A stretch of 64,000 nucleotides of DNA, taken from assembly GCF_900111165.1 (NCBI RefSeq), contig NZ_FOGH01000001.1:151841-215840 (forward strand), given 5' to 3'. Below are positions 1 to 64,000 of the stretch, piece after piece (position 1 is the first letter of the stretch; the number at the start of each line of letters is the position of its first letter). A program made the position numbers and the translations under genes. Origin of the DNA: Nitrosomonas sp. Nm51. Lineage in GTDB: Bacteria > Pseudomonadota > Gammaproteobacteria > Burkholderiales > Nitrosomonadaceae. Below the pieces are notes generated by a model. The model did not search any database, was not told the origin of the DNA, and saw only the letters and a list, made by a program, of their open reading frames with translations.

Positions 1-1
1 C

Positions 2-952
2 AAAGATCATGAGGTGCGCACGCTGCGCGCCGATATTTCGCATAGCAAACTGGTGACGGGTGGCGGTGGCCCGCCAACGCTCGTGTTCGAGGTGGCAGGC
101 GAGCTGAGTGATCAGAATGGGGATGACGCTTATGAATTCTGCGTCTACTACACCGGCCTGGGTTTCAATTCGGCATGGATCAATGCACGTATCGAGGGTG
201 ATTATAACGGCATTGAAACCCAGGCTTTGCAGATACATTCGGACGGGCCGATCGCCACTCTGGAGAGCATATGGACCGGCGGTGCATTGAGAGGGCACGA
301 CTCAGTCGCCGTTATTCCCCGCGGATTCGATTTTCAATACGACAATCAATTTGAATGCGAATTTCGCTTTCCGCCTTGCCGATGGGATGATCCGGCCGAT
401 CATCCTTTGCGCCAGGTCGCCTACAGTCTTTTCCAGACTGACGCATCGCCCAATCCGGACGGAAACCCGCATTGGGTCACACAGACTATTTTCAAAGACA
501 GCGGCACTCGCACGCACTGGGTGAAAACACGCGCCGCGCTCATCGGTGGGGACAGCGTAAAACTGCGCGCCAATTTCCTGCCGCTTAATTCGCGCTCGGG
601 AAAAACCGGTATTTGCCGCAATGGCGTGGACGGTGTCGTGCACACAGAAACGTTTCGTCTTTATGATCTGCCTTATGATTATGTCGTTCCCATGCTCACC
701 GGATGGAATCTGGATTATGAATGCGACCACCAGCATGTGCAGCGTGCGGGCATATGGATACACGATATCCGCTTCGATCCGGAAACCAAAGGGCTTGAGT
801 ATAAACTATCGTCAATCCTTAGAGATAAAAACGGTGCGCCCGGCTTCAATGCCTCGCACAGGGTTAGCGTGCTTGGACTCAACCGATCCGCTATTCCGCC
901 GGTCATACGGCATTCAGCGCCTGAACTGAAAATCAAAATCAGGGACCGTTAA
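2..952 (+). CDS. Hypothetical protein, 5' end outside the window
   Basis: The frame is open to the window edge. The first possible start inside is a GTG at 14, but codons before it (lysine, aspartate, histidine, glutamate, valine) continue without a stop, so the true start probably lies upstream. The protein is rich in aromatic and acidic residues, has no obvious membrane segment, and looks beta-rich and soluble, with a C-terminal stretch rich in Lys/Arg. I do not recognise the family and assign no function. Protein-like composition over more than 300 codons makes it a real gene; the product is unknown. Confidence 0.7.
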   Translation, partial: KDHEVRTLRADISHSKLVTGGGGPPTLVFEVAGELSDQNGDDAYEFCVYYTGLGFNSAWINARIEGDYNGIETQALQIHSDGPIATLESIWTGGALRGHDSVAVIPRGFDFQYDNQFECEFRFPPCRWDDPADHPLRQVAYSLFQTDASPNPDGNPHWVTQTIFKDSGTRTHWVKTRAALIGGDSVKLRANFLPLNSRSGKTGICRNGVDGVVHTETFRLYDLPYDYVVPMLTGWNLDYECDHQHVQRAGIWIHDIRFDPETKGLEYKLSSILRDKNGAPGFNASHRVSVLGLNRSAIPPVIRHSAPELKIKIRDR

Positions 953-1266
953 CAGTTGCTGATGTGGCCGCTATTGTTGATCTTGTACGGCACGTCCGTT
1001 TAAACGTCAGCACGCATAATACATTACCGGAAAACCCAAGCAATGAGGCATTGCCAGAATTATGGACGAACCAGAATATTTTCGTTCGATTCTTTCGAAA
1101 TACGTGTCCCAGGGCAGTCAATACAATGTGTAAGATTTTTTGACACTTTTATTACAGACGTGTTTGACAGTTTCGATGCGGTCATTCACAGCACCCGGGC
1201 TGCACAACAGCACATCTTTGATGGGTCCATTTAATTCATTGACAGAAAAAGTTTTTTTCGAACCAA
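953..1266. other. Intergenic stretch with no recognised feature
   Basis: Short overlapping frames on both strands show no ribosome binding site or protein-like pattern. The sequence becomes A+T-rich toward the right, matching the low-G+C frame that follows. I see no RNA gene or convincing promoter here. Confidence 0.5.
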
Positions 1267-1707
1267 GTGTCATATGACAATGCTTTATTGTCTTTTCCCG
1301 TCCTGACAATAGAATTTGTCCTATTTTTGTCGGTTTTTTTTACACAAGTAGGAATCACACCAAATCAAAACGCAATATTTCTTATTTTAATATTTATTAT
1401 CAAAATATTACAAAAATATAGAAAATCTGGCACGAATTATGCTTCATACCTTAATAAAGTAAATATCAAGCAGAGCGCCACTTGGCTCAGTTCGCTAAAC
1501 GGTTTAGTGCAACGCAGCCAATTCTGGTTATTGCAATCTATTATTGAAAACTGGTTTGTTTTTGCTGGTTGGGATAATGCCATAAAACGCAACTTAATAA
1601 AAAGTCCAGCCGGCAATCTTATTCAGGCGGCAGCCAACCAAAAAGAAAATGCGCAATTAGAGCGAATTTTCTTTTTTATAATCAGTTATATAAGGGGTCG
1701 TTCATAA
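1267..1707 (+). CDS. Low-G+C hypothetical ORF ending inside a MITE-like repeat
   Basis: A 146-codon frame, much more A+T-rich than its neighbours. The N-terminal 45 residues are strongly hydrophobic (one or two possible membrane segments, FVLFLSVFF and IFLILIFIIKIL). The rest is polar, with repeated Gln/Asn. I do not recognise it. The last codons (Arg-Gly-Arg-Ser-stop) are read from the left end of the repeat at 1691, so the original 3' end was probably replaced when the repeat inserted. It may be a truncated, horizontally acquired gene or a chance frame in A+T-rich DNA; no good ribosome binding site is visible. Confidence 0.3.
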   Translation: MSYDNALLSFPVLTIEFVLFLSVFFTQVGITPNQNAIFLILIFIIKILQKYRKSGTNYASYLNKVNIKQSATWLSSLNGLVQRSQFWLLQSIIENWFVFAGWDNAIKRNLIKSPAGNLIQAAANQKENAQLERIFFFIISYIRGRS

Positions 1708-1855
1708 ATAACTGCAACACCCGGATCGCATCTGGCGGGCACGCTGCGGCGTTGTTTGCCGCCGCCATAGCTTGTGCTATGACTCATTCTCTCGCCCTGC
1801 ATTGCATCCCGCCAGACGCGCCCAATTGTCACACTTATTTATTCGCGGCTCCTAA
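1691..1855 (+). repeat. MITE-like element, long copy
   Basis: About 165 bp with imperfect terminal inverted repeats. The left end reads TAAGGGGTCGTTCATAAATA. The right end, on the opposite strand, reads TTAGGAGCCGCGAATAAATA. Inside there is a second inverted pair (TCTGGCGGG near 1730 and CCCGCCAGA near 1807). It encodes nothing. A 50-bp deletion derivative joining the same two ends lies at 35880-35929 in the opposite orientation. This is a non-autonomous, probably IS-mobilised repeat family. Confidence 0.7.
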
Positions 1856-1928
1856 GACTGGCGGATGTTGAAACATAAACGCCAGTTTTGCCTTGTATCG
1901 GCTGCTTTGAAAGCGTTTTCTCCGTCTG

Positions 1929-3581
1929 TTAATCGCCCGCGTTGTCCATTACCTGATTGCGGCCTTTCTTTTTGGCCTGATAAAGCGCTTTGTCAGCAGC
2001 TTCGCTGACACTTTTTACATCCGGGTAATGTTTAATATCTGCAATACCGCAGCTGAACGTAACCTTGAATTCCTTATTATCACTCATATGCAGCAGACGT
2101 GAAAACACCTTGCGGATTTCATCGATCACCTTGGCCGCTTCCGGTGCATTGGTATCGGTCAGGATTACCGCAAATTCTTCACCACCGTATCGGCCGACAA
2201 TATCAGTGCCGCGCAGCCGTTGTTTAAGAAGCCGCGCCAGGCTTTTTAATACACGATCGCCTGCTGCATGTCCATGGTTATCATTTACTTTTTTAAAAAA
2301 ATCAACATCAATCATCGCGAATGACAGCGGCGTTTTCAGTCGGTTCGATCGCACAATTTCACGTCCGAGCTGCTCTCTGATGGCAGTGTGATTGAATAAT
2401 CCTGTTAAGCCGTCACGCACCATCAGTCCGCGCAAAAGGCGCGCACGCCGCACCCGCATGGTGACAGCAGAAATCAATCCCTTCGGATCGATGGGCTTAA
2501 CCAGAAAATCATCACTTGCCAGCTGCATGGCTTCCTGCTGGGTATTGAAATCATTTTTTGAGGATAAGTACACGATTGGGACATTGAGCAGGCCGTCGAT
2601 CTGGCGAATTACTTTCGCAAGTTCGATACCACTGCATTCAGGCAAATAAACATCAATCAAAATAACATCCGGATTAAACTCCAGTAATGTTTTCATGACC
2701 CCATCCATTTGCTCAACTCCCCTCACGACCATGCCGGACAGTTCGAGGACAGCGGTGTGATAGGCCAGGTCACTGGCGCTATCGTCGATAATTAAAACCC
2801 GAAAGGGGGTCTGCGTTTGCGGCACTGCAAACGAATCGAGCTGTTCGATCAATTCTGTAGAATTAATGGGTTTTGTCAGATACGCAATACCACCTGCACG
2901 TACGGCCTCAAGCCGAACAGCCAAATCGTCATTCGAGGAAAGAAACATAGCCAGCACGGGTTCTGCCATTTCACGCTGAATTTCTTTCATAATTCGTATA
3001 CCGGCCATTGCGTCATCAGAAAACTCGACATTCATTAACACGATGGCGTTAGGTGTTTTTTTGATTGCTTTGCGGAAATCCGCCAAACGGCCAAAAACCT
3101 CAACTTCATAACCGTAATAGCTTATCTGCAATGCCAGTTCCTGCGCGGCTTCCTGGTCATCGTCAACAACAAAAACACGACACGCATCATCTGTATCCAC
3201 CAGATAATCATTTAGCTTCTGAGCAATCACTTGAGAAAGATCCGGCGCCGGGTTGGCTGCCAGGCGGCTTAGTTCCAGTAGCTGAGAAAAGATTTCTTCG
3301 CACTGCCGTTCATCCATGGGGGTTTTGTTCTGTAGCGCCGCTTTCAGGGTCTGCTCCATAGAATCCGCCACCCGGCTCAACTCACTCAGGCCGAATGTTT
3401 TACTTGAGCCGGCAAGGCCGTGCGCTTTACGATGCACAATTTGAAGTTTTTCGGCATGCCATTCGTTCTGAAGCTGTTGCCATAACGTTTTTAAATCTTC
3501 GGTTTTTCCCGGAAGTTCCTTGATAAATGCATTTGCCAAAAGCTGCATTCTTTCTTGAAAATCTGCTACAGAACTATTCAT
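1929..3581 (-). CDS. Hpt-REC-REC-GGDEF response regulator diguanylate cyclase
   Basis: A 550-residue cytoplasmic signalling protein that should make cyclic di-GMP from two GTP. Domains in order: an Hpt phosphotransfer domain (about 5-110, AHGLAGSS with His54), a receiver domain (about 134-253), a second receiver (about 260-380, phospho-acceptor Asp310 in LIDVYLP) and a C-terminal GGDEF domain (about 390-548). The GGDEF active site GGEEF (466-470) is intact, and RGTD (457-460) sits at the product-inhibition I-site spacing. The first receiver has Asn184 (LMNVEF) where the phosphorylated Asp is expected, so only the second receiver is likely to be phosphorylated. No partner kinase is adjacent. 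Function is secure at family level; the input signal is unknown. Confidence 0.93.
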   Translation of the reverse strand: MNSSVADFQERMQLLANAFIKELPGKTEDLKTLWQQLQNEWHAEKLQIVHRKAHGLAGSSKTFGLSELSRVADSMEQTLKAALQNKTPMDERQCEEIFSQLLELSRLAANPAPDLSQVIAQKLNDYLVDTDDACRVFVVDDDQEAAQELALQISYYGYEVEVFGRLADFRKAIKKTPNAIVLMNVEFSDDAMAGIRIMKEIQREMAEPVLAMFLSSNDDLAVRLEAVRAGGIAYLTKPINSTELIEQLDSFAVPQTQTPFRVLIIDDSASDLAYHTAVLELSGMVVRGVEQMDGVMKTLLEFNPDVILIDVYLPECSGIELAKVIRQIDGLLNVPIVYLSSKNDFNTQQEAMQLASDDFLVKPIDPKGLISAVTMRVRRARLLRGLMVRDGLTGLFNHTAIREQLGREIVRSNRLKTPLSFAMIDVDFFKKVNDNHGHAAGDRVLKSLARLLKQRLRGTDIVGRYGGEEFAVILTDTNAPEAAKVIDEIRKVFSRLLHMSDNKEFKVTFSCGIADIKHYPDVKSVSEAADKALYQAKKKGRNQVMDNAGD

Positions 3582-3839
3582 GTCAGGTTACCTATTTGTA
3601 AATAAAGATTTATATAGCTGTCTCAGTGTTTCAGACAAGCAGACTTGTGTTGTATTCGCTTTTGCGGGGAAATCGAATATACACTGCGAATACCTGCTTT
3701 CCTCTCAATGTTTAGATCTTGCATGTAATGGTACGAAAATGCATTAACAACCAATCGTCGCAAACAAATTTATATTCTCTGTTTGCCCGTTAAATTGTAA
3801 CATTAAGACTTTACAAAAATCTGTACGATTAACACGGAC

Positions 3840-4712
3840 ATGTTTAAACGTATATGGACTTGCTTGGCTGGCGTAACCGTTCTTCTTTTGGCTATCAGTT
3901 TTCTAGCTGGCGAACTGGTTACGGGTTCCGCCGCCACTGCCACCGAGACTTTGCTGGCAGACCTGCCCGTAGAATCGGTCAACATTCCAGCCGGAGACGG
4001 GGCGAATGTTCACGGCTGGCTCGTTAATGGCGAGCATGGCAACGGAGCGGTCCTGCTTGTGCATTCCATTCGCAGTAACCGCGTTGAAATGCTGAGTCGT
4101 GCGCGTTTTCTGACCGCTCATGGCTATCATGTGCTGATGATAGATTTGCAAGCGCACGGGGAAACACCCGGTTCCCGTATTACTTTCGGTGCCCGCGAAT
4201 CAAGAAATGTTGAGTCGGCCATTAATTTTTTAAGCCGTACGTTCCCTAACGAACGCATTGGCGCCATTGGTGTATCGCTGGGCGCGGCAGCGATCGTTCT
4301 CGCCAGGCAAGATATACGGCTGAGCGCTGTAATCCTCGAATCGTTACATCCAACGCTGGAAGAAGCCGTAGAAAACCGGCTGAGACTTTTTCTTGGCGAA
4401 TCGGGCACCTTGTTTTTACCATTATTACTCGCGCAAATTGCTTTTTTTACCGATACGAATGTTGATGAGCTGAGTCCGATTAAACATATCAATAACCTGA
4501 ATTCACCTGTATTGTTTATATCCGGCGCCAGCGATAAACATACCACCCCACCCGAGAGCGAACGTTTGTTCGCCGCAGCAAGAGAGCCCAAGGAACTCTG
4601 GATAGTTCCAGGCGCAGGACATTTTAATATGCACGAATATGCAGGCAAAGTATATGAACAGGAAGTGCTGGAATTTTTGTCTTATTACCTCAGACCTTCT
4701 GCATACCATTGA
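3840..4712 (+). CDS. Alpha/beta hydrolase, membrane-anchored or exported
   Basis: 290 residues with an N-terminal hydrophobic segment (VTVLLLAISFLAGEL) that is a signal anchor or signal peptide, so the catalytic domain probably lies in the periplasm. The nucleophile elbow is GVSLGA (Gly-x-Ser-x-Gly). A late Asp (GASDKHT) and His (GAGHFNMHE) complete the Ser-Asp-His triad. An HSIRSNR segment after the first strand resembles the oxyanion-forming region. The family covers esterases, lipases and peptidases; the substrate cannot be told from sequence. It stands alone, facing away from the upstream cyclase gene. Confidence 0.85.
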   Translation: MFKRIWTCLAGVTVLLLAISFLAGELVTGSAATATETLLADLPVESVNIPAGDGANVHGWLVNGEHGNGAVLLVHSIRSNRVEMLSRARFLTAHGYHVLMIDLQAHGETPGSRITFGARESRNVESAINFLSRTFPNERIGAIGVSLGAAAIVLARQDIRLSAVILESLHPTLEEAVENRLRLFLGESGTLFLPLLLAQIAFFTDTNVDELSPIKHINNLNSPVLFISGASDKHTTPPESERLFAAAREPKELWIVPGAGHFNMHEYAGKVYEQEVLEFLSYYLRPSAYH

Positions 4713-4713
4713 C

Positions 4714-4737
4714 GATTCAGGATATGTATCCTCAATC
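4714..4737. promoter_or_regulatory. Inverted repeat after the hydrolase gene
   Basis: GATTCAGGATA and TATCCTCAATC form an almost perfect dyad around TG, starting two bases after the hydrolase stop codon and about 90 bp before uspA. There is no T run after it, so it is more likely an operator or RNA hairpin than an intrinsic terminator. Purely sequence-based. Confidence 0.35.
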
Positions 4738-4824
4738 GGCCACGGTATATAATAAAAAACCAAAAAATATCGGACCAGGTGCGCGAATCAAAAACCCCGG
4801 ACACACCATTCAAACAGATAAACC

Positions 4825-5271
4825 ATGCACAATTATAAAAAAATTTTAGTTGCGATTGATTTTTCCGACTATGGTAACCTGGTTGCCAAACAGGCCAGAT
4901 ATATAGCCGATACTTTTCGTGCCGAACTGCATGTAATTCATGTTCTTGATAATATCCCTATGCCGGATACACCCTATGGCACATTGATCCCTCTGGACGG
5001 GCCGTCGGACGATTTGCTGCTGCAGACCGAGAAAAACAAGTTTATCCAGATCTGCGATGCAGTACAGATAATACCCGCCAATCGCTGGTTGATATGGGGT
5101 GTGCCTCAAGAAGAAATCACGCGGCTCTCTCTGCAGAAAAAAATTGATCTGATTATAGTCGGTTCGCATGGCAGGCATGGACTTGCCGCGCTCATGGGAT
5201 CAACCGCCAAAAATGTTATTTTCCACGCTGAATGCGATGTGATGACAGTACATTTACGTGGCGACCAATAG
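4825..5271 (+). CDS. Universal stress protein (UspA family)
   Basis: A 148-residue single Usp domain. It starts KKILVAIDFSDYG, the first strand and phosphate loop of the family. It ends with the nucleotide-binding signature G-2x-G-9x-G-S/T (GSHGRHGL at 113-120, GST at 125-127), so it is expected to bind ATP. Length is typical. Usp proteins are cytoplasmic and raised by starvation or stress. The dyad in the upstream intergenic region could be involved in control. Confidence 0.93.
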   Translation: MHNYKKILVAIDFSDYGNLVAKQARYIADTFRAELHVIHVLDNIPMPDTPYGTLIPLDGPSDDLLLQTEKNKFIQICDAVQIIPANRWLIWGVPQEEITRLSLQKKIDLIIVGSHGRHGLAALMGSTAKNVIFHAECDVMTVHLRGDQ

Positions 5272-5284
5272 GCCAATGAAGCTG

Positions 5285-6091
5285 TTACCAGATCTTCCAC
5301 CACGGTGGATTCTCGGTTTCATGAATATCTTCGATAAATTCACTATCCGGAAAATTTTGCTTTAAAACGCGTTCGGCGTCGTCGCTCAACGCATGCATAC
5401 CCAGCGCATTGTATGCTTGCGCCATGATAAAAAGCGCTTCTTCGGTTGCGGGTGTGCGCGGATATTCCCGCACCGCAAACTGCGCCCGGTTGGCTGCCGC
5501 AACATAGGCTTTGCGCTTCATATAGTAACGCGCCACGTGCACCTCGTTCATGGCAATAACATTCAGCAAATGCGCCATGCGCTGCCGGGCATCCGCGGCA
5601 TATTTGCTGTCCGGAAAACGCCTGGCCAGTTCCCTGAAGTTGTCAAAGGACTCGCGCGATGCTTTGGAATCGCGCTCGCTCATATCCTGCTTTAAAAAAC
5701 CACGCATCATAAAATTCATAATTCCCCAGTTGTCGTGATAATTAGCCAGTCCCTTGATATAATAGGCATAATCAACATTGGGATGATTGGGGTGCAATTT
5801 AATAAAGCGGTCAGCCGCCGCAATCGCTGATGCAGGCTCCAAATCTTTGTAATGCGCGTACGCGGTTTCAAGCTGCGCCTGCTGCGCGTAACGGCCATAA
5901 GGATATCGCGCTTCCAGTCCTTCAAACAGCTTGATCGCCGCTTCATAGTTGCCATTATTCAGTTTTTCTTTCGCTTCAGTATAAAACCTGTTTGCAGACC
6001 AGTTATGCGTATCTTCTGTTTGATCGGGCAACAAACCACATGCGGACAGCGCCGAAATAACAATTAACACTAAAGTCACGTGATGCAACAT
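5285..6091 (-). CDS. bamD: Outer-membrane protein assembly factor BamD
   Basis: A lipoprotein with tetratricopeptide-like repeats that joins BamA, B, C and E in inserting beta-barrels into the outer membrane. The N-terminus is a lipoprotein signal (VLIVISALSAC, lipidated Cys), followed by repeated helical hairpins such as NNGNYEAAIKLFEGLEARYP and PRTPATEEALFIMAQAYNAL. I chose the ATG at 6091 because AAGGA lies just upstream; the frame could open at 6112 but without a ribosome site. About 268 residues fits the family. It is divergent from rluD, as in many Proteobacteria. Essential in known relatives. Confidence 0.94.
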   Translation of the reverse strand: MLHHVTLVLIVISALSACGLLPDQTEDTHNWSANRFYTEAKEKLNNGNYEAAIKLFEGLEARYPYGRYAQQAQLETAYAHYKDLEPASAIAAADRFIKLHPNHPNVDYAYYIKGLANYHDNWGIMNFMMRGFLKQDMSERDSKASRESFDNFRELARRFPDSKYAADARQRMAHLLNVIAMNEVHVARYYMKRKAYVAAANRAQFAVREYPRTPATEEALFIMAQAYNALGMHALSDDAERVLKQNFPDSEFIEDIHETENPPWWKIW

Positions 6092-6110
6092 GATATCCTT
6101 CATCAAAAAC

Positions 6111-7133
6111 ATGAAAACTGACGATGATTATAACGTAAATCCTTTATCCGCTTCATGGGGCGAGGACGGCGAATCCTGTATCCATTTGCAGATACCGGTG
6201 GACTGTGCCGGGTTGCGCCTGGATCAGGCGTTGTCCAGACAGCTTCCCGGCTGGTCGCGCAATCGTATTCAGACATGGATAGCGCAGGCGCGCGTCAAGC
6301 TCGATAATCAATCGTGTACGGCAAAGCAAAAGGTATGGGGTAATGAACATATACGGGTTTATCCTTATTTTAACGAGCCGCCATCCGTTCATGGTCCCGA
6401 AGCAATTGCATTAAACATCATTCATGAAGACAATACGATGATTGTTGTCAACAAACCAGCCGGTATGGTTGTGCATCCGGGTAATGGTAATCGGCAGGGC
6501 ACTTTGCTGAATGCATTGTTGCATCATGCGCCGCAACTGGAAAATGTACCCCGGGCGGGTATTGTTCACCGGCTGGATAAGGACACCAGCGGATTATTGG
6601 TCGTCGCTAAAACGGTTGAAACGCAAATCCGGCTGGTACGTCAGCTACAGCAACGGACGATGAAACGCGAATACCTTGCGCTGGTGTTGGGTCAAGTGAA
6701 CCAGGCCGGTACTGTCGACGCCCCCATCGGCCGTCATCCCACCCATCGCACCAAAATGGCTGTAACCTCACGGGGAAAGCCGGCACGAACGCATTTTAAA
6801 CCAATTGAATCCCTGACCGGTTGTTCGCTGCTGCAATGCAGTCTGGAAACGGGGCGCACGCACCAGATTCGCGTGCATATGCATTCCATACATCACTCAT
6901 TGGTAGGGGATCCGGTCTACGGCGGAAAACCCAAAAAAACAATTGCAGAAATCGGACGATTGTTAGCAGAATTTCCCAGACAGGCACTGCATGCCTGGCA
7001 ACTGGCATTGACTCACCCGGAAAATGCGCAAACGGTGCATTGGCAGGCGGAATTGCCGGATGATCTGACAACGTTATTGAATCAACTCAGGCGATGCCGG
7101 CGAGGATGTAATATCCCATTGGACCCCTGCTAA
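6111..7133 (+). CDS. rluD: 23S rRNA pseudouridine synthase RluD
   Basis: RluA-family enzyme expected to convert uridines 1911, 1915 and 1917 of 23S rRNA helix 69 to pseudouridine. It has an N-terminal S4 RNA-binding domain (LRLDQALSRQLPGWSRNRIQ) followed by the catalytic domain. The signature HRLDKDTSG spans 153-161, with catalytic Asp156. The C-terminal RTHQIRVHM motif is also present. The start at 6111 is only 19 bp from the bamD start, so the promoters of the two divergent genes must overlap the other gene's coding sequence. An in-frame ATG at 6090 is possible but would run over the bamD start. The family assignment is firm and the D-subtype is supported by context. Confidence 0.92.
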   Translation: MKTDDDYNVNPLSASWGEDGESCIHLQIPVDCAGLRLDQALSRQLPGWSRNRIQTWIAQARVKLDNQSCTAKQKVWGNEHIRVYPYFNEPPSVHGPEAIALNIIHEDNTMIVVNKPAGMVVHPGNGNRQGTLLNALLHHAPQLENVPRAGIVHRLDKDTSGLLVVAKTVETQIRLVRQLQQRTMKREYLALVLGQVNQAGTVDAPIGRHPTHRTKMAVTSRGKPARTHFKPIESLTGCSLLQCSLETGRTHQIRVHMHSIHHSLVGDPVYGGKPKKTIAEIGRLLAEFPRQALHAWQLALTHPENAQTVHWQAELPDDLTTLLNQLRRCRRGCNIPLDPC

Positions 7134-7144
7134 CGAAATTCCGG

Positions 7145-8053
7145 TCAGGCGTCTTGATCCCAGTAGGGTACTGTTCCGATACGCGTCAGCAGAAATTCAA
7201 TAAAGGAGCGTACTTTGGCCGGCACGTGACGGCTGGGCAGATAACATGCATAAACATAGCGTTCCACTGGAATATATTCCGACAGCACAGCCTGCAATTT
7301 ACTGCTTTGCAGATCTTTCCCCACCGTAAAAGTGGGAAGCAACGCTATACCTAAGCCGCCCAATACCGCTTGCGACAAAGCATCGTCATCATTAATGCGC
7401 AGCGTTCCTGACACAGGCACAGCGATCACCCCTTCCGGTCCGGTAAAGTTCCAGTAACCCTGTTCGCCGGAGAGCGTATAGTCCAGACAGTTATGTCTGA
7501 TTAAATCCTCGGGTGTCTGCGGCACGCCGTTTTTTTCAAAGTATTGTGGCGTTGCGCATAATTTGCGCCGTACAGGCGCAAGCTTGCGCGCAACCAAATT
7601 AAGATCCGGCTCATTGGTCACTCGAATAATCACATCATATCCTTCACCAATCAGGTCGACAGGCCGGTCGGTAATCGTCAGATCAATCCGGATTTCCGGA
7701 TACCGGGACAAAAAATCAGCCAGCGCCGGCGCAACATGAAGCGTTCCAAATGCCACAGAAGCGCTGACTTTCAACATGCCGCGCGGTTCGGCTTGCAGAC
7801 TATTGACAACACGCTCCGCCTGTTCGGCCTCATCGAGAATATGTGCGGAGTGCTCTGCCAGGACAGCGCCTGCCTCGGTTAAACTAAGAACACGGGTACT
7901 GCGATTCAATAGCTGCGCCCCAAGGCTTTTCTCCAGCTTTGATATTGCTTTACTGACTGCTGATCGCGAAATACGCATTCTTCGCGCAGCTTCTGCAAAG
8001 CTGCCCGATTCAACGACGCGCGCAAAAATGATAAAAAGATTAAGATCCTGCAT
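7145..8053 (-). CDS. LysR-family transcriptional regulator
   Basis: 302 residues from the ATG at 8053 (two codons after a TTG). The N-terminal winged helix-turn-helix (about 5-65, FAEAARRMRISRSAVSKAIS) is followed by a substrate-binding domain ending FIEFLLTRIG. It resembles the subgroup that often controls quinone or aldehyde oxidoreductases (PRGMLKVSASVAFG, the DDALSQAVLGGLGIALLP region), but no divergent target gene is next to it. The upstream region holds a 20-bp perfect palindrome and a small ORF, which are possible targets. Effector unknown. Confidence 0.92.
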   Translation of the reverse strand: MQDLNLFIIFARVVESGSFAEAARRMRISRSAVSKAISKLEKSLGAQLLNRSTRVLSLTEAGAVLAEHSAHILDEAEQAERVVNSLQAEPRGMLKVSASVAFGTLHVAPALADFLSRYPEIRIDLTITDRPVDLIGEGYDVIIRVTNEPDLNLVARKLAPVRRKLCATPQYFEKNGVPQTPEDLIRHNCLDYTLSGEQGYWNFTGPEGVIAVPVSGTLRINDDDALSQAVLGGLGIALLPTFTVGKDLQSSKLQAVLSEYIPVERYVYACYLPSRHVPAKVRSFIEFLLTRIGTVPYWDQDA

Positions 8054-8279
8054 TGCCAACGATGGCTAATTATTGTCAACTAAAAGGAAACAATATAATT
8101 CAATTTTTGGTACTTATCGTGTGGAATTTATGTCTGTATGATTCACTCTAAATTAAAGACAAGACGAATTTGAGAAGATTTGTTTGAGACAGGATAAAAA
8201 CGCATTTTATAACAAACAGATGTCTAAAGCCAAAAATTAATGGCGTTTATTAGAATCGTTCTTGTCCTTTTGGACGGCT

Positions 8280-8299
8280 CAATTGTAACGTTACAATTG
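8280..8299. promoter_or_regulatory. Perfect 20-bp palindrome
   Basis: CAATTGTAACGTTACAATTG is a perfect dyad, about 230 bp upstream of the LysR start and 50 bp before a possible 35-codon ORF. Perfect symmetry at this length is typical of a dimeric repressor or activator operator. No T run follows it. The binding protein is not known. Confidence 0.45.
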
Positions 8300-8348
8300 T
8301 CAACCTGGAAGAACGAGAATATGGTCTGGTTGCTATGAGGAAGATCAA

Positions 8349-8456
8349 ATGAAAGTAAATAAGGATTTAGATCTGACCTTGATCAAGGTTATAGGTGTGG
8401 TAATACTCATTAAGGTGCTTTCTTTTACATTTTTTCTGCCGGCCAGTATTGTTTAA
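8349..8456 (+). CDS. Possible 35-residue membrane miniprotein
   Basis: The ATG follows GAGGAAGATCAA, a reasonable ribosome site. The product has a charged N-terminus (MKVNKDLDLTLIK) followed by a single hydrophobic span (VIGVVILIKVLSFTFFLPASIV). The shape fits single-span small membrane proteins such as accessory subunits, but this is inference from length and hydrophobicity. The 20-bp palindrome lies just upstream and could be its operator. Confidence 0.4.
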   Translation: MKVNKDLDLTLIKVIGVVILIKVLSFTFFLPASIV

Positions 8457-8586
8457 AAAGTTCTGACAGGATTTAGCTTCTTACGGTGGCAGCAAGCATA
8501 TATGCTCTTTAGTTGAGCAGCAGATTTACGATGAAAAACAGCTCTATAAAATCGTAATAAAAGGCCTGTAGTGGCCAGCAAGCAGC

Positions 8587-8652
8587 AAAAAAAACAGGAA
8601 GAGAGAAGTTATTTATATAGTCAGAATAATTTCTTTTCTTCCTGGTTTTTTC
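8587..8652 (-). terminator. Long hairpin after the porin gene, possibly bidirectional
   Basis: The arms AAAAAACAGGAAGAGAGAAG and CTTTTCTTCCTGGTTTTTT pair with few mismatches around an A+T-rich loop. A poly-A run on one side and a poly-T run on the other would allow termination in both directions. It lies about 20 bp after the porin stop codon. Confidence 0.6.
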
Positions 8653-8671
8653 CTAGACAAACAACTCAGCA

Positions 8672-9904
8672 TCAGAAACGGAAAATCCCGCTGACTGACA
8701 GCATGATCTGATCGTTATCCCTGAAGTTATCAAAAGCCTTATTTTCCGTCGTGCGATCATATCTGACCTCTGGCCGGATAGTGAAACCGGCAATCGGTGT
8801 ATAGTTCAATCCACCTGTCACGCCAATATAATTCTCGGCAAAACTATTTACGCGGGTGCCATCATCATCGCGGAACCACTCCATACGCAAGCCGGCAGCA
8901 AGATTGTGCATAATTTCGTAGAACAGATATTGATTCACGCCATACCATTCCGCGGAAGTGTTTGTTGATGTACTGCTTTCTACGCCCAGATCATGCTGCA
9001 ATACATAATGCAGCCTGTCGGTAATGTCATGTTCAAGCACAATGCTGTACATGGTCCGGTTGTGGTCGTCATGCGGACTCCCGGTTTCTACACTGCCGGT
9101 GATTAAAGACGCGGTCAGCGAGGTTCTCTCATCGTCTGTCGCATACGCAACACTGCCCAGGAAGTTTACCGGTTGATCGAAGTGCGCGTCCCATCCTGTC
9201 ACGGCACCGCCTCTCAACGTGATGTTGTCGGTCAGTTGATACGTCAGGTAACCGCCTGAATGCGTGAAGGGCTCGCCGTACTGCATTGTATAGGCATGCG
9301 AGAAAAAGAAGTTGCCCGCCGAAGGTACCGTTTCATATCCGATCATCGTATAAAAATGCCCCATTGTTGCGGTCAACCCATTGCCTATTGGCAGAAAAAC
9401 GTCCACATAAGCCTGCGGAAACGCCAGCTTACGCTGATTCGTATCATTCAGAATATTGGTGTCAAAATTTGATGCTGTTGTGAAACGCGCATCGGTTCCG
9501 TACAAGACGTCCGCGCGAAAACCGAAGCTGATTGAATCAGAAGCGGTATTAACTTCCCGTTCAATAATGCCATAGACCTGATGCAGCTTGAATTCATTTG
9601 GTCCATCATTAAATGTGACCGGTCCATTCCCGTGCGAACTTTTCGAAGTGCCGGTGTTACCAGAAAAGCCAATTTCAGTCCAACCCTTAAACTGTATACC
9701 TAGCGCCTGCATAAATGACGATTCATTATATTTATAACCTGTCAAACTCTCAATCAGCCCAGATTCGTCATCACTTGTAAGTTCATCGATTAAATCGCCA
9801 TAGCTTTCATGGCCACTATATTCCCAGTCTTCTGTATTAGCATGTGCCAGCGATGAAACAAAAAACGCGCCGCAAATGGCAAGCGTCAATTCTTTCATTC
9901 TCAT
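8672..9904 (-). CDS. Outer-membrane beta-barrel porin-like protein
   Basis: About 410 residues with a signal peptide (ELTLAICGAFFVSSLAHA). Alternating hydrophobic/polar strands follow and the C-terminal residue is Phe (LSVSGIFRF), the sorting signal for the Bam machinery. It resembles the putative beta-barrel porin-2 (OmpL-like) group: GWTEIGFSGN near the start of the mature part and repeated strands such as GGLNYTPIAGFTIRPEVRYDR. The start is uncertain. A strong GGAGG sits so that a TTG at 9922 would be best spaced, while ATGs at 9904 and 9898 are nearer the signal peptide. Transported solute unknown. Confidence 0.85.
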   Translation of the reverse strand: MRMKELTLAICGAFFVSSLAHANTEDWEYSGHESYGDLIDELTSDDESGLIESLTGYKYNESSFMQALGIQFKGWTEIGFSGNTGTSKSSHGNGPVTFNDGPNEFKLHQVYGIIEREVNTASDSISFGFRADVLYGTDARFTTASNFDTNILNDTNQRKLAFPQAYVDVFLPIGNGLTATMGHFYTMIGYETVPSAGNFFFSHAYTMQYGEPFTHSGGYLTYQLTDNITLRGGAVTGWDAHFDQPVNFLGSVAYATDDERTSLTASLITGSVETGSPHDDHNRTMYSIVLEHDITDRLHYVLQHDLGVESSTSTNTSAEWYGVNQYLFYEIMHNLAAGLRMEWFRDDDGTRVNSFAENYIGVTGGLNYTPIAGFTIRPEVRYDRTTENKAFDNFRDNDQIMLSVSGIFRF

Positions 9905-10101
9905 TTTTGTATGCGTAACCAAAACGTAGTCCTCCATAATTAATATTTTGATTCATTATTTTTTAAGGGCAAAACATACTGTCCGCCCTTCAGATCGAGG
10001 CACGAAGAAAAATCCATATCCTGCGCAAGGTTTAGCTTACTGAACGGCAACTTAACACGCAAACATTTTCGTCATTTATTTTACATAATTACAACAATCT
10101 G

Positions 10102-10129
10102 TTGTGAAAAGTTCCCACTTTACTGTTAT
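10102..10129 (+). promoter_or_regulatory. Candidate sigma-70 promoter
   Basis: TTGTGA at 10102 and TGTTAT at 10124 are separated by 16 bp, upstream of a strong intrinsic terminator at 10219-10250. Predicted transcription start is near 10136. Weak to moderate match; assigned mainly because the terminator needs a transcript. Confidence 0.35.
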
Positions 10130-10135
10130 TTTGAG

Positions 10136-10250
10136 CAAATTACGCGTCTGCATGCCAATCAAGCTGCAGTTTTGAGGGTATAAAAAGAGCTGATTCAGGC
10201 TGGGCCAGCCATAAACTAAGAGGTTGGAGAAAATCTCCAGCCTCTTTTTT
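10136..10250 (+). ncRNA. Candidate small RNA or attenuated leader
   Basis: About 115 nt between the divergent porin and M23 peptidase genes, ending in a textbook terminator. No ORF is evident. A small internal hairpin (GGCTGGGCCAGCC near 10198) precedes the terminator stem. With no coding gene reading into it from the left on this strand, the terminator suggests either a free small RNA or a leader whose read-through controls the peptidase 200 bp downstream. It matches no riboswitch or RNA family I know. Confidence 0.4.
10219..10250 (+). terminator. Strong rho-independent terminator
   Basis: A 12-bp stem (one G-U pair) formed by AGAGGTTGGAGA and TCTCCAGCCTCT, with an AAA loop, runs directly into six T residues. 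This is one of the clearest intrinsic terminators in the window. Confidence 0.85.
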
Positions 10251-10448
10251 CTTGATGCGAATGCGATTATTAGACAGGTAAATGTTACGTTGACCAGTTA
10301 AGGTCATGCCGGCATCCCAATCTTGATGAGAATGTGACATTTGGCACTGTTTGTTTTGTGCACCGCATTTAAAGTGTATTCCTGTTAGAAGGAAACGACT
10401 CTTCGTTTTTCTTTGTTCGTCTATGTCCCTAAATTGGAGGAAATACAA

Positions 10449-12032
10449 ATGAACAAGTATGAAATCGCCGCTAATGGGATGCGCGACATATTCCGGAAGC
10501 AATCATTCAAGTTTTTGTGGGCGGTTGCGGCTGGAATTTTTCTGATGGCCGGGTTTATGCAAAATGCCCATAGCGCTGTTACATACCATGCCCTGCCTTT
10601 TAAAGCGGAAGATTTAAAAGCTGGAGAACGGGTCTCTACGGGAGATCATGCCAGCGGTATACAAGGCGAAGGAGAAGATTTTGGCGTAAAACGCTATTTG
10701 GGAAATAAAAAGTGGAGTCATGTTAAAAACGGCACCGATGGCAAGAAAAATACGGACTATCTGATATATGGCAAACCGGTTTATGCGATTGGTGACGGTA
10801 CGATAGTCGGTTGCTGGCGGAATGCCCCCGAAAATCCTCGTCCTGGAGAGCGGCATGCAAAAAAAGATAGAATTCCGGGCGGCGGTAACATGCTTTGGGT
10901 GGATCATGCCGATGGAACCAGAGTGCTCTATGCGCATATGATTCCAGGCTCAATTTATGAGAAATTATGTGCCAATAATGCCCAATTGTTTCCCAAGCCA
11001 AAATCCGACGCCAATCCAGAGGGTAATTATGTGATGTTGCCCGCCGGTAAAACGGTAAAGATTAAAAAAGGACAGTTTTTGGGAAAAGCGGGTAACTCAG
11101 GCAGTTCTTCCGGTCCGCATCTTCACCTCCATATGCAAAAAGCTGGAAAAGCCGCAAAAATGTTTTTCGAGCGCGGCTTGTATAAAAGCAGTGTCAATGC
11201 TGATCTGAACGGATGGAAAAATTTTGCTAAAAAAGAAATTCCGGATGGAAAAATTTTAATCTGGCCGCCGCGGACAGTGTTCAATGAGTACACACGCTTT
11301 GGTTATAAAGATGACGATTTCCAACGGTTGTTTGACCATCTGGTTGATTCAGGCTATGAACTGGAATGGATCGATGGATACAGTGTAAATAATCAGGGCT
11401 ACCTCAATTTCAGCTGGAAGCCGGCCTCAGGAAAGAAATGGAAAGCCTATTTCGGACAAACCGGCGCGCAGTATCAAAAGCGATATGACACCAACAAGAA
11501 TCTGGCCCCCATTTTTGTTGACAGCTACACAATCGGCGGAAAGGTCCGTTACAACGTGATTCTGAAAGCGGTGCCAGGCAATTACATGGCGCGTCATGGA
11601 TTGACCTATGATCAGCATATGCAGGTTATGAAGGAAGCGAAAAAAAGAAAACTTGAGCCGGTTAACGTTTCCGTTGCTTCCGTTGGGAATAACCTGAGTT
11701 ACACAGTACTTTACCGTAACCGCAATTATGGCGCCTGGAACATTAAATCCCGGATCAAAGAGGGCGATTACCAGAAAGTCTTCAACGATTTCAAGAAAGC
11801 CGGTAAAACACCTGTGTATCTCAATGCCTATAAACACAAAGGAACGACGTATTTTTCTGCAATTTTTGCAAAAAATGGCGGCGGCAGTTTAAAAGCCAGG
11901 CATGGTATGAGTGCATCCGTTTTGCAGAAAGAGTGGAAAAATGCCGTGGATAAAGGTTTTAACACCATGATTCTGACCGCATTTGACGGCGCTGCTTCAA
12001 AACACAGATTTGCGGGATTGTGGCGCAAATGA
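10449..12032 (+). CDS. M23-family metallopeptidase with C-terminal repeat domains
   Basis: 527 residues from the ATG at 10449, which follows TTGGAGGAAATACAA. A hydrophobic signal segment (LWAVAAGIFLMAGFM) precedes the mature part, so the enzyme is exported. The M23 domain covers about residues 65-235: an HVKNGTD segment, PVYAIGDGTIVG, LYAHM, GKAGNSGSSSGPHLHLHM with zinc-binding His residues. These enzymes usually cut peptide cross-links of peptidoglycan. The last 250 residues hold about four repeats of some 50 residues with the pattern G-Y-x-P-x-x-V/ID-x-Y (FVDSYTIGGKVRYN, YLNAYKHKGTTYFSAIF), resembling the bacterial tandem repeat/polyglycine hydrolase-like domain. The combination suggests a secreted hydrolase with a binding module. 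A candidate attenuator RNA lies upstream. Confidence 0.85.
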   Translation: MNKYEIAANGMRDIFRKQSFKFLWAVAAGIFLMAGFMQNAHSAVTYHALPFKAEDLKAGERVSTGDHASGIQGEGEDFGVKRYLGNKKWSHVKNGTDGKKNTDYLIYGKPVYAIGDGTIVGCWRNAPENPRPGERHAKKDRIPGGGNMLWVDHADGTRVLYAHMIPGSIYEKLCANNAQLFPKPKSDANPEGNYVMLPAGKTVKIKKGQFLGKAGNSGSSSGPHLHLHMQKAGKAAKMFFERGLYKSSVNADLNGWKNFAKKEIPDGKILIWPPRTVFNEYTRFGYKDDDFQRLFDHLVDSGYELEWIDGYSVNNQGYLNFSWKPASGKKWKAYFGQTGAQYQKRYDTNKNLAPIFVDSYTIGGKVRYNVILKAVPGNYMARHGLTYDQHMQVMKEAKKRKLEPVNVSVASVGNNLSYTVLYRNRNYGAWNIKSRIKEGDYQKVFNDFKKAGKTPVYLNAYKHKGTTYFSAIFAKNGGGSLKARHGMSASVLQKEWKNAVDKGFNTMILTAFDGAASKHRFAGLWRK

Positions 12033-12184
12033 ACTGCGTTATCGCGCAGGATTGTTATCAATAAACGTGGCGGAAATTCAGTGCCGGCTTGAACTGTTTA
12101 TTCTGATCTATGCACGCTGACCACTTTAAGCGGCAACGTACCGACATCGCTAGTGCCGGTACGTTGCCGTTCCCGGCCATGAGT

Positions 12185-12331
12185 CTAAAACTTTAATCCT
12201 TCATCCCAACGTACATGAAATCGTCCGCCAGGTGTTGATAAACGTAATTCCTTTGTACTTTGATTCATCTCATGTACAGCGAGATTAACTGCTTTTACCA
12301 GCTCTCTTTGCTCAAATTCCATTTCACCCAT
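12185..12331 (-). pseudogene. N-terminal fragment of an IS4/IS1380-like transposase
   Basis: A 48-codon frame preceded by AGGAG at good spacing. It ends with LSTPGGRFHVRWDEG, the characteristic N-terminal segment of a DDE transposase group (TPGGR-x-HVRWD), followed two residues later by a stop. The rest of the transposase is absent. It therefore marks the scar of a decayed insertion sequence left of the DGR locus. Expression of the stub is possible given the ribosome site. The family label comes from motif memory, not a search. Confidence 0.6.
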
Positions 12332-12626
12332 TGGGTGACTCCTGTCTTTAGTCCGAAAACCTTGACACTACTACGTTTGAGCTAATTTTTGTAGATCTAA
12401 CTGAGGAAAATAGGTTAATGTGCTTGCTGAACTGATTCAAGTCGCTGATTGCAAGTTACTGGAATGCGTTAAACTTAATGGAGTAAATGAACGCGCAGTT
12501 TATTCAGAATTCTGCGTTCGCTTTCGAATTGGCTAAAACGAACATTCGTATTTTCGAAACATTTTCCTTGTGCCGACGATTCCTGAGGGTAAAATAATCC
12601 CGAAAACGGGGATTAAAAAAACGCGC

Positions 12627-14036
12627 ATGGGGCATGAAATCCACATTTTTTTGTCATACCGACAGAAAAATCCTGACGATATAAAAGCACGCGATATGCT
12701 TGCAGCATTATGCACCAAGCATGGATTTAAACTGATCTACGATGAGAATACACTGGGCGAAGGGGAAAACCTGACCCGGTTTATGAATGATCTCGGATCA
12801 GCGCGCTGTGTTTTGATACTTCTGAGTCCCGAATATTTCAAATCGGCCTATACCCTGTATGAACTCATCCGCATTTATGAAAATGCAGACCTGGACAGGC
12901 GCTTTATTTTTCCATTGCGCGCGACAGCGGATATGAGCGCATATGTAAAAACCGGTGCCAAAAATGACTGCTGGCTGAAAAGTGAAGCGGTGCGCAACGA
13001 ATTGTGCAGCAGGCTGAAAGAAAATGATGAAAGCGCAGTCTGGGAATGTGTTCTTGATGCCTGGGATGCGATCGTTGGCAAAAATCTGGATACGGTAACC
13101 CCGTCACTGGAACAAAACGGGCCTGAGGAGGTTCTGGAGGCAAAGCTTGCAACGGTCAGGGAAACCATCGATAAAGCAATTGCCGATGAACACGAACTGT
13201 TATGCAAAAGGATTCAATCAGAACTGACATTTTTTCTGGAAGAACACAATATTCCGCTGAAGCATTTGAAGCATAGGCTTGGACTTCTACCAGGTACCGA
13301 TATCGAAGAATTGGCCGAAGTCCTTGTGGAAAAACAAGTCAGCGACGCAATTGGAGCAATCACGGGGGTAATCACCAATCAGGAAGCGCAATTAAAACAG
13401 GATAACCGCTGGTATGAGGCGTTATCCGATGCGGAGCAGATCTGCGGCTGGCTGTTGATCGGCAGCGTCGATCCGGTCTGGTGGTTCCATCACCAGTTGA
13501 AAATGAAACACATTGGGAAAACGGATATCAGGAACCAGTTAATACTGGAGCATCATGCGTATGCTGAAGTGATTATTTCCCGCAGCATTCTGCGTAACGC
13601 CAGTTTCAGGCTGGACAAAAACAAAGCCGTGCCCTCGATAGATGCTGAGATCAATTTAATGGTGGTATTTGATGCTTCAAAAGATGCGCTAGGTCAACAG
13701 TTTTTGTCGGATATCTACAAAGATTTGTGCGATAAAAACAAGGGCCCGAATGACACGGACGAAATGATTGTGGATGAGGTTTATGGTCGGGCTTATGCGA
13801 TATATAAGTCCAAAGGAAGGCCTGTCTGTTATTTGCTGTCGCGTGATATTCTGAACCAGTTTGAGCAGCAATCCTGGTATGCCTACGCCAGACAGAAACT
13901 CACAGGTTATCTGCAGTTCGTTTACTGCGATATCCCTCCGCGCGATGAAGCACTGAAAACCATGCCTTCCAGTTTGGAAGAACAGGAGGGTTTGATCGGA
14001 CAAATCGGATATTTGCTGTCTTTGCGAGGCAGATAA
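12627..14036 (+). CDS. TIR-domain protein, putative effector of the DGR-linked system
   Basis: 469 residues from the ATG at 12627; a GTG at 12570 is in frame. The TIR domain occupies about residues 1-130. Strand 1 is EIHIFLSYR, then LIYDENTLGEGENL (BB-loop region), VLILLSPEYFKS, and YELIRIYE, where Glu79 is positioned like the catalytic glutamate of NAD-cleaving TIRs. The rest has a helical linker (residues 165-260) and a C-terminal alpha/beta region (INLMVVFDASKDALG, GRPVCYLLSRDIL) that I do not recognise. Bacterial TIR effectors typically degrade NAD+ or make signalling nucleotides when a partner senses a threat. Only 20 bp separate it from the MoxR ATPase, so the two are likely co-transcribed. 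NADase activity is inference. Confidence 0.85.
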   Translation: MGHEIHIFLSYRQKNPDDIKARDMLAALCTKHGFKLIYDENTLGEGENLTRFMNDLGSARCVLILLSPEYFKSAYTLYELIRIYENADLDRRFIFPLRATADMSAYVKTGAKNDCWLKSEAVRNELCSRLKENDESAVWECVLDAWDAIVGKNLDTVTPSLEQNGPEEVLEAKLATVRETIDKAIADEHELLCKRIQSELTFFLEEHNIPLKHLKHRLGLLPGTDIEELAEVLVEKQVSDAIGAITGVITNQEAQLKQDNRWYEALSDAEQICGWLLIGSVDPVWWFHHQLKMKHIGKTDIRNQLILEHHAYAEVIISRSILRNASFRLDKNKAVPSIDAEINLMVVFDASKDALGQQFLSDIYKDLCDKNKGPNDTDEMIVDEVYGRAYAIYKSKGRPVCYLLSRDILNQFEQQSWYAYARQKLTGYLQFVYCDIPPRDEALKTMPSSLEEQEGLIGQIGYLLSLRGR

Positions 14037-14056
14037 ATAATGACTAAGGACCTGGT

Positions 14057-15082
14057 ATGTCGACACAACTTCCGCTTGAAAATTTTTTCCCGCAAGACCT
14101 GAAAATTTCAAATCCTTCGAGACAATTGCATCACCTGTTTGACGAACGGGATTGCTATGCGCTCTGGGCGGCGTATTCGGCGGGCAGGCCGTTGCTGGTG
14201 CGCGGCAAGCCGGGAACCGGGAAAAGCCAGTTGGCCAGAGCGATTGCCGAACAGCTCGGGTGGGCGTTTGTCAGCGAAGTGATTCGCGGCAATACCGAAT
14301 TGAGTGATCTTCACTGGCATTTTGACGCCATCGGCCGTCTGGGGGAGGCACAGGCGCGTGGTATTGCAGGAGATACACACGGCACGGACAGGCTCGATCC
14401 GCTCAACTTTCTGTCGCCGGGCGCTTTCTGGTGGGCGTTTCACTGGAAAAGCGCTGAGCAGCAATACACGGGCCGCAACAACCACTTGCGTCCCAAACCG
14501 GAAAAACCTGATGCGACAAACGAAACAGGAAAAAACTGGCAGCCTGAAACGGGCGGCGTGGTGCTGTTGCTCGATGAAATCGACAAGGCTGAACCCGATC
14601 TGCCCAACGGTCTGCTCGAGACACTCGGGCAGTACCGGTTCACCGTGCCGTACCTCAAAGATGACGTTACTGAAGAGTCAGTGAAAAACCCAATTGGTGC
14701 CGATCCATCCCGGGTACTGATTGTCATTACCACCAATGAAGAGCGCGAACTGCCGAGCGCGTTTGTACGCCGCTGCTTTGTCCATACCTTAACCATGGAA
14801 GATTCCACGAAAAAACTGGAAAATGGCCTGGAAGCGCGTGTCGACTGGCTGGTCAAACGCGGTCAACTTCATTTCGGCGCGCGAATTGCTGATGATGTAT
14901 ACAAAGTGGCGGCTGACTTGCTGTGGAAGGACAGAACGTCCGGTGCGCATCTGCGCTACCCGCCCGGGTTGGCTGAGTATATCGATCTGTTGAATGTGCT
15001 GCGGGATTTACCTAAACAGGAACAAAAAGATCGCTTGCAGAAAATTGCATGCTATGCGCTGCAAAAGGAAGCGGGCGATTAA
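14057..15082 (+). CDS. MoxR-type AAA+ ATPase
   Basis: 341 residues with one AAA+ domain. Walker A is GKPGTGKS (50-57), Walker B VVLLLDEIDKA (168-178), sensor 1 LIVITTNEERELP and an Arg pair (FVRRCF) that could include the arginine finger. DLPNGLLETLGQYRFTVP matches the MoxR/AAA_5 group. MoxR ATPases usually work with a von Willebrand A-type partner as chaperones or switches, and the next gene carries a vWA-like segment, which fits. It starts 20 bp after the TIR gene and ends 3 bp before the next start, so the three form a tight operon. Confidence 0.92.
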   Translation: MSTQLPLENFFPQDLKISNPSRQLHHLFDERDCYALWAAYSAGRPLLVRGKPGTGKSQLARAIAEQLGWAFVSEVIRGNTELSDLHWHFDAIGRLGEAQARGIAGDTHGTDRLDPLNFLSPGAFWWAFHWKSAEQQYTGRNNHLRPKPEKPDATNETGKNWQPETGGVVLLLDEIDKAEPDLPNGLLETLGQYRFTVPYLKDDVTEESVKNPIGADPSRVLIVITTNEERELPSAFVRRCFVHTLTMEDSTKKLENGLEARVDWLVKRGQLHFGARIADDVYKVAADLLWKDRTSGAHLRYPPGLAEYIDLLNVLRDLPKQEQKDRLQKIACYALQKEAGD

Positions 15083-15085
15083 ATC

Positions 15086-17971
15086 ATGGCATGGGGGCGG
15101 CTGGCGCTGATTCAGGCTGCGGGCGAGTCGGAACAGGTTTTGCAGCAGACGGCGGCGCTATTCGGTTACGAACAGTTGCCGTTGAACGATGCGTTGCAGA
15201 AAGACGGCGATTCAAAGCGGGTTGAAGACTTTGTTGCGGAAAAGAAACCGGAGCATAGCGTGCCTGCTGCAAAAATACGCAGACCGCCCGCGCGTTTCAT
15301 TTGCGTGACGCAAACCGAATTTCCGGGCGACGTTGAACAACCGCAACGTCCCGGCTATCTCGACGATCCTGAAAAACAACTAGCGTTGAACGACGGTAAG
15401 CCGGGAACATACGCTTTTGTACCGCCGCGCCCGCTGCTGCCGTTGGCGCGTCTGCTGCCGTTTTTGCTGAACAGTCTGGGCCAACCGGTGATGAGTAACC
15501 GGCTCGATCATCACCGGCTCGCACGCTGGATTACACAGGGCAAGCCGCTGCAACGGCTGCCGTACAAAAAACGGCAGCGCTGGCCGCAGCGGCTGCATAT
15601 TATCGTCGATTGCCGCGATGCGCTGGAGCCGTTCTGGTCTGATTTTGCATTGATTGTGAGCGCGCTGAAAAAACTGCTCGGCGACGAGGCGGTTGAATCG
15701 GTGCGGCTGGAACACGACCGGATGGACCGCGAAGACTGTCTGCGCATTACCTGGCTAGCCGGTGCCGTGGCAAAAGAAAGCGCCGCTCATGAAATTCAGT
15801 GGCAGCGCTGGCAATTGCCTTCGCCGGATACATCCATCCTGATACTGGGCGATCTGGGCGCAAGTGAGCCGGAAGGTAATGCCGCAATCCGCTGGCGGCG
15901 TTTTGCGCGCCGTTTGTACTTGCATGCTGCTCCTGTTGTCACGCTGAGTCCGGCACGGCAGTCTCCGCAAGATCCGGTGGCCTGCCGCATATTCCGGCCG
16001 CACGCGCTGAACGATCAGCGCAGCCTGCCGCGTCATCCCGGGCGCAGCGGTTTTGATTGCGGTGTTCAGGATGGCGATCAATTACAGGACTGCCTGACGT
16101 TTCTGTCCGCGTTGCCGGTGGTGGACAGCGGCCTGCTGCGCCGGCTGCGCGATGAATTGCGCTGGGGCGGCAGCGAACTGGAGAGTCTGCTCTGGAACCA
16201 TGTGGCTATCGACCGAATCGGGATCGGCATCCGGTTGAAAGAGCCAGTCGCAAAGTTATACCGGGAGCGCTACCAGGCGCAGTTTGCCAAAACCCTCCAG
16301 GCGGAAAAATTCTGGCGGATCGTCAATGTACATCACCGGAGCGCCTTTACCGGGTTGCGTCAACTGGAAAAACTGAATCAGTGTCTGTTCGAGGATCAGC
16401 AGGATGACGGCATGTTCGAGTATATGCAAAGCTTGTGCGCCACGCTTGCGAAGCCGGACGCGGACGCCGCGCGGCGCAAAATGCTGCAACAGCAATGCCG
16501 CACCGTTCTGGCTTCCGCACCACCCGGTATCTGGCAAGACCCGAATCGGAATTATCGCGAACTGGGTTATCAATTGTTTGCATCTGCATATGAAGATGAC
16601 ATCCGGGCTGGAAAATGGCCGCAATATCTGGAACCGGGGTTCGATCCGGCGCAACTGCGCTGGCTGTTCGATGACGATCAGCATGAACAGCGGGTAACGT
16701 GGCTGGTGGCGCAAACGGGCGACCAGGGGCAATGTGTATTGCTGCAACAGGACAAGGCGGATGCAGCGGGTCAAACGGTTGTTGCGCCTGTGGCTGCAAT
16801 ACAGGCGCAAGCGCAGATACCGCCGGTACTGACTCTGCCATCCGGTGAGCGTATTCCGGTTCAGCATGGCACGCACGTGCGCGTGCCGCATGACAAAGCG
16901 CTTGCGCTGCACACATTTTGGGAGCGGGTGCATCTGGAAGCCATGCAAAAACCCGCCTGGGCGCACGCCATTTATTGGGACAGTAAGCTTTACGCCAGCA
17001 TGACGCTGGCTGCCGCGACACACTATTTTTCCTGGGATGCGTTTCAACGAGAACGTGAAGGTATCTCACTGTATGGCTGGATCAATCAGGACCCGCAGGA
17101 TATTGTCCAATTTGATGACTGCGGCCTGTATTTCGATTTGACGATCAGCGGCGTCACCCAGCGCTTCCGCTGGATAGAGCCCGGCACGTTCCAAATGGGC
17201 TCACCGGAAACCGAGCTTGAGCGATTTGATGACGAAGCACAGCATCAGGTAACAGTCAGCAAGGGTTTCTGGCTTGCGGATACCACCTGCACGCAGGCGC
17301 TGTGGCAGGCGGTGATGAGGGAAAATCCGGCGCATTTTAAAGAGAGTGACGATAATCCGGTGGAGCAGGTGAGCTGGGATGATGTGCAACACTTTATCAA
17401 AACGGTGAATAAACAGCACCCGGCTGTTCAATTGCGACTGCCGACCGAAGCGGAATGGGAATACGCGTGCCGGGCAGGCAACGAAGCGCCATTTTCGTTT
17501 GGTCAAACGATGACTGCTGGTCAGGTGAATTTTGATGGTAATTTTCCCTATGCAGGTGGCCAAAAGGGTGATTATCGTGGGAAAACCGTTGCAGTCAAAT
17601 CATTACCAGCCAATCCGTGGGGACTGTACGAAATGCATGGTAATGTCTATGAGTGGTGTCAGGACTGGTACGGTGATTATCCGGCAGAACCGGTTACCAA
17701 TCCGCAAGGGCCGGCCGGCGGCGCGGGGCGTGTTATCCGCGGTGGTTCCTGGCTCAACCTCGGCGGGCGCGTTCGTTCTGCTTCCCGCAACTGGCGCAGC
17801 CCTGACGAGCGTAACGACGATCTTGGTTTCCGTCTTGCCCTGGGTCATGTTGAGCCCGGACAGGCCGGTCATGATGGACAGCCGCTGAGGGACGATGCGG
17901 CAGGCAATCATGACGCAAATCAGCAGGGAATGCTGAAGCGGTTGAAGCAGAAGCTACGAAAAAAACAATGA
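15086..17971 (+). CDS. DGR target 1: vWA-like plus FGE-fold variable protein
   Basis: A 961-residue protein. The first ~690 residues are not a family I can name. They include a proline-rich loop (YAFVPPRPLLPLARLLPFL) and a vWA-like strand (QRLHIIVDCRDALEPFWSDF, near 170) with a degenerate metal site. The FGE-sulfatase/C-lectin fold domain covers about 690-920: RFRWIEPGTFQMGS, LPTEAEWEYACRAG, NPWGLYEMHGNVYEWCQDW, GFRLALG. The active-site cysteines of true FGE are absent from the corresponding C-terminal stretch, so this is a binding scaffold. The variable region (residues 878-920) matches the downstream template except at adenines. A 41-residue basic tail follows. The HRDC gene start overlaps the stop (ATGA). 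It probably acts with the MoxR ATPase as the diversified sensor. Confidence 0.93.
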   Translation: MAWGRLALIQAAGESEQVLQQTAALFGYEQLPLNDALQKDGDSKRVEDFVAEKKPEHSVPAAKIRRPPARFICVTQTEFPGDVEQPQRPGYLDDPEKQLALNDGKPGTYAFVPPRPLLPLARLLPFLLNSLGQPVMSNRLDHHRLARWITQGKPLQRLPYKKRQRWPQRLHIIVDCRDALEPFWSDFALIVSALKKLLGDEAVESVRLEHDRMDREDCLRITWLAGAVAKESAAHEIQWQRWQLPSPDTSILILGDLGASEPEGNAAIRWRRFARRLYLHAAPVVTLSPARQSPQDPVACRIFRPHALNDQRSLPRHPGRSGFDCGVQDGDQLQDCLTFLSALPVVDSGLLRRLRDELRWGGSELESLLWNHVAIDRIGIGIRLKEPVAKLYRERYQAQFAKTLQAEKFWRIVNVHHRSAFTGLRQLEKLNQCLFEDQQDDGMFEYMQSLCATLAKPDADAARRKMLQQQCRTVLASAPPGIWQDPNRNYRELGYQLFASAYEDDIRAGKWPQYLEPGFDPAQLRWLFDDDQHEQRVTWLVAQTGDQGQCVLLQQDKADAAGQTVVAPVAAIQAQAQIPPVLTLPSGERIPVQHGTHVRVPHDKALALHTFWERVHLEAMQKPAWAHAIYWDSKLYASMTLAAATHYFSWDAFQREREGISLYGWINQDPQDIVQFDDCGLYFDLTISGVTQRFRWIEPGTFQMGSPETELERFDDEAQHQVTVSKGFWLADTTCTQALWQAVMRENPAHFKESDDNPVEQVSWDDVQHFIKTVNKQHPAVQLRLPTEAEWEYACRAGNEAPFSFGQTMTAGQVNFDGNFPYAGGQKGDYRGKTVAVKSLPANPWGLYEMHGNVYEWCQDWYGDYPAEPVTNPQGPAGGAGRVIRGGSWLNLGGRVRSASRNWRSPDERNDDLGFRLALGHVEPGQAGHDGQPLRDDAAGNHDANQQGMLKRLKQKLRKKQ
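17719..17847 (+). repeat. DGR variable region VR1
   Basis: 129 nt, aligned without gaps to the template repeat at 19470-19598. Before the last few bases there are 16 differences, every one at a template A (to C, T or G). The 5' block through TTCCTGG and the 3' block CTTGGTTTCCGTCTTGCCCT are invariant. The single C/G mismatch at the 3' edge (GGTCA here, GCTCA in the template) distinguishes the initiation-of-mutagenic-homing site from its template counterpart. Variable codons cluster in the C-terminal face of the FGE fold. Confidence 0.95.
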
Positions 17972-18462
17972 AATACCGTTTTTTCACCATACCGGTAAGT
18001 GATACAGTCAACGCTGCACATGAACTGAATCAATTCTGTGCGCAGCACAGAATTTGCGAAGTCGAAAAACACTTTGTGGCGCATGGCGCAGCCAGTTTTT
18101 GGTCATTTTGTGTGACATGGACCGATCAGGAAACTGCTCTGACTTCGGGCAGCGTCAGGCAGCGCAATGATAAAATCGATTACAAGGAATTGCTGGGCGA
18201 TGATGAGTTCACCCTCTATTCCCGGTTGCGCGTACTGCGCAAAACGATTGCTGAACGCGAAGGAACGCCGGCGTATAACGTATTCACCAATGCGCAACTT
18301 GCCGCCGTTGTGCAGCAGCGCATCACAACAAAATCGGCTTTGCTGGAAATCGAGGGCATAGGAAAAATGCGTGTAGAAAAGTATGCCGATGAATTGCTGG
18401 CATGTTTGAAAAATTTTTACGCCAGCGGTCACGCGGATGAAAAGAATACTGATCACACTTGA
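17968..18462 (+). CDS. HRDC-domain DGR accessory protein
   Basis: 164 residues. It starts MKYRFFTIPVSD and carries an HRDC domain at about 77-147 (LYSRLRVLRKTIAEREGTPAYNVF, ALLEIEGIGKMRVEKY), a nucleic-acid-binding fold of RecQ helicases and RNase D. In DGRs lacking a canonical Avd, HRDC proteins are known accessory genes next to the reverse transcriptase and may deliver template RNA or cDNA. The start overlaps the target-1 stop by 4 bp and the RT start lies inside its last codons, so all are translationally coupled. Its role in homing is inference from position. Confidence 0.9.
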   Translation: MKYRFFTIPVSDTVNAAHELNQFCAQHRICEVEKHFVAHGAASFWSFCVTWTDQETALTSGSVRQRNDKIDYKELLGDDEFTLYSRLRVLRKTIAEREGTPAYNVFTNAQLAAVVQQRITTKSALLEIEGIGKMRVEKYADELLACLKNFYASGHADEKNTDHT

Positions 18463-19444
18463 GGCCATTTCCGAGCGCAAGAATCTTGTGCTTGCCTTGC
18501 ATAAAGCAGCAAGGGGCAAGCGGCACCGGTCCGATGTGCAGGCTTTTTTTCACAATATGGATGCCAATTTGAACCGGTTGGGTCGAGATATTTGCCAATT
18601 ACGCCTGCCGTATGGGCTGTTCAGGACTTTTGAAATTCATGATCCGAAAAAACGCCTCATTCATGCGGCTTGTTTTGAAGACCGCGTTTTTCACCATGCT
18701 TTGATGAATCTTGCTGGTGAAGTATTGGAACGGGCAATGATGCCACAAAGCTTTGCCTGCCGTCGGGGAATGGGTGTCCATAAAGCAGCGAAAAAAGTAC
18801 AGCAGCTTCTATGCCGCAATACCTGGTATGGCAAAATCGATATCGATGGCTATTTTGCATCGATACCGCACGGCCGCCTGCTTGAAGTTTTGTTGCGCCG
18901 CTACAAGGGTGAGGCGTGCATTGCGCAATTCAAACGTATCATTGCCAGTTACCAGAGTGGCCCAGAAACTGGTTTGCCGATTGGATCGCTGACATCGCAG
19001 TATTTCGCCAATTATTATCTGGATGGTCTGGATCGGTTGTTGTCTGCATCGACTCTGGTCAAAGGACATGTACGCTATATGGATGATGTTATCTGGTGGG
19101 GTGATGACAGACAGTCGGTTCGCGACGTTTTGCAGTTTTTAGTTGAATGGTTATGGCGGGAAAGAACCCTAAAGATCAAGCCGAATGCGCAAATTCAACC
19201 GAGCAGCCATGGTGTGACCTATTGCGGCTTTCGTGTTTTGCGCGGCGCCATGCGCCTTAGTCGACGGCGCAAGCGGCGCTATCAGCAACGACGGCTCTAT
19301 TGGGAACAGCTTTGCCGGCATGGCGAAATCAGCCCGCAACAGCTACAGCGGGCATACGCCGGCGTGCAGGCTATTACCGCGCAAACTGATTCCCGTGCGT
19401 GGCGTATAGAAAACCTGCGCCGTCATCCCGCGTATGCGGTATGA
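18437..19444 (+). CDS. DGR reverse transcriptase
   Basis: A 335-residue reverse transcriptase. It has NLVLALHKAARGKRHR near the start, catalytic Asp135 in KIDIDGYF, GLPIGSLTSQ (179-188) and RYMDD (213-217) with the paired catalytic aspartates. The GxxTSQ form of motif 4 is characteristic of the DGR/retron-like clade, and no maturase or endonuclease domain is present, excluding a group II intron enzyme. It copies template RNA with adenine misincorporation in known DGRs. It overlaps the HRDC gene by 26 bp; the template repeat begins 25 bp after its stop codon. Confidence 0.96.
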   Translation: MKRILITLEAISERKNLVLALHKAARGKRHRSDVQAFFHNMDANLNRLGRDICQLRLPYGLFRTFEIHDPKKRLIHAACFEDRVFHHALMNLAGEVLERAMMPQSFACRRGMGVHKAAKKVQQLLCRNTWYGKIDIDGYFASIPHGRLLEVLLRRYKGEACIAQFKRIIASYQSGPETGLPIGSLTSQYFANYYLDGLDRLLSASTLVKGHVRYMDDVIWWGDDRQSVRDVLQFLVEWLWRERTLKIKPNAQIQPSSHGVTYCGFRVLRGAMRLSRRRKRRYQQRRLYWEQLCRHGEISPQQLQRAYAGVQAITAQTDSRAWRIENLRRHPAYAV

Positions 19445-19469
19445 TAATGGCGGGTGACAGATCAGCAAG

Positions 19470-19598
19470 CGGCGCGGGGCGTGTTATCCGCGGTGGTTCC
19501 TGGAACAACAACGGCAGGAACGTTCGTTCTGCTAACCGCAACAGGAACAGCCCTGACAAGCGTAACAACAATCTTGGTTTCCGTCTTGCCCTAGCTCA
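19470..19598 (+). repeat. DGR template repeat (TR)
   Basis: 129 nt identical to VR1 and VR2 except at adenines. It carries 28 adenines in the first 125 nt, arranged as ten AAC/AAT codons plus AGG and AAG in the frame used by the targets. Mutating AAC or AAT at both A positions can never give a stop; only the one AAG codon could become TAG. A longer open frame crosses the TR but lacks a ribosome site and is not called as a gene. It is transcribed as the RNA template downstream of the RT gene. Confidence 0.95.
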
Positions 19599-19759
19599 AC
19601 ATGCGGCCGGATGGTGCGTGAATGACCAGATCGTCATCCCGTTTTTTGCCGTGCGCAAGAACAAAAAGCCAGGCCGCCGGTACGCTAGTAATGCGCGTAA
19701 GTCCGCTGTGAACGCTTGCCGGGTGGCCGATTTGGTCAAATATACGATTCCTGGTGCCA

Positions 19760-20611
19760 ATGAAGCAATTGATTCACAATGTTCTTGACATGGAAACAGA
19801 GTTTCATGCCGGTTCTCCACCGGCGTTCCCGTATCCATGGGCGCCGGCATGGGGCGAAGACCGTTACGGTTTGTGGATGGCGCTGGATTTTAAGAGCGTG
19901 CGCACTGTTTTCCGCTGGATACTTCCGGGGATGTTCTGGATGGGTTCGCTTGAAAATGAGAACGGACGTTTTGACTGGGAAGACCGGCATCGTGTAACAA
20001 TCAGCCACGGTTTCTGGCTCGGTGAAACGGCGGTAACGCAGGCATTGTGGCGTGCGGTGCGTGGAGACAATCCGGGTTATTTCAAAGGAGACAATCTGCC
20101 GGTGGAACAGGTAAGCTGGGATGATGTTCAGGCATTTATCGAAACACTCAATCGTTTTCATCCGGCGCTCAAAACCCGCCTGCCGTGGGAGGCGGAATGG
20201 GAATACGCCTGCCGTGCAGGCAGTGAAACCGCGTTTCATTTTGGCGATGAATTGCATCTGGAAAAAGTCAATTACCGTGGCGTCTGGGATTTTAATGATT
20301 CAAATGGATGGGGGAAAGGGGCGCGGCGATCGACTGCCGAAGTTAAAAGCTATCCGTGCAACGCGTGGGGTTTGTATGAAATGCATGGCAATGTCTGGGA
20401 GTGGTGCGCGGATGCGTGGCAGGAACATTTAGGTAAGCAGCCTCAGGTGGATCCCTGGCGGCAAGACAAATTGGCCGGCGGCGCGGGGCGTGTTATCCGC
20501 GGTGGTTCCTGGTTCAACTTCGGCAGGCTCGTTCGTTCTGCTCACCGCTCCGGGTTCAGCCCTGACGGGCGTAACGACCTTCTTGGTTTCCGTCTTGCCC
20601 TAGGTCATTGA
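19760..20611 (+). CDS. DGR target 2: FGE/C-lectin fold variable protein
   Basis: About 283 residues, almost entirely one FGE-sulfatase-like domain: FRWILPGMFWMGS (about 51), GFWLGETAVTQALW, LPWEAEWEYACRAG, NAWGLYEMHGNVWEWC, RVIRGGSW, GFRLALGH. The last 43 codons are VR2 and the stop follows directly, so the variable face is the C-terminus. There is no signal peptide, so it is cytoplasmic. The start is uncertain: GTG 19754, ATG 19760 and ATG 19790 are all in frame with no strong ribosome site. It lies downstream of the TR, separate from the TIR/MoxR/target-1 operon, so a single TR serves two targets. Confidence 0.92.
   Translation: MKQLIHNVLDMETEFHAGSPPAFPYPWAPAWGEDRYGLWMALDFKSVRTVFRWILPGMFWMGSLENENGRFDWEDRHRVTISHGFWLGETAVTQALWRAVRGDNPGYFKGDNLPVEQVSWDDVQAFIETLNRFHPALKTRLPWEAEWEYACRAGSETAFHFGDELHLEKVNYRGVWDFNDSNGWGKGARRSTAEVKSYPCNAWGLYEMHGNVWEWCADAWQEHLGKQPQVDPWRQDKLAGGAGRVIRGGSWFNFGRLVRSAHRSGFSPDGRNDLLGFRLALGH
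20479..20607 (+). repeat. DGR variable region VR2
   Basis: 129 nt aligned to the template without gaps, with 17 differences before the 3' boundary, all at template A. It shares with VR1 the GGTCA 3' edge that the template lacks. Its set of changed positions overlaps but is not the same as VR1's, and where both changed the bases mostly differ, so the two were diversified independently. Confidence 0.95.
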
Positions 20612-20665
20612 GCTCAGGCAAAAAGGCGGGCAAAGTCATGCATTCGGCGGATAGCACGGACAGCT

Positions 20666-20687
20666 GCGCCTGCACTGAAGCAGGCGC
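20666..20687. other. GC-rich hairpin downstream of VR2
   Basis: GCGCCTGC and GCAGGCGC form a perfect 8-bp stem around a 6-nt loop, 58 bp after VR2. In studied DGRs a short GC hairpin or cruciform just 3' of the target's homing site boosts homing. Position and stem length are similar, though farther away than usual. It has no T run, so it is a poor terminator. Confidence 0.45.
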
Positions 20688-20836
20688 GGCAGGCCGTGCG
20701 GTAGCGGTTTATCCGGCGGTGAAACGAAAACAATGCGTTTGCTTTTGTCCGAGCGATCGCATACGCTATGTCTGAACCGGGTCAGTATTAGTATCAACAC
20801 CCCTAATGAGAAATAAAACGTAATTTATGTTAAACA

Positions 20837-21994
20837 ATGACACTCAACTATTTTGACCACAATGCCACTACGCGGGTGGATGATGCAGTGATGGCGGCGA
20901 TGCTGCCTTATTTTCAGCAGGAATACGGTAATGCGTCCAGCCGCCATGCGCTGGGAACGGTTGCGCGGCGCGCCATCGACAAGGCGCGCGAACAGGTGGC
21001 GGCTGCTGCCGGGGTGCAGCCGGTGCAGGTGATTTTTACCAGCGGCGGTTCCGAAGCCAACAATCTGTTTATCCGCGGCGCGGCGGACAGTCTGCAGCCG
21101 GGTCATATCGCGATCAGCGCTATCGAGCATCCCTGCGTTCTGAAACCGGCGCAGGCGTTGTCGCAGCGGTCTGCCGCGCGCTGGACGTTGCAGCGGCTGG
21201 CGGTCAATCAGCACGGGCAGGTGGAACCGGCAGCGGCCCGGGATGCGATGGCGCAGCAAAAGCCTGCGCTGGTTTCCGTGATGCTGGCGAATAACGAAAC
21301 CGGCGTGATTCAGGATGTGGCCGCGATTGCAGAGACTGCGCGCTCACAGGATGCGTATGTGCATACCGACGCGGTACAGGGGCTTGGCAAGATACCCGTC
21401 GACTTTACAGCGCTCAATGTGCATGCCATGACGCTGTCGTCGCACAAAATATACGGGCCGAAGGGCGCGGCCGCGCTGATTGTCGACAAACGTTTGCTGT
21501 TAAAACCGTTGATTTACGGCGGCGGTCATGAGAACGGGCTGCGCTCCGGTACCGAGAATGTCCCCGCCATCGTCGGATTTGGCGTTGCCTGCGAACTGGC
21601 CCGGGCGCGCATGGCCGAAACGGCGCAGCATGTCGCGCAGCTGCGCGAAACGCTGGAACAGGGTCTGGTTGAAATGGGCGCGGTGATTTTTGGCGCAGGC
21701 GCTGCGCGCATCCCGAACACCACTTATTTTGCGCTGCCGGATGTGGAAGGCGATACGCTGGTTGTGAAACTGGATAAGGCGGGCTTTGCCGTTGCCAGCG
21801 GCGCGGCCTGCTCCAGCGTGAATCCGGGGCAAAGCCATGTGCTGGAAGCAATGCAGGTCGACCCGCTGCTTGCGCGCTGCGCGGTGCGCGTCAGTCTCGG
21901 GCGCGATAATACGCCGGCGCAAATCGAGGCGTTTCTGAAAGCGACGCAGGAAATTGTCGCGGAGCTCAGGCGTATGAGCAGCCTGGCTTTTTAG
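20837..21994 (+). CDS. Cysteine desulfurase, NifS/IscS family
   Basis: 385-residue PLP enzyme that removes sulfur from cysteine to form a protein persulfide. It starts YFDHNATTRVDD. The PLP lysine is Lys204 in SSHKIYGPKG, and the mobile-loop cysteine is Cys324 in SGAACSS. The length is close to NifS-type class I enzymes. No scaffold (iscU) or other Fe-S genes are beside it. Instead it leads into a set of lipid/nucleotide-type genes, so it may serve a dedicated pathway rather than general Fe-S assembly. Confidence 0.93.
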   Translation: MTLNYFDHNATTRVDDAVMAAMLPYFQQEYGNASSRHALGTVARRAIDKAREQVAAAAGVQPVQVIFTSGGSEANNLFIRGAADSLQPGHIAISAIEHPCVLKPAQALSQRSAARWTLQRLAVNQHGQVEPAAARDAMAQQKPALVSVMLANNETGVIQDVAAIAETARSQDAYVHTDAVQGLGKIPVDFTALNVHAMTLSSHKIYGPKGAAALIVDKRLLLKPLIYGGGHENGLRSGTENVPAIVGFGVACELARARMAETAQHVAQLRETLEQGLVEMGAVIFGAGAARIPNTTYFALPDVEGDTLVVKLDKAGFAVASGAACSSVNPGQSHVLEAMQVDPLLARCAVRVSLGRDNTPAQIEAFLKATQEIVAELRRMSSLAF

Positions 21995-22026
21995 CCGGAT
22001 ATTATTACATCAGTTGCTGTAATTTA

Positions 22027-22200
22027 AACGCTGAACTGTTTTGAATTGCGCGTGCCCGCGACCGCAGGCGCAGTTATTCTGCGGCACAGGGAGCATGTGC
22101 GTTCAATTCAAGACGGGGCAAGTTAACAACCGGCAAGCGAGTCCGTGGGTACAAACCGTACTTTCGCTAGAATCCATGAAAACCAACAGGCATCATAATT
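22027..22200 (+). repeat. Dispersed repeat, copy A
   Basis: About 174 bp similar over its whole length to 32691-32856 on the opposite strand. A 27-bp block beginning CGCAGTTATTCTGCGGCACA is identical and contains the hairpin CGCAG-TTATT-CTGCG. The right end (AACCAACAGGCATCATAATT) is also identical. Small indels disrupt any shared reading frame. It fills most of the 307-bp gap before the nucleotidyltransferase gene. Nature unknown: a relic of a mobile element or a dispersed RNA-encoding repeat. Confidence 0.7.
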
Positions 22201-22301
22201 CAGGCTGGCCGTTGCTGTTGTTGACCTTTATTTTTCAGCAATCTGCACGCTATTCGGGGTAAAATCACATGCTTTGTAATTAACGACCCGAAATCAAATA
22301 C

Positions 22302-23036
22302 GTGAATGTTGTCAAAGCGATTATTCTGAGCGCCGGCCAGGGCCGGCGCTTGCTACCGCTGACCGAAAATTCTCCGAAATGCCTGTTATCCGTTGCCGAC
22401 AAGCCTGTGCTGGCGTGGCAAATCGACGCGCTGCTCGCCGCTGGCATCGATGACATAGCCATCGTGGCGGGTTTTCAGGTGGGGCAGATAGAAGCGCTGT
22501 TGCAGGCGCGTTACGCCGACGTTGATAGCATCAAAGTCGTGTTCAATCCATTTTATGAAGTGGCGGATAATCTGGCCAGTTGCTGGCTGGCGCGCAGCGC
22601 CATGGACGGTGATTTTTTGCTGTTGAACGGCGATACGGTCATTGAGCCTGCGCTGCTGTTGCAAGTATTGAATTCACCGTCAGCCCCGATTACACTGAGC
22701 GTGGATTTCAAGGAAAGCTATGATGCCGACGACATGAAAGTGCAGCTCGATGCGGATGGCTGGGTCAAACAGGTCAGCAAGATTGTGCCGCCCAAAGAAA
22801 TCGATGCCGAGTCGATCGGTCTGGTTTTTTTCCGCGAGCAGGGTCCGGTTTATTTCAGTGAGGCGGTCGCGGATGCGCTGCGCCATCCTGCCGAACTGAA
22901 ATCCTGGTATCTTACCATTATTGATCGGCTTGCCCGCACGCATCTGGTCAATTCGTGTTCTGTAAAAGGGTTTCGCTGGTGTGAAATCGATTTCATCGAA
23001 GACCTGGCCAAAGCGGGAATGCTTTTTACGAAGTAA
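22302..23036 (+). CDS. Sugar/choline-phosphate nucleotidyltransferase-like protein
   Basis: 244 residues with a GTG start. The nucleotidyltransferase signature AIILSAGQGRRLLPLTENSPKCL is at the N-terminus; LLLNGDTV is the metal-binding Asp motif; WCEIDFIEDLAKA near the end supplies the second metal ligand. The size and layout resemble LicC-type phosphocholine cytidylyltransferases and single-domain sugar-phosphate nucleotidyltransferases. It begins a run followed by HIT, desaturase and phosphoglycerate-mutase-like genes, suggesting synthesis of an activated headgroup or sugar. Exact substrate unknown. Confidence 0.85.
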   Translation: MNVVKAIILSAGQGRRLLPLTENSPKCLLSVADKPVLAWQIDALLAAGIDDIAIVAGFQVGQIEALLQARYADVDSIKVVFNPFYEVADNLASCWLARSAMDGDFLLLNGDTVIEPALLLQVLNSPSAPITLSVDFKESYDADDMKVQLDADGWVKQVSKIVPPKEIDAESIGLVFFREQGPVYFSEAVADALRHPAELKSWYLTIIDRLARTHLVNSCSVKGFRWCEIDFIEDLAKAGMLFTK

Positions 23037-23051
23037 TTGCAAGGAGCGAAA

Positions 23052-23495
23052 ATGAATATGCCTGTTTTAAATGACACCATGCGCAAATTCGGTGCGCCGC
23101 AGACAGTTATTCATGCGTTCCAGTACTGGAGCGTTATGCTGCGCCCCGCACAGGCCACGCTTGGCGCGCTGGTGCTGGTTGCGCATGAACCGGCCAGAGC
23201 GTTTTCGCAGCTCGGTACGGCCAGTTTTGTTGAATTGCACGATGCTGTCAATAAAATTGAAGACACACTGGCCAGGGCATTCCAGTATGACAGAATTAAT
23301 TACCTGATGCTGATGATGGTCGATCCGGATGTGCATTTTCATGTTATTCCGCGCTATGCGCAACCAAAACAGTTTGCGGATGCACAATTCATCGATGCCG
23401 GCTGGCCGGCCGCACCGAATCTGGGCCATGTCAATGAAACCGGCGAACAGACAAACCAACTGATTATCGAACATATTAAAACCTGCTGGGTATGA
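23052..23495 (+). CDS. HIT-family nucleotide hydrolase-like protein
   Basis: 147 residues from the ATG at 23052, preceded by AAGGAGCGAAA. The HIT motif region reads DVHFHVIPRY. The last two histidines of the triad are present, but the first position is Asp rather than His. HIT proteins cleave nucleotide phosphoramidates, dinucleotides or nucleotide sugars via a covalent His intermediate; the middle/last His pair is kept, so activity is plausible. It starts 16 bp after the nucleotidyltransferase stop and overlaps the desaturase start by 4 bp. Confidence 0.88.
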   Translation: MNMPVLNDTMRKFGAPQTVIHAFQYWSVMLRPAQATLGALVLVAHEPARAFSQLGTASFVELHDAVNKIEDTLARAFQYDRINYLMLMMVDPDVHFHVIPRYAQPKQFADAQFIDAGWPAAPNLGHVNETGEQTNQLIIEHIKTCWV

Positions 23496-24607
23496 GAGAA
23501 ACTGAAACAACCGTAGCCGGTGAAACAGCGGCATCCGCTGCCGGGCCGGAGAACGGTGAGGCATTTCCGTTACGCGAAGCGCACAATCTGGTGAGTGATC
23601 TGATGACGCCGAACCCCTGGATTTACTGGACGGATTTTTTGTTGAATATTGTTGTCGGGTGGGCAGCGTTTTTTACCGCGCTGGTGTCGCCCCTGTTTTC
23701 ACTGTGGCAGATCGTCGCTTATGTGGTTGCTGTACTGGCTTTGTACCGTGCGGCCATTTTTGTGCATGAGCTGGCGCATTTGAAGAAGGGCACGTTCAAA
23801 ACATTCCGGATCGTTTGGAACTGTTTGTGCGGCATACCTTTCATGATTCCGTCGTTTACGTATGATGGTGTGCATAACGATCACCACAGGCGCGATGTCT
23901 ACGGCACCCGGGAGGACGGCGAATACCTGCCGTTTGCAACCCGCAGGCCTGTTGAAATGGCGGGGTATGTACTGCTGTCGTTTATCCTGCCGTTGTTGCT
24001 GCTGCTGCGTTTTTTGCTGCTGACACCGCTGTCCTATCTGTTTCCACCGTTGCGTAAAATTGTCTGGGAACGCGCTTCGTCGCTGACCATCGATCCGAAT
24101 TACAGGCGCGCGGCGGATGCCATCCGTAACGATCACAACTGGCGGCAGCAGGAACTTGCGGCATTTCTGTTTGCTTTCGTCATTGTTACGCTGGCGCTGC
24201 TGGATGTGATTCCGTATTCGGTGCTGGTGCTCTGGTATCTGGTCGCGGCGATGGTTTTTATCCTGAATTCACTGCGTACGCTGGCGGCGCATGCCTACCG
24301 CAATCCGGGCGAAAAATCCATGAGCCACGCCGAACAGTTCCTGGATTCCGTCAACGTGCCCGGCAATCCGCTGATAACGCCGTTGTGGGCACCCGTCGGA
24401 CTGCGTTTTCATGCCACGCACCATCTGTTCATGAGCATGCCTTATCATAATCTGGGCAAAGCGCAGCGCCGTCTGGTCAACGGACTCGGCGACAATTCGC
24501 TTTATCTGACAACCATGCGCAACAGTCTGTGGGATGCATTGAGGCGTATCTGGCAGGAGTCTGCGCAGGCAACGGAATCCCGGGAAAAGGCGCGTCACAC
24601 CGAATGA
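23492..24607 (+). CDS. Membrane fatty acid desaturase/hydroxylase
   Basis: 371 residues with several membrane segments (about 50-70, 72-90, 150-180, 220-260) and the three His clusters of diiron membrane desaturases: HELAH (about 93), HNDHH (about 128) and HATHHL (about 308). A further His-containing segment (LAAHAYRN) precedes the last box. The enzyme should insert a double bond or hydroxyl group into a lipid or other long chain at the inner membrane, using O2. It is tied by start/stop overlaps to both neighbours, so it belongs to the same pathway. Confidence 0.9.
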   Translation: MRETETTVAGETAASAAGPENGEAFPLREAHNLVSDLMTPNPWIYWTDFLLNIVVGWAAFFTALVSPLFSLWQIVAYVVAVLALYRAAIFVHELAHLKKGTFKTFRIVWNCLCGIPFMIPSFTYDGVHNDHHRRDVYGTREDGEYLPFATRRPVEMAGYVLLSFILPLLLLLRFLLLTPLSYLFPPLRKIVWERASSLTIDPNYRRAADAIRNDHNWRQQELAAFLFAFVIVTLALLDVIPYSVLVLWYLVAAMVFILNSLRTLAAHAYRNPGEKSMSHAEQFLDSVNVPGNPLITPLWAPVGLRFHATHHLFMSMPYHNLGKAQRRLVNGLGDNSLYLTTMRNSLWDALRRIWQESAQATESREKARHTE

Positions 24608-25341
24608 CGGCGGATTCTTCTTTTGGAGTGCGGGCCGCTCCCGGCATAACACGGCTGGTACTGCTGCGTCATGGTCAGAGTATCTGGAATCGTGACAAGA
24701 TATTCACCGGCTGGAGCGATGTTGCCTTAAGCCCTGAGGGAGAGCGGGAGGCGGCGCACGCAGGTTATTTGTTGCAACAGGCCGGTTTTACCCTGGATTG
24801 CTGTTTCTCATCGACACTGCAGCGCGCATCCGGCACAGCGAAAACGGTGCTGTCCGCGATGGCGCTTGAATTGCCTGTGCAAAAATGCTGGCGTCTGAAT
24901 GAACGGCATTATGGTGCGCTGGAAGGCATGGGGCGTCTGGCTGCGGTTGGAAAATTCGGGCTTTGGCCGGTGTTGCGCACGCAAATACGCTACGATGGCG
25001 AACCGCCACGACTGAAAATGGATGACGCGCGTTTTCCGGGTAATCAGTCTGGTTACGCGGGCATCGATGTCAATGAGCTGCCGCAGGGTGAGAGTCTGAA
25101 GCTGGCGGCACAGCGCCTGCAGCCTTACTGGCAGCGTGTTATCCGGCCGGAATTGGCGCGCGGCAGAAACGTTCTGATCGTATCGCACAAAAATCTGCTG
25201 CGCACGCTAATGGGACGGCTCGATCATTTGCCGGCGCGGCAAATGATGAAACTGAAACTGGCGACCGGCAGACCGCTGGTCTATGAACTGGATCGGGCAT
25301 TAGAGCCTGTCCGGCATTACTATATGGATAAAATGCCTTGA
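24604..25341 (+). CDS. Phosphoglycerate mutase-like histidine phosphatase
   Basis: 245 residues, with ATG overlapping the desaturase stop (ATGA). LVLLRHGQSIWN (catalytic His23), FTGWSDVALSPEG, LNERHYGALEG and VSHKNLLRTL match 2,3-bisphosphoglycerate-dependent phosphoglycerate mutase (GpmA). Sequence alone favours glycolytic mutase, but translational coupling to a desaturase and a nucleotidyltransferase operon suggests a recruited phosphatase or mutase role. I leave the gene symbol open for that reason. Confidence 0.88.
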   Translation: MTADSSFGVRAAPGITRLVLLRHGQSIWNRDKIFTGWSDVALSPEGEREAAHAGYLLQQAGFTLDCCFSSTLQRASGTAKTVLSAMALELPVQKCWRLNERHYGALEGMGRLAAVGKFGLWPVLRTQIRYDGEPPRLKMDDARFPGNQSGYAGIDVNELPQGESLKLAAQRLQPYWQRVIRPELARGRNVLIVSHKNLLRTLMGRLDHLPARQMMKLKLATGRPLVYELDRALEPVRHYYMDKMP

Positions 25342-25374
25342 CCGTTTGCAGTATCCTTTACGCTATATCAGTGT

Positions 25375-25926
25375 ATGAACACACTCTACAGCTTTGCACC
25401 GATCGCGCAGCCGAATGCCGAAATTCTGATACTGGGGAGCATGCCGGGGCAGGCGTCGCTTGAAGCGAATCAGTATTACGCGCATCCGCACAATGTTTTC
25501 TGGCGCATCATGGGCGAATTACTCGGCTTCGATTCCCGGCGAACGGCCTATTTGGAAAAAACGCGTGCTCTGAAATCAGCGCGTATTGCGCTCTGGGATG
25601 TATTGCAATCGTGCAAACGCAAAGGCAGCCTGGATTCCAGTATTGAAACCCGTTCGCAGACAATCAATGATTTTCCGGCTTTCTTCGCAGCATATCCACG
25701 GATTCGCGCCGTTTTTTTCAACGGCGCCAAGGCGGAAGACTGTTTCAGGCGTTATGTGCTGAAAAAACACATGCCCGGCTTGCAGCAACAGATGCAGTTC
25801 TCGCGTTTGCCATCCACGAGCCCGGCGCATGCCGCGTTGTCATTCGAGGAAAAACGTGCGCAGTGGGTAAACAATATTGCGGGTAGAATTATGAGACACG
25901 TATCCGGTAGTGCGATAATCCAATGA
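25375..25926 (+). CDS. DNA-deoxyinosine (hypoxanthine) glycosylase
   Basis: 183 residues of the uracil-DNA glycosylase superfamily, hypoxanthine-DNA glycosylase group. ILILGSMPGQASLEANQYYA is the N-terminal catalytic motif, HPHNVFWRIMGELLG follows, and LPSTSPAHA is the C-terminal DNA-intercalating motif. It removes deaminated bases (deoxyinosine) to start base-excision repair. The stop overlaps the start of the next GTPase gene (ATGA), so the two are co-translated, an unusual pairing. Confidence 0.88.
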   Translation: MNTLYSFAPIAQPNAEILILGSMPGQASLEANQYYAHPHNVFWRIMGELLGFDSRRTAYLEKTRALKSARIALWDVLQSCKRKGSLDSSIETRSQTINDFPAFFAAYPRIRAVFFNGAKAEDCFRRYVLKKHMPGLQQQMQFSRLPSTSPAHAALSFEEKRAQWVNNIAGRIMRHVSGSAIIQ

Positions 25927-27149
25927 AATGGGATAATTTAAAAAACTGGCCGGCCTACTGGGCGCAATTGCGTAAAACATTGCTCGATCCCAAAGTCGAT
26001 GAGGCGTTGCTGGAAAAATCGCTGCAGGAAGCCCGGGAGAAAATACCGGTGCCGGTGTTATGGCTGATCGGCAAGACGCAGGCGGGCAAGACGTCGATTA
26101 TCCGGGCGATGACCGGCAGCGAAACGGCTGAAATCGGCAACGGTTTTCAGCCGTGCACGCGGCAGTCGCGTTTTTACGATTTTCCTGCCGAGATGCCGGT
26201 GGTGCGGTTTCTCGACACACGCGGTCTCGGTGAAGTGGCTTACGATCCGGCCGATGATATCCGTTATTGCGAATCCAAGGCGCATTTGCTGATCGCCGTG
26301 ATGAAAGTGGCGGATGTCAGTCAGCAGGCGGTGTTTGATGTGCTGCGTACCGTGCGCGCACGTCATCCAGAATGGCCGCTGTTGATCGTGCAGACGGGAT
26401 TGCATGAATGTTATCCCATTGGCGGGCGGCATATTCGGCCGTGGCCGTATGATCAGGAGCCATTGCCGGATACGGTGCCTTCCGATCTGAAACGTGCTTT
26501 ACTGGCGCAACGCCGGGCGGCTGCGGAGTTGCCCGGCCATGCGCCGGTTCGCTGGGTCGCAGTCGATCTGACGCTGCCGGAAGACGGGTTCGACCCGCCC
26601 GATTATGGTCTCGAAGCCCTGTGGCAGGCGATTGAAGCGCTGTCATCGCTGGGACTGGAAAATCTGCTGACCGGTGATGAAGGCGTGCATGATTTGTTTG
26701 AACGCACCGCGCACCAGCATATCGTCGGTTATTCGACAACGGCGGCGGGACTCGGTGCTTTGCCGGTGGTCGATCTGGTGGCTGTCTCGGCGGTACAGGC
26801 AAAGCTGCTGCACAGCCTCGCGGTTTTATATGGCCAGACCTGGGACAAGCGTACGATTACTGAATTTCTCGGATTGATGGGCGCAGGTGTTGCAACCGGT
26901 TATCTGGCACGCTGGGCGGGACGTACGGTAACCAAAGTGATTCCGTTTCTGGGGCAGACAGCGGGCGCGTTATGGGGTGCAAGCGCCAGTGGCGCTGCTA
27001 CTTACGCATTGGGAAAGGCCTCAGTGTATTTTTTTGCCAGAAATCGGAATAACCTGAACGTAGATGCGAAAACAATACGCCGTATTTATGCTGAAGAGCT
27101 TGAGCGCGGCGCGGCCATGCTGCGGGACCGGTTGCGGGGTAAGCCCTGA
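25923..27149 (+). CDS. GTPase with C-terminal DUF697-like membrane domain
   Basis: 408 residues. The P-loop is GKTQAGKTS (about 51-59) and the G3 motif FLDTRGLGEV (DxxG). After residue ~260 there are two or three hydrophobic, glycine-rich segments (GYSTTAAGLGALPVVDLVAV, LMGAGVATGYLARWAG, ALWGASASGAATYALG) typical of DUF697/YcjF-type GTPases. It should bind GTP and attach to the inner membrane. It is directly followed by a second GTPase with no gap, so the two probably form a pair. Role unknown; related proteins are linked to envelope stress. Confidence 0.85.
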   Translation: MKWDNLKNWPAYWAQLRKTLLDPKVDEALLEKSLQEAREKIPVPVLWLIGKTQAGKTSIIRAMTGSETAEIGNGFQPCTRQSRFYDFPAEMPVVRFLDTRGLGEVAYDPADDIRYCESKAHLLIAVMKVADVSQQAVFDVLRTVRARHPEWPLLIVQTGLHECYPIGGRHIRPWPYDQEPLPDTVPSDLKRALLAQRRAAAELPGHAPVRWVAVDLTLPEDGFDPPDYGLEALWQAIEALSSLGLENLLTGDEGVHDLFERTAHQHIVGYSTTAAGLGALPVVDLVAVSAVQAKLLHSLAVLYGQTWDKRTITEFLGLMGAGVATGYLARWAGRTVTKVIPFLGQTAGALWGASASGAATYALGKASVYFFARNRNNLNVDAKTIRRIYAEELERGAAMLRDRLRGKP

Positions 27150-28712
27150 ATGAAAATATTGTTTTATGGCATAGACCCGCTCAGGCTGCTGGGTTTTTTT
27201 TTATTTATACTGCCGTTTCTTGCGTTGCTGGGTCTGGGCACGGTGTGGCTGTGGCAGCATGGCTATCTGCTGTTCTGGGCGCTGGTGATGCTGATATGCA
27301 CCGTGCTTGGCTACGGTCTGCAGCAGTTGCTGGTGCGGCGTGACCGCAGACTGCTTGCCGAAGCGGTAACGGAACCGAATCCGGAATGGCCGCTCAGCGC
27401 GGATGCAGCATGGGACCAGGTTCAGACGCTGGCACAGGATTGTAAACCGGAAGACTGGCCGCTGGAAAAAGGAGACTGGATTCTGGCATTGGGCCGGCAT
27501 GCGCTGGAAACCGTTGCGCGTTGTTATCATCCGCAAGTGGACAAACCTCTGCTTGAGCTGACCGTGCCGCATACATTGCTGGTGATCGAGCGCGCCAGCC
27601 GCGATCTGCGGCGCGATGTGGCGGGAAACATACCGTTCAGTAATCGTCTCACCGTTGGCGATCTGTTTCGCGTGCAGCGCTGGAAAGACAGAGCGGGACA
27701 GGTTTTTGAGGTTTACCGGGCCGGACGGATGATTGTCAATCCGGTCGACGCGTTGCTTGGCGAAGCGTGGCGCCATTTGCGCGAGCGCAGCTTCATGCAG
27801 GCGCGCGATGAATTGCACCGCTGGTTCTTGCGTACCTATATCCGCAAAGTCGGTTATTACGCGATCGACCTGTACAGTGGCCGCCTTGTGTTGACCGATG
27901 AGGAACCAGTGACATCACGAACCGTACGCACCAGTGCCGACATGCGCCGTATGGATGAAACGGCGGATACGGCAGAGATAGCGGAAGAGCCGCTGCGCAT
28001 TCTGGTGCTGGGCCGCTCGAACGCCGGCAAATCGAGTTTGATCAACGCACTGTTTGGTAGACTGACAACCGCTGCCGACGTTCTTCCCGACAGTACCGAT
28101 ATGCTAAGGCCGTTTGTACTAGCGCGCGAAGGTCTGACACAGGCTTTAATTTTTGACAGCCCGGGATGCGACAGCGAATATTTTGATAGCAACAAGCTGC
28201 ACAGTGCTGCCGGAGACGCCGATCTGATTTTGTGGGTCAGTCCGGCCAACCGGCCCGACCGGCAGATCGAACGCGAATGCCTGGACGCTTTGCGCGCATT
28301 TTTTTCCAGACAAGAGACACGCCGTCCGCCGCCGCTGCTGATCGTTGCCAGTCAGGTGGACCGGCTGCGCCCGGCAGCTGAATGGAATCCGCCTTACGAT
28401 CTGGCGCAGCCAAAGAATGCCAAGGCGGCGAGTATTGGCGCGGCCGTACGCGCTGTTGCCAGCGATCTTGCCGTTCCGGTTGAACAGGTCATACCGGCCT
28501 GCCTGCTGGAGAATCATGTTTATAATGTAGACGATACGCTATGGGCGGCGATTCTGAATCAACAGGCAGAAGCGCAGCGGGTACGCTTGCTGCGGTGTCT
28601 GGATGAAAAGAAAAAAGCGGAAAACTGGGTGTTACTGCGCCGCCAGATGATCAATGCCGGCCGTTTTCTCAAACATCTGCCTGATATGTTGGACAGACGC
28701 CGGGGTGACTAG
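27150..28712 (+). CDS. Membrane-anchored GTPase
   Basis: 520 residues. Two N-terminal membrane helices (LLGFFLFILPFLALLGLGTVWLW and YLLFWALVMLICTVLGYG shown in parts) are followed by a long helical region and a GTPase domain from about 280: GRSNAGKSS P-loop, FDSPGCDSE (G3), VASQVDRL (G4-like). It begins immediately after the stop of the preceding GTPase, implying a stoichiometric partner. Circularly similar proteins of the YeeP/Era-like 50S-binding GTPase group exist, but no function can be assigned. Confidence 0.83.
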   Translation: MKILFYGIDPLRLLGFFLFILPFLALLGLGTVWLWQHGYLLFWALVMLICTVLGYGLQQLLVRRDRRLLAEAVTEPNPEWPLSADAAWDQVQTLAQDCKPEDWPLEKGDWILALGRHALETVARCYHPQVDKPLLELTVPHTLLVIERASRDLRRDVAGNIPFSNRLTVGDLFRVQRWKDRAGQVFEVYRAGRMIVNPVDALLGEAWRHLRERSFMQARDELHRWFLRTYIRKVGYYAIDLYSGRLVLTDEEPVTSRTVRTSADMRRMDETADTAEIAEEPLRILVLGRSNAGKSSLINALFGRLTTAADVLPDSTDMLRPFVLAREGLTQALIFDSPGCDSEYFDSNKLHSAAGDADLILWVSPANRPDRQIERECLDALRAFFSRQETRRPPPLLIVASQVDRLRPAAEWNPPYDLAQPKNAKAASIGAAVRAVASDLAVPVEQVIPACLLENHVYNVDDTLWAAILNQQAEAQRVRLLRCLDEKKKAENWVLLRRQMINAGRFLKHLPDMLDRRRGD

Positions 28713-28851
28713 CAGGTTAATCGGCGTTCAGTTAACAATGCAGCTAAAAATGGCATTATCAAATTGAAAGAGCGCTGATTGCATTGCTGGAAAATGTTGG
28801 CCGGATTGAAATCCATTCTGTTTAGTACAATTCCCTGTTCTGGAGACCGTC

Positions 28852-29478
28852 ATGCTTAAATTACGAACCTGGGTTGTTTTATTAGTGTTGTATGGTTGCA
28901 GTAGTGCGGTCATCGCGAAGAATGGGGTTGAACTCGCGGATGTTCTGGGCACAACCGCGCCCAGCTATGAGAACGGTGTTTTGATAATCCCCCGCGTAGA
29001 TACGCTTGAGCAGGTTGGCCGGTATCAGGATGCAATCTTTCAGTTTGATCCGCAGTCAAATACCTGGGTTTTGCAGCATGTTACATCGGCGCGATATAAT
29101 GCGCCGAGAATCTGGTCGGTTGACGTGCGTGTTATTGACGACGCTTTTCCAATACAGGTTTTTCTTCAAGTAACCGGAGACCATGGTTGCGGAGGGCTAG
29201 GTCAAATCAACGTGCGGCGCAGTGGCAATCTTTTTGAAGTTCAAATCAGTGAAATTCAATTGGGGCCTGAGATTGGGTGCACTGCGGACATCAAGGAGTT
29301 TGTCAGAATCATTCCGCTGAATGTCTATCGCTTGAATGCCGGTGTATATCAATACAGCGTCAATGGCGGCAATCCGGGTACATTCAGCCTGGTGAAAGAC
29401 AATGTGTTCGACGATGAGTGTGGCGGAGCGATCGATCCGGCCGGTAGCAGGTGTAGTTTGATTGCTTCCGGTCCGTGA
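28852..29478 (+). CDS. Exported hypothetical protein
   Basis: 208 residues with a short signal (TWVVLLVLYGCSSAVIA). A Cys at LYGC could be a lipidation site, though Tyr at -2 is unusual. The mature part is beta-rich with paired cysteines (GDHGCGGLG, EIGCTAD, DDECGG, SRCSL), suggesting disulfides in the periplasm. An upstream GGAGACCGTC could be the ribosome site. I do not recognise the family. Confidence 0.7.
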   Translation: MLKLRTWVVLLVLYGCSSAVIAKNGVELADVLGTTAPSYENGVLIIPRVDTLEQVGRYQDAIFQFDPQSNTWVLQHVTSARYNAPRIWSVDVRVIDDAFPIQVFLQVTGDHGCGGLGQINVRRSGNLFEVQISEIQLGPEIGCTADIKEFVRIIPLNVYRLNAGVYQYSVNGGNPGTFSLVKDNVFDDECGGAIDPAGSRCSLIASGP

Positions 29479-29510
29479 ATGAATGGCTGGCGGCTTTTAA
29501 CAATATTACG

Positions 29511-30287
29511 TTACAAATTGCAGAACGTCAGCTCAAACGCGACATCTTTTTCATACACTTTGACGCGCTGTCCGGATTGTGAAGGGATGAAGCGGATATT
29601 CAGCGCATATTTATTGGCGCTGATTTCAGGCACGCATGGGAAGTCTTCGTTGACGCTGACGCGCAGCATATGGGCGTGATAGTCAGAGCCGGGCTGCTGG
29701 AATATACCCTGGCGTGCAATATTCTGCGTCGTTTTTCCGCTGCTTCTCAGCAGGTAGAGTACGATGCCGAAGGCATTGCGTACCGGCAGTAGCGGCGCCA
29801 GCCATTCGTTAAAGTCCTTGCGGCGCAGCGACGGGTCGAGGTTCAGCCAGTAGTGGTAAGACGGCAGGTCAAATTCGCATACGCCGCCGGGAATACTTGT
29901 GCGCTGCTTGATGGTCATCAGCCATTCATTATCGCGCAGATGTTCGCCGACTTTGCCGGATATTTCCAGCATCGACCGAAAAGTGGTTTGGATATTGTCC
30001 AGCACGTTATCCAGCGCTGATTCCGAAATATCCGGATTTCTGCGCAGTGCTTCCAGCATTTGTTTTTGACGTTCAAGCTCCTGCAGCAAATCGGTTTTGA
30101 TGTCCGCGCGGCTAATAATTTCCAGTATTTCAAACAGTGTCATTAACGAAGCCTGATGCTGCATCGGCGAGTCCTTGGCGGAAAAAAAGTCCATTTTTTT
30201 GAACAGGTCTTCAAGTTTCAGCAGGGTGCGGATGCGTTCGTTAAGCGGGTGTTCGTAGCTGATCACAATGGGTTTGGAGTTAATCAC
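29511..30287 (-). CDS. zapD: Cell division protein ZapD
   Basis: 258 residues of the ZapD (DUF1342) family. It starts ISYEHPLNERIRTLLKLEDLF and has GGVCEFDLPSYHYWLN in the middle and ALNIRFIP near the C-terminus. ZapD bundles FtsZ filaments in the cytoplasm and stabilises the Z-ring. Length is typical. In many relatives zapD follows coaE and precedes a small zinc-finger gene; neither is here, so the locus is rearranged. The start at 30287 follows no strong ribosome site but matches the family N-terminus. Confidence 0.93.
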   Translation of the reverse strand: MINSKPIVISYEHPLNERIRTLLKLEDLFKKMDFFSAKDSPMQHQASLMTLFEILEIISRADIKTDLLQELERQKQMLEALRRNPDISESALDNVLDNIQTTFRSMLEISGKVGEHLRDNEWLMTIKQRTSIPGGVCEFDLPSYHYWLNLDPSLRRKDFNEWLAPLLPVRNAFGIVLYLLRSSGKTTQNIARQGIFQQPGSDYHAHMLRVSVNEDFPCVPEISANKYALNIRFIPSQSGQRVKVYEKDVAFELTFCNL

Positions 30288-30439
30288 GATGAAGTTTGAA
30301 TCTTGCCTTATACTGTGAAAATATACAAATGAAAATTGCCGTCGGTACTTGAAACAAGTGCGGCACTTCAGGGTTGTATTCGTTTCATGAGTCTTTACAA
30401 TAGGCGTTGACGGTGAATCAGAAACTTAAGAGGAATACG

Positions 30440-30961
30440 ATGATGACGACCAAAAAAATTCAACGGATGGCGTTGGCGGCTACGGCGCTGTTTTTCAGCC
30501 TGTTTTCCGGTAGTTCCCTTTCGGAGGAACAGTCTGCAGATCCTGTTTTGACAACCGAATTATCCGCCAGGGCGGCAATGGCGGCGATCAAACAGTGCGA
30601 AAGCGATGGTTTCAAGGTCAGTGCCGCTATCGTCGATCATGCCGGCCTGCTTAAAGCGCAGCTAAAAGCCGATGGCGCGGGTCCGCATACGCTGGACAGC
30701 AGCCGCCGTAAAGCGTATACGGCAAACAGTTTGCGCGGTCCGACGCAAAGATATGCCGAACTGATTGTCAAAAGCCCTGATTTGCATAGTCTTGCGCATA
30801 TGAATGAACATATTCTTTTGCTCGGTGGCGGTTTTCCGATCAAAATGGGCGGTGAAGTGGTTGGCGGTATCGGTGTGGGCGGCGCCCCCGGAATAAAATT
30901 TGACGAAGTGTGTGCGCGTGCGGCCCTGAAGGTTTTGCAGGCAGACGAACTGTTTGAGTAA
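30440..30961 (+). CDS. GlcG/HbpS-family exported protein
   Basis: About 173 residues from the ATG at 30440, which follows AAGAGGAATACG. A signal peptide (LAATALFFSLFSGSSLS) precedes the GlcG/HbpS domain: TTELSARAAMAAIKQCE, KVSAAIVDHAGLLKAQ, LLGGGFPIKMGGEVVGGIGVGGAPG. Such domains bind heme or small ligands; exported forms are poorly understood. It stands alone between zapD and the EI24 gene. Confidence 0.88.
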   Translation: MMTTKKIQRMALAATALFFSLFSGSSLSEEQSADPVLTTELSARAAMAAIKQCESDGFKVSAAIVDHAGLLKAQLKADGAGPHTLDSSRRKAYTANSLRGPTQRYAELIVKSPDLHSLAHMNEHILLLGGGFPIKMGGEVVGGIGVGGAPGIKFDEVCARAALKVLQADELFE

Positions 30962-30979
30962 GGAGTCGCCTTTAGCTGT

Positions 30980-31729
30980 TTATGCTGCGTCATTGACGGT
31001 TTTTCTGGCTGCCTCAAAGCGGTTTTTTTCCAGGCGCGCCAGTTCATAATGAATAAACGCGAGTGCGGTTAACACTGGCGCAAAAAAATTGACGACCGGA
31101 ACGTATTGCAGAAAGCCGGTGAGCAGACCGAGCGTCCATAACGGTAATCGGCTGGAGGCGAGCAGTTGCTTGATTTCTGCATGCGTGGCATGTTCAGATA
31201 AGGCATCGTAGCGGAACAGCTGTTGATTCAAGAAAGCCGCGGCGATGAACGGTACCATGAGGCCCGCACCGAAAGCCCATAGTGGCAGCGTGATAACCCA
31301 GATCAGAATATACATCAACGTTGCATAAAGCGCATTGATGAGGCTGCCTGTGATGGTGCCGCCGCTTTCGCGTTTAAGGCGGGGATAACGTCTTTTTGCA
31401 ACATGATGGATCAGTGCCGGCATTGAAAAAATAGCGGTGATAATCAGCGTGGTGATGATGACCAGCGGGATAAAAAAAAGGATGTGTATCAGCCATTGCA
31501 GGCTGTAAGCCAGCCAGCCGGGTGCCTGATTGTCCAGCCAGTCTCTCATGCCCAGTTCGGCAAAACCCAGAAAAATAAATTCAGCAAAAAAATCCCGGAA
31601 CAGCCAGCCGATAAGGATCCAAAGCAAGCTGGCCGTTAAAATCGGCCAGACCATGATCCAGATAATTTTCAGTCGCAGTAAATCGCGTGTTGCATTTGCG
31701 ATCGCACTTAAAATTTGAGACATAGACAC
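30980..31729 (-). CDS. EI24/CysZ-like integral membrane protein
   Basis: 249 residues with about four to six membrane helices: IIWMVWPILTASLLWILIGW, HILFFIPLVIITTLIITAIF, LMYILIWVITLPLWAFGAGL, LLTGFLQYVPVVNFFAPVLT. The EI24 domain is shared with the sulfate permease CysZ, but many bacterial members have unknown roles, and no sulfur-assimilation gene is nearby. The pattern TGFLQYVPVVNFFAPVLTALAFIHYELA is the usual C-terminal signature. Confidence 0.85.
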   Translation of the reverse strand: MSMSQILSAIANATRDLLRLKIIWIMVWPILTASLLWILIGWLFRDFFAEFIFLGFAELGMRDWLDNQAPGWLAYSLQWLIHILFFIPLVIITTLIITAIFSMPALIHHVAKRRYPRLKRESGGTITGSLINALYATLMYILIWVITLPLWAFGAGLMVPFIAAAFLNQQLFRYDALSEHATHAEIKQLLASSRLPLWTLGLLTGFLQYVPVVNFFAPVLTALAFIHYELARLEKNRFEAARKTVNDAA

Positions 31730-31770
31730 CTGCAGGTAATAAAGGCCCGTGCGGCCCGATAAGCTCTGTA

Positions 31771-31809
31771 GCTATTGTATCAGGCTGTTAAAAAACTATC
31801 TGCAGTTAA
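31771..31809 (+). repeat. Short dispersed repeat, copy 1
   Basis: ATCAGGCTGTTAAAAAACTA followed by TCTGCAGTTAAC is closely matched at 46406-46449 in the same orientation (ATCAGGTTGTTAGAAAGCTA then TCTGCGGCCAGTTAA). Both copies are intergenic. The surrounding gap (31730-32136) otherwise shows no gene. Confidence 0.45.
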
Positions 31810-32136
31810 CAGCATGCACCAGGGAAATAACGAACTTTGTATGTCCCGCCAGGTTTGTGATAAAGTCTCATGCAGCCTTTTCATTTGTTGATCTTTTTCG
31901 AGTTTTTGACAATTCAGCTTTATCACTGATGGACAGGCTACTTTCATTTTTTTGGCCGTTCGGGCCGGTAATTCAGCTCAATTCTTGAGTTTTGCAAGTT
32001 CATCGCTTGGACTTGATTTTCTGCCGCATAAAATACGGTTTAAAAAAGCTGCAATCAGGCAACATGTGTATTTTACTGTTTCGCCGTTCAAGCGGATTAA
32101 CTGGTTCGACAAATACTGTTAAGGGGAGTGTTTTAT

Positions 32137-32529
32137 ATGAGTATGGAAAGTGAAGTTAAGGCGAAGTTCGGAGGGTTCTGGAATTCGCTGGTGATAGTGC
32201 TGATTATTATCATTTGTTTGCGGTTTTCCAGTTTGGCACTGGCCGAAGAAGACCTGGGCGAACGGGTGCTGTGTTCGCTGCATCTGTTCCTGAGTTGTAT
32301 CGGTGCGGGTATTGTGCTTGGCATTTTGCGGATTTTTCTGTCATTTTCAAATGATACCTATACGCGCGCACCGGCATCTGCAAATTTCACATCCGGTCTC
32401 CGCTACGGCATTGTGGCTGGCGGAATATTGATTTTGATTGTCGGCATACTGCAGCTGGATAATTTCCTGGGGCCGTTGCAGGTTGTGGTCGATGCGTTAT
32501 TCGGCAAGTTGTACGCATTATTTGACTGA
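32137..32529 (+). CDS. Small membrane protein, unknown
   Basis: 130 residues from the ATG at 32137, which follows AAGGGGAGTGTTTTAT. Three membrane helices are clear (LVIVLIIIICLRFSSLALA, LHLFLSCIGAGIVLGILRIF, YGIVAGGILILIVGILQL), each ending near charged residues. No catalytic motif. A strong hairpin terminator follows within 60 bp, supporting a real single-gene transcript. Confidence 0.65.
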   Translation: MSMESEVKAKFGGFWNSLVIVLIIIICLRFSSLALAEEDLGERVLCSLHLFLSCIGAGIVLGILRIFLSFSNDTYTRAPASANFTSGLRYGIVAGGILILIVGILQLDNFLGPLQVVVDALFGKLYALFD

Positions 32530-32578
32530 TTGCAGTTTGACAAGTTTTTAGTACATGCCAGGACCGGCAATGCAAAGT

Positions 32579-32636
32579 AAAAACAGGCGAAGAAGCGGAA
32601 TTGAGTATCATCAATGAAGATCCAAGCCTGTTTTTT
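32579..32636 (+). terminator. Hairpin terminator after the small membrane protein
   Basis: AAAAACAGGC and GCCTGTTTTTT pair perfectly around a 37-nt insert and finish in a T run. The same arm sequence recurs in the repeat at 36662-36794. Confidence 0.6.
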
Positions 32637-32690
32637 GTTATGGTGTTAGTTCACCTGGATATTGCACCAGTACGCTGGATTTTGACCTGT

Positions 32691-32856
32691 AATTATGATG
32701 CCTGTTGGTTTTCATGGGCCTGACGAAATGCAGTCTGTATCCACGGATCCACTTGCCGGTTTTTAACCCGCCCTGTCTTGAGTTGAGCGCACGTGCTCCC
32801 TGTGCCGCAGAATAACTGCGTCTGCGGGCAGGCTCAATTCAGAACAGTTTAGCGTT
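32691..32856 (-). repeat. Dispersed repeat, copy B (inverted relative to copy A)
   Basis: Reverse complement of the repeat at 22027-22200, about 166 bp. On the minus strand this copy keeps one open frame ending DPWIQTAFRQAHENQQAS-stop, which a 2-nt indel destroys in copy A. The 512-bp gap 32530-33041 otherwise contains only the terminator above and no gene. Confidence 0.7.
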
Positions 32857-33041
32857 CAATTCCAGCAGCTGATGCAATAGCCAGGTTAATCAGACAACCT
32901 GTTATAGTTATAACGCGAATCGGTGGTCCAGCGGTTCATTGCGTTTGCCCGGAATGGATACCGGACTGACTGTAAAAATCCATCTATGCTGTCTTCGCAG
33001 CACAATCACGATATAACTGACTTGCCTGAGTGCTGTTTGTT

Positions 33042-33617
33042 TTAGGAGGTATCGGCATGTTTGCTTTTTTCCAGATCCAGGATATACCGGTACAAATGAT
33101 CGTATTCTTTTTTTGACCGATTGTTGAACAAAGGATCGTTCTGCGTCTGAATTTCTTTTTCGATCTCGCGCCACTCGTCCTCATTGAATGCGCTATCCAT
33201 AAGTGGATAGACATGCTCGTTTTCCTTTTCGAGATGCCGCCTTTGCAGCATAACGTAGTCTCTTGATCGTGTCAGCAGCTCATCCGCCGATACAATGCAG
33301 TCTTCAGCAACGTTGTCGAACAGTTCCCGAATTTTCTCTGTTGCTTGAATAATCTCCTGATGTTCGTCCTGGAGCTGCTCAATGAGCTGGCTTTGTTTGA
33401 CCTTTTTTTTCAAAAGCTTGCTGAATATGATATCTTCGGTTGGATGATGCCATTTGTCAGGATAGGTCTGAATATAGTCTAACGCACTGAGAATGATATC
33501 TAAATCCGCGCTGCGTTTGCTGTCGAAATCGTAACAGTCAATTTCATAACTGAAACAATCGAGCAATCTTTGCAAGTGATAATGATCGGTGTGAAGCTGG
33601 CGTTGTATTTTATGCAT
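33042..33617 (-). CDS. Hemerythrin HHE domain-containing protein
   Basis: 191 residues; the ATG at 33617 is preceded by GGAGGTTGTT. Helical bundle with metal-ligand residues of the HHE family: HTDHYHLQRLLDCF, KWHHPTEDIIF, LQDEHQEII, QRRHLEKENEHVYPLM. It should bind a diiron centre and react with O2 or NO, or sense or store iron. The polar C-terminal tail ends without a membrane segment. It stands alone. Confidence 0.88.
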   Translation of the reverse strand: MHKIQRQLHTDHYHLQRLLDCFSYEIDCYDFDSKRSADLDIILSALDYIQTYPDKWHHPTEDIIFSKLLKKKVKQSQLIEQLQDEHQEIIQATEKIRELFDNVAEDCIVSADELLTRSRDYVMLQRRHLEKENEHVYPLMDSAFNEDEWREIEKEIQTQNDPLFNNRSKKEYDHLYRYILDLEKSKHADTS

Positions 33618-33833
33618 AACAACCTCCATTTAGATTGCCGTTTAATGGCTGAACATGACCATATCAGATAGATAGAGCATGCAGTCGAATTTGTTGCGGC
33701 GTGTCAAATATACCGCTCTTTTCTACAATCCAGCTGCCTGCATCCGTCATTTGCGTATAATACGTAAATGTATTCGCCGGAAATATAAACCAACTCTAAC
33801 AAAATTCCACTAACCTTGGACAGATTTTTTTTC

Positions 33834-34442
33834 ATGAAAGTTTTTTCCCGGTTTCAAATCTGTATTTACGTAGTTCTGATGCTGCTTCTCAACCAGTCAT
33901 TGCAGGCTTTTCAGGACCGTGATGCCATGAATTCCGAAGACTTGCTGATCAGTTACATAGAAAAAAACAAACATGTACGGCCACCCGGTCAGGAGTTGAA
34001 AATTGATATTTACCAGGATGGCTACGTGCTGGTTGCTTTGCCGGAGATCATGAGAGGCGGCGGTTACTATCATACGGTGCTGGAACAGGAAAAGCTGGAT
34101 GCATTGTGGAGTTTGTTGACCGACAAAAAAATACTGGCATTTGATGCGCAACATGTACGCGAGATGCTGCGCAAAGAACGGCGGCTATTGAAGGAATCGG
34201 GCGCGGTGGTGACCAGTGTATCCGATACGGCGGATATTATGATTGAATTCTATCCGAACCGGTACCAGCCACAGGGACTTGCGGGCGAGGATCGGGACGT
34301 TATCCGGCGTATTGCGTGGAGCGGTCTCAGATGGGATGCTGAGCAGTATCCGCACATTGAGTCCATTCGATTGCTGTCAGAAATACAGCATGAACTGTTG
34401 ATGATTTTCGATCGTGACGATCTGCAGCCGGTCGATCCGTGA
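33834..34442 (+). CDS. Exported hypothetical protein
   Basis: 202 residues from the ATG at 33834. A signal peptide (ICIYVVLMLLLNQSLQAF) is followed by a mixed alpha/beta domain with HVRPPGQELKIDIYQDGYVLV and MIEFYPNRYQPQ. No metal or catalytic motif. Its fold resembles small domains of unknown function associated with periplasmic proteins; no assignment is made. The protease gene starts 40 bp later, so they may be co-expressed. Confidence 0.7.
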   Translation: MKVFSRFQICIYVVLMLLLNQSLQAFQDRDAMNSEDLLISYIEKNKHVRPPGQELKIDIYQDGYVLVALPEIMRGGGYYHTVLEQEKLDALWSLLTDKKILAFDAQHVREMLRKERRLLKESGAVVTSVSDTADIMIEFYPNRYQPQGLAGEDRDVIRRIAWSGLRWDAEQYPHIESIRLLSEIQHELLMIFDRDDLQPVDP

Positions 34443-34481
34443 GGCATGCAGCAAAAGGCATTTTCATAAGGCTACAGTTTC

Positions 34482-35882
34482 ATGACGCAGGTTTTACAGG
34501 AAAACAGGCAAGGCAATTATCTAAAGAAATACGTGCTGCTGGCCGTATTAATCCCGGGCTTGTTGTTATGGATTCCGGCAGGAGAGACCGGCGTATTCGA
34601 GTTTATCAGCGATGACGATGAAGCTGATGTTATCACGCATCCAGCGGGATATACCGGCGCAGGCGGTGAATTGGTCGTGACGGTCGGAATTACGCCATTG
34701 TCGCCACATGCCGGTGAAATGGAAATACCGGTAAAGAACGCAATCAACACCTGGAATCAACTTGTCCCGACAATCAACAATATTCAGATAGATGACAATA
34801 TTGTGCCGCGCCGGATGTTTGACTTTGAATCGGTCGCATTGCATGAGCTCGGACACTGTATCGGTCTGGCGCATCCTAATCTGGCCACCGAATCGGGGCT
34901 GGACGGTGAGAATAAAAATTATACCAATGCTGTCAGAGGCGCGAATAATATATTTGACTTGGGACGCGGTGCAGATGGCATTATCGGTTCCGGCGATGAT
35001 ATGCGCGGCGATGATATCAATCTGCACTGGTTCAACAAAGAAAACAACAATCCGTTCTTGCTGCCCGAGATTATTGATCAGACGACTTACAGCCGGGCGC
35101 TGGATGATTTGCCACCGGGCCATCATTTTGCCGCAAACGGCGATCGTCTTGTTTCGCTTCTGCTCGGGTTTGAAAATACCGAGACTGTGATGCAACAGGG
35201 CATTACATCGGGAGAGGCCCGGCGCACTCTCGCTGCCGACGATGTGGCAACGTTGCGTCTGGCAATGAGCGGGCTGGATAGATTGCAGGGAACGTCAGAC
35301 GATTACACGCTAACCCTGCAGTACGTCGGCAAAACTGATAATGCCGACATTGTTTTGAGTTTTGATGACAGAGCCGCATTTGCTGCATGCAGGATTACAG
35401 GATTCTTTCTGGACGGTAAACATGTTGCGATTCAGGAAGGACGCATTTCGTTTAATACCGGTTTTGCATGGTTTTTTAATCCTGCTTTAGCCCAGCCTGT
35501 ACCGGAACAGCCTGTGGTGTCCATTTTGGTTAACGATCAGGATGCGCCCATTGTGTTGCAGTCTGACGATCGCCTGGTGCTGACGGTAGGGCTTGATCCG
35601 GGAATGAAAAGCGGAAACCAGACAGATTACTGGGTGCGCGCAAAGACGCCAGCAGGTGATTTCTGGCTGGACAGCCGGTTACAGTTTACTCGTTCTGATA
35701 CGCCGGTCCGGGCGCATGGCGGTCCGATGGCTGCGCTAGCCGGTCTCAATATTCTAGACAGAACGGCTGCCGGTTTGCCCGCGGGCACTTACACGGTTAC
35801 CTTCGCGGTAGACGATAATCGTGATCAGGTTTTCGATGAGACGTATCAGCAATCCGTCTCTTTTACGGTGTTGCCGCGCTAG
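34482..35882 (+). CDS. Matrixin-like zinc metalloprotease
   Basis: 466 residues. An N-terminal hydrophobic segment (YVLLAVLIPGLLLWIPAG) is a signal peptide or anchor. The zinc site HELGHCIGLAH (about 123-133) is the extended metzincin motif HExxHxxGxxH. The C-terminal half is beta-rich (about 310-460) with a terminal domain such as AGTYTVTFAVDDN. It probably acts outside the cytoplasm on protein substrates. The TAG stop codon lies in the first bases of the MITE-like repeat copy, so the original C-terminus may have been a little longer. Confidence 0.8.
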   Translation: MTQVLQENRQGNYLKKYVLLAVLIPGLLLWIPAGETGVFEFISDDDEADVITHPAGYTGAGGELVVTVGITPLSPHAGEMEIPVKNAINTWNQLVPTINNIQIDDNIVPRRMFDFESVALHELGHCIGLAHPNLATESGLDGENKNYTNAVRGANNIFDLGRGADGIIGSGDDMRGDDINLHWFNKENNNPFLLPEIIDQTTYSRALDDLPPGHHFAANGDRLVSLLLGFENTETVMQQGITSGEARRTLAADDVATLRLAMSGLDRLQGTSDDYTLTLQYVGKTDNADIVLSFDDRAAFAACRITGFFLDGKHVAIQEGRISFNTGFAWFFNPALAQPVPEQPVVSILVNDQDAPIVLQSDDRLVLTVGLDPGMKSGNQTDYWVRAKTPAGDFWLDSRLQFTRSDTPVRAHGGPMAALAGLNILDRTAAGLPAGTYTVTFAVDDNRDQVFDETYQQSVSFTVLPR

Positions 35883-35929
35883 GAGCCGCGAATAAATAAG
35901 TGTTACAGTTATTTATGAACGACTCCTTA
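35880..35929 (-). repeat. MITE-like element, 50-bp minimal copy
   Basis: TAGGAGCCGCGAATAAATAA followed by GTGTTACAG and TTATTTATGAACGACTCCTT joins both terminal repeats of the element at 1691-1855 with the whole centre deleted, in the opposite orientation. It supplies the stop codon of the metalloprotease gene. The 150 bp up to the next gene shows nothing else certain. Confidence 0.7.
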
Positions 35930-36096
35930 GTGTTGCGTGCAGAGGCAGGCTGCCTGCATTGCGAGCGGTATGCGGAAATGAAAATGTAAAAAGGCGTCTT
36001 TATGGCATCACCTAAATAGGTTAAAGTACGTCGCGATGTATTTTTGAGAGCAGTGCTTCATGAAACAAGAAATAACAATTTTTTGAGGATATTGAT

Positions 36097-36549
36097 ATGC
36101 TTTGCCCTAATTGTGGAACAGAAAATACTGAACAGGCCGAATACTGTACGCAATGCGCCGCAACATTGAAAACTGACCCCGGACATGCCGCTCGATCTGA
36201 TAACAGTGCGGCAGCTTCGAATGCCGATGAAGTGACGAATCATCCCCGGGAGCGTGCTTCAGCAGAGGAATTAACAGGTTCATCAGAAAACAGCCTGACG
36301 GAAAACCGTTCGAAACAGCGCGTCACCAACCTCGATTTTCAGTCGGATAAAGCAAATGAAAAGCCGGTTGTTCCAATGGGGATGTATATTGCTATTATTT
36401 TGCTCTCGATTCCTATTCCTCCGATTGGTATGGCCATGGGGTACACGTATTTAAGAAAGTCACACCCCGATGCTAAAAAAGCAGGCAAAATCTGGCTAAT
36501 CTGGGGAATAATAACATTTGCAATTTTAGTTCTTCTGACAATTATCTGA
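36097..36549 (+). CDS. Zinc-ribbon membrane protein
   Basis: 150 residues. An N-terminal zinc ribbon (MLCPNCGTENTEQAEYCTQC, four cysteines) is followed by a polar low-complexity linker and two membrane helices (MYIAIILLSIPIPPIGMAMG and IWLIWGIITFAILVLLTII). The ATG follows TTTTTTGAGGATATTGAT, a usable ribosome site. Zinc-ribbon/transmembrane proteins of this type are common and uncharacterised. Confidence 0.8.
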   Translation: MLCPNCGTENTEQAEYCTQCAATLKTDPGHAARSDNSAAASNADEVTNHPRERASAEELTGSSENSLTENRSKQRVTNLDFQSDKANEKPVVPMGMYIAIILLSIPIPPIGMAMGYTYLRKSHPDAKKAGKIWLIWGIITFAILVLLTII

Positions 36550-36661
36550 TTATTATTTATTCTCGTTTGGCAATGAAACGACTATTGCCTGCAAGACGCG
36601 CCTTGCCATGTGCACTAAACAGGGCCCTGTACCCGGCATATCATATATAGAGTACTGGCAA

Positions 36662-36794
36662 GCTGTTGAAAAACGGCTGCGTTGCCACTGTGAGATTAAA
36701 AACAGGCGCAAAGCGCGTATTTTATCAGGCATAAATTTGCTTTTTTGCCTGTTTTTACCATGTGCCGACTGTCTCGAAAACTATTTTCAACAGC
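36662..36794. repeat. Nested inverted-repeat element
   Basis: Outer arms GCTGTTGAAAA (36662-36672) and TTTTCAACAGC (36784-36794) enclose inner arms AAAAACAGGC (36698-36707) and GCCTGTTTTT (36747-36756). The whole can fold into one long hairpin. No coding frame is convincing. A similar inner hairpin serves as a terminator at 32579-32636. This could be a MITE or a complex terminator; it fills the gap before the MFS gene. Confidence 0.55.
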
Positions 36795-36863
36795 GTGTTA
36801 AACATTGCGCCAGATATGCGGATCAATTTCTGATTTAACTGCTGACGAAAATCATGATACGCA

Positions 36864-38165
36864 ATGCCTGAATCCGGTAAAACATCCTTATTCCCAGATG
36901 CGGCTGCAACCGTACCCGGAACTGGGGCCGGCTCTGAAATAATCGATTGCGGCGCAGTACCTGATACCGAAACAATTCATGAATGGCCTGTGTTACTTGT
37001 GCTTGCTGCGGTGCAGTTTGTGCATATTCTCGATTTCATGATGATAATGCCGCTGGGACCGGTGTTTTTCAGACTGTATGACATAACGCCGCAGCAATTC
37101 GGTTTGCTGGTAACGGTGTATACGCTCAGTGCAGCGGCATGCGGTTTCATGGCGGCATTTTTCGTTGATCGCTTTGACCGCAAGCATACGCTGATCGGTT
37201 TATGTGCGGGTTTCACGCTGGCAATGCTGCTATGCGCTTTGTCGATCAATTATCAAATGCTGTTATGCAGCCGTGCGATTGCCGGCATGTTTGGCGGTTT
37301 GATAAGCGCGACAGTTTTTTCCATTATCGCCGATCTGATTCCGCAAACCCGGCGCGGCAAGGCGACCGGTACTGTAATGTCGTCTTTTTCGTTTGCCGCA
37401 GTTGCCGGCATGCCCGCTGGCCTGTTTCTCGCCAGCTGGTTGAACTGGCGCGCACCCTTCGTTGTGCTGGCCGCTTTAAGTTTGCTCATCATATTCGCCG
37501 CCCGTCGGTTGTTGCCCCCGGTTAAAGCGCATATTCAGGTTCATCAGCTCAATCCCATCAATCAGTTAAAAAAAATTTTTCTGGTTCGGAATCATATGGT
37601 CGCTTTTTTATTGATCGGTATGCTGATGTTTTCGGGTTACCTGGTAATCCCCTTTATCAGTACGTACATGGTGACCAATGTTGGCATGCATGTAAATGAG
37701 CTGCCCTATCTCTATTTTTTTGGCGGTTTGTTCAGCTTTTTTACAGCCAATCTGTTTGGCCGGTTTACTGACCGTTTTGGCAAGCGGGTTATGTTCGGCA
37801 TCCTGGCCATGCTATCGCTGGCGCCGGTTTTATGGGTTACGCATATATCAGAAGCGTCATTGTTTGTGGCGCTGGCAGCGTCGACATTATTCATGATACT
37901 GGTTACAGGACGGGTTATTCCATTGATGGCATTGATTACAGCGGCAGTCAGGCCGCATTTGCGCGGCAGTTTTATGACATTTCACATGTCCATGCAACAA
38001 CTATCGGCAGGTCTGGGTTCATTGCTGGCCGGCTCCATAATGGATGTGACCGCACACGGAAGAATTATGCATTACGATACAGTGGGGATTGTTGCGGCGG
38101 TGATTACTGTTATCGGTATTATATTGGCAACGCAAATAAAAACGGTTGAAGAACTGGATGGATAG
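36864..38165 (+). CDS. MFS transporter (DHA1-like drug/solute exporter)
   Basis: 433 residues with twelve predicted membrane helices and the MFS loop 2-3 motif FFVDRFDRKHTLIG. The motif-C region is FSFAAVAGMPAGLFLAS, typical of proton antiporters, and RRGKATGTVMS is also present. A 55-residue polar N-terminal extension precedes helix 1. The substrate is unknown; arabinose-efflux-like and multidrug members share this pattern. It ends 5 bp before the DUF3025 gene, so they are likely co-transcribed. Confidence 0.9.
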   Translation: MPESGKTSLFPDAAATVPGTGAGSEIIDCGAVPDTETIHEWPVLLVLAAVQFVHILDFMMIMPLGPVFFRLYDITPQQFGLLVTVYTLSAAACGFMAAFFVDRFDRKHTLIGLCAGFTLAMLLCALSINYQMLLCSRAIAGMFGGLISATVFSIIADLIPQTRRGKATGTVMSSFSFAAVAGMPAGLFLASWLNWRAPFVVLAALSLLIIFAARRLLPPVKAHIQVHQLNPINQLKKIFLVRNHMVAFLLIGMLMFSGYLVIPFISTYMVTNVGMHVNELPYLYFFGGLFSFFTANLFGRFTDRFGKRVMFGILAMLSLAPVLWVTHISEASLFVALAASTLFMILVTGRVIPLMALITAAVRPHLRGSFMTFHMSMQQLSAGLGSLLAGSIMDVTAHGRIMHYDTVGIVAAVITVIGIILATQIKTVEELDG

Positions 38166-38170
38166 CTTGA

Positions 38171-39040
38171 ATGACCGGATGGAATCCTTATTTTTGTGAT
38201 TTTTCACCTATTTTTAGCCCTCTCAAACCTGTTGCGCGTTTTATTCGACAATACAACAGATGGCCGGCGTATCATGACATTGAAAATCTGCAGCGGAAAG
38301 CAGGTGTTCATATTACTGCTGGTCCTGGTTTGCCGGTACGTTTTGTGCCGCCAGGAACAACAAGCGGGGATGATTTGCAGCAATATTATGAAGCCAGAAT
38401 TTATCTGACTGGTGAAGTATCGACACGGCCGGAAAGCTGGCATGATTTATTTAATGCGCTGGTATGGATGACGTTTCCGCATACCAAAGCTGCGCTCAAC
38501 CGGATTCATTATCACGCTTTAACAGCAATGATGCCGGAGAAAAAAGATCGGCGCGGCTCATTAAGAGATGCGGCAACGCTTTTTGATGAGTCAGGCGTCG
38601 TTGTATTAAGCAGTCAGCCTTTGCTGATCGAATCATTGAGGCGGCATGAATGGAAAACGGTTTTTTGGCAGCAGAGAAATGCAGTGCTGTCATCAATGCG
38701 CTTTATTGTTTTTGGGCATGCGTTATTTGAAAAAGCGTTGAATCCTTACACCGGTATGACCGGGAAAGGCGTTTTTTTTCAAATAGAGGAAAATTTCTTG
38801 CGGCAACCGCTGACGGAACAATTGAAAATGATAGATCGCTGGTTGGCGGATTTCGTTATGCGGCGGTTGACTTGTAATGCGGATATGTCACCTATTCCGG
38901 TACTGGGTTATCCTGGGTGGTCTAAGGATAATATGGCTGAGGGTTATTACGATAACCGGCAGTATTTCCGGCCGCTTACCCGCAAGAAACAAAACCGGCC
39001 TGGCCGTGATTGGCGCAGCGATGATGCCGGATGTCGATGA
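38171..39040 (+). CDS. DUF3025 protein
   Basis: 289 residues of a family common in beta- and gammaproteobacteria. Recognisable stretches are RPESWHDLFNALVWMTFPHTKAALN, NPYTGMTGKGVFF and PIPVLGYPGWSKDN. It is cytoplasmic, with no known function. Conserved His and Asp residues suggest an enzyme. It begins 5 bp after the MFS gene. Confidence 0.88.
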   Translation: MTGWNPYFCDFSPIFSPLKPVARFIRQYNRWPAYHDIENLQRKAGVHITAGPGLPVRFVPPGTTSGDDLQQYYEARIYLTGEVSTRPESWHDLFNALVWMTFPHTKAALNRIHYHALTAMMPEKKDRRGSLRDAATLFDESGVVVLSSQPLLIESLRRHEWKTVFWQQRNAVLSSMRFIVFGHALFEKALNPYTGMTGKGVFFQIEENFLRQPLTEQLKMIDRWLADFVMRRLTCNADMSPIPVLGYPGWSKDNMAEGYYDNRQYFRPLTRKKQNRPGRDWRSDDAGCR

Positions 39041-39089
39041 ATGGCTTATAATAAAATTTAACTTAACGAAGTGTTTGGTTGGAGGGAGA

Positions 39090-39143
39090 ATGAGAAAGCC
39101 GATGCTGTGCGTCATATTTGCGGTCCGGAAACGATGGCTTTGA
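39090..39143 (+). CDS. Possible 17-residue leader peptide of the glycosyltransferase gene
   Basis: The ATG at 39090 follows GGAGGGAGA, the best ribosome site in this region. The peptide MRKPMLCVIFAVRKRWL stops at 39143, overlapping the glycosyltransferase ATG at 39134 by ten bases. The arrangement suggests translational coupling, or an old frameshift that separated a real N-terminus from the main gene. Confidence 0.35.
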   Translation: MRKPMLCVIFAVRKRWL

Positions 39144-40246
39144 ACGGACCGGTGTTGCATATCGGACTGGTAGGGCCGCTGCCGCCGCCTTACGGCGGCA
39201 TGGCCAACCAGACCCGGCAGTTGGCGGGTTTGTTGCAACAGGAGGGTGTTCGGGTTGAAGTGATTCAGGTGAATGCTCCTTACCAGCCCGCCTGGGCGGG
39301 AAAAATCCGGGGATTGAGAGCGGTTTTCAGGCTGATACCTTATTTGTTGCGGCTATGGCGCGCAGCCGGACAGGTGCAGCTGTTTCATATTATGGCCAAT
39401 TCCGGCCTGGCATGGCACCTGTTTGCCGCGCCAGCCATTTGGATTGCCCGCTTAAGGAACACACCTGTTATTGTGAATTACCGGGGCGGCGAAGCGCGGC
39501 TGTTTTTTCAAAAATCATGGCGCTGGATCAAGCCTAGTCTTGACAGGACGCACGCTATCATCGTGCCATCCGGTTTTCTTGAAGCGGTATTTGGTCAATA
39601 CGGATACGCTGCCGGGATCGTGCCCAATATTATCGATTTGAGCCGGTTCAGCGTCAGGCCGCAGACGGATGGGGATGGAACGGATTGGACAGATGCGCCG
39701 CATATTGTGGTTACGCGCAATCTGGAAGCGATTTATGATAACGCGACTGCGATACGCGCTTTTCAAATCGTCAAGCAATCAGTTCCGCGCGCGCGATTGA
39801 CTGTTGCCGGCGCGGGGCCGGAGAAAACGATGCTGGAACATTTCGTCACCGAACTGGGATTGCAAGATTCGATCCGGTTCACAGGGCGTATTGACAACGA
39901 TGCGATTGCGGCGCTTTATCAAAGTGCGGACATGATGATCAATGCAAGCCTCATTGATAATATGCCGATCTCGATACTGGAAGCGCTGGCTAGCGGAGTG
40001 CCAGTCGTCAGTACCGACGCGGGCGGGATTCCTTACCTTGTCGAACATAACAAAACAGCATTGCTGGTACCGAAAAAAGACCCTGACGCAATGGCTAACG
40101 CCATGCTGAAGCTTTTACGAAGTCCGCAGCTGGCAGACAGTTTAAGGTCATGCGGTTTGGCGTCACTGGAGCGTTATACCTGGAATTCGGTTAAACGACA
40201 TCTGTTTACCGTTTATCAACAGGCGCTGGTTCACGGGCAGCACTGA
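39134..40246 (+). CDS. Family 4-type glycosyltransferase
   Basis: About 370 residues. GPLPPPYGGMANQTRQLAGLL is the N-terminal glycine-rich donor-side motif, and the GT-B C-terminal domain has HIVVTRNLEAIYDN, RLTVAGAGPEK and SLIDNMPISILEALASGVPVVSTDAGG (the E-x7-E-type nucleotide-sugar site). It should transfer a sugar at the inner face of the membrane in polysaccharide or glycolipid synthesis. The start is ambiguous: GTG 39071 is in frame but ATG 39134 gives the family N-terminus. It is followed 10 bp later by an adenylate-forming enzyme, so they probably act together. Confidence 0.9.
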   Translation: MALNGPVLHIGLVGPLPPPYGGMANQTRQLAGLLQQEGVRVEVIQVNAPYQPAWAGKIRGLRAVFRLIPYLLRLWRAAGQVQLFHIMANSGLAWHLFAAPAIWIARLRNTPVIVNYRGGEARLFFQKSWRWIKPSLDRTHAIIVPSGFLEAVFGQYGYAAGIVPNIIDLSRFSVRPQTDGDGTDWTDAPHIVVTRNLEAIYDNATAIRAFQIVKQSVPRARLTVAGAGPEKTMLEHFVTELGLQDSIRFTGRIDNDAIAALYQSADMMINASLIDNMPISILEALASGVPVVSTDAGGIPYLVEHNKTALLVPKKDPDAMANAMLKLLRSPQLADSLRSCGLASLERYTWNSVKRHLFTVYQQALVHGQH

Positions 40247-40256
40247 TGGAGCGACA

Positions 40257-41633
40257 ATGAGGAAAATACCGGCGGGATCAGAAAGTCTTTATACAGCCTG
40301 GGTATCGGGTTGTTTCTTTCCATTGCATGAAAAGCTTAAAAAACATACAAGTGTTGCTTTGCGCAGGCAACTTGAAGTAGCGCAGTGGTGGGACAGGGAA
40401 CGCTTGCAGGAATTGCAGCTGAAGAAACTGCGGAATTTCTTAATACAGGTACAGCGCCATGTCGTCTATTACCGGCGTTTGTTCGCAGAGATTGCGTTCA
40501 ATCCCGCCGATTTGCAGTCAATATCCGATCTTGCACGCCTGCCGTTTTTGACCAAGTCTGTGATCAGAGACAATACCGATGCGCTGAAGTCGGATATTGC
40601 CGGCAGTCTGGCACGCTATAATACCGGCGGTTCCAGTGGTGAACCACTGGTGTTTTACATCGGTAAAGACCGTACCAGTCACGATATTGCGGCGAAGTGG
40701 CGCGCGACGCGCTGGTGGGGCGTGGATATCGGCGATCCCGAAATTGTGATCTGGGGCTCGCCGATAGAACTTGGCGCACAGGATCGCCTGCGCAATCTGC
40801 GCGATTGGATTTTACGTACCAAACTGTTGCCGGCATTTGAAATGTCCGAACAAAGAATTGACGGCTTTTTAGCCGAGATACGCGCGATGCGCCCCAAAAT
40901 GCTGTTTGGTTATCCCTCTGCGTTATCGCATATCGCGCGCCATGCAAAAATGCATGACATGCGTATGGATGATCTTGGCATACAGGCCGCGTTTGTGACT
41001 TCTGAACGATTGTATGACGACCAGCGCAAGCAGATCAGTGAAACATTTAATTGTCCTGTCGCCAATGGCTATGGCGGCCGTGACGCCGGTTTTATCGCGC
41101 ATGAATGCCCGGATGGCGGTATGCATATCAGCGCGGAGGATATCATCGTCGAAATTATTGATGCGCAGGGTAAGGCCTTGCCGCCGGGCAAATCCGGGGA
41201 AATTGTGGTAACGCATATGGCCACGCATGATTTTCCGTTTATCCGTTACCGTACCGGCGATATAGCCATTTTGCATGATCAGACCTGCACCTGTGGACGC
41301 GGGTTGCCATTGATCCGTGAGGTGCAGGGCCGTAGTACTGATTTCGTCGTGGCGCAGGATGGTACTGTCATGCACGGACTTGCGTTGATATACATTCTGC
41401 GCGATCTGCCGCAGATTGAAGCGTTTAAAATCGTGCAGGAAAGTCTGGATCAGACACATATCTTCCTCGTGTGCAGGGAAGCGTTGGATAAGGCGCTGCT
41501 GCTGCGTATCGAGCATGCTTTTAAAACAAGACTCGGGCAGGCGGTAAATATTTTGATCGAACAGGTAACACAAATTCCCGCAGAAAAATCGGGTAAATTT
41601 CGTTATGTTGTAAGCAAAATTGCCGGCCGGTAA
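40257..41633 (+). CDS. PaaK/CapK-like adenylate-forming enzyme
   Basis: 458 residues. YNTGGSSGEPLVFY is the P-loop of the adenylate-forming superfamily; MLFGYPSALSHIA, VANGYGGRDAGFIAHEC, and FIRYRTGDIAIL follow. AEKSGKFRYVVSK carries the C-terminal lysine. Phenylacetate-CoA ligase homologues of the CapK type occur in polysaccharide loci, where they activate an acyl group rather than phenylacetate. Coupling to a glycosyltransferase supports that reading. Acyl substrate unknown. Confidence 0.85.
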   Translation: MRKIPAGSESLYTAWVSGCFFPLHEKLKKHTSVALRRQLEVAQWWDRERLQELQLKKLRNFLIQVQRHVVYYRRLFAEIAFNPADLQSISDLARLPFLTKSVIRDNTDALKSDIAGSLARYNTGGSSGEPLVFYIGKDRTSHDIAAKWRATRWWGVDIGDPEIVIWGSPIELGAQDRLRNLRDWILRTKLLPAFEMSEQRIDGFLAEIRAMRPKMLFGYPSALSHIARHAKMHDMRMDDLGIQAAFVTSERLYDDQRKQISETFNCPVANGYGGRDAGFIAHECPDGGMHISAEDIIVEIIDAQGKALPPGKSGEIVVTHMATHDFPFIRYRTGDIAILHDQTCTCGRGLPLIREVQGRSTDFVVAQDGTVMHGLALIYILRDLPQIEAFKIVQESLDQTHIFLVCREALDKALLLRIEHAFKTRLGQAVNILIEQVTQIPAEKSGKFRYVVSKIAGR

Positions 41634-41677
41634 TATTTTCTCAAGATGGCGTCCTTGACAACAGGAGGAGAAGAAAA

Positions 41678-42460
41678 ATGATGTCAGATCAGGATTTTCC
41701 CGCTTCAATTGCAACGCCTGCGCAATCAATTGATGAGGTAATCAATCAACTGACCGCGATTGTGGTATGGTCCGGGCAGAATAATTCACGCACAGGCTAT
41801 TTTGCTGCGTTGTACCGCAAAGTGACGATACAAGTTAAAAAGGGTATTGAAGCGGGTTTTTTTGATGACGGTCAGCGTATGGGGCGGTTTGATGTTATTT
41901 TCGCCAATCGGTACATTCACGCCTGCTATCAATATCACACCGGACAGGCGCCGACTCAATCCTGGGTGCGCGCATTTGATGCAACAGAGCGCTGGTGGCC
42001 CATCGTTTTGCAGCATCTGCTGATGGGCATGAACGCGCATATCAATCTCGATCTTGGTATCGCTGCCACAGAAACCGTACCGCCCGAAGAACTACAGAGC
42101 CTAAGGGGCGATTTTGATAAGATCAATCAAGTGCTTGCAGGACTCGTCGGCAGTGTGCGCAAAGAGCTTGCTGAAATCTGGCCGGTTTTTGGTATCATGA
42201 ATCGTTTTCTCGGTAATGTTGAAACCGGCATTATTAATTTCAGTATGGAGAAAGCGCGCGATGCGGCCTGGTCTTTTGCCGAACAACTTTCACCGCAGTC
42301 CAGTGTGCAGCGTCAAGCGATGATCCAAGAAAAAGACGCCATCTTCGCCGCATTTTCCGATGTTATTATGCATCCGGGATTCACACTTTCGACAGCGCTG
42401 AGAATTATCCGGCTGGGAGAGCAAGGAACAATTCGAGAACGGATTGAGATACTGGAATAG
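41678..42460 (+). CDS. DUF5995 family protein
   Basis: 260 residues, mostly helical. ATG 41678 follows GAGGAGAAGAAAA. Recognisable stretches are RMGRFDVIFANRYIHACYQY and LLMGMNAHINLDLGIAA, with conserved His residues (HINLDL, HACYQY) that could bind metal. Family function is unknown. It sits 44 bp after the PaaK-like gene. Confidence 0.82.
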   Translation: MMSDQDFPASIATPAQSIDEVINQLTAIVVWSGQNNSRTGYFAALYRKVTIQVKKGIEAGFFDDGQRMGRFDVIFANRYIHACYQYHTGQAPTQSWVRAFDATERWWPIVLQHLLMGMNAHINLDLGIAATETVPPEELQSLRGDFDKINQVLAGLVGSVRKELAEIWPVFGIMNRFLGNVETGIINFSMEKARDAAWSFAEQLSPQSSVQRQAMIQEKDAIFAAFSDVIMHPGFTLSTALRIIRLGEQGTIRERIEILE

Positions 42461-42532
42461 TTACCAGGCCGGTTCCGCGGATTTCATAACATATGTTTTA
42501 ATGAGAGGAAGGTTGTGCAGCTTCTTGAGCGT

Positions 42533-44833
42533 TCATCTGGAGCCTTTCCGGCTGCGCCAGCAATTGCCGCTCAATAGCGTTGAGATTGTATCTGCATGGA
42601 CGGATTTGCTGAACAGATAACCCTGTACTGTTTCGCAGCCCAGTTTTTTTAGCATGTTTAGTTGGTTTGTTGTTTCAATACCCTCTGCAATAATTCCATA
42701 ACCAAGTTTGTGTCCCATTTCAATCATGGAACTGACCAAGGTTAGTGTTTTGTTATCGTCAAGCATGTCGTCGACAAAGTATTTGCCGATTTTAAGGCGG
42801 TCTGCATTGAGGTGTCTAAGTGAAGCAAACGACGAATGACCGGTTCCGAAGCCGTCAATTGCCAGGAACACGCCCATATCCTTGAGTTTCTGGAAAATTG
42901 ACAGATTCCGTGAATCAGTCTGTGCAATGCTTTCGGTCACTTCTAGTTCCAGTTCATCCGGCATGATGCCTGTTTCGTCGATTACTCGTTTGACCAGTGA
43001 CACAAAATCCTTATCGAGAAACAGGCTTGAAGAAATATTTACCGCCATACGAAGTGTACGATAACCCGCTATCTTCCAGGTAATTAATTGGCTGCAAGCT
43101 GTTTTTAGTATCCATTCAGTCAGTGGCTGAATCATGCCGATTTTTTCGGCCGTAGCGATGAAATCAGCGGGCGGCACCTGTCCAAGTTGCGGATGATGCC
43201 AACGTGCCAATGCCTCAATTCCAGTAATTTCCCCGGAATTTACATTGATTTGAGGCTGATAAGCGAGTGATAGCTGCTTTTTTTCGATAGCTTCCCTTAG
43301 ATTTTGTTCAATCTGAAAACGATACTCGGCTTTGTAAGTAAGCTCTGGTTTATAAAAAGCGTACTGGTTTTTCCCATTTTCCTTTGCCGTATAAAGCGAG
43401 GTATCTGCCGCTTTTAATAAGGTTGACAAGTTTTTCCCGTCATCGGGATAGTGCGCGATGCCAATGCTGCATGAAGGCGTGATTTTTCTGGCGGCAAGCT
43501 CGATGGTTTGAGATATCGCATCAAGGCAGCGCCGTGCAACTTTGGCAGCATAATCATCTTCAATTTCTTCAACCAGAATGCAGAATTCATCGCCACTCAA
43601 GCGTGCAACCAAATCGACATCGCGACAGGTGTTTTTCATGCGTGTCGCCAGCGTCTTGAGCAGTATGTCACCGGTATTATGTCCAAGACTGTCGTTGATA
43701 CCTTTGAAGCCGTCCAGATCGATGAACAGCAATCCGAAACGACGGTTGTGCCGGTTAGCTGCTTTGGTGAATTCTTCGACGTGCTGGTAGAACGATGCGC
43801 GGTTGGCAAGCCCGGTCAGTTCATCAGTATAGGCTAAAGTACGTATACGTTTCTGAGCCTGATCCCGTTCCATGACAATTCCGGCAAGTCTGGCCGCAGA
43901 CTTGAGATCGTTCAGTTCATCTTTGTCTGGGAGAGCGGGGTGGTTGTAATACATGCCAAACGCTCCCAGCACCTTTCCAGAGGAATTTTTTATAGGCTCC
44001 GACCAACAGCAACGCATGCCATGAGGGAGCGCCACATGTTTGATTTTTTCCCATTTGGGGTCCGTTTCAATATTCTCTACAAGCACACGTTCTCCGGTAT
44101 ACGTGGATGTACCGCACGAACCGACACTAGGCCCGTTTTCCAGGCCGCTAACTGCGTCGCAGTATTCCTTTGGCAGGCTTGGCGCGCCACCATGCAAAAG
44201 TTTATTGTCATCCAATTCCAGCATTGAGCATCGCATTCCCGGGTGACGTTCTTCGTACATTAACGCAATTGCATCATAAATGTCCGGTGCCGGGTGGCCG
44301 ATTGCAATCATTTCAAGAATTTTGGTATTTTTATTATCAAATGCTTCCGCTTTTTTCCGTTCTGTTATATCAATGTGCGTTCCTACCAGACGGACAGGTT
44401 TGCCGTCTGTCTCGCGTGTAACTAGAAATGCACGGGATAGAACGAAAATCGCATGCCCATTTTTATGCAGCATGCGCATTTCAACCTCAAATGAACCGAC
44501 ACTGCCAGTCAGGTAGTCCTGAACCTTTTCCCATAGCATACCCCTGTCATCGGGATGAATCAGATTAGTCAGGGTATTTAAATTGTCTTCAAGCTCATGT
44601 TCGCCATAACCCAACATGTTTTTCCAGCGAAGTGAGTAATAAACGTTATTCGTTTCAAGATTCCAGTCCCACAGTCCATCACTGGTGCCGCGCATCGCTA
44701 GAGAAAATCGCTCTTCACTTCTAAGTAGCTCGGTTGTGCGCATTTCAGATAATTGCTTGACAATAGCAAGCTCTGCACGTAGCTGCTGATTTTCTTGAAG
44801 AAGCTGAGAATGTGATGGATTGGTATTGTTCAT
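42533..44833 (-). CDS. PAS-GAF-GGDEF-EAL cyclic di-GMP protein
   Basis: 766 residues, soluble. PAS domain at about 40-160 (DGLWDWNLETNNVYYSLRWK), GAF at about 170-325, GGDEF at about 335-495, EAL at about 505-760. The GGDEF motif is SGDEF (413-417), with I-site RDVD (404-407). In the EAL domain the EALARW signature is intact, but the metal-binding DDFGTG loop reads DGFGTG (Gly661) and the usual KID motif reads KIG (681-683), so phosphodiesterase activity is doubtful. Cyclase or c-di-GMP-binding roles are more likely. GAF ligand unknown. Confidence 0.92.
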   Translation of the reverse strand: MNNTNPSHSQLLQENQQLRAELAIVKQLSEMRTTELLRSEERFSLAMRGTSDGLWDWNLETNNVYYSLRWKNMLGYGEHELEDNLNTLTNLIHPDDRGMLWEKVQDYLTGSVGSFEVEMRMLHKNGHAIFVLSRAFLVTRETDGKPVRLVGTHIDITERKKAEAFDNKNTKILEMIAIGHPAPDIYDAIALMYEERHPGMRCSMLELDDNKLLHGGAPSLPKEYCDAVSGLENGPSVGSCGTSTYTGERVLVENIETDPKWEKIKHVALPHGMRCCWSEPIKNSSGKVLGAFGMYYNHPALPDKDELNDLKSAARLAGIVMERDQAQKRIRTLAYTDELTGLANRASFYQHVEEFTKAANRHNRRFGLLFIDLDGFKGINDSLGHNTGDILLKTLATRMKNTCRDVDLVARLSGDEFCILVEEIEDDYAAKVARRCLDAISQTIELAARKITPSCSIGIAHYPDDGKNLSTLLKAADTSLYTAKENGKNQYAFYKPELTYKAEYRFQIEQNLREAIEKKQLSLAYQPQINVNSGEITGIEALARWHHPQLGQVPPADFIATAEKIGMIQPLTEWILKTACSQLITWKIAGYRTLRMAVNISSSLFLDKDFVSLVKRVIDETGIMPDELELEVTESIAQTDSRNLSIFQKLKDMGVFLAIDGFGTGHSSFASLRHLNADRLKIGKYFVDDMLDDNKTLTLVSSMIEMGHKLGYGIIAEGIETTNQLNMLKKLGCETVQGYLFSKSVHADTISTLLSGNCWRSRKGSR

Positions 44834-45571
44834 GTATTACGCACTATTTATATTGCTGGACTGTTGACAATCAATATAGTCGAAATCTGATTCAATCAGC
44901 AAAGGGTCTGCAAAGGGTTAACTCAGTATACTGCGTCGATTGTGTGTATATTTAGCAACGCGTTTCTTTCGCGTCGAGTCCGCTTGTGGAAATGCATAAC
45001 AAAATGAAATGAATACAATGCTTATAAATTACCATTATAAACATTCAAAGCGTGCTTTATGTGAAAACCATATTAACAGGTTGAGTGTTTTCCTGTTAAA
45101 AAGTAAATTTAAAAAATCTGTGTTGCATTGCAGTGTCAAAAGCAGGTTCGTAATGTGCGCATTCATGTATAAATACAGTCTTTTTATCTGTTCTTTTACC
45201 TTGCATTGTCTGCCAAGAAACATTTTCTGTTTTTTTAACAGTCTGTTAAATCAGTTTCTGTGCGCGATTGATTACAAAGCTGATAAGGTAAGCTTGATTT
45301 CCTGTTTTCAAAACCGGGAAATAAACGGTTTTTCGATGCTTTATTGCTATTGCAAAATGCTTTGTAGTGCTATCCACCGATTTTTGGCGTCTGTTACATC
45401 AATACGCCAGTCTTTGTAATTTTGTTATTTTGAGGCCTGTTGCATAATCGGGTGAGGGCGGCTATTAGCCGGTGACATCATTCTTCATGCGGCGGTGCGC
45501 GGCGGACCGTTGCCATTTTTGTAGACTCTGCCGCATCTCACCAGACGTGTGGCAGCAATTCTGATCAGACG
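44834..45571. other. 738-bp gap with no supported gene
   Basis: A+T-rich sequence. A 136-codon frame (45009-45419, plus strand) is rich in Cys, Phe and Lys with no ribosome site and no protein-like pattern, so I do not call it. The segment 45428-45560 is G+C-richer and may hold a decayed repeat, but no inverted structure is convincing. Confidence 0.5.
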
Positions 45572-46363
45572 TTATTCAAGACAATTTCTATGACTTGTTT
45601 TCTTGAGCGTGCGCCTGGCGTAATAGGCGAAACCCACAGCACTGCGTTGTGCGCGAAGTATCCAGTCATGCGCTTCGCGTCCCAGCGCCGGTTCAATAGA
45701 CTTAATTGTTCCGGCAGCACTGGCGAGTAATTGCATTTTTGCGGCACGCTCGAACGCTATTGCCAGCAGACATGATTCTTCAATGCTGGTGCAGGCAACA
45801 AGCAAGCCATGATGCGCAAGTAGAATGGCACGTTTTGTACCGATCGCTTTGGCAATCAATTCGCCTTCCTCATTGCCGACGGGAACGCCCGGCCATTTCG
45901 GTAAAAAAGCCACGTCATCATAAAGTACACAGTTATCCATATGAGAGATTTCCAGCGGAATTTCAAGCATGCTCAGCGCGGCGGTATGGACAGCGTGCGT
46001 ATGGATGATGCATTGCACGTCCGGTCGTGCACGGTATAACCATGAATGAAAACGATTTGCAGGGTTGGCCATACCGTCGCCCTGCAGTACGTCCAGATCT
46101 TCGTTCACAAGCAGCAGATTGCCGGCGCAGATTTCATCAAAACCCAGCCCCAAACGTTGTGTCAGATAAGTGCCCGGCTTTTCACTGCGCGCAGTAATCT
46201 GGCCGGCGAGGCCGGAGTCATGACCATTATCGAACAGAATGCGGCAAGCTAACGCCAGTTTCTGTGCCGGACTGTATTGCGTGCCTTGCAAATGCGTATC
46301 CATTTGCCCGAAGGATTGTTTGATTAATTCGTTCTTGTCAAGGTTAAAGGTATCCGTGCTCAT
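45572..46363 (-). CDS. Class II aldolase/adducin family protein
   Basis: 263 residues. Metal-site histidines appear in IIHTHAVHTAAL; LAHHGLLVACTSIEESCLLAIAFERAAKMQLLA is the C-terminal part of the site. The N-terminal LACRILFDNGHDSGLAGQITAR is the usual family region. These zinc enzymes act on phosphorylated sugars or are decarboxylase-like in other contexts. No partner sugar genes are adjacent, so the substrate cannot be given. Confidence 0.88.
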   Translation of the reverse strand: MSTDTFNLDKNELIKQSFGQMDTHLQGTQYSPAQKLALACRILFDNGHDSGLAGQITARSEKPGTYLTQRLGLGFDEICAGNLLLVNEDLDVLQGDGMANPANRFHSWLYRARPDVQCIIHTHAVHTAALSMLEIPLEISHMDNCVLYDDVAFLPKWPGVPVGNEEGELIAKAIGTKRAILLAHHGLLVACTSIEESCLLAIAFERAAKMQLLASAAGTIKSIEPALGREAHDWILRAQRSAVGFAYYARRTLKKTSHRNCLE

Positions 46364-46405
46364 GTGTCTCCGGTTGCTTTGGTATCGATAAAATATTGCC
46401 TGATA

Positions 46406-46449
46406 GTATTTGTTATCAGGTTGTTAGAAAGCTATCTGCGGCCAGTTAA
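46406..46449 (+). repeat. Short dispersed repeat, copy 2
   Basis: Similar to 31771-31809 (ATCAGGTTGTTAGAAAGCTA followed by TCTGC). It lies in the short gap between the class II aldolase and SDR genes. Confidence 0.45.
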
Positions 46450-46462
46450 GCCGCCAAGAATC

Positions 46463-47161
46463 TCACCACGGAATGATTTGACCATCATAGGAAAAAAACT
46501 TTCCGGAATCTGTATGCGTCAATTCTTCGATAACGTGACGCATTCCCGATACACTTTTTTCAGTTGAAATTAATGCGTTCGGGCCACCCATGTCCGTCCT
46601 GACCCAGCCGGGATGCAGTAATCCAACGATAACACCTTTGGGTTCCAGATCGATCGCCAAGCTTTTCATGACAATATTAACAGCCGATTTACTCGAACGA
46701 TACACATAACTGCCGCCGCCGCGGTTATCGGAAACGCTCCCCATTTTACTGGTTACCGTCACGATTTTTTTCAATTCGCTTTTTGCGACTTGCGCATAAA
46801 ATGCATCCGCCATCTTTAAAGGCGCCATGGTATTGATTCGGAACGCATAAGCCCATGCATCATAGTCAATTTGATGAAAGCTGGCGCCGCGGGCAACCGG
46901 ATAGACGCCCGCGTTATTGATCAGTAAATCGATTTTTTCTGTCGACATTGCTTGCGACAGTTGTTCAATTTGCGGGTGGTTATCTAAGTCGAGCGCATGG
47001 AGCTGAATTGCATCAGGATACTGTGCAGCCAACCGGTTCAACGCGTTTGAAGTCGACAGATTGCGCGCGCATGCATGAACCCGCCAGCCGTCATGCGCAT
47101 ACTGGCGTACAAACTCCAGACCGATACCCCGGTTTGCTCCGGTAATTAAAACTGTTTTCAT
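46463..47161 (-). CDS. Short-chain dehydrogenase/reductase
   Basis: About 232 residues from the ATG at 47161. The Rossmann motif TGANRGIGLEFV binds NAD(P); LINNAGVYP is the NNAG motif; YRSSKSAVN carries the catalytic Tyr-x3-Lys, preceded by a Ser region (VTSKMGS). The pattern resembles the C-factor/carbonyl-reductase-like SDR group (LEPKGVIVGLLHPGWVRTDMGG). Substrate unknown. Confidence 0.92.
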   Translation of the reverse strand: MKTVLITGANRGIGLEFVRQYAHDGWRVHACARNLSTSNALNRLAAQYPDAIQLHALDLDNHPQIEQLSQAMSTEKIDLLINNAGVYPVARGASFHQIDYDAWAYAFRINTMAPLKMADAFYAQVAKSELKKIVTVTSKMGSVSDNRGGGSYVYRSSKSAVNIVMKSLAIDLEPKGVIVGLLHPGWVRTDMGGPNALISTEKSVSGMRHVIEELTHTDSGKFFSYDGQIIPW

Positions 47162-47394
47162 TTGATTTGTGATTCCTGTCAATTATTGGTGAAGCATACA
47201 AGATTGTTATTATATTGTTTGATTTTTAAAAATGCCTTTTCAATGAACCTATTTGAATCTATTTATGGCTCAAGTATATCCATATACGCCTTTAACAGAG
47301 AGCGAGTGATTTTTTTTATTCTATCAATCAATGAATTAAATTCAAAACATATAATCTGCTACAGAACTGAAAAACATGAAAAAGCTGTCAAGTC

Positions 47395-47424
47395 TTGTCT
47401 AACCAGTCTCTGCTGAGGTATAGT
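47395..47424 (+). promoter_or_regulatory. Promoter of the glycine riboswitch-gcv operon
   Basis: TTGTCT (47395) and TATAGT (47419) are separated by 18 bp. Transcription would start near 47431, about 15 nt before the riboswitch begins. Confidence 0.6.
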
Positions 47425-47445
47425 GCGGGCTCAGCCAAAACATAT

Positions 47446-47656
47446 GTTCAAGCAGGAGAGCGCGCTCGGCAATTGAATGATCCGAGCGCCGCCGAAGGCG
47501 TAACTCCCCGGAATCGCTCAGGCATGGTCAGACATAGTTTCTCCCTGGGAACCGCTTGAAACAGGCAATCTGGAGAGTGTCAGGTATTGAGACTGACCAC
47601 CGAAGGGGCACGCGGTATTGATCTGCAAATCTCTCAGGTAAAAGGACAGAGGGGTG
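47446..47656 (+). promoter_or_regulatory. Tandem glycine riboswitch
   Basis: Two successive aptamers. Aptamer 1 (about 47452-47550) contains CAGGAGAGC, GCCGCCGAAGGCGTAAC and ATCGCTCAGGCATGG. Aptamer 2 (about 47570-47656) contains CTGGAGAG, CACCGAAGGGGCA and AATCTCTCAGGTAAAAGGAC, ending CAGAGGGG. These are the conserved blocks of the gcvT RNA motif. It binds glycine and normally switches on the cleavage system when glycine is plentiful. The gcvT start lies 60 nt downstream. Confidence 0.95.
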
Positions 47657-47715
47657 AATTTCTAAGTGCATCATGTCTGTATGATGACTTATTTTTAATA
47701 CCGGGAGAGTAGTCC

Positions 47716-48807
47716 GTGCTGAGAAAAACACCCCTGAATCAGACGCATCGCGAAATGAATGCCAAAATGGTGGACTTTGGCGGCTGGGATATGCCGCTGC
47801 ATTATGGATCACAGCTTGATGAGCATCACAAAGTCCGTCAGGATGCAGGCATGTTCGATGTCTCGCACATGTTGCCCATTGACATAAAAGGCGCAAACGC
47901 GCGCGGTTTCCTGCGGCAACTGGTCGCCAATAATGTTGATAAGCTGTCTATTCCCGGAAAAGCGCTGTACACCTGTATGTTGACACCGGAGGGCGGTGTC
48001 ATTGATGATCTTATTGTTTACTTCTTATCTGAAACCTGGTTCCGGATCGTTGTCAATGCCGGCACGGCCGATAAAGATGTAGACTGGATATTTAAACAGC
48101 GGGATGCTGCTGCCCCCGGTCTGGAAATTTCACCACGGCGCGACCTGGCCATGGTCGCTGTGCAGGGACCCAATGCACGCGCCAAGGTCTGGCAAGTGAT
48201 TCCGGGTGCAAAAGCTGCAACGGAAGAATTGAAGCTGTTTCAATCCGTTACATTGAATCATTTCTTTATCGCGCGAACCGGCTATACCGGAGAAGACGGT
48301 TTTGAGATTATGTTACCTGCCGAAGAGTCACCGGCATTCTGGAAAGCACTGCATGGTGAAGGCGTGGCGCCTGCAGGACTGGGTGCGCGTGATACCCTGC
48401 GTCTGGAAGCCGGGATGAATCTGTATGGACAGGATATGGATGAAACGACATCGCCATTGGAATCGGGACTCGGATGGACGGTCGATTTAAAAAGCGAGCG
48501 GGATTTTATCGGCAAGCAGGCGTTGCTCGATTCAACAGTCACGCAGCATCTGGTCGGATTGCTATTGCTGGACCGTGGTGTTCTCAGAAGTCATCAAAAA
48601 GTTGTTGCGCAACATGACGGCAGGGAGTTTGAAGGAGAAATTACCAGCGGTGGATTCTCGCCAACCATTAATCAGTCTATCGCCCTGGCCCGTATTGCTA
48701 TCGAAATAGTTCCGGATGAGGAAGTACACGTGCTGGTCAGAGATAAGAAATTGCGTGCCAAAGTGGTAAAATACCCATTTGTACGGAACGGGAAAGTTCT
48801 GACTTAA
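47716..48807 (+). CDS. gcvT: Aminomethyltransferase (glycine cleavage T protein)
   Basis: 363 residues. T-protein takes the aminomethyl group from the lipoyl arm of GcvH and passes one carbon to tetrahydrofolate, releasing ammonia. Family stretches: [70 protein letters not shown]. Length is standard. It is the first gene after the glycine riboswitch and the start of a five-gene run with gcvH, gcvPA, tpx and gcvPB. Confidence 0.97.
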
Positions 48808-48847
48808 ATCTGGGGTCATCAATCAATATCAAATCCGGAGTAAATAT

Positions 48848-49237
48848 ATGAGTATTCCAACAGATCTGAAATACACCAAGTCACATGAATGGGTGAAAAC
48901 TGAGGCGGACGGGAATGTCAGCGTCGGCATCACCGATCATGCGCAGGAGTTGCTGGGAGACATGGTCTTTGTCGAACTGCCGCAAGTCGGCGATACATTC
49001 ACGCAAAAACAGGAATGCGCTGTGGCTGAATCCGTTAAAGCGGCGGCGGATGTTTATTCCCCGGTTTCGGGCGAGGTCACTGAAGTTAATTCAGCGCTGG
49101 CCGACAATCCCGAAAATATCAATCAGGATGCCTTTGGTTCCTGGCTTTTTAAATTGAAGCCCAGCAATCCGGCAGAACTGGAGGGTTTATTTGATGCAGC
49201 CGGCTATCAAGCTTTACTGGACAACGAAGAGCATTAA
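48848..49237 (+). CDS. gcvH: Glycine cleavage H protein
   Basis: 129 residues. The lipoyl-bearing lysine is Lys64 in [30 protein letters not shown] is the usual start. The shuttle protein carries the aminomethyl group from the P-protein to GcvT on its lipoyl arm. Preceded by CCGGAGTAAATAT. Confidence 0.97.
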
Positions 49238-49304
49238 TCCGGGGCCTGTAGTACTGCTTGCTCTTTCATTCATATTTTATTTAGAGATTGATTCATAATT
49301 CACC

Positions 49305-50657
49305 ATGCCGTTTATTCCACATACACAAGAAGATATTGCTGAAATGCTGACAAGCATTGGCGCAGATTCAATTGAGACGCTTTTTGATGAAATCCCGGAT
49401 AACCTGAAAAGTGGCGGGTTAAACAATGTTCCGCCCGGATTGAGCGAAATGGAAATCACACGCTTGATGATGGAACGCGCCAATCAGGACGGTTTTTATC
49501 AGAATTTTATCGGTGCGGGCGCCTATGAACATCATATACCTGCCGCTGTCTGGCAAATTACGACCCGTGGTGAATTTTATTCCTCATATACGCCTTATCA
49601 GGCTGAAGCCAGCCAGGGAACCCTGCAGTTATTGTATGAGTACCAGACGATGATGGCTTCGTTGACCGGCATGGATGTTTCCAATGCCAGTCTGTATGAC
49701 GGCGCTACCGCACTGGCTGAAGCCGTGTTAATGGCTGTACGGTCGCATAGATCGTCCCGGCGCATTCTGATGCCGCAAACAGTGCATCCGGTCTATAAGA
49801 AAGTGGTGCGCGCCATTGTCGGTAACCAGAAAATTGACATTGTCGAGTTACCATTCTGCACAGAAGCCGGGCGTATTTTACCGGAATCGCTGAAAAAATT
49901 TGACAACGAAGAGTTTGCCGCGCTTGTGATACCTCAGCCGAATTTTTTTGGTGTGCTGGAGCAGGTTGACGAACTTACCGACTGGGCGCATAGTAAAAAG
50001 GCATTGGCTATCGGCGTTGTCAATCCGGTATCTCTGGCCTTGTTAACGCCGCCAGGAGAATGGGGCAGTGACGGTGCGGATATTGCTGTTGGCGAAGGAC
50101 AGCCGTTAGGCATACCCCTGTCCAGCGGCGGTCCTTATTTTGGTTTCATGGCATGCAAGAACAGCCTGATTCGCCAGCTTCCCGGCAGAGTCATCGGCCG
50201 CACCAACGATCTGGATGGCAAACAGGGTTTTGTATTGACGCTGCAGGCCCGTGAGCAGCATATTCGCAGATCCAAGGCAACCTCGAATATTTGCACCAAT
50301 CAGGGGCTAATGGTTACCGCAGCGACCATTTACATGTCTTTGCTCGGACCGGACGGTTTGCGCCGTGTCGCTCAGCATTCACATGTCAACACGGTAAATC
50401 TGGTTCAGAAACTTGAAAAAATCTCCGGTGTCAAGAGCGTATTCAGTAGTCCGTTTTTCCATGAAGCTGCGTTGAAACTGTCAAAGCCGGTTGATGATGT
50501 TCTGGCTGAGATGAAAGATAAAGGCATTCTGGCCGGTTTGAATCTGCAGGCGTTTTATCCTGAGATGGACAATACCCTGCTGGTCTGTGCAACCGAGACG
50601 AAAACTGCCGGAGATATCCAGAATTACGTCACGCAATTTGAACAGGCGCTTCAATAA
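49305..50657 (+). CDS. gcvPA: Glycine dehydrogenase (decarboxylating) subunit 1
   Basis: 450 residues, the N-terminal half of the split P-protein. [38 protein letters not shown] and [20 protein letters not shown] are family-typical. It pairs with GcvPB to form the PLP-dependent glycine decarboxylase. A split gcvP is one reason to suspect a Nitrosomonas-like betaproteobacterium over enterics, which have a fused form. Confidence 0.96.
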
Positions 50658-50740
50658 TCAGATAGACAGGCGCACATCGCGCCTGGGTTAGGCGTCTAGT
50701 ACAGTCATATCCATAAACCATTAAAAATGAGGGAAAGATT

Positions 50741-51235
50741 ATGGTCACACACTTAGGTAATCCAATTCGCGTTGAAGGCGCTTTTCCAAAAGTCGGCCAG
50801 AAAGCACCGGCTTTTTCACTGGTTAACCGGGATCTGGAAGATGTCACGCTGGATCATTTCGCTGGCAAGAAAAAGGTGCTGAACATAGTTCCAAGTCTGG
50901 ATACACCTGTCTGCGCGCTTTCTACGCGAAAATTCAACGAACAAGCCAGCAATATGGATAATACGGTTGTGCTTATAATCGCAGCTGATTTGCCTTTTGC
51001 CATGAGTCGTTTTTGCGATACTGAGAATTTGGATAAAGTGGTTACGCTATCGACCATGCGCGGCGCAAACTTCATGACAGACTATGGTGTGGCTATCGCA
51101 GAGGGACCGTTTGCGGGTATTACCGCGCGCGCTGTTGTCGTTCTCGATGAATCGAATACGGTTGTTCATGCCGAGCTCGTTTCGGAAATTGCTGATGAAC
51201 CCAATTATGATGCTGCGCTGGCTGCATTGAAATAA
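50741..51235 (+). CDS. tpx: Thiol peroxidase Tpx
   Basis: 164 residues. Atypical 2-Cys peroxiredoxin that reduces hydroperoxides with thioredoxin. The peroxidatic cysteine is Cys58 in [17 protein letters not shown] and the resolving Cys92 in [12 protein letters not shown]. Start preceded by GAGGGAAAGATT. It sits between the two P-protein genes, an unusual insertion that implies co-expression with glycine catabolism. Confidence 0.96.
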
Positions 51236-51256
51236 CTTTACACGCGATATCTAACG

Positions 51257-52708
51257 ATGCTGATATTTGAACAAGCACGCCCCGGCCGTCGAAACTATTC
51301 GCAAGCGCCGACAACAACTGCAGATGCAGACGGTATTCCCGAGCAGTTTCGGCGCAAAAAACAACCTTTACTGCCAGAAGTATCCGAAATGGATACAGTC
51401 CGTCACTACACGCGATTGTCACAAAAAAATTTCTCGATTGACACTGAATTTTATCCGCTCGGCTCATGCACCATGAAATATAATCCGCGTGCGTGCAATG
51501 CACTGGCCATGCTGCCGCAATTTTTAGGCAGGCACCCGCTTGCTCCGGAAGATACGGGTCAGGGCTTTCTTGCCTGTATGTATGATTTGCAGGAAATCCT
51601 GAAAGACGTAACCGGCATGGCCGGTATGAGTCTGGCGCCAATGGCCGGTGCCCAGGGTGAATTAATCGGTGTCATGATGATCCGCGCCTATCATGAATCG
51701 CGCGGTGATTATGAACGTACAGAGATTATTGTGCCCGATGCGGCGCATGGGACCAATCCGGCAACAGCTGTTATGTGCGGATTTAAAGTTGTGGAAATCG
51801 CTACTGACAAGGAGGGCAATGTTGATCTCAATGCCCTAAAAGCGGCGGTTGGTCCGCAAACTGCAGGGTTGATGCTGACCAATCCTTCCACCTTGGGCGT
51901 TTTTGAAGAAAATGTTACTGAAATGAGCCGTGTTGTCCATGAGGCTGGGGGGTTATTGTATTACGACGGCGCAAATCTGAATGCAGTGCTGGGTAAAGTC
52001 AAGCCCGGTGATATGGGGTTTGATGTTATTCATATTAATCTGCATAAGACTTTTTCCACACCGCATGGCGGTGGTGGACCCGGTTCAGCGCCGGTTGGTG
52101 TGGCCAAACGTTTGTTGCCATTTCTGCCGGTCCCCTTTGTGGTATTTGAGAATGGGGCATACCGTTGGGTTGCCGAAAAGGAAATGCCGCAATCCATCGG
52201 CCGTCTTTCCGCGCACATGGGTAATGCCGGTGTACTGCTGCGTGCATATATTTATGTGCGCCTGCTGGGCAGAGACGGTATGCATCGGGTCGCCGAATTT
52301 GCCACGTTGAATGCCAATTATTTGATGGCCGAGCTAAAAAAAGCCGGTTTTGAGATTGCCTATCCGACACGGCGTGCCAGCCATGAGTTTATCGTTACTT
52401 TAAAAGACGCCAAGGAAAAAACGGGCCTTACAGCGATGAATCTTGCCAAGCGATTGTTGGATAAAGGTTTTCATGCGCCAACAACATATTTTCCGATTCT
52501 CGTTCCTGAATGCCTGTTGATCGAGCCGGCAGAAACCGAGTCCAAACAGACCCTGGATGCGTTTGTAACCGCGATGAAAGAAATTCTCACCGAAATTCAG
52601 GAACAGCCGGATATGGTTAAAAATGCGCCCCATACCATGCCGCTTCGCAAGCTTGACGATGTTAAAGCGGCGCGCGAGCTCGATTTATGCTGGAGACCGG
52701 ACGCTTAA
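51257..52708 (+). CDS. gcvPB: Glycine dehydrogenase (decarboxylating) subunit 2
   Basis: 483 residues, C-terminal half of the split P-protein. The PLP lysine is Lys264 in [31 protein letters not shown] and [20 protein letters not shown] are family hallmarks. It completes the glycine decarboxylase started by gcvPA. Only 21 bp separate it from tpx. Confidence 0.97.
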
Positions 52709-52925
52709 GCCGGTATTTTTTGAATTTAATTTTCTGCGTTCTAATTTATCGTCGAATGCTGGCAATAAAATAACAGTTTGTTGATGATCTCCTTTTCCTT
52801 TTGTTGTTCAATAGGCAAAAAAGTATCATCAACAACCGCCACAACAGTGACGGACAGCCGTTAAACTGGTTTTCTTTGATGCTCACAATCGAATATCTTT
52901 CTAATTACTCTATAAATTCAATGCT

Positions 52926-53861
52926 ATGCGAACACTGATCTGCGGTTCTGTCGCCTACGACAATATTATGGTTTTTCCCGATCGGTTCAAGAACCATATC
53001 CTGCCTGAAAAAGTCCATGTCTTGAATGTCGCCTTTCTGGTACCGGAGATGCGCCGGGAATTCGGAGGGTGCGCCGGTAATATTGCCTATAATTTGAAAA
53101 TGCTGGGCGCAGAGCCCGTTATGATGGCCGCAGTAGGTGACGACATTCAACCCTATATGGAACGCTTTGAAGCACTGAGTCTTGATCAGTCGTGTATTTT
53201 ACATGTCAAGGATACCTTTACTGCGCAGGCATTTATTACCACCGATCTGGACGACAATCAGATTACTGCATTTCATCCAGGCGCGATGAATTTCTCTCAT
53301 TTGAATTCAGTCAATGATGCGCCACAAATCAAACTCGGCATTATTGCACCGGACGGGCGCGACGGCATGTTATTGCATGCACAGGAATTTCATGCGGCGG
53401 GTATTCCGTTTATCTTTGATCCGGGCCAGGGGCTGCCCATGTATAATGGCGACGAGCTCACTGATTTTATCAATAAAGCCGACTATATTGCAGTCAACGA
53501 CTACGAAGGTCAACTGTTGCAGGAGCGTACCGGGCTTACAGTAGAGGCAATGGCAGAACGAGTCAAAGCGCTGATCGTGACACTCGGCGCCGAAGGTTCA
53601 ATTATCTATGCCGATGGCGGGCAAATTCGAATTCCTTGCGTCAAGCCCGTTGAAATTGTTGACCCCACAGGCTGTGGCGACGCATATCGCGCCGGATTGC
53701 TTTACGGTATTGCCAATGACATGGACTGGCAGATAACCGGGCGGCTCGGGTCACTCCTGGGTGCGCTGAAAATTGCACAGCGTGGCGGGCAGAATCATCA
53801 TTTCACGCGTGACGAAATTGATCAATATTATTACGAAAACTTTTCGAGCCGGGTTTTTTAA
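52926..53861 (+). CDS. PfkB-family carbohydrate/nucleoside kinase
   Basis: 311 residues. Starts RTLICGSVAYDNIMVFPDRF. GGCAGNIAYNLKMLG is the PfkB N-terminal motif and DPTGCGDAYRAGLLYG carries the catalytic Asp. The adenosine-kinase-like subgroup shares this pattern, including the VTLGAEGS segment. It phosphorylates a sugar or nucleoside with ATP; the substrate is uncertain. It is followed 56 bp later by an EEP gene. Confidence 0.88.
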   Translation: MRTLICGSVAYDNIMVFPDRFKNHILPEKVHVLNVAFLVPEMRREFGGCAGNIAYNLKMLGAEPVMMAAVGDDIQPYMERFEALSLDQSCILHVKDTFTAQAFITTDLDDNQITAFHPGAMNFSHLNSVNDAPQIKLGIIAPDGRDGMLLHAQEFHAAGIPFIFDPGQGLPMYNGDELTDFINKADYIAVNDYEGQLLQERTGLTVEAMAERVKALIVTLGAEGSIIYADGGQIRIPCVKPVEIVDPTGCGDAYRAGLLYGIANDMDWQITGRLGSLLGALKIAQRGGQNHHFTRDEIDQYYYENFSSRVF

Positions 53862-53917
53862 CTGTCGGGATGAAGGTCTATCAGTTTTAGGTTGCATAAC
53901 ACATATACAAGACGGAT

Positions 53918-54766
53918 ATGAAGCTGCTAAGCTGGAATATTCAGTGGGGTCGCGGAATAGATGGCAGGGTCGATCTGCAGCGTATCCTGAAAACAATTCG
54001 TCGACTGGATCAGCTTGATATCATTTGTCTGCAGGAAGTTGCTGTCAATTTTTCAGGATTACCAGGCAGCGAGGGCGAAAATCAGTTCGAGATACTGTCA
54101 GCCGGTCTGCAGGGCTATACTGCGATCTATAGTCCGGCAACCGATATTCCGGATGGGCATGGCAATCGCAGCCTGTTTGGCAATGCAATTTTTTCCCGCT
54201 TGCCGGTGGGCCAGATCTGGCGGCATTTACTACCCTGGGCAGCCGAACCTGAAACACCCAGCATGCAGCGGACACTGATAGAAACTGTCGTTACTACGGC
54301 TTTTGGACCAGTCCGTGTGCTGGCTACACATCTTGAATACTATTCGCGTCATCAACGTGAAATTCAGATCGAGGCAATCCGCTGCCTGCATGTCGAAGCG
54401 TATGCCTCAACAAAACGTATGCCTAAATCCGCTGAGCAGAACGGCCCCTTTGATGGTTGTCCACGGCCTGTTGAAGCGATTTTATGCGGGGATATGAATT
54501 TTACGGCGTCATCAAACGAGCGCCTGCAATTGCTCGCTTCGTTTGAAAGCGGTATACCAGCATTTCACGATACGCGCACATTATTATATCCCGGGCTGCC
54601 GCATGCGCCGACTGTCGGCATTCATCCCGTGAATTTTGTTGACCGGCCTGAATGTTTCGACTACATTTTTATCACCGATGGATTAAAGAGTCATCTTAAG
54701 TCGTGTCATACGGATGCTGAAACGCAGGCGTCCGACCACCAGCCAGTCTGGATAGAATTGGCCTGA
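53918..54766 (+). CDS. Endonuclease/exonuclease/phosphatase family protein
   Basis: 282 residues, no signal peptide. Strand motifs of the EEP fold: KLLSWNIQWGRG, DIICLQEVA (metal Glu), VLATHLEYYSRHQREIQ, LCGDMNFTAS (catalytic Asp-x-Asn), FIFITDG region and SDHQPVW (terminal Asp-His). It hydrolyses a phosphodiester or phosphomonoester using magnesium; the substrate could be DNA, a lipid or a nucleotide. Confidence 0.9.
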   Translation: MKLLSWNIQWGRGIDGRVDLQRILKTIRRLDQLDIICLQEVAVNFSGLPGSEGENQFEILSAGLQGYTAIYSPATDIPDGHGNRSLFGNAIFSRLPVGQIWRHLLPWAAEPETPSMQRTLIETVVTTAFGPVRVLATHLEYYSRHQREIQIEAIRCLHVEAYASTKRMPKSAEQNGPFDGCPRPVEAILCGDMNFTASSNERLQLLASFESGIPAFHDTRTLLYPGLPHAPTVGIHPVNFVDRPECFDYIFITDGLKSHLKSCHTDAETQASDHQPVWIELA

Positions 54767-54893
54767 GCTGTTTTTCAACTGCTCTGAAAAGGAAATTCAT
54801 CATGTTTCCGCATCGATTCGTCTAATGTGGCCATGTAACAGAATAAATATGGTACGATCCCGTAATGACTCTGTTAAAGAAGGAGGGAGCATA

Positions 54894-55298
54894 ATGAAAC
54901 GAGTTATGACGGCACTCGCTCTGCTTTTTTGTACCACCAGCACAGCACACGCTGCCGGGCCTTTTGATGGAATTTATGCCTTTAATTTTAATGGCGTTCT
55001 GACAGGTTATGCTTCTGTCCATGAAAATAATGGCGTGATCATCGCGGTTGTCCTGGAGCCTTCTCCGTTTGATTCAACCTGGGAGGCGATTCGCGGAACG
55101 CGTAATGGTAACATTGTTCGGCTGAGTTCCATTTTTGGTACCGTCAATCTGGTGATCGATATAACGTTCAATGGTGATAATTCAACAGGGACGGCCGTTT
55201 TCATATCCTGCAGCGACAGCGATGATGACCCGTCAAATGACAATGATAATTGTGATATTCCTGCTGGCACCGCTTTGAATTTAACCAAGATATTTTAG
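54894..55298 (+). CDS. Small exported hypothetical protein
   Basis: 134 residues from the ATG at 54894, which is preceded by AAGGAGGGAGCATA, an excellent ribosome site. Signal peptide MTALALLFCTTSTAHAAG. The mature part is beta-rich with an acidic Asp-rich loop (SDSDDDPSNDNDNCD) between two cysteines, suggesting calcium binding or a disulfide loop. No family recognised. A good terminator follows at 55378. Confidence 0.75.
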   Translation: MKRVMTALALLFCTTSTAHAAGPFDGIYAFNFNGVLTGYASVHENNGVIIAVVLEPSPFDSTWEAIRGTRNGNIVRLSSIFGTVNLVIDITFNGDNSTGTAVFISCSDSDDDPSNDNDNCDIPAGTALNLTKIF

Positions 55299-55377
55299 TC
55301 TTGGATCTATTTTTATTCTGTTACATGCATTCAGGCGCGTATGCAGTTAAGTAAAACAATAGCTCACCAAACCAAGC

Positions 55378-55410
55378 AACCCTTGTCTGAGACAGACGAG
55401 GGTTTTTTAA
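55378..55410 (+). terminator. Rho-independent terminator
   Basis: AACCCTTGTCT and AGACGAGGGTT pair with a GAGAC loop and end in a TTTTTT run, about 80 bp after the small exported protein gene. Confidence 0.75.
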
Positions 55411-55517
55411 TTTGGCGGTGATGGTTTGACGGCATTTGATGAATCCACCTCCAGTTGCTGGTCCGGTTTAACCGACAAGCCCCGAATAACACAGGTCCGG
55501 ATAAACAAATAACGACG

Positions 55518-56849
55518 ATGCTCAGATTATTTTGGGAAAAACTGCTCACAACAATCTGGTTTGTGCCGGCAATCATAGCAACGGGTCTCGTTATCGCGGC
55601 TATCGGGTTTTTGAGTCTTGACCGGTATGTAGACACACATAACTGGTCATGGATGAATATGCTGCAGATTGGCGCTTCAGGCATTCGGCAGCTGCTTGCG
55701 GTCACGGCCAGCGCCATTATCTCGGTTACCGGTGTCGTTTTTTCAATTTCGATTGTTGCGCTGACGCTGGCAGCAAACCAGTTCGGATCAAAAATCCTGT
55801 ATAACTTTTTGCGTGATACCAAAACCAAAATAGTACTGGGAATACTTATCGGAAGTTTTTTATATGGTCTCGCGCTGCTTTCATTTATTGATACGCATGC
55901 GGCATCTTCTCAGCAGATACCCATAATTTCTGTTGCCGTTAATCTGCTGCTGACGGTACTGTCAATTATCGGCCTGATTTATTTCATACATTACATTTCA
56001 ACCACCATCCAGGCGGATCAGATTATTTCCATGATCGGGGAAGAACTGAACCAGGCAATCGAAGAATCATTATTTGATTTGGATGAGCTGTGTACTGTAG
56101 ATTCTTCAAAACAAAGGTGGGATATCGCTGTTCATGCAATGCCGTCGCACACCATGCTGGCTTCGGGAAGTGGTTATGTGGAGTTTGTCGATGTGGACAG
56201 GCTCAGTACCATCGCGGAAAGTGAGCGTCTGCATATTGAATTACTGCTGCGGCCAGGCGATTTTATTATCCAGAATTCTCCAATCTTGCGGATATATCAT
56301 GATGGAAAAATTGATGAAGCATGTAATGACAAACTGAGACTGTGTATATCGCTTGGCCGGAAAAGAACGCCATTTAGTGATATAGAATTTGCGATTATGC
56401 AATTACTGCAAATTGCGCTGCGTGCCCTGTCACCCGGTGTTAACGATTCCCTGACAGCGGTTGCCTGTATTGACTGGCTCAGTTCATCACTGGGTCGTAT
56501 GGCAAACAAGAGTTTTCCCCTGGAATATCTGGAAGATTCAAATGGCGTGATACGCATAAAAAGACGCGGGTTCGGTTTTGCCGATGCAGTGGATACCATG
56601 TTTCATCCATTAAGGCAGAATGTCACTAACAATGAAATGGTCATGATTCATCTGCTCGAGACGATCTCAAGAATCCTGCAGGTTTCCAGGAAATCCCAGT
56701 ATTCTGATGCTTTATTTGGTCATGCAAAATTGATTATGGAATCATCGAAAGAAAGTTTTCGAAATCCCACGGATGCTCGAGAGATTGGCAAACGATTTGA
56801 AAAATGCCAGGCAATTTACAAGCAAGCAACAGCCGGATTTGCTGACTGA
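55518..56849 (+). CDS. DUF2254 membrane protein
   Basis: 443 residues from the ATG at 55518. Four N-terminal membrane helices (TIWFVPAIIATGLVIAAIGF, LLAVTASAIISVTGVVFSIS, IVLGILIGSFLYGLALLSF, VNLLLTVLSIIGLIYFIHYI) are followed by a large cytoplasmic part containing LALRALSPGVNDSLTAVACIDWL-type sequence. Family function unknown. It begins a three-gene operon with MscS-BON and EEP proteins; gaps of 39 and 18 bp. Confidence 0.88.
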   Translation: MLRLFWEKLLTTIWFVPAIIATGLVIAAIGFLSLDRYVDTHNWSWMNMLQIGASGIRQLLAVTASAIISVTGVVFSISIVALTLAANQFGSKILYNFLRDTKTKIVLGILIGSFLYGLALLSFIDTHAASSQQIPIISVAVNLLLTVLSIIGLIYFIHYISTTIQADQIISMIGEELNQAIEESLFDLDELCTVDSSKQRWDIAVHAMPSHTMLASGSGYVEFVDVDRLSTIAESERLHIELLLRPGDFIIQNSPILRIYHDGKIDEACNDKLRLCISLGRKRTPFSDIEFAIMQLLQIALRALSPGVNDSLTAVACIDWLSSSLGRMANKSFPLEYLEDSNGVIRIKRRGFGFADAVDTMFHPLRQNVTNNEMVMIHLLETISRILQVSRKSQYSDALFGHAKLIMESSKESFRNPTDAREIGKRFEKCQAIYKQATAGFAD

Positions 56850-56888
56850 CAGGACACCAATACCTGAATCATAAATAAAAATCGAAGT

Positions 56889-58277
56889 ATGTACACAACT
56901 TTCGCGGCATTTATACTGAGCATAACGCTTGTCACAAGCCCGCTATGCGCCGATCAACTTACAGATTTGATCGCAGGCGAAACCGAACCAACACAGGAAG
57001 CTGCCACCCAAAAGGTAATCGAAGTCAATGCTTCCGAGCAAGACGACAAAAAAATCCAGAAACGTCTGCAAAAAATTTTTTCTGAAATTGATGCGTTAAA
57101 AAGTATCACAATTTCGGTCAGCAATGGCATTGTTACGCTGCGAGGTAATGTTAGTTCAGCTTCAGCAGAAAACAAAGCAATACAACTTTCCCTGCAGGTC
57201 AAAGGCGTTGTTGAAATAAAGAATGAATTGGCGATCACGCATGATTTGAAAGAACGCCTGGGAAACACTTGGCTGAAACTAGAAAATGTCGCAAAAGAAA
57301 TACTGACAAGTTTTCCTGTTTTCCTGCTGGCGATTATCGTCTTTGCACTATTTTGGCTTTTTGGCCGCTGGATTTCACGACGTCAGAGCCTTTACCGCAA
57401 AATCGCACCCAATTACTTTATTGCGAACTTGTTTGGGCAAATTACGCATCTGATTTTCATATTGCTCGGATTGGTTCTTGCATTATCGCTGCTTGATCTT
57501 ACCGCCTTGTTGGGTTCAATACTTGGCGCCGCCGGTATTATTGGACTTGCCGTCGGTTTTGCCGTCAGGGATACCGTTGAAAATTATATTGCCAGCATTT
57601 TACTAAGCCTGCGCAATCCATTCGAAGTCAATGATCTTGTCACTATCGACGGAATTGAGGGCAATGTTGTGCGTCTTACTGCGCGCGCGACCATATTGAT
57701 TTCTCCTGATGGTAATCACATTCGTATCCCCAATTCGAGTGTGTTTAAAGCCGTTATTATCAACTATACACGCAGTATGGAGCGGCGTTTTGAATTTGAC
57801 ATGGGTATTGATACGCATCAAGATTTGCTGAAGGTCCAAGCGCTCGCCTTGCAGACGCTGAATTCCATTGAAGGTGTACTGGAAGAGCCACAACCGATGG
57901 TCACCATTGAGAAACTGGGTGATTCCAATATCGTTTTGCGGGTTTATGGCTGGACCAATCAGGAAAAATACAGCTTTCTGAAAGTACGCAGTGAAGCCAT
58001 CCGTCAGATAAAACTGGCTTTCGACCAAGAAAATATTGTGATGCCGGAGCCTATTTATCAAATCAAAGTGACTGGCAATGAAACAAATATTGATGTTGTG
58101 CAGAAAGAAGGCGGTGCACAGCAAACGCCTTACTCATCCGCCAGCCAGCAACCTGCAGTAATCGCGGATGCAGCGGTCGATATCAGTAACGACGATACAA
58201 TCGAAAGGATAGTCAAGGACGAACATGAGCGTGGCGACGCTGAAAATCTGCTCAATAAGAATGCGGCTCAGGAATGA
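56889..58277 (+). CDS. MscS-family mechanosensitive channel with BON domain
   Basis: 462 residues. A signal peptide (AAFILSITLVTSPLCA) precedes a BON domain at about 53-117 (SITISVSNGIVTLRGNVSS), which binds membranes or lipids in the periplasm. Then three membrane helices (about 135-155, 185-205, 215-240) and the MscS pore-lining helix GAAGIIGLAVGFAVRDTVEN, beta domain GIEGNVVRLTARATIL and a C-terminal alpha/beta vestibule. The BON fusion is less common than the plain form. It releases solutes during osmotic down-shock. Confidence 0.9.
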   Translation: MYTTFAAFILSITLVTSPLCADQLTDLIAGETEPTQEAATQKVIEVNASEQDDKKIQKRLQKIFSEIDALKSITISVSNGIVTLRGNVSSASAENKAIQLSLQVKGVVEIKNELAITHDLKERLGNTWLKLENVAKEILTSFPVFLLAIIVFALFWLFGRWISRRQSLYRKIAPNYFIANLFGQITHLIFILLGLVLALSLLDLTALLGSILGAAGIIGLAVGFAVRDTVENYIASILLSLRNPFEVNDLVTIDGIEGNVVRLTARATILISPDGNHIRIPNSSVFKAVIINYTRSMERRFEFDMGIDTHQDLLKVQALALQTLNSIEGVLEEPQPMVTIEKLGDSNIVLRVYGWTNQEKYSFLKVRSEAIRQIKLAFDQENIVMPEPIYQIKVTGNETNIDVVQKEGGAQQTPYSSASQQPAVIADAAVDISNDDTIERIVKDEHERGDAENLLNKNAAQE

Positions 58278-58295
58278 CAGGGTAATTTTCAATTA

Positions 58296-59393
58296 ATGCA
58301 ACCGGCTTTTCTGATTATTACTGTCATTTTAACGTTGCTGACCGTATTGCCGGTTTCGCGGCATGAGGCCTGGTGGATTCGTGATCTTGATTTTCCCCGG
58401 CTGCAGCTATTCCTGATTATTCTGGTTACGCTTGTTCTGGAATTGCTGTTGCTGGATTTGTCGCTGCCGCTGACATGGGGACTTGTTTCGGTACTATTGT
58501 TGTGTCTTATCTATCAAGCCTGGTGGATCACACCCTATTCGTTTCTTTTCCCTGTGGAAGTCAAAACAGCACAGGCCCCGGATCCGCAAAACAGCATCAA
58601 AATCATAACTGCCAATGTGCTGATGTCGAACAGAAACGCGGCCGGATTCATTGAATTGGTTCGTGAATATGCGCCGGATATATTAGTGACATTGGAATCG
58701 AATAGCTGGTGGCAGGCGCAGCTGGACTGTCTGGAAACTGATTATCCCTATACAATCAAATGCCCGCTGGACAACCGCTACGGTATGCACGTTTACTCAA
58801 GACTTCCAATGGTGAATCGTCAGATCGAATATTTGGTTGAACCTGACAAACCCTCAATGCATGCGTTGATAATGTTGCCATCCGGGCACAGGGTGCGTAT
58901 CCATTTTCTGCATCCGGCGCCACCCAGTCCAACGGAAAATGATGAATCCTCAGAGCGTGACGCGGAACTGGTTATTGTAGCAAGAAGTGTGACCGATGCT
59001 GATTTGCCGGTTATTGTGACCGGCGACCTGAATGACGTGGCCTGGTCGAGAACAACACGGCTGTTCAGGAAAATCAGCGGATTGCTTGATCCACGAGTTG
59101 GCCGTGGCATGTTTAACACATTTCACGCGGATTACTGGTATCTGCGATGGCCGTTGGATCACCTGTTTCACAGCCGGCATTTTACGCTCAATAGCATGGG
59201 CAGACTGCGCAGCTTTGGATCGGACCACTTTGCGTTATATACCGAGCTCGTATTCGAACATGATCGTGACGATGAGCAGAATGGACTGGATGCAGATGAG
59301 GATGACGAAGCCCGGGCGAGAAAGAAAGCGATGAATCAGCGTGTCAACAAGAGTGATGTTCCGCAACCCGAACAACACGCGCATCCGATATAA
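58296..59393 (+). CDS. Membrane-anchored endonuclease/exonuclease/phosphatase protein
   Basis: 365 residues. Two or three N-terminal helices (LIITVILTLLTVLPVSRH, LFLIILVTLVLELLLLDLS, LVSVLLLCLIYQAWWI) anchor a periplasmic or cytoplasmic EEP domain: KIITANVLMSNRN, DILVTLESNSWW, VTGDLNDVAWS and GSDHFALY. It ends in an acidic, Arg/Lys-rich tail. Likely a lipid phosphodiesterase or similar; substrate unknown. Co-transcribed with the MscS gene. Confidence 0.87.
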   Translation: MQPAFLIITVILTLLTVLPVSRHEAWWIRDLDFPRLQLFLIILVTLVLELLLLDLSLPLTWGLVSVLLLCLIYQAWWITPYSFLFPVEVKTAQAPDPQNSIKIITANVLMSNRNAAGFIELVREYAPDILVTLESNSWWQAQLDCLETDYPYTIKCPLDNRYGMHVYSRLPMVNRQIEYLVEPDKPSMHALIMLPSGHRVRIHFLHPAPPSPTENDESSERDAELVIVARSVTDADLPVIVTGDLNDVAWSRTTRLFRKISGLLDPRVGRGMFNTFHADYWYLRWPLDHLFHSRHFTLNSMGRLRSFGSDHFALYTELVFEHDRDDEQNGLDADEDDEARARKKAMNQRVNKSDVPQPEQHAHPI

Positions 59394-59464
59394 CCAGTCG
59401 ATGCGGGCAATGTCTGCAGTGATGCGTATGTTTGCCGGTTTTTCAGGTTGCAGGAAGCATGCTT

Positions 59465-59632
59465 TCAAGCCCGGGGACCTTTTCTGCCCAGTAACCAGAA
59501 CACGAGTGCGAGTACCAGTCCGACAAAGAAAGCTATTTTTGCCATTTCCACTGCAGCACCGGCAATTCCGCCGAAGCCCAGGACGCCGGCAATGATGGCG
59601 ATAATCAGAAATGTAACTGCTAGATTTAACAT
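59465..59632 (-). CDS. DUF1328 small membrane protein
   Basis: 55 residues with two helices: [19 protein letters not shown] and [20 protein letters not shown]. This is the full DUF1328 pattern, including the [15 protein letters not shown] joint. ATG 59632 is preceded by GGAGGTATCAT. Such proteins are induced in stationary phase or stress in several bacteria. Confidence 0.93.
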
Positions 59633-59879
59633 ATGATACCTCCTTTGAAAATGTGCAGCGCTTCGGTCCGGCATGTATGGTTTTAACCGAAAAAATCTTA
59701 TGAATCAATCGTCATCGACGACAATGCTATTTGCCGCTCTTTTGGAAAACCAAATCTTGCTCCTCATGTCTGCCTGGCGCCATCAGGGGTAACAGCAGTA
59801 ACTTGCTCCTCGTTAACCCCCTGGAAGCGCCCACAAGTAAAGCAGATACCGGTTTAAATTCAGCCGCTTGATGTGATGC

Positions 59880-60167
59880 TTACTTGAACCGGTCGGCGGC
59901 ATTTCTGAAAGAAGCCGAAACGCGGTCCCATGCCGCTTCCATGCCGCTGCTTATGTCCTTCCAGGCTTCGTCGCTGGCCGCTTTCAATTCTTCATATTTC
60001 TGTTTCATTTCGCTTTTATCTGACTCCAGTTCCCGGATTTGCTTATTCATCTGGATTTGCGCGTCAGCATTTGCGCCTGAAGCTTTTGCCTTCAATGCGT
60101 TTATATTTGCTTCCCATTCATCAAGCTTAGCCTGTAGTTTCTGTAAATACGCTTCTTTATCGGTCAT
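59880..60167 (-). CDS. Coiled-coil stress-type protein
   Basis: About 95 residues from the ATG at 60167, preceded by GGAGAAAGAA. Nearly all helical with heptads (YLQKLQAKLDEWEANINALKA, RELESDKSEMKQKYEELKAAS); no membrane segment. It ends SFRNAADRFK. Similar small coiled-coil proteins are stress-induced in other bacteria, but no function is established. In-frame ATGs at 60179 and 60218 lack the ribosome site. Confidence 0.75.
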   Translation of the reverse strand: MTDKEAYLQKLQAKLDEWEANINALKAKASGANADAQIQMNKQIRELESDKSEMKQKYEELKAASDEAWKDISSGMEAAWDRVSASFRNAADRFK

Positions 60168-60590
60168 TTCTTTCTCCATGTTGTGTAAAAGATTATTGAT
60201 GTAAGGTGTTTCCGCCACTCAAAGCCTATATTTTTTATACGGTTTGTGCATTAACATTTGATAAAGTTTCACCGAAAATTGCAGGTTTGGCTGTTTTGAG
60301 CGGTAAAACGCGAACAAGCCGAACCCTGGATTATTAACCGTACGATTGACCTTGATTACAAGCGGTGTGGCCCGGGGGATATGCCTGCATTTTTAAATCC
60401 GGTACAAAACCACCGCAAATAATCACCACAAGTTCCTTGGGAACAACACTCTATCCATATGCTATTGCCAGGTACAGCGTGACTGTGGTGTTATGCAGCA
60501 AGGCACTGCACCGGATTGTCATATGAATGTAAGTCTGAGACTGCATTGTATGATGCACCGTAACGGCGCATAGCCTCAAGACCGATCGAA
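60168..60590. other. 423-bp gap without a recognised gene
   Basis: No frame has protein-like composition, and I see no RNA gene or inverted repeat of note. It lies between the 3' end of the spondin-domain gene and the start of the coiled-coil gene, both on the minus strand; it should contain the coiled-coil promoter. Confidence 0.5.
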
Positions 60591-61289
60591 TTACTGAATT
60601 CTGCTAATCGTTACGACAGCGACCGGATTTTTCCAGTCATATTCTGCCGGATTAATTTCTTCAGGGTGCAGTCCCCGTACTCCTCTGTGAATATGAACAA
60701 AACCCTCACCCGTATCATCCGGGGATTGCGCTGTACCGCTGCATAACGGGCCCGGAATGTCCGCACAGGATTCTGTATTTGTTTCGGTGCCGGCATCGTA
60801 CGCATTCAGGTAGTAGCGCATAGTGTTTGCCGTCGTCTGCGGCAATGCCGCATTGTTTAACGCAATAAAACCGTCGTTTGTTGGTAACAACATCGCAAAT
60901 AACGATATATGACTTAATCGTTCATCAACATTCAAAAGTTCAACCGTTTGCTTTTTTCCAACAGCCAGTAAATCGGCCCCGACAACGTACGAAACGAAAT
61001 TTTGTACGGATTCTTGATTGAGAACAGTTATCATTGGATCAAGATTGCCTGCTTCGGCTATTTCTGTCAGAGCACTGTTTATCTGCCCGTCCAGTAAGCC
61101 GCCAGCGGTATCGTTTAAGTTGTCACCTGCAGCAAAAAAAGATACGGGAACATGCGCTATGACGATTCGCGGCGTAAAATCGATTTTATGCGTCAGGTTC
61201 GTTATTTCGACACGATAGTCTGCGGCCACAACGATTTGACATGCAAATGTGATTGCCAGTATAGCAATCATTCGATGAATTGCTGACAT
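60591..61289 (-). CDS. Spondin-domain exported protein
   Basis: About 232 residues from the second of two ATGs, preceded by GGAGGTGT. Signal peptide MIAILAITFACQIVVAADY. The spondin N-terminal-like fold is suggested by YRVEITNLTHKIDFTPRIVIAHV, NESVQNFVSY-like helices, and DWKNPVAVVTISRIQ at the end, including a conserved Asp/Glu-Trp patch. A GTETNTESCADIPGPLCSG loop could be disulfide-linked. Function in bacteria is unknown; it is probably surface-associated. Confidence 0.8.
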   Translation of the reverse strand: MSAIHRMIAILAITFACQIVVAADYRVEITNLTHKIDFTPRIVIAHVPVSFFAAGDNLNDTAGGLLDGQINSALTEIAEAGNLDPMITVLNQESVQNFVSYVVGADLLAVGKKQTVELLNVDERLSHISLFAMLLPTNDGFIALNNAALPQTTANTMRYYLNAYDAGTETNTESCADIPGPLCSGTAQSPDDTGEGFVHIHRGVRGLHPEEINPAEYDWKNPVAVVTISRIQ

Positions 61290-61367
61290 CATACACCTCC
61301 GTTCAGTGGTTAAAAGATAACAACAACCGCGATTTGATTATATACCCGGTTTAATAATAATGTTGGT

Positions 61368-61724
61368 TTAGATATCCACAACCATATGAAAAATTTGCAA
61401 AATAGAATCTATATATGTTGCCTGTGAAGTAATGTAGTGTCTGCATTTCACTATATCTGAATTGTACATAAGCGCGTAACCGGTTAGCATGTCGGCATTT
61501 ACTTGAAACCGGCGTGCAAGGCAGCATGGCCAGTGCTGGCCTGAACAACACGATACTGAATTTACAAGGGAGAAAACCGCATGAAAGATGAAAAACAGAC
61601 TGACCACCGTCAGTGGATGCCCTGTTACGGATAACCAGAATGAGATGAGAGCAAAATTGCAGATAATCAATGCCTTCAGGGAGTCATCAACATTAAGGTT
61701 TTTACCGTACAGAATGTATGCCAT
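61368..61724 (-). CDS. Doubtful hypothetical ORF
   Basis: 118 codons divergent from the ABC ATPase, with one hydrophobic segment (LIICNFALISFWLSV) and a Cys-rich middle (NSVSCCSGQHWPCCLA). No clear ribosome site. It may be the remnant of a real membrane protein or a chance frame. I list it because the 438-bp gap 61293-61730 is otherwise empty. Confidence 0.25.
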   Translation of the reverse strand: MAYILYGKNLNVDDSLKALIICNFALISFWLSVTGHPLTVVSLFFIFHAVFSLVNSVSCCSGQHWPCCLARRFQVNADMLTGYALMYNSDIVKCRHYITSQATYIDSILQIFHMVVDI

Positions 61725-61730
61725 GTCACA

Positions 61731-62816
61731 ATGAGTTCCGCATTACTGCAGCTTAACCATATTCAGCAATACTATGCTGAACACCGTGTTCTTAACCAAC
61801 TGTCACTGAATTTATACAAAGGTGAAATTGGTTGTCTGTTAGGTCCCAGTGGTTGCGGTAAAACCACCGCGCTGCGCTGCATTGCCGGGTTCGAATCGAT
61901 TTCGGACGGTGAAATTTTGATCAACGGCCGATGCGTCAGCAGTGCAAGCACATGTATGCCGCCGGAAAAAAGACAAATTGGTATGGTGTTCCAGGACTAT
62001 GCATTGTTCCCGCATCTTGATGTTGCGGCAAATATCGGCTTTGGCCTGCACCAGTTATCCCGCACCGAACGCAAGCAGCGCATTGAAAAATGGCTGCATA
62101 TCGTGCAGCTGGGAAATGTCGCGGGAAAATATCCGCACGAACTTTCGGGTGGTCAGCAACAGCGTGTCGCACTTGCGCGTGCTTTGGCGCCACGTCCGGC
62201 ATTGCTATTACTTGACGAGCCTTTTTCCAATCTGGATGTTAACCTGCGGGAACATTTGAGTCTGGAAGTGCGCGAAATACTAAAAAATCAAAGCATCACC
62301 GCAATTTTAGTGACGCATGATCAGTCTGAAGCATTTGCAATCGCCGATAAAATCGGTGTAATGTTCGACGGCGATATACGGCAGTGGGATAGCGCCTATA
62401 ATTTATATCACCGTCCGGTCAGCCGGCAGGTCGCTGATTTTATCGGGCAGGGTGCCTTTCTTTCGGGCAATGTAATCGATGCACGGCAGATAGAAGTTGA
62501 ACTGGGTGTACTCAAGGGTGAAACGCCGCATAACTATCCGGCAGGCAGCAAAGTCGATGTTCTAGTCCGCCCTGATGATATAGTGTATTCGGAAGCGAGT
62601 TCACTGCAGGCCGTCGTGATCCATAAGGCTTTTCGCGGTGCCGAAATTTTATACGCGCTGCAGCTCGAAAGCGGCAGCAAGGTGTTGTCGCTGGTACCCA
62701 GTCATCACAACCACAGTGTAGGTGAAAAAATCGGTATAAAATTCATTGCTAAACATATTGTGGCGTTTAATTCTACCTTGTCAGATTCAAATGATCCCAA
62801 AATTGTATCAAGCTGA
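61731..62816 (+). CDS. ABC transporter ATP-binding protein, FbpC/iron type
   Basis: 361 residues. Walker A GPSGCGKTT (38-46), Q-loop VFQDYALFPHL, signature LSGGQQQRVALARAL, Walker B LLLLDEPFSNLD, H-loop THD. The C-terminal 120 residues form the TOBE-like regulatory domain. The subtype is closest to ferric-iron FbpC or other group-1 importers. No permease or binding protein is within the window; an IS fragment follows immediately, so the operon is probably broken. Confidence 0.9.
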   Translation: MSSALLQLNHIQQYYAEHRVLNQLSLNLYKGEIGCLLGPSGCGKTTALRCIAGFESISDGEILINGRCVSSASTCMPPEKRQIGMVFQDYALFPHLDVAANIGFGLHQLSRTERKQRIEKWLHIVQLGNVAGKYPHELSGGQQQRVALARALAPRPALLLLDEPFSNLDVNLREHLSLEVREILKNQSITAILVTHDQSEAFAIADKIGVMFDGDIRQWDSAYNLYHRPVSRQVADFIGQGAFLSGNVIDARQIEVELGVLKGETPHNYPAGSKVDVLVRPDDIVYSEASSLQAVVIHKAFRGAEILYALQLESGSKVLSLVPSHHNHSVGEKIGIKFIAKHIVAFNSTLSDSNDPKIVSS

Positions 62817-62871
62817 TACATAATAACACTTTGTTTAATAACTATTAATCACGACCATGTCGTGAAAATAC

Positions 62872-63213
62872 CAAACAGTCTCTCAAATATGCCCTTCAGG
62901 GGCTTCCAGAAGCGCTTAGCGCGCATTTATCGTCATTTTCATCATGCGCGTTGAAACGGATGCGCTGTTAGGTGGAACTGAGGCCATCCTGATTATTGAC
63001 GAGAGTGGTTTTGCCAAGAAAGGAGAATCATCCGCGGGTGTTTCCCGGCAATGGAACGGACGGCTGGGCAAGGTGGACAATTGTCAGGTCGGTGTATTTG
63101 CCAGTTTGTGCCAAAACAGCATGGCCAGTTTGGTTGATGTGCGCTTGTATTTGCCGGAACATTGGGCGAGCGATCCGGGTCGTTGCAAGAAGGTGGCGAT
63201 ACCTGAGGGATGC
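62872..63213 (+). pseudogene. IS701-type transposase fragment
   Basis: A piece of a DDE transposase: ILIIDESGFAKKGESSAGVSR, NGRLGKVDNCQVGVFASLC and RLYLPEHWASDPGRC match the central region of IS701-family enzymes. The frame breaks upstream (stop near 62897) and diverges after AIPE near 63213, where it joins unrelated sequence. Both ends are missing. This is the scar of an insertion next to the ABC gene. Confidence 0.75.
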
Positions 63214-63502
63214 CGGCATTATCAAAGCAAATGCGAGCGTTAACAAAAGAAACTCCATCAGAGCCAAAGTAGTTAGCAACACCGAAGGACTCCAGCAATC
63301 TTGTTTGCTCATTAGATAAAACGTGCAATGGGATATTATCTAAAAATTCTATCAGTGCATTCAGTTCTCCTTCGAGCGGTTGTTTTTGTTGCTGTTGGGC
63401 ATTGTGCTGCAATTTGGCCCGCACTGCTTCGTATTTGTCCCTTGCTGTCGTAGCTTCTTTCTTTAACCAAGAAGCTAAGTGATACAGTTCTTCTATATTC
63501 AT
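63210..63502 (-). pseudogene. 3'-truncated unknown gene joined to IS701 scar
   Basis: The ATG at 63502 follows AGGAAGTTGAGAGA. About 97 residues look natural: a helical coiled-coil start (NIEELYHLASWLKKEATTAR), then PLHVLSNEQTRLLESFGVAN and SDGVSFVNARI. Beyond 63210 the frame runs antisense through the transposase to 62993 and becomes Pro/Cys-rich nonsense. The original C-terminus was lost at the IS junction. I do not recognise the family. Confidence 0.6.
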
Positions 63503-63538
63503 TCTCTCAACTTCCTTTCTGAAGTTTCCCTTTTTTCC

Positions 63539-64000
63539 CTATGCGACCATCCGCAATAATGCTTTGATGAGAGAATTTTGTCCGGGTTTGCCTGGTTTCG
63601 GGCAAAAGGTAACAAAATCTTTGTCAAGTGCGTCCCTGGTAATCAGTTTTCTGACATCGGAGAAAGCGAAGTGGCTGCGATTGTTGGCAGCGTAACAACG
63701 GTGCGGTGTTTTATCAAGGCGATCTGCGTATATCCAGGTGATAGTGGTGGCCATCATGCAGAAGTTGAGATGATTGGTGACGGCATGTGGCGTTCGGGTT
63801 TGGCTTTTTATGCTTCCAATTTCCTGCTTGATCTCTTTGAAACCGGCCTCGATTTTCCAGCGAGCGCCATAGTATTCGATGGTCTGTTCGACGGTGAGAT
63901 CAAGGTCAGTGGTAAAGAATGCAACCCATTGTGATTTTCGGTAGGCCCAGACGACACGCACGGCACATTTGAGTGTTTTCAACATGCAGATGTGATCGTA
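63539..64000 (-). mobile_element. IS4-family transposase, C-terminal part, running off the window
   Basis: 148 codons from the internal ATG, but the frame stays open to the window edge, so this is the C-terminal part only. YGARWKIEAGFKEIKQ is the Y-x2-R-x3-E-x6-K motif of IS4-type transposases, and AVTNHLNFCMMATTITWIYA follows. The stop is at 63539. It lies on the same strand as, and 37 bp upstream of, the truncated gene. Confidence 0.88.

Follow-up and report, generated by a model that had tools for sequence, protein, structure and literature searches.

One retroelement template and three FGE-domain targets, including a remote NACHT gene, in Nitrosomonas sp. Nm51

Among the closest known systems are the clade 5A diversity-generating retroelements (DGRs) of multicellular bacteria, namely Thiohalocapsa PB-PSB1 DGR 8 and its relatives, in whose target extension no predicted domain was found (PMC10907252). 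A second point of reference is the MoxR-vWA-VMAP ternary conflict systems, as set out in the available part of their description (Kaur et al., 2020; PMC7159879). DGRs, HRDC accessory proteins, targets in trans and MoxR-linked targets have already been published; the novel part of the locus described here is the proposed takeover of a NACHT sensor.

We analyzed a window of 64,000 nt from Nitrosomonas sp. Nm51 (GCF_900111165.1, contig NZ_FOGH01000001.1, positions 151,841-215,840, forward strand); coordinates are those of the window, and all features given lie on its + strand. It contains a genuine DGR. Its parts are a DGR-type reverse transcriptase (RT) with an HRDC accessory gene, a template repeat (TR) and, nearby, two variable repeats (VRs). 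The 128-nt TR core (19468..19595; adenine-change-only homology may begin a few bases earlier) aligns without gaps to the near-identical VR1 core (17717..17844, with the 3' edge-mark G as its final base) and VR2 core (20477..20604), and a third repeat, VR3, lies on another contig. Over the 128-nt core, VR1 differs from TR at 18 positions, 17 of them TR adenines (hypergeometric P 1.4e-12), and VR2 at 19, of which 18 are TR adenines (P 1.6e-13); VR3 also has 18 differences, 17 at TR adenines. The sole non-adenine difference in each of the three is C to G at the 3' edge (TR AGC, window VR1 GGG), an IMH/IMH*-type distinction. Over a 36-codon block, 15-17 of the 27 template A bases are changed in the VRs and 0/81 non-A bases in any of them, and comparison of the three VRs among themselves gives 0 third-position differences. 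The footprint is to be read as a record of past copying, not of present activity.

A sequence-only reading of this DNA had aligned VR1, TR and VR2 as 129 nt each, counted 16 and 17 differences from TR, all at adenines, reported every template G, C and T unchanged before the 3' edge, and placed an RT with IGSLTSQ and YMDD before the TR. Realignment confirmed the gapless fit, and the counts were reproduced when the first A of our 128-nt core was omitted; the unaltered non-A bases of VR1 and VR2 held equally, as did the RT, whose ORF (18437..19444) ends 23-25 nt upstream of the TR. The third VR, the HRDC gene and the upstream TIR/MoxR operon go beyond that reading.

The RT (335 aa) matches Pfam RVT_1 and PHROG 1423 reverse transcriptase (E 6e-79), with IGSLTSQ at residue 182 and YMDD at 214; the first fits the DGR RT pattern (I/V/L)GxxxSQ given in the available part of PMC3521204. 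The DGR's accessory protein is an HRDC-domain protein of 164 aa (17968..18462; Pfam HRDC E 1e-18) whose ORF shares 4 nt with target 1 and 26 nt with the RT ORF; the ORFs of HRDC, RT and targets are all open. In the PDB the RT is matched best (E 4e-37) by the reverse transcriptase entry 8ub7, which we take to be the RT of the Bordetella phage BPP-1 DGR. A Pfam scan of eight window proteins yielded no match to Avd. The region 3' of the TR (19596..19753), with a block conserved in the five-locus alignment (TGACCAGATC at 19623-19632), is likely to be part of the template RNA. A structured template RNA was considered and rejected: the 316-nt region is no stabler than shuffles (z 1.0), and downstream of the TR only primary sequence is conserved. 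Promoter and terminator scans stayed at or below shuffle level, an Rfam scan gave two weak matches, both under the gathering score and outside the DGR, and no hairpin was seen directly 3' of the VRs.

Five loci were compared: the window, L002 (Nitrosomonas), L003 (Accumulibacter), L004 (Planctomycetota) and L037 (from genome G091). The order target 1, HRDC, RT, template, target 2 is the same in the four further loci. In each of the five an HRDC gene lies ahead of the RT, and HRDC is also present in L038. Target 2 of L002, L003 and L004 was recognized by ORF and VR, not by domain search. The 11 VRs of the five loci carry 163 adenine changes and 2 others, a count that leaves out L038 (failed search pattern) and L005; the first TR/VR pair of each of these two has adenine-only changes inside the core, and the second pair of L005 lacks a DGR-like pattern. 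Related genomes with non-adenine changes had been named in advance as evidence against adenine-specific mutagenic retrohoming, and this ratio, with the shared anatomy, upholds the DGR reading, although as past copying and not as present activity. The C/G mismatch that had been taken for an edge mark recurs in 11/11 VRs (TR C, VR G), as AGG in 10 and GGG in window VR1. Alignment A1 comprised 26 of 28 homologues (P0040 and P0043 left out) together with L037 and L004; the latter two were left out of alignment A3, which served for folding.

Searches of other genomes with their own TRs gave varied results. The close matches in G091, G056 and G126 were the two local VRs only, with no remote target; G054 additionally had an FGE match at 73% and two short matches, and G125 had further matches at 70-80%. 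In the fragmented G055, two VRs differ from a 54-nt partial TR only at adenines, two further loci being left out. A prophage or virus origin was considered and set aside: an exact 33-base TR pattern, sensitive to close copies only, had 0 matches in viral contigs, and no tRNA was found within the window.

Target 1 (15086..17971, 961 aa) is the third gene of an operon that begins with a TIR-domain protein (12570..14036, 488 aa; Pfam TIR_2 E 3e-12), the predicted effector, followed by a MoxR-type AAA+ ATPase (14057..15082, 341 aa; Pfam AAA_5 E 5e-10) with Walker A and Walker B. Only 3 nt separate the ATPase gene from target 1, a MoxR adjacency of the kind found in MoxR-vWA-VMAP systems. The counterpart ATPase gene of L037 passes the bpMoxR PF20030 cut-off, and that of L004 falls just under it (26.4 vs 27 bits). 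Target 1 has an N-terminal extension and a C-terminal FGE/C-type-lectin domain (residues 696-918, nt 17171-17839) containing VR1. Fold and a weak profile indicate that residues 168-308 of the extension (nt 15587-16009) probably hold a degenerate vWA domain, which would make the operon resemble a MoxR-vWA conflict system. A VMAP domain was not seen in the TIR protein at E up to 10, nor among the 25 listed of 40 families for 31 homologues, searches that divergent forms could escape.

The AlphaFold model of the TIR protein matches TIR domains, which also lead its PDB fold search, where the C-terminal half is hardly covered; that half is common to a V8-like protein, P0031. In relatives, the gene before MoxR encodes a TIR protein (L003), a trypsin-like protein (L004, and below cut-off in G048) or an alpha/beta-hydrolase (L037). 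Direct BLASTP of the TIR protein against the L037 hydrolase and the L004 peptidase gave no match, so the case for effector exchange is made by gene position and one homologue, P0031.

Target 2 (19754..20611; 285 aa, 283 from the ATG) consists of an FGE/C-type-lectin domain alone (FGE PF03781, E 2e-44) with VR2 inside it at the C terminus, and in the PDB it is matched best by Treponema denticola variable protein 1 (2y3c), of C-type-lectin fold. Among 120 listed of 1128 homologues, median entropy is 3.19 bits at the 16 codons whose first or second template base is A and 0.21 bits at the remaining 20.

The earlier claim of one template and two targets stood for the template and both local targets but fell short in number, the targets being at least three. 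VR3 occupies the 3' end of a gene for a 1208-aa NACHT NTPase (NACHT E 5e-11, residues 405-532) with a C-terminal FGE domain (895-1205), which presumably serves as the sensor part. The gene occurs in other Nitrosomonas, and in two of them (G075 and G048) the VR is that of another template family. Compared with its nearest relative, the adjoining flanks are 83-88% identical and the VR 56%; divergence from the G075 orthologue is VR-sized. Because the flanks are conserved and the VR is divergent, the window's template probably overwrote, to judge from these alignments, a sensor that a different DGR had diversified before. More broadly, DGR templates might take over each other's established immune sensors, a proposal that could equally prove right or wrong: the NACHT-FGE gene would be an old Nitrosomonas sensor whose VR-sized end was rewritten while its flanks were kept, with one template driving the TIR/MoxR and NACHT defence systems in step. 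A single template likely keeps both of these predicted defence systems in simultaneous change.

We are confident that the best overall explanation is a single-template DGR that varies the predicted ligand-binding surfaces of three FGE-domain targets, two local and one the remote NACHT gene. The template matches three gene ends at every non-A base up to the C/G edge, which argues that the RT likely copies template RNA with errors at adenines. The cDNA would then replace the 3' ends of the three genes, with homing starting at the C/G edge and the HRDC protein aiding the RT or integration in Avd's place. Target 1, with its probable vWA domain, may sense an invader and signal through the MoxR-type ATPase to unleash the TIR protein, and the NACHT protein would be a second, separate sensor supplied by the same template. 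If true, this adds, from an ammonia oxidizer, to the cases of predicted bacterial immune sensors that the cell itself diversifies in anticipation. The NACHT comparison is a natural experiment on a DGR gaining a new target, gene and flanks the same and template different, and makes testable what a sequence needs to become one.

The DGR could be genuine yet now inactive, its VRs a frozen record. The three VRs of G075 are alike at every third codon position although its single contig shows no template, implying that a clean VR pattern can outlive the template for some time. Open HRDC, RT and target ORFs nevertheless make inactivity unlikely here, as does a codon block free of non-A changes in all three VRs, unlike G048, which gave no RT match and whose VRs differ mutually at 3-9 third codon positions. 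Slightly less probable is a role of the targets in varying adhesion, cell-cell recognition or a secreted ligand, not intracellular defence sensors: FGE/C-type-lectin DGR targets do include Treponema denticola proteins, several of them predicted lipoproteins in the available part of that account, and variable protein 1 of that species is the best structural match, but the neighbors here are TIR and MoxR-type genes, the gene before MoxR varies among relatives, and the remote target has a NACHT domain.

Retrohoming of template cDNA to the NACHT gene also has a competitor, gene conversion of VR3 from target 2. Both proteins have FGE domains, and VR2 and VR3 share an identical 12 bases after the edge; most of these post-edge bases are, however, also those of the G075 orthologue, and VR3 departs from VR2 at 17 first and second codon positions, carrying bases of its own where the template has adenine, so we consider conversion improbable. 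Finally, divergence of ordinary paralogous FGE domains by duplication and selection beside an unrelated RT, despite the commonness of such domains and the likeness of parts of the local pair beyond the VR, at 71% over one stretch of 155 nt and 83% over another of 48 nt, is ruled out to near certainty by the adenine-only pattern in five loci, the absence of third-position and non-A changes against 15-17 of 27 A bases, and the contrast with G048.

Overall, the single-template DGR of the window resembles that of BPP-1 in adenine-specific TR-to-VR copying, an IMH-like edge and RT homology (8ub7), but has HRDC instead of Avd and lacks a hairpin directly after the VRs. Its TR follows the RT, an order that we take to differ from that of BPP-1. 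With the Treponema denticola DGR, as far as the available part of its description goes (PMC4891356), it shares remote targets, an FGE-fold variable protein and an HRDC accessory whose gene overlaps that of the RT; unlike the window, several targets there are predicted lipoproteins, and TIR, MoxR or NACHT partners go unmentioned in that part. Like the MoxR-vWA-VMAP systems in the available part of PMC7159879, the locus combines a MoxR ATPase, a probably vWA-like protein fused to FGS/FGE, DGR linkage and a putatively exchangeable effector; unlike them, it has no detected VMAP domain, and its probable vWA is seen by fold and weak profile only. Compared with the clade 5A DGRs, its target 1 extension has a probable degenerate vWA domain, and its template is also shared with a NACHT gene on another contig.

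The DGR in the window is certain as a sequence feature. Realigning the variable repeats VR1 (in target 1) and VR2 (in target 2) with the template repeat (TR) reproduced the positions and the gapless alignment given by the sequence-only reading. Over a TR core of 128 nt (19468-19595) containing 29 adenines, VR1 differs from the template at 18 sites (17 template adenines plus the edge base; P = 1.4e-12) and VR2 at 19 (18 template adenines, again plus the edge base; P = 1.6e-13); the 16 and 17 adenine differences counted earlier are recovered once the first adenine of the core is omitted. The C/G mismatch reported at the 3' edge, the IMH/IMH* difference, is also present, the TR ending in C and both VRs in G. 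Codon positions 1 and 2 in the frame of target 2 hold 28 of the 29 template adenines.

Targets 1 (15086-17971) and 2 (19754-20611) each carry an FGE-sulfatase domain. Between them lie genes for an HRDC protein (17968-18462) and the reverse transcriptase (RT; 18437-19444), which overlap by 26 nt. The RT contains the two motifs described before, IGSLTSQ and YMDD, and matches PHROG 1423 and PDB entry 8ub7 (E = 4e-37), which we take to be the BPP-1 RT. No match to Avd was found among eight window proteins scanned. Target 1 is preceded, almost without gaps, by genes for a TIR protein and a MoxR-type AAA ATPase; a protein at 10413-12032 has an M23 peptidase match and five matches to the BTRD1 structural repeat.

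The window is part of contig C82 of a 3.24-Mb genome; one relative's genome, G054, is in the same genus. Full-length RT matches (E below 1e-60) occur in five of 125 family genomes, the window's own included, and RT matches of any kind in 34, many being partial or distant RTs. The order target 1, HRDC, RT, TR, target 2 is conserved in loci from Nitrosomonas sp. D5_Bin_16 (L002), Accumulibacter (L003), Planctomycetota (L004) and genome G091 (L037), as judged from ORFs, repeats, domain matches and HRDC matches; target 1 of L002 is a short FGE protein without a preceding MoxR. The earlier expectation that relatives' VRs would change only at template adenines holds with two exceptions: the 11 VRs of the window and these four loci carry 163 changes at template adenines against two at other bases, of which L002 VR1 and L003 VR2 have one each. 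At the edge, C is replaced by G in all 11. A block around TGACCAGATC, 3' of the TR and outside any VR, is conserved in the five loci (in altered form in L003, L004 and L037), as expected if the template RNA reaches that far. Among 120 listed of 1128 target-2 homologues, median entropy is 3.19 bits at the 16 template codons whose first or second base is adenine and 0.21 bits at the other 20 (Mann-Whitney P = 2.6e-7); it is 1.31 in the protein before the VR.

A metagenome protein, P0145, joins TIR and FGE domains in one chain; it aligns with 93% of target 2 at 58% identity. The FGE bodies of the two L037 targets share 90 identical bases outside the VR (8902-8991 and 11701-11790), which suggests gene conversion between them. 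A DGR in genome G056 (locus L038), with the TR upstream, FGE targets, HRDC and RT, adjoins an 836-aa LRR-Roc-COR GTPase protein, another predicted signalling protein.

The sequence-only reading proposed one template and two targets; the single template stands, and a third target has to be added. Searching the whole genome with the TR gave, beyond the local VRs, a match of equal quality on contig C77 and a weaker one on contig C58. On C77 the TR aligns with the 3' end of a 1208-aa gene, whose product combines NACHT (E = 5e-11) and FGE domains. This repeat, VR3, departs from the TR at 17 adenines and the edge base, 18 sites in all, and none of the 81 non-A template bases in its codon block is changed. 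Compared pairwise over 36 codons, VR1, VR2 and VR3 show no third-position differences and 14-20 differing sites at first and second positions. An 8-bp palindrome with a stop codon, TGAGCTCA (window 20609-20616; 8103-8110 in L048, the NACHT locus), follows the edge of VR2, VR3 and several relatives' VRs, and is absent after VR1 and the L037 VRs.

The remote NACHT target uses the same template as the TIR/MoxR operon and was apparently captured from another template family. Its protein finds matches at E 1e-30 or better in 10 of 101 genomes (our own counted), including two other Nitrosomonas, G075 (74% identity) and G048 (67%), whose NACHT VRs resemble FGE genes within their own genomes. The G075 VR has 10 non-A differences from the L002 template versus 28 from the window TR, and the G048 VR 8 versus 23; for the NACHT VRs of G056, G025 and G092, none of six compared templates is near (26 or more non-A differences). 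Against the G075 gene, identity in 120-column steps ranges from 0.71 to 0.88 across the 1200 columns preceding the VR; it is 0.877 in the 114 nt that directly precede the VR, 0.56 inside it, 0.83 across the next 100 compared columns (including the VR's last 8 bases) and 0.64 over 58 columns beyond. Of the codons that encode the same residue in both genes, 26 of 86 differ silently in the 100-codon stretch upstream of the VR, and 11 of 19 do so within it. Low identity in the VR beside high identity in its flanks, together with the silent differences, argues that a VR-sized piece was probably replaced and the adjoining flanks kept.

On contig C58 of the window's own genome, locus L049 holds two more FGE genes (6104-6943 and 8154-8621), whose ends resemble VRs of the template family represented in L002, G048 and G075; the contig has no RT match. 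A conserved gene, presumably YicC, lies beside these two FGE genes, as it does beside those of G075 and G048, and the pair was likely orphaned from an earlier DGR site. We found no template in the single-contig genome G075, despite which three of its VRs (loci L095 and L084) show a clean DGR pattern. Its NACHT VR agrees at every third codon position with two other FGE genes of that genome and differs from a third at nine; the NACHT gene has an internal stop. The search that matched RTs in 34 of 125 genomes gave no match in G048, whose VRs differ at 3-9 third codon positions, as decay in the absence of a template would predict. Its locus L096 (contig C78, 5326-13849) encodes a trypsin-like protein (below cut-off), MoxR, an FGE target of 982 aa and two short FGE proteins. 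Neither RT nor HRDC was seen among the locus's ORFs of at least 120 aa; this system seems to have lost the retroelement and retained its targets.

The window DGR belongs to an already known kind, and the NACHT target and its apparent capture are the interesting parts; we found no report in searches of the open literature of a DGR target captured from another template family. In BPP-1, an IMH with an adjacent hairpin plus upstream identity is enough to target a new gene (PMC3240598), and takeover of the NACHT gene via the shared 3' end would therefore be plausible, although no hairpin of that type was found beside the VRs of the window DGR. HRDC also serves as the accessory in the Treponema denticola DGR, where its gene likewise overlaps the RT gene (PMC4891356).
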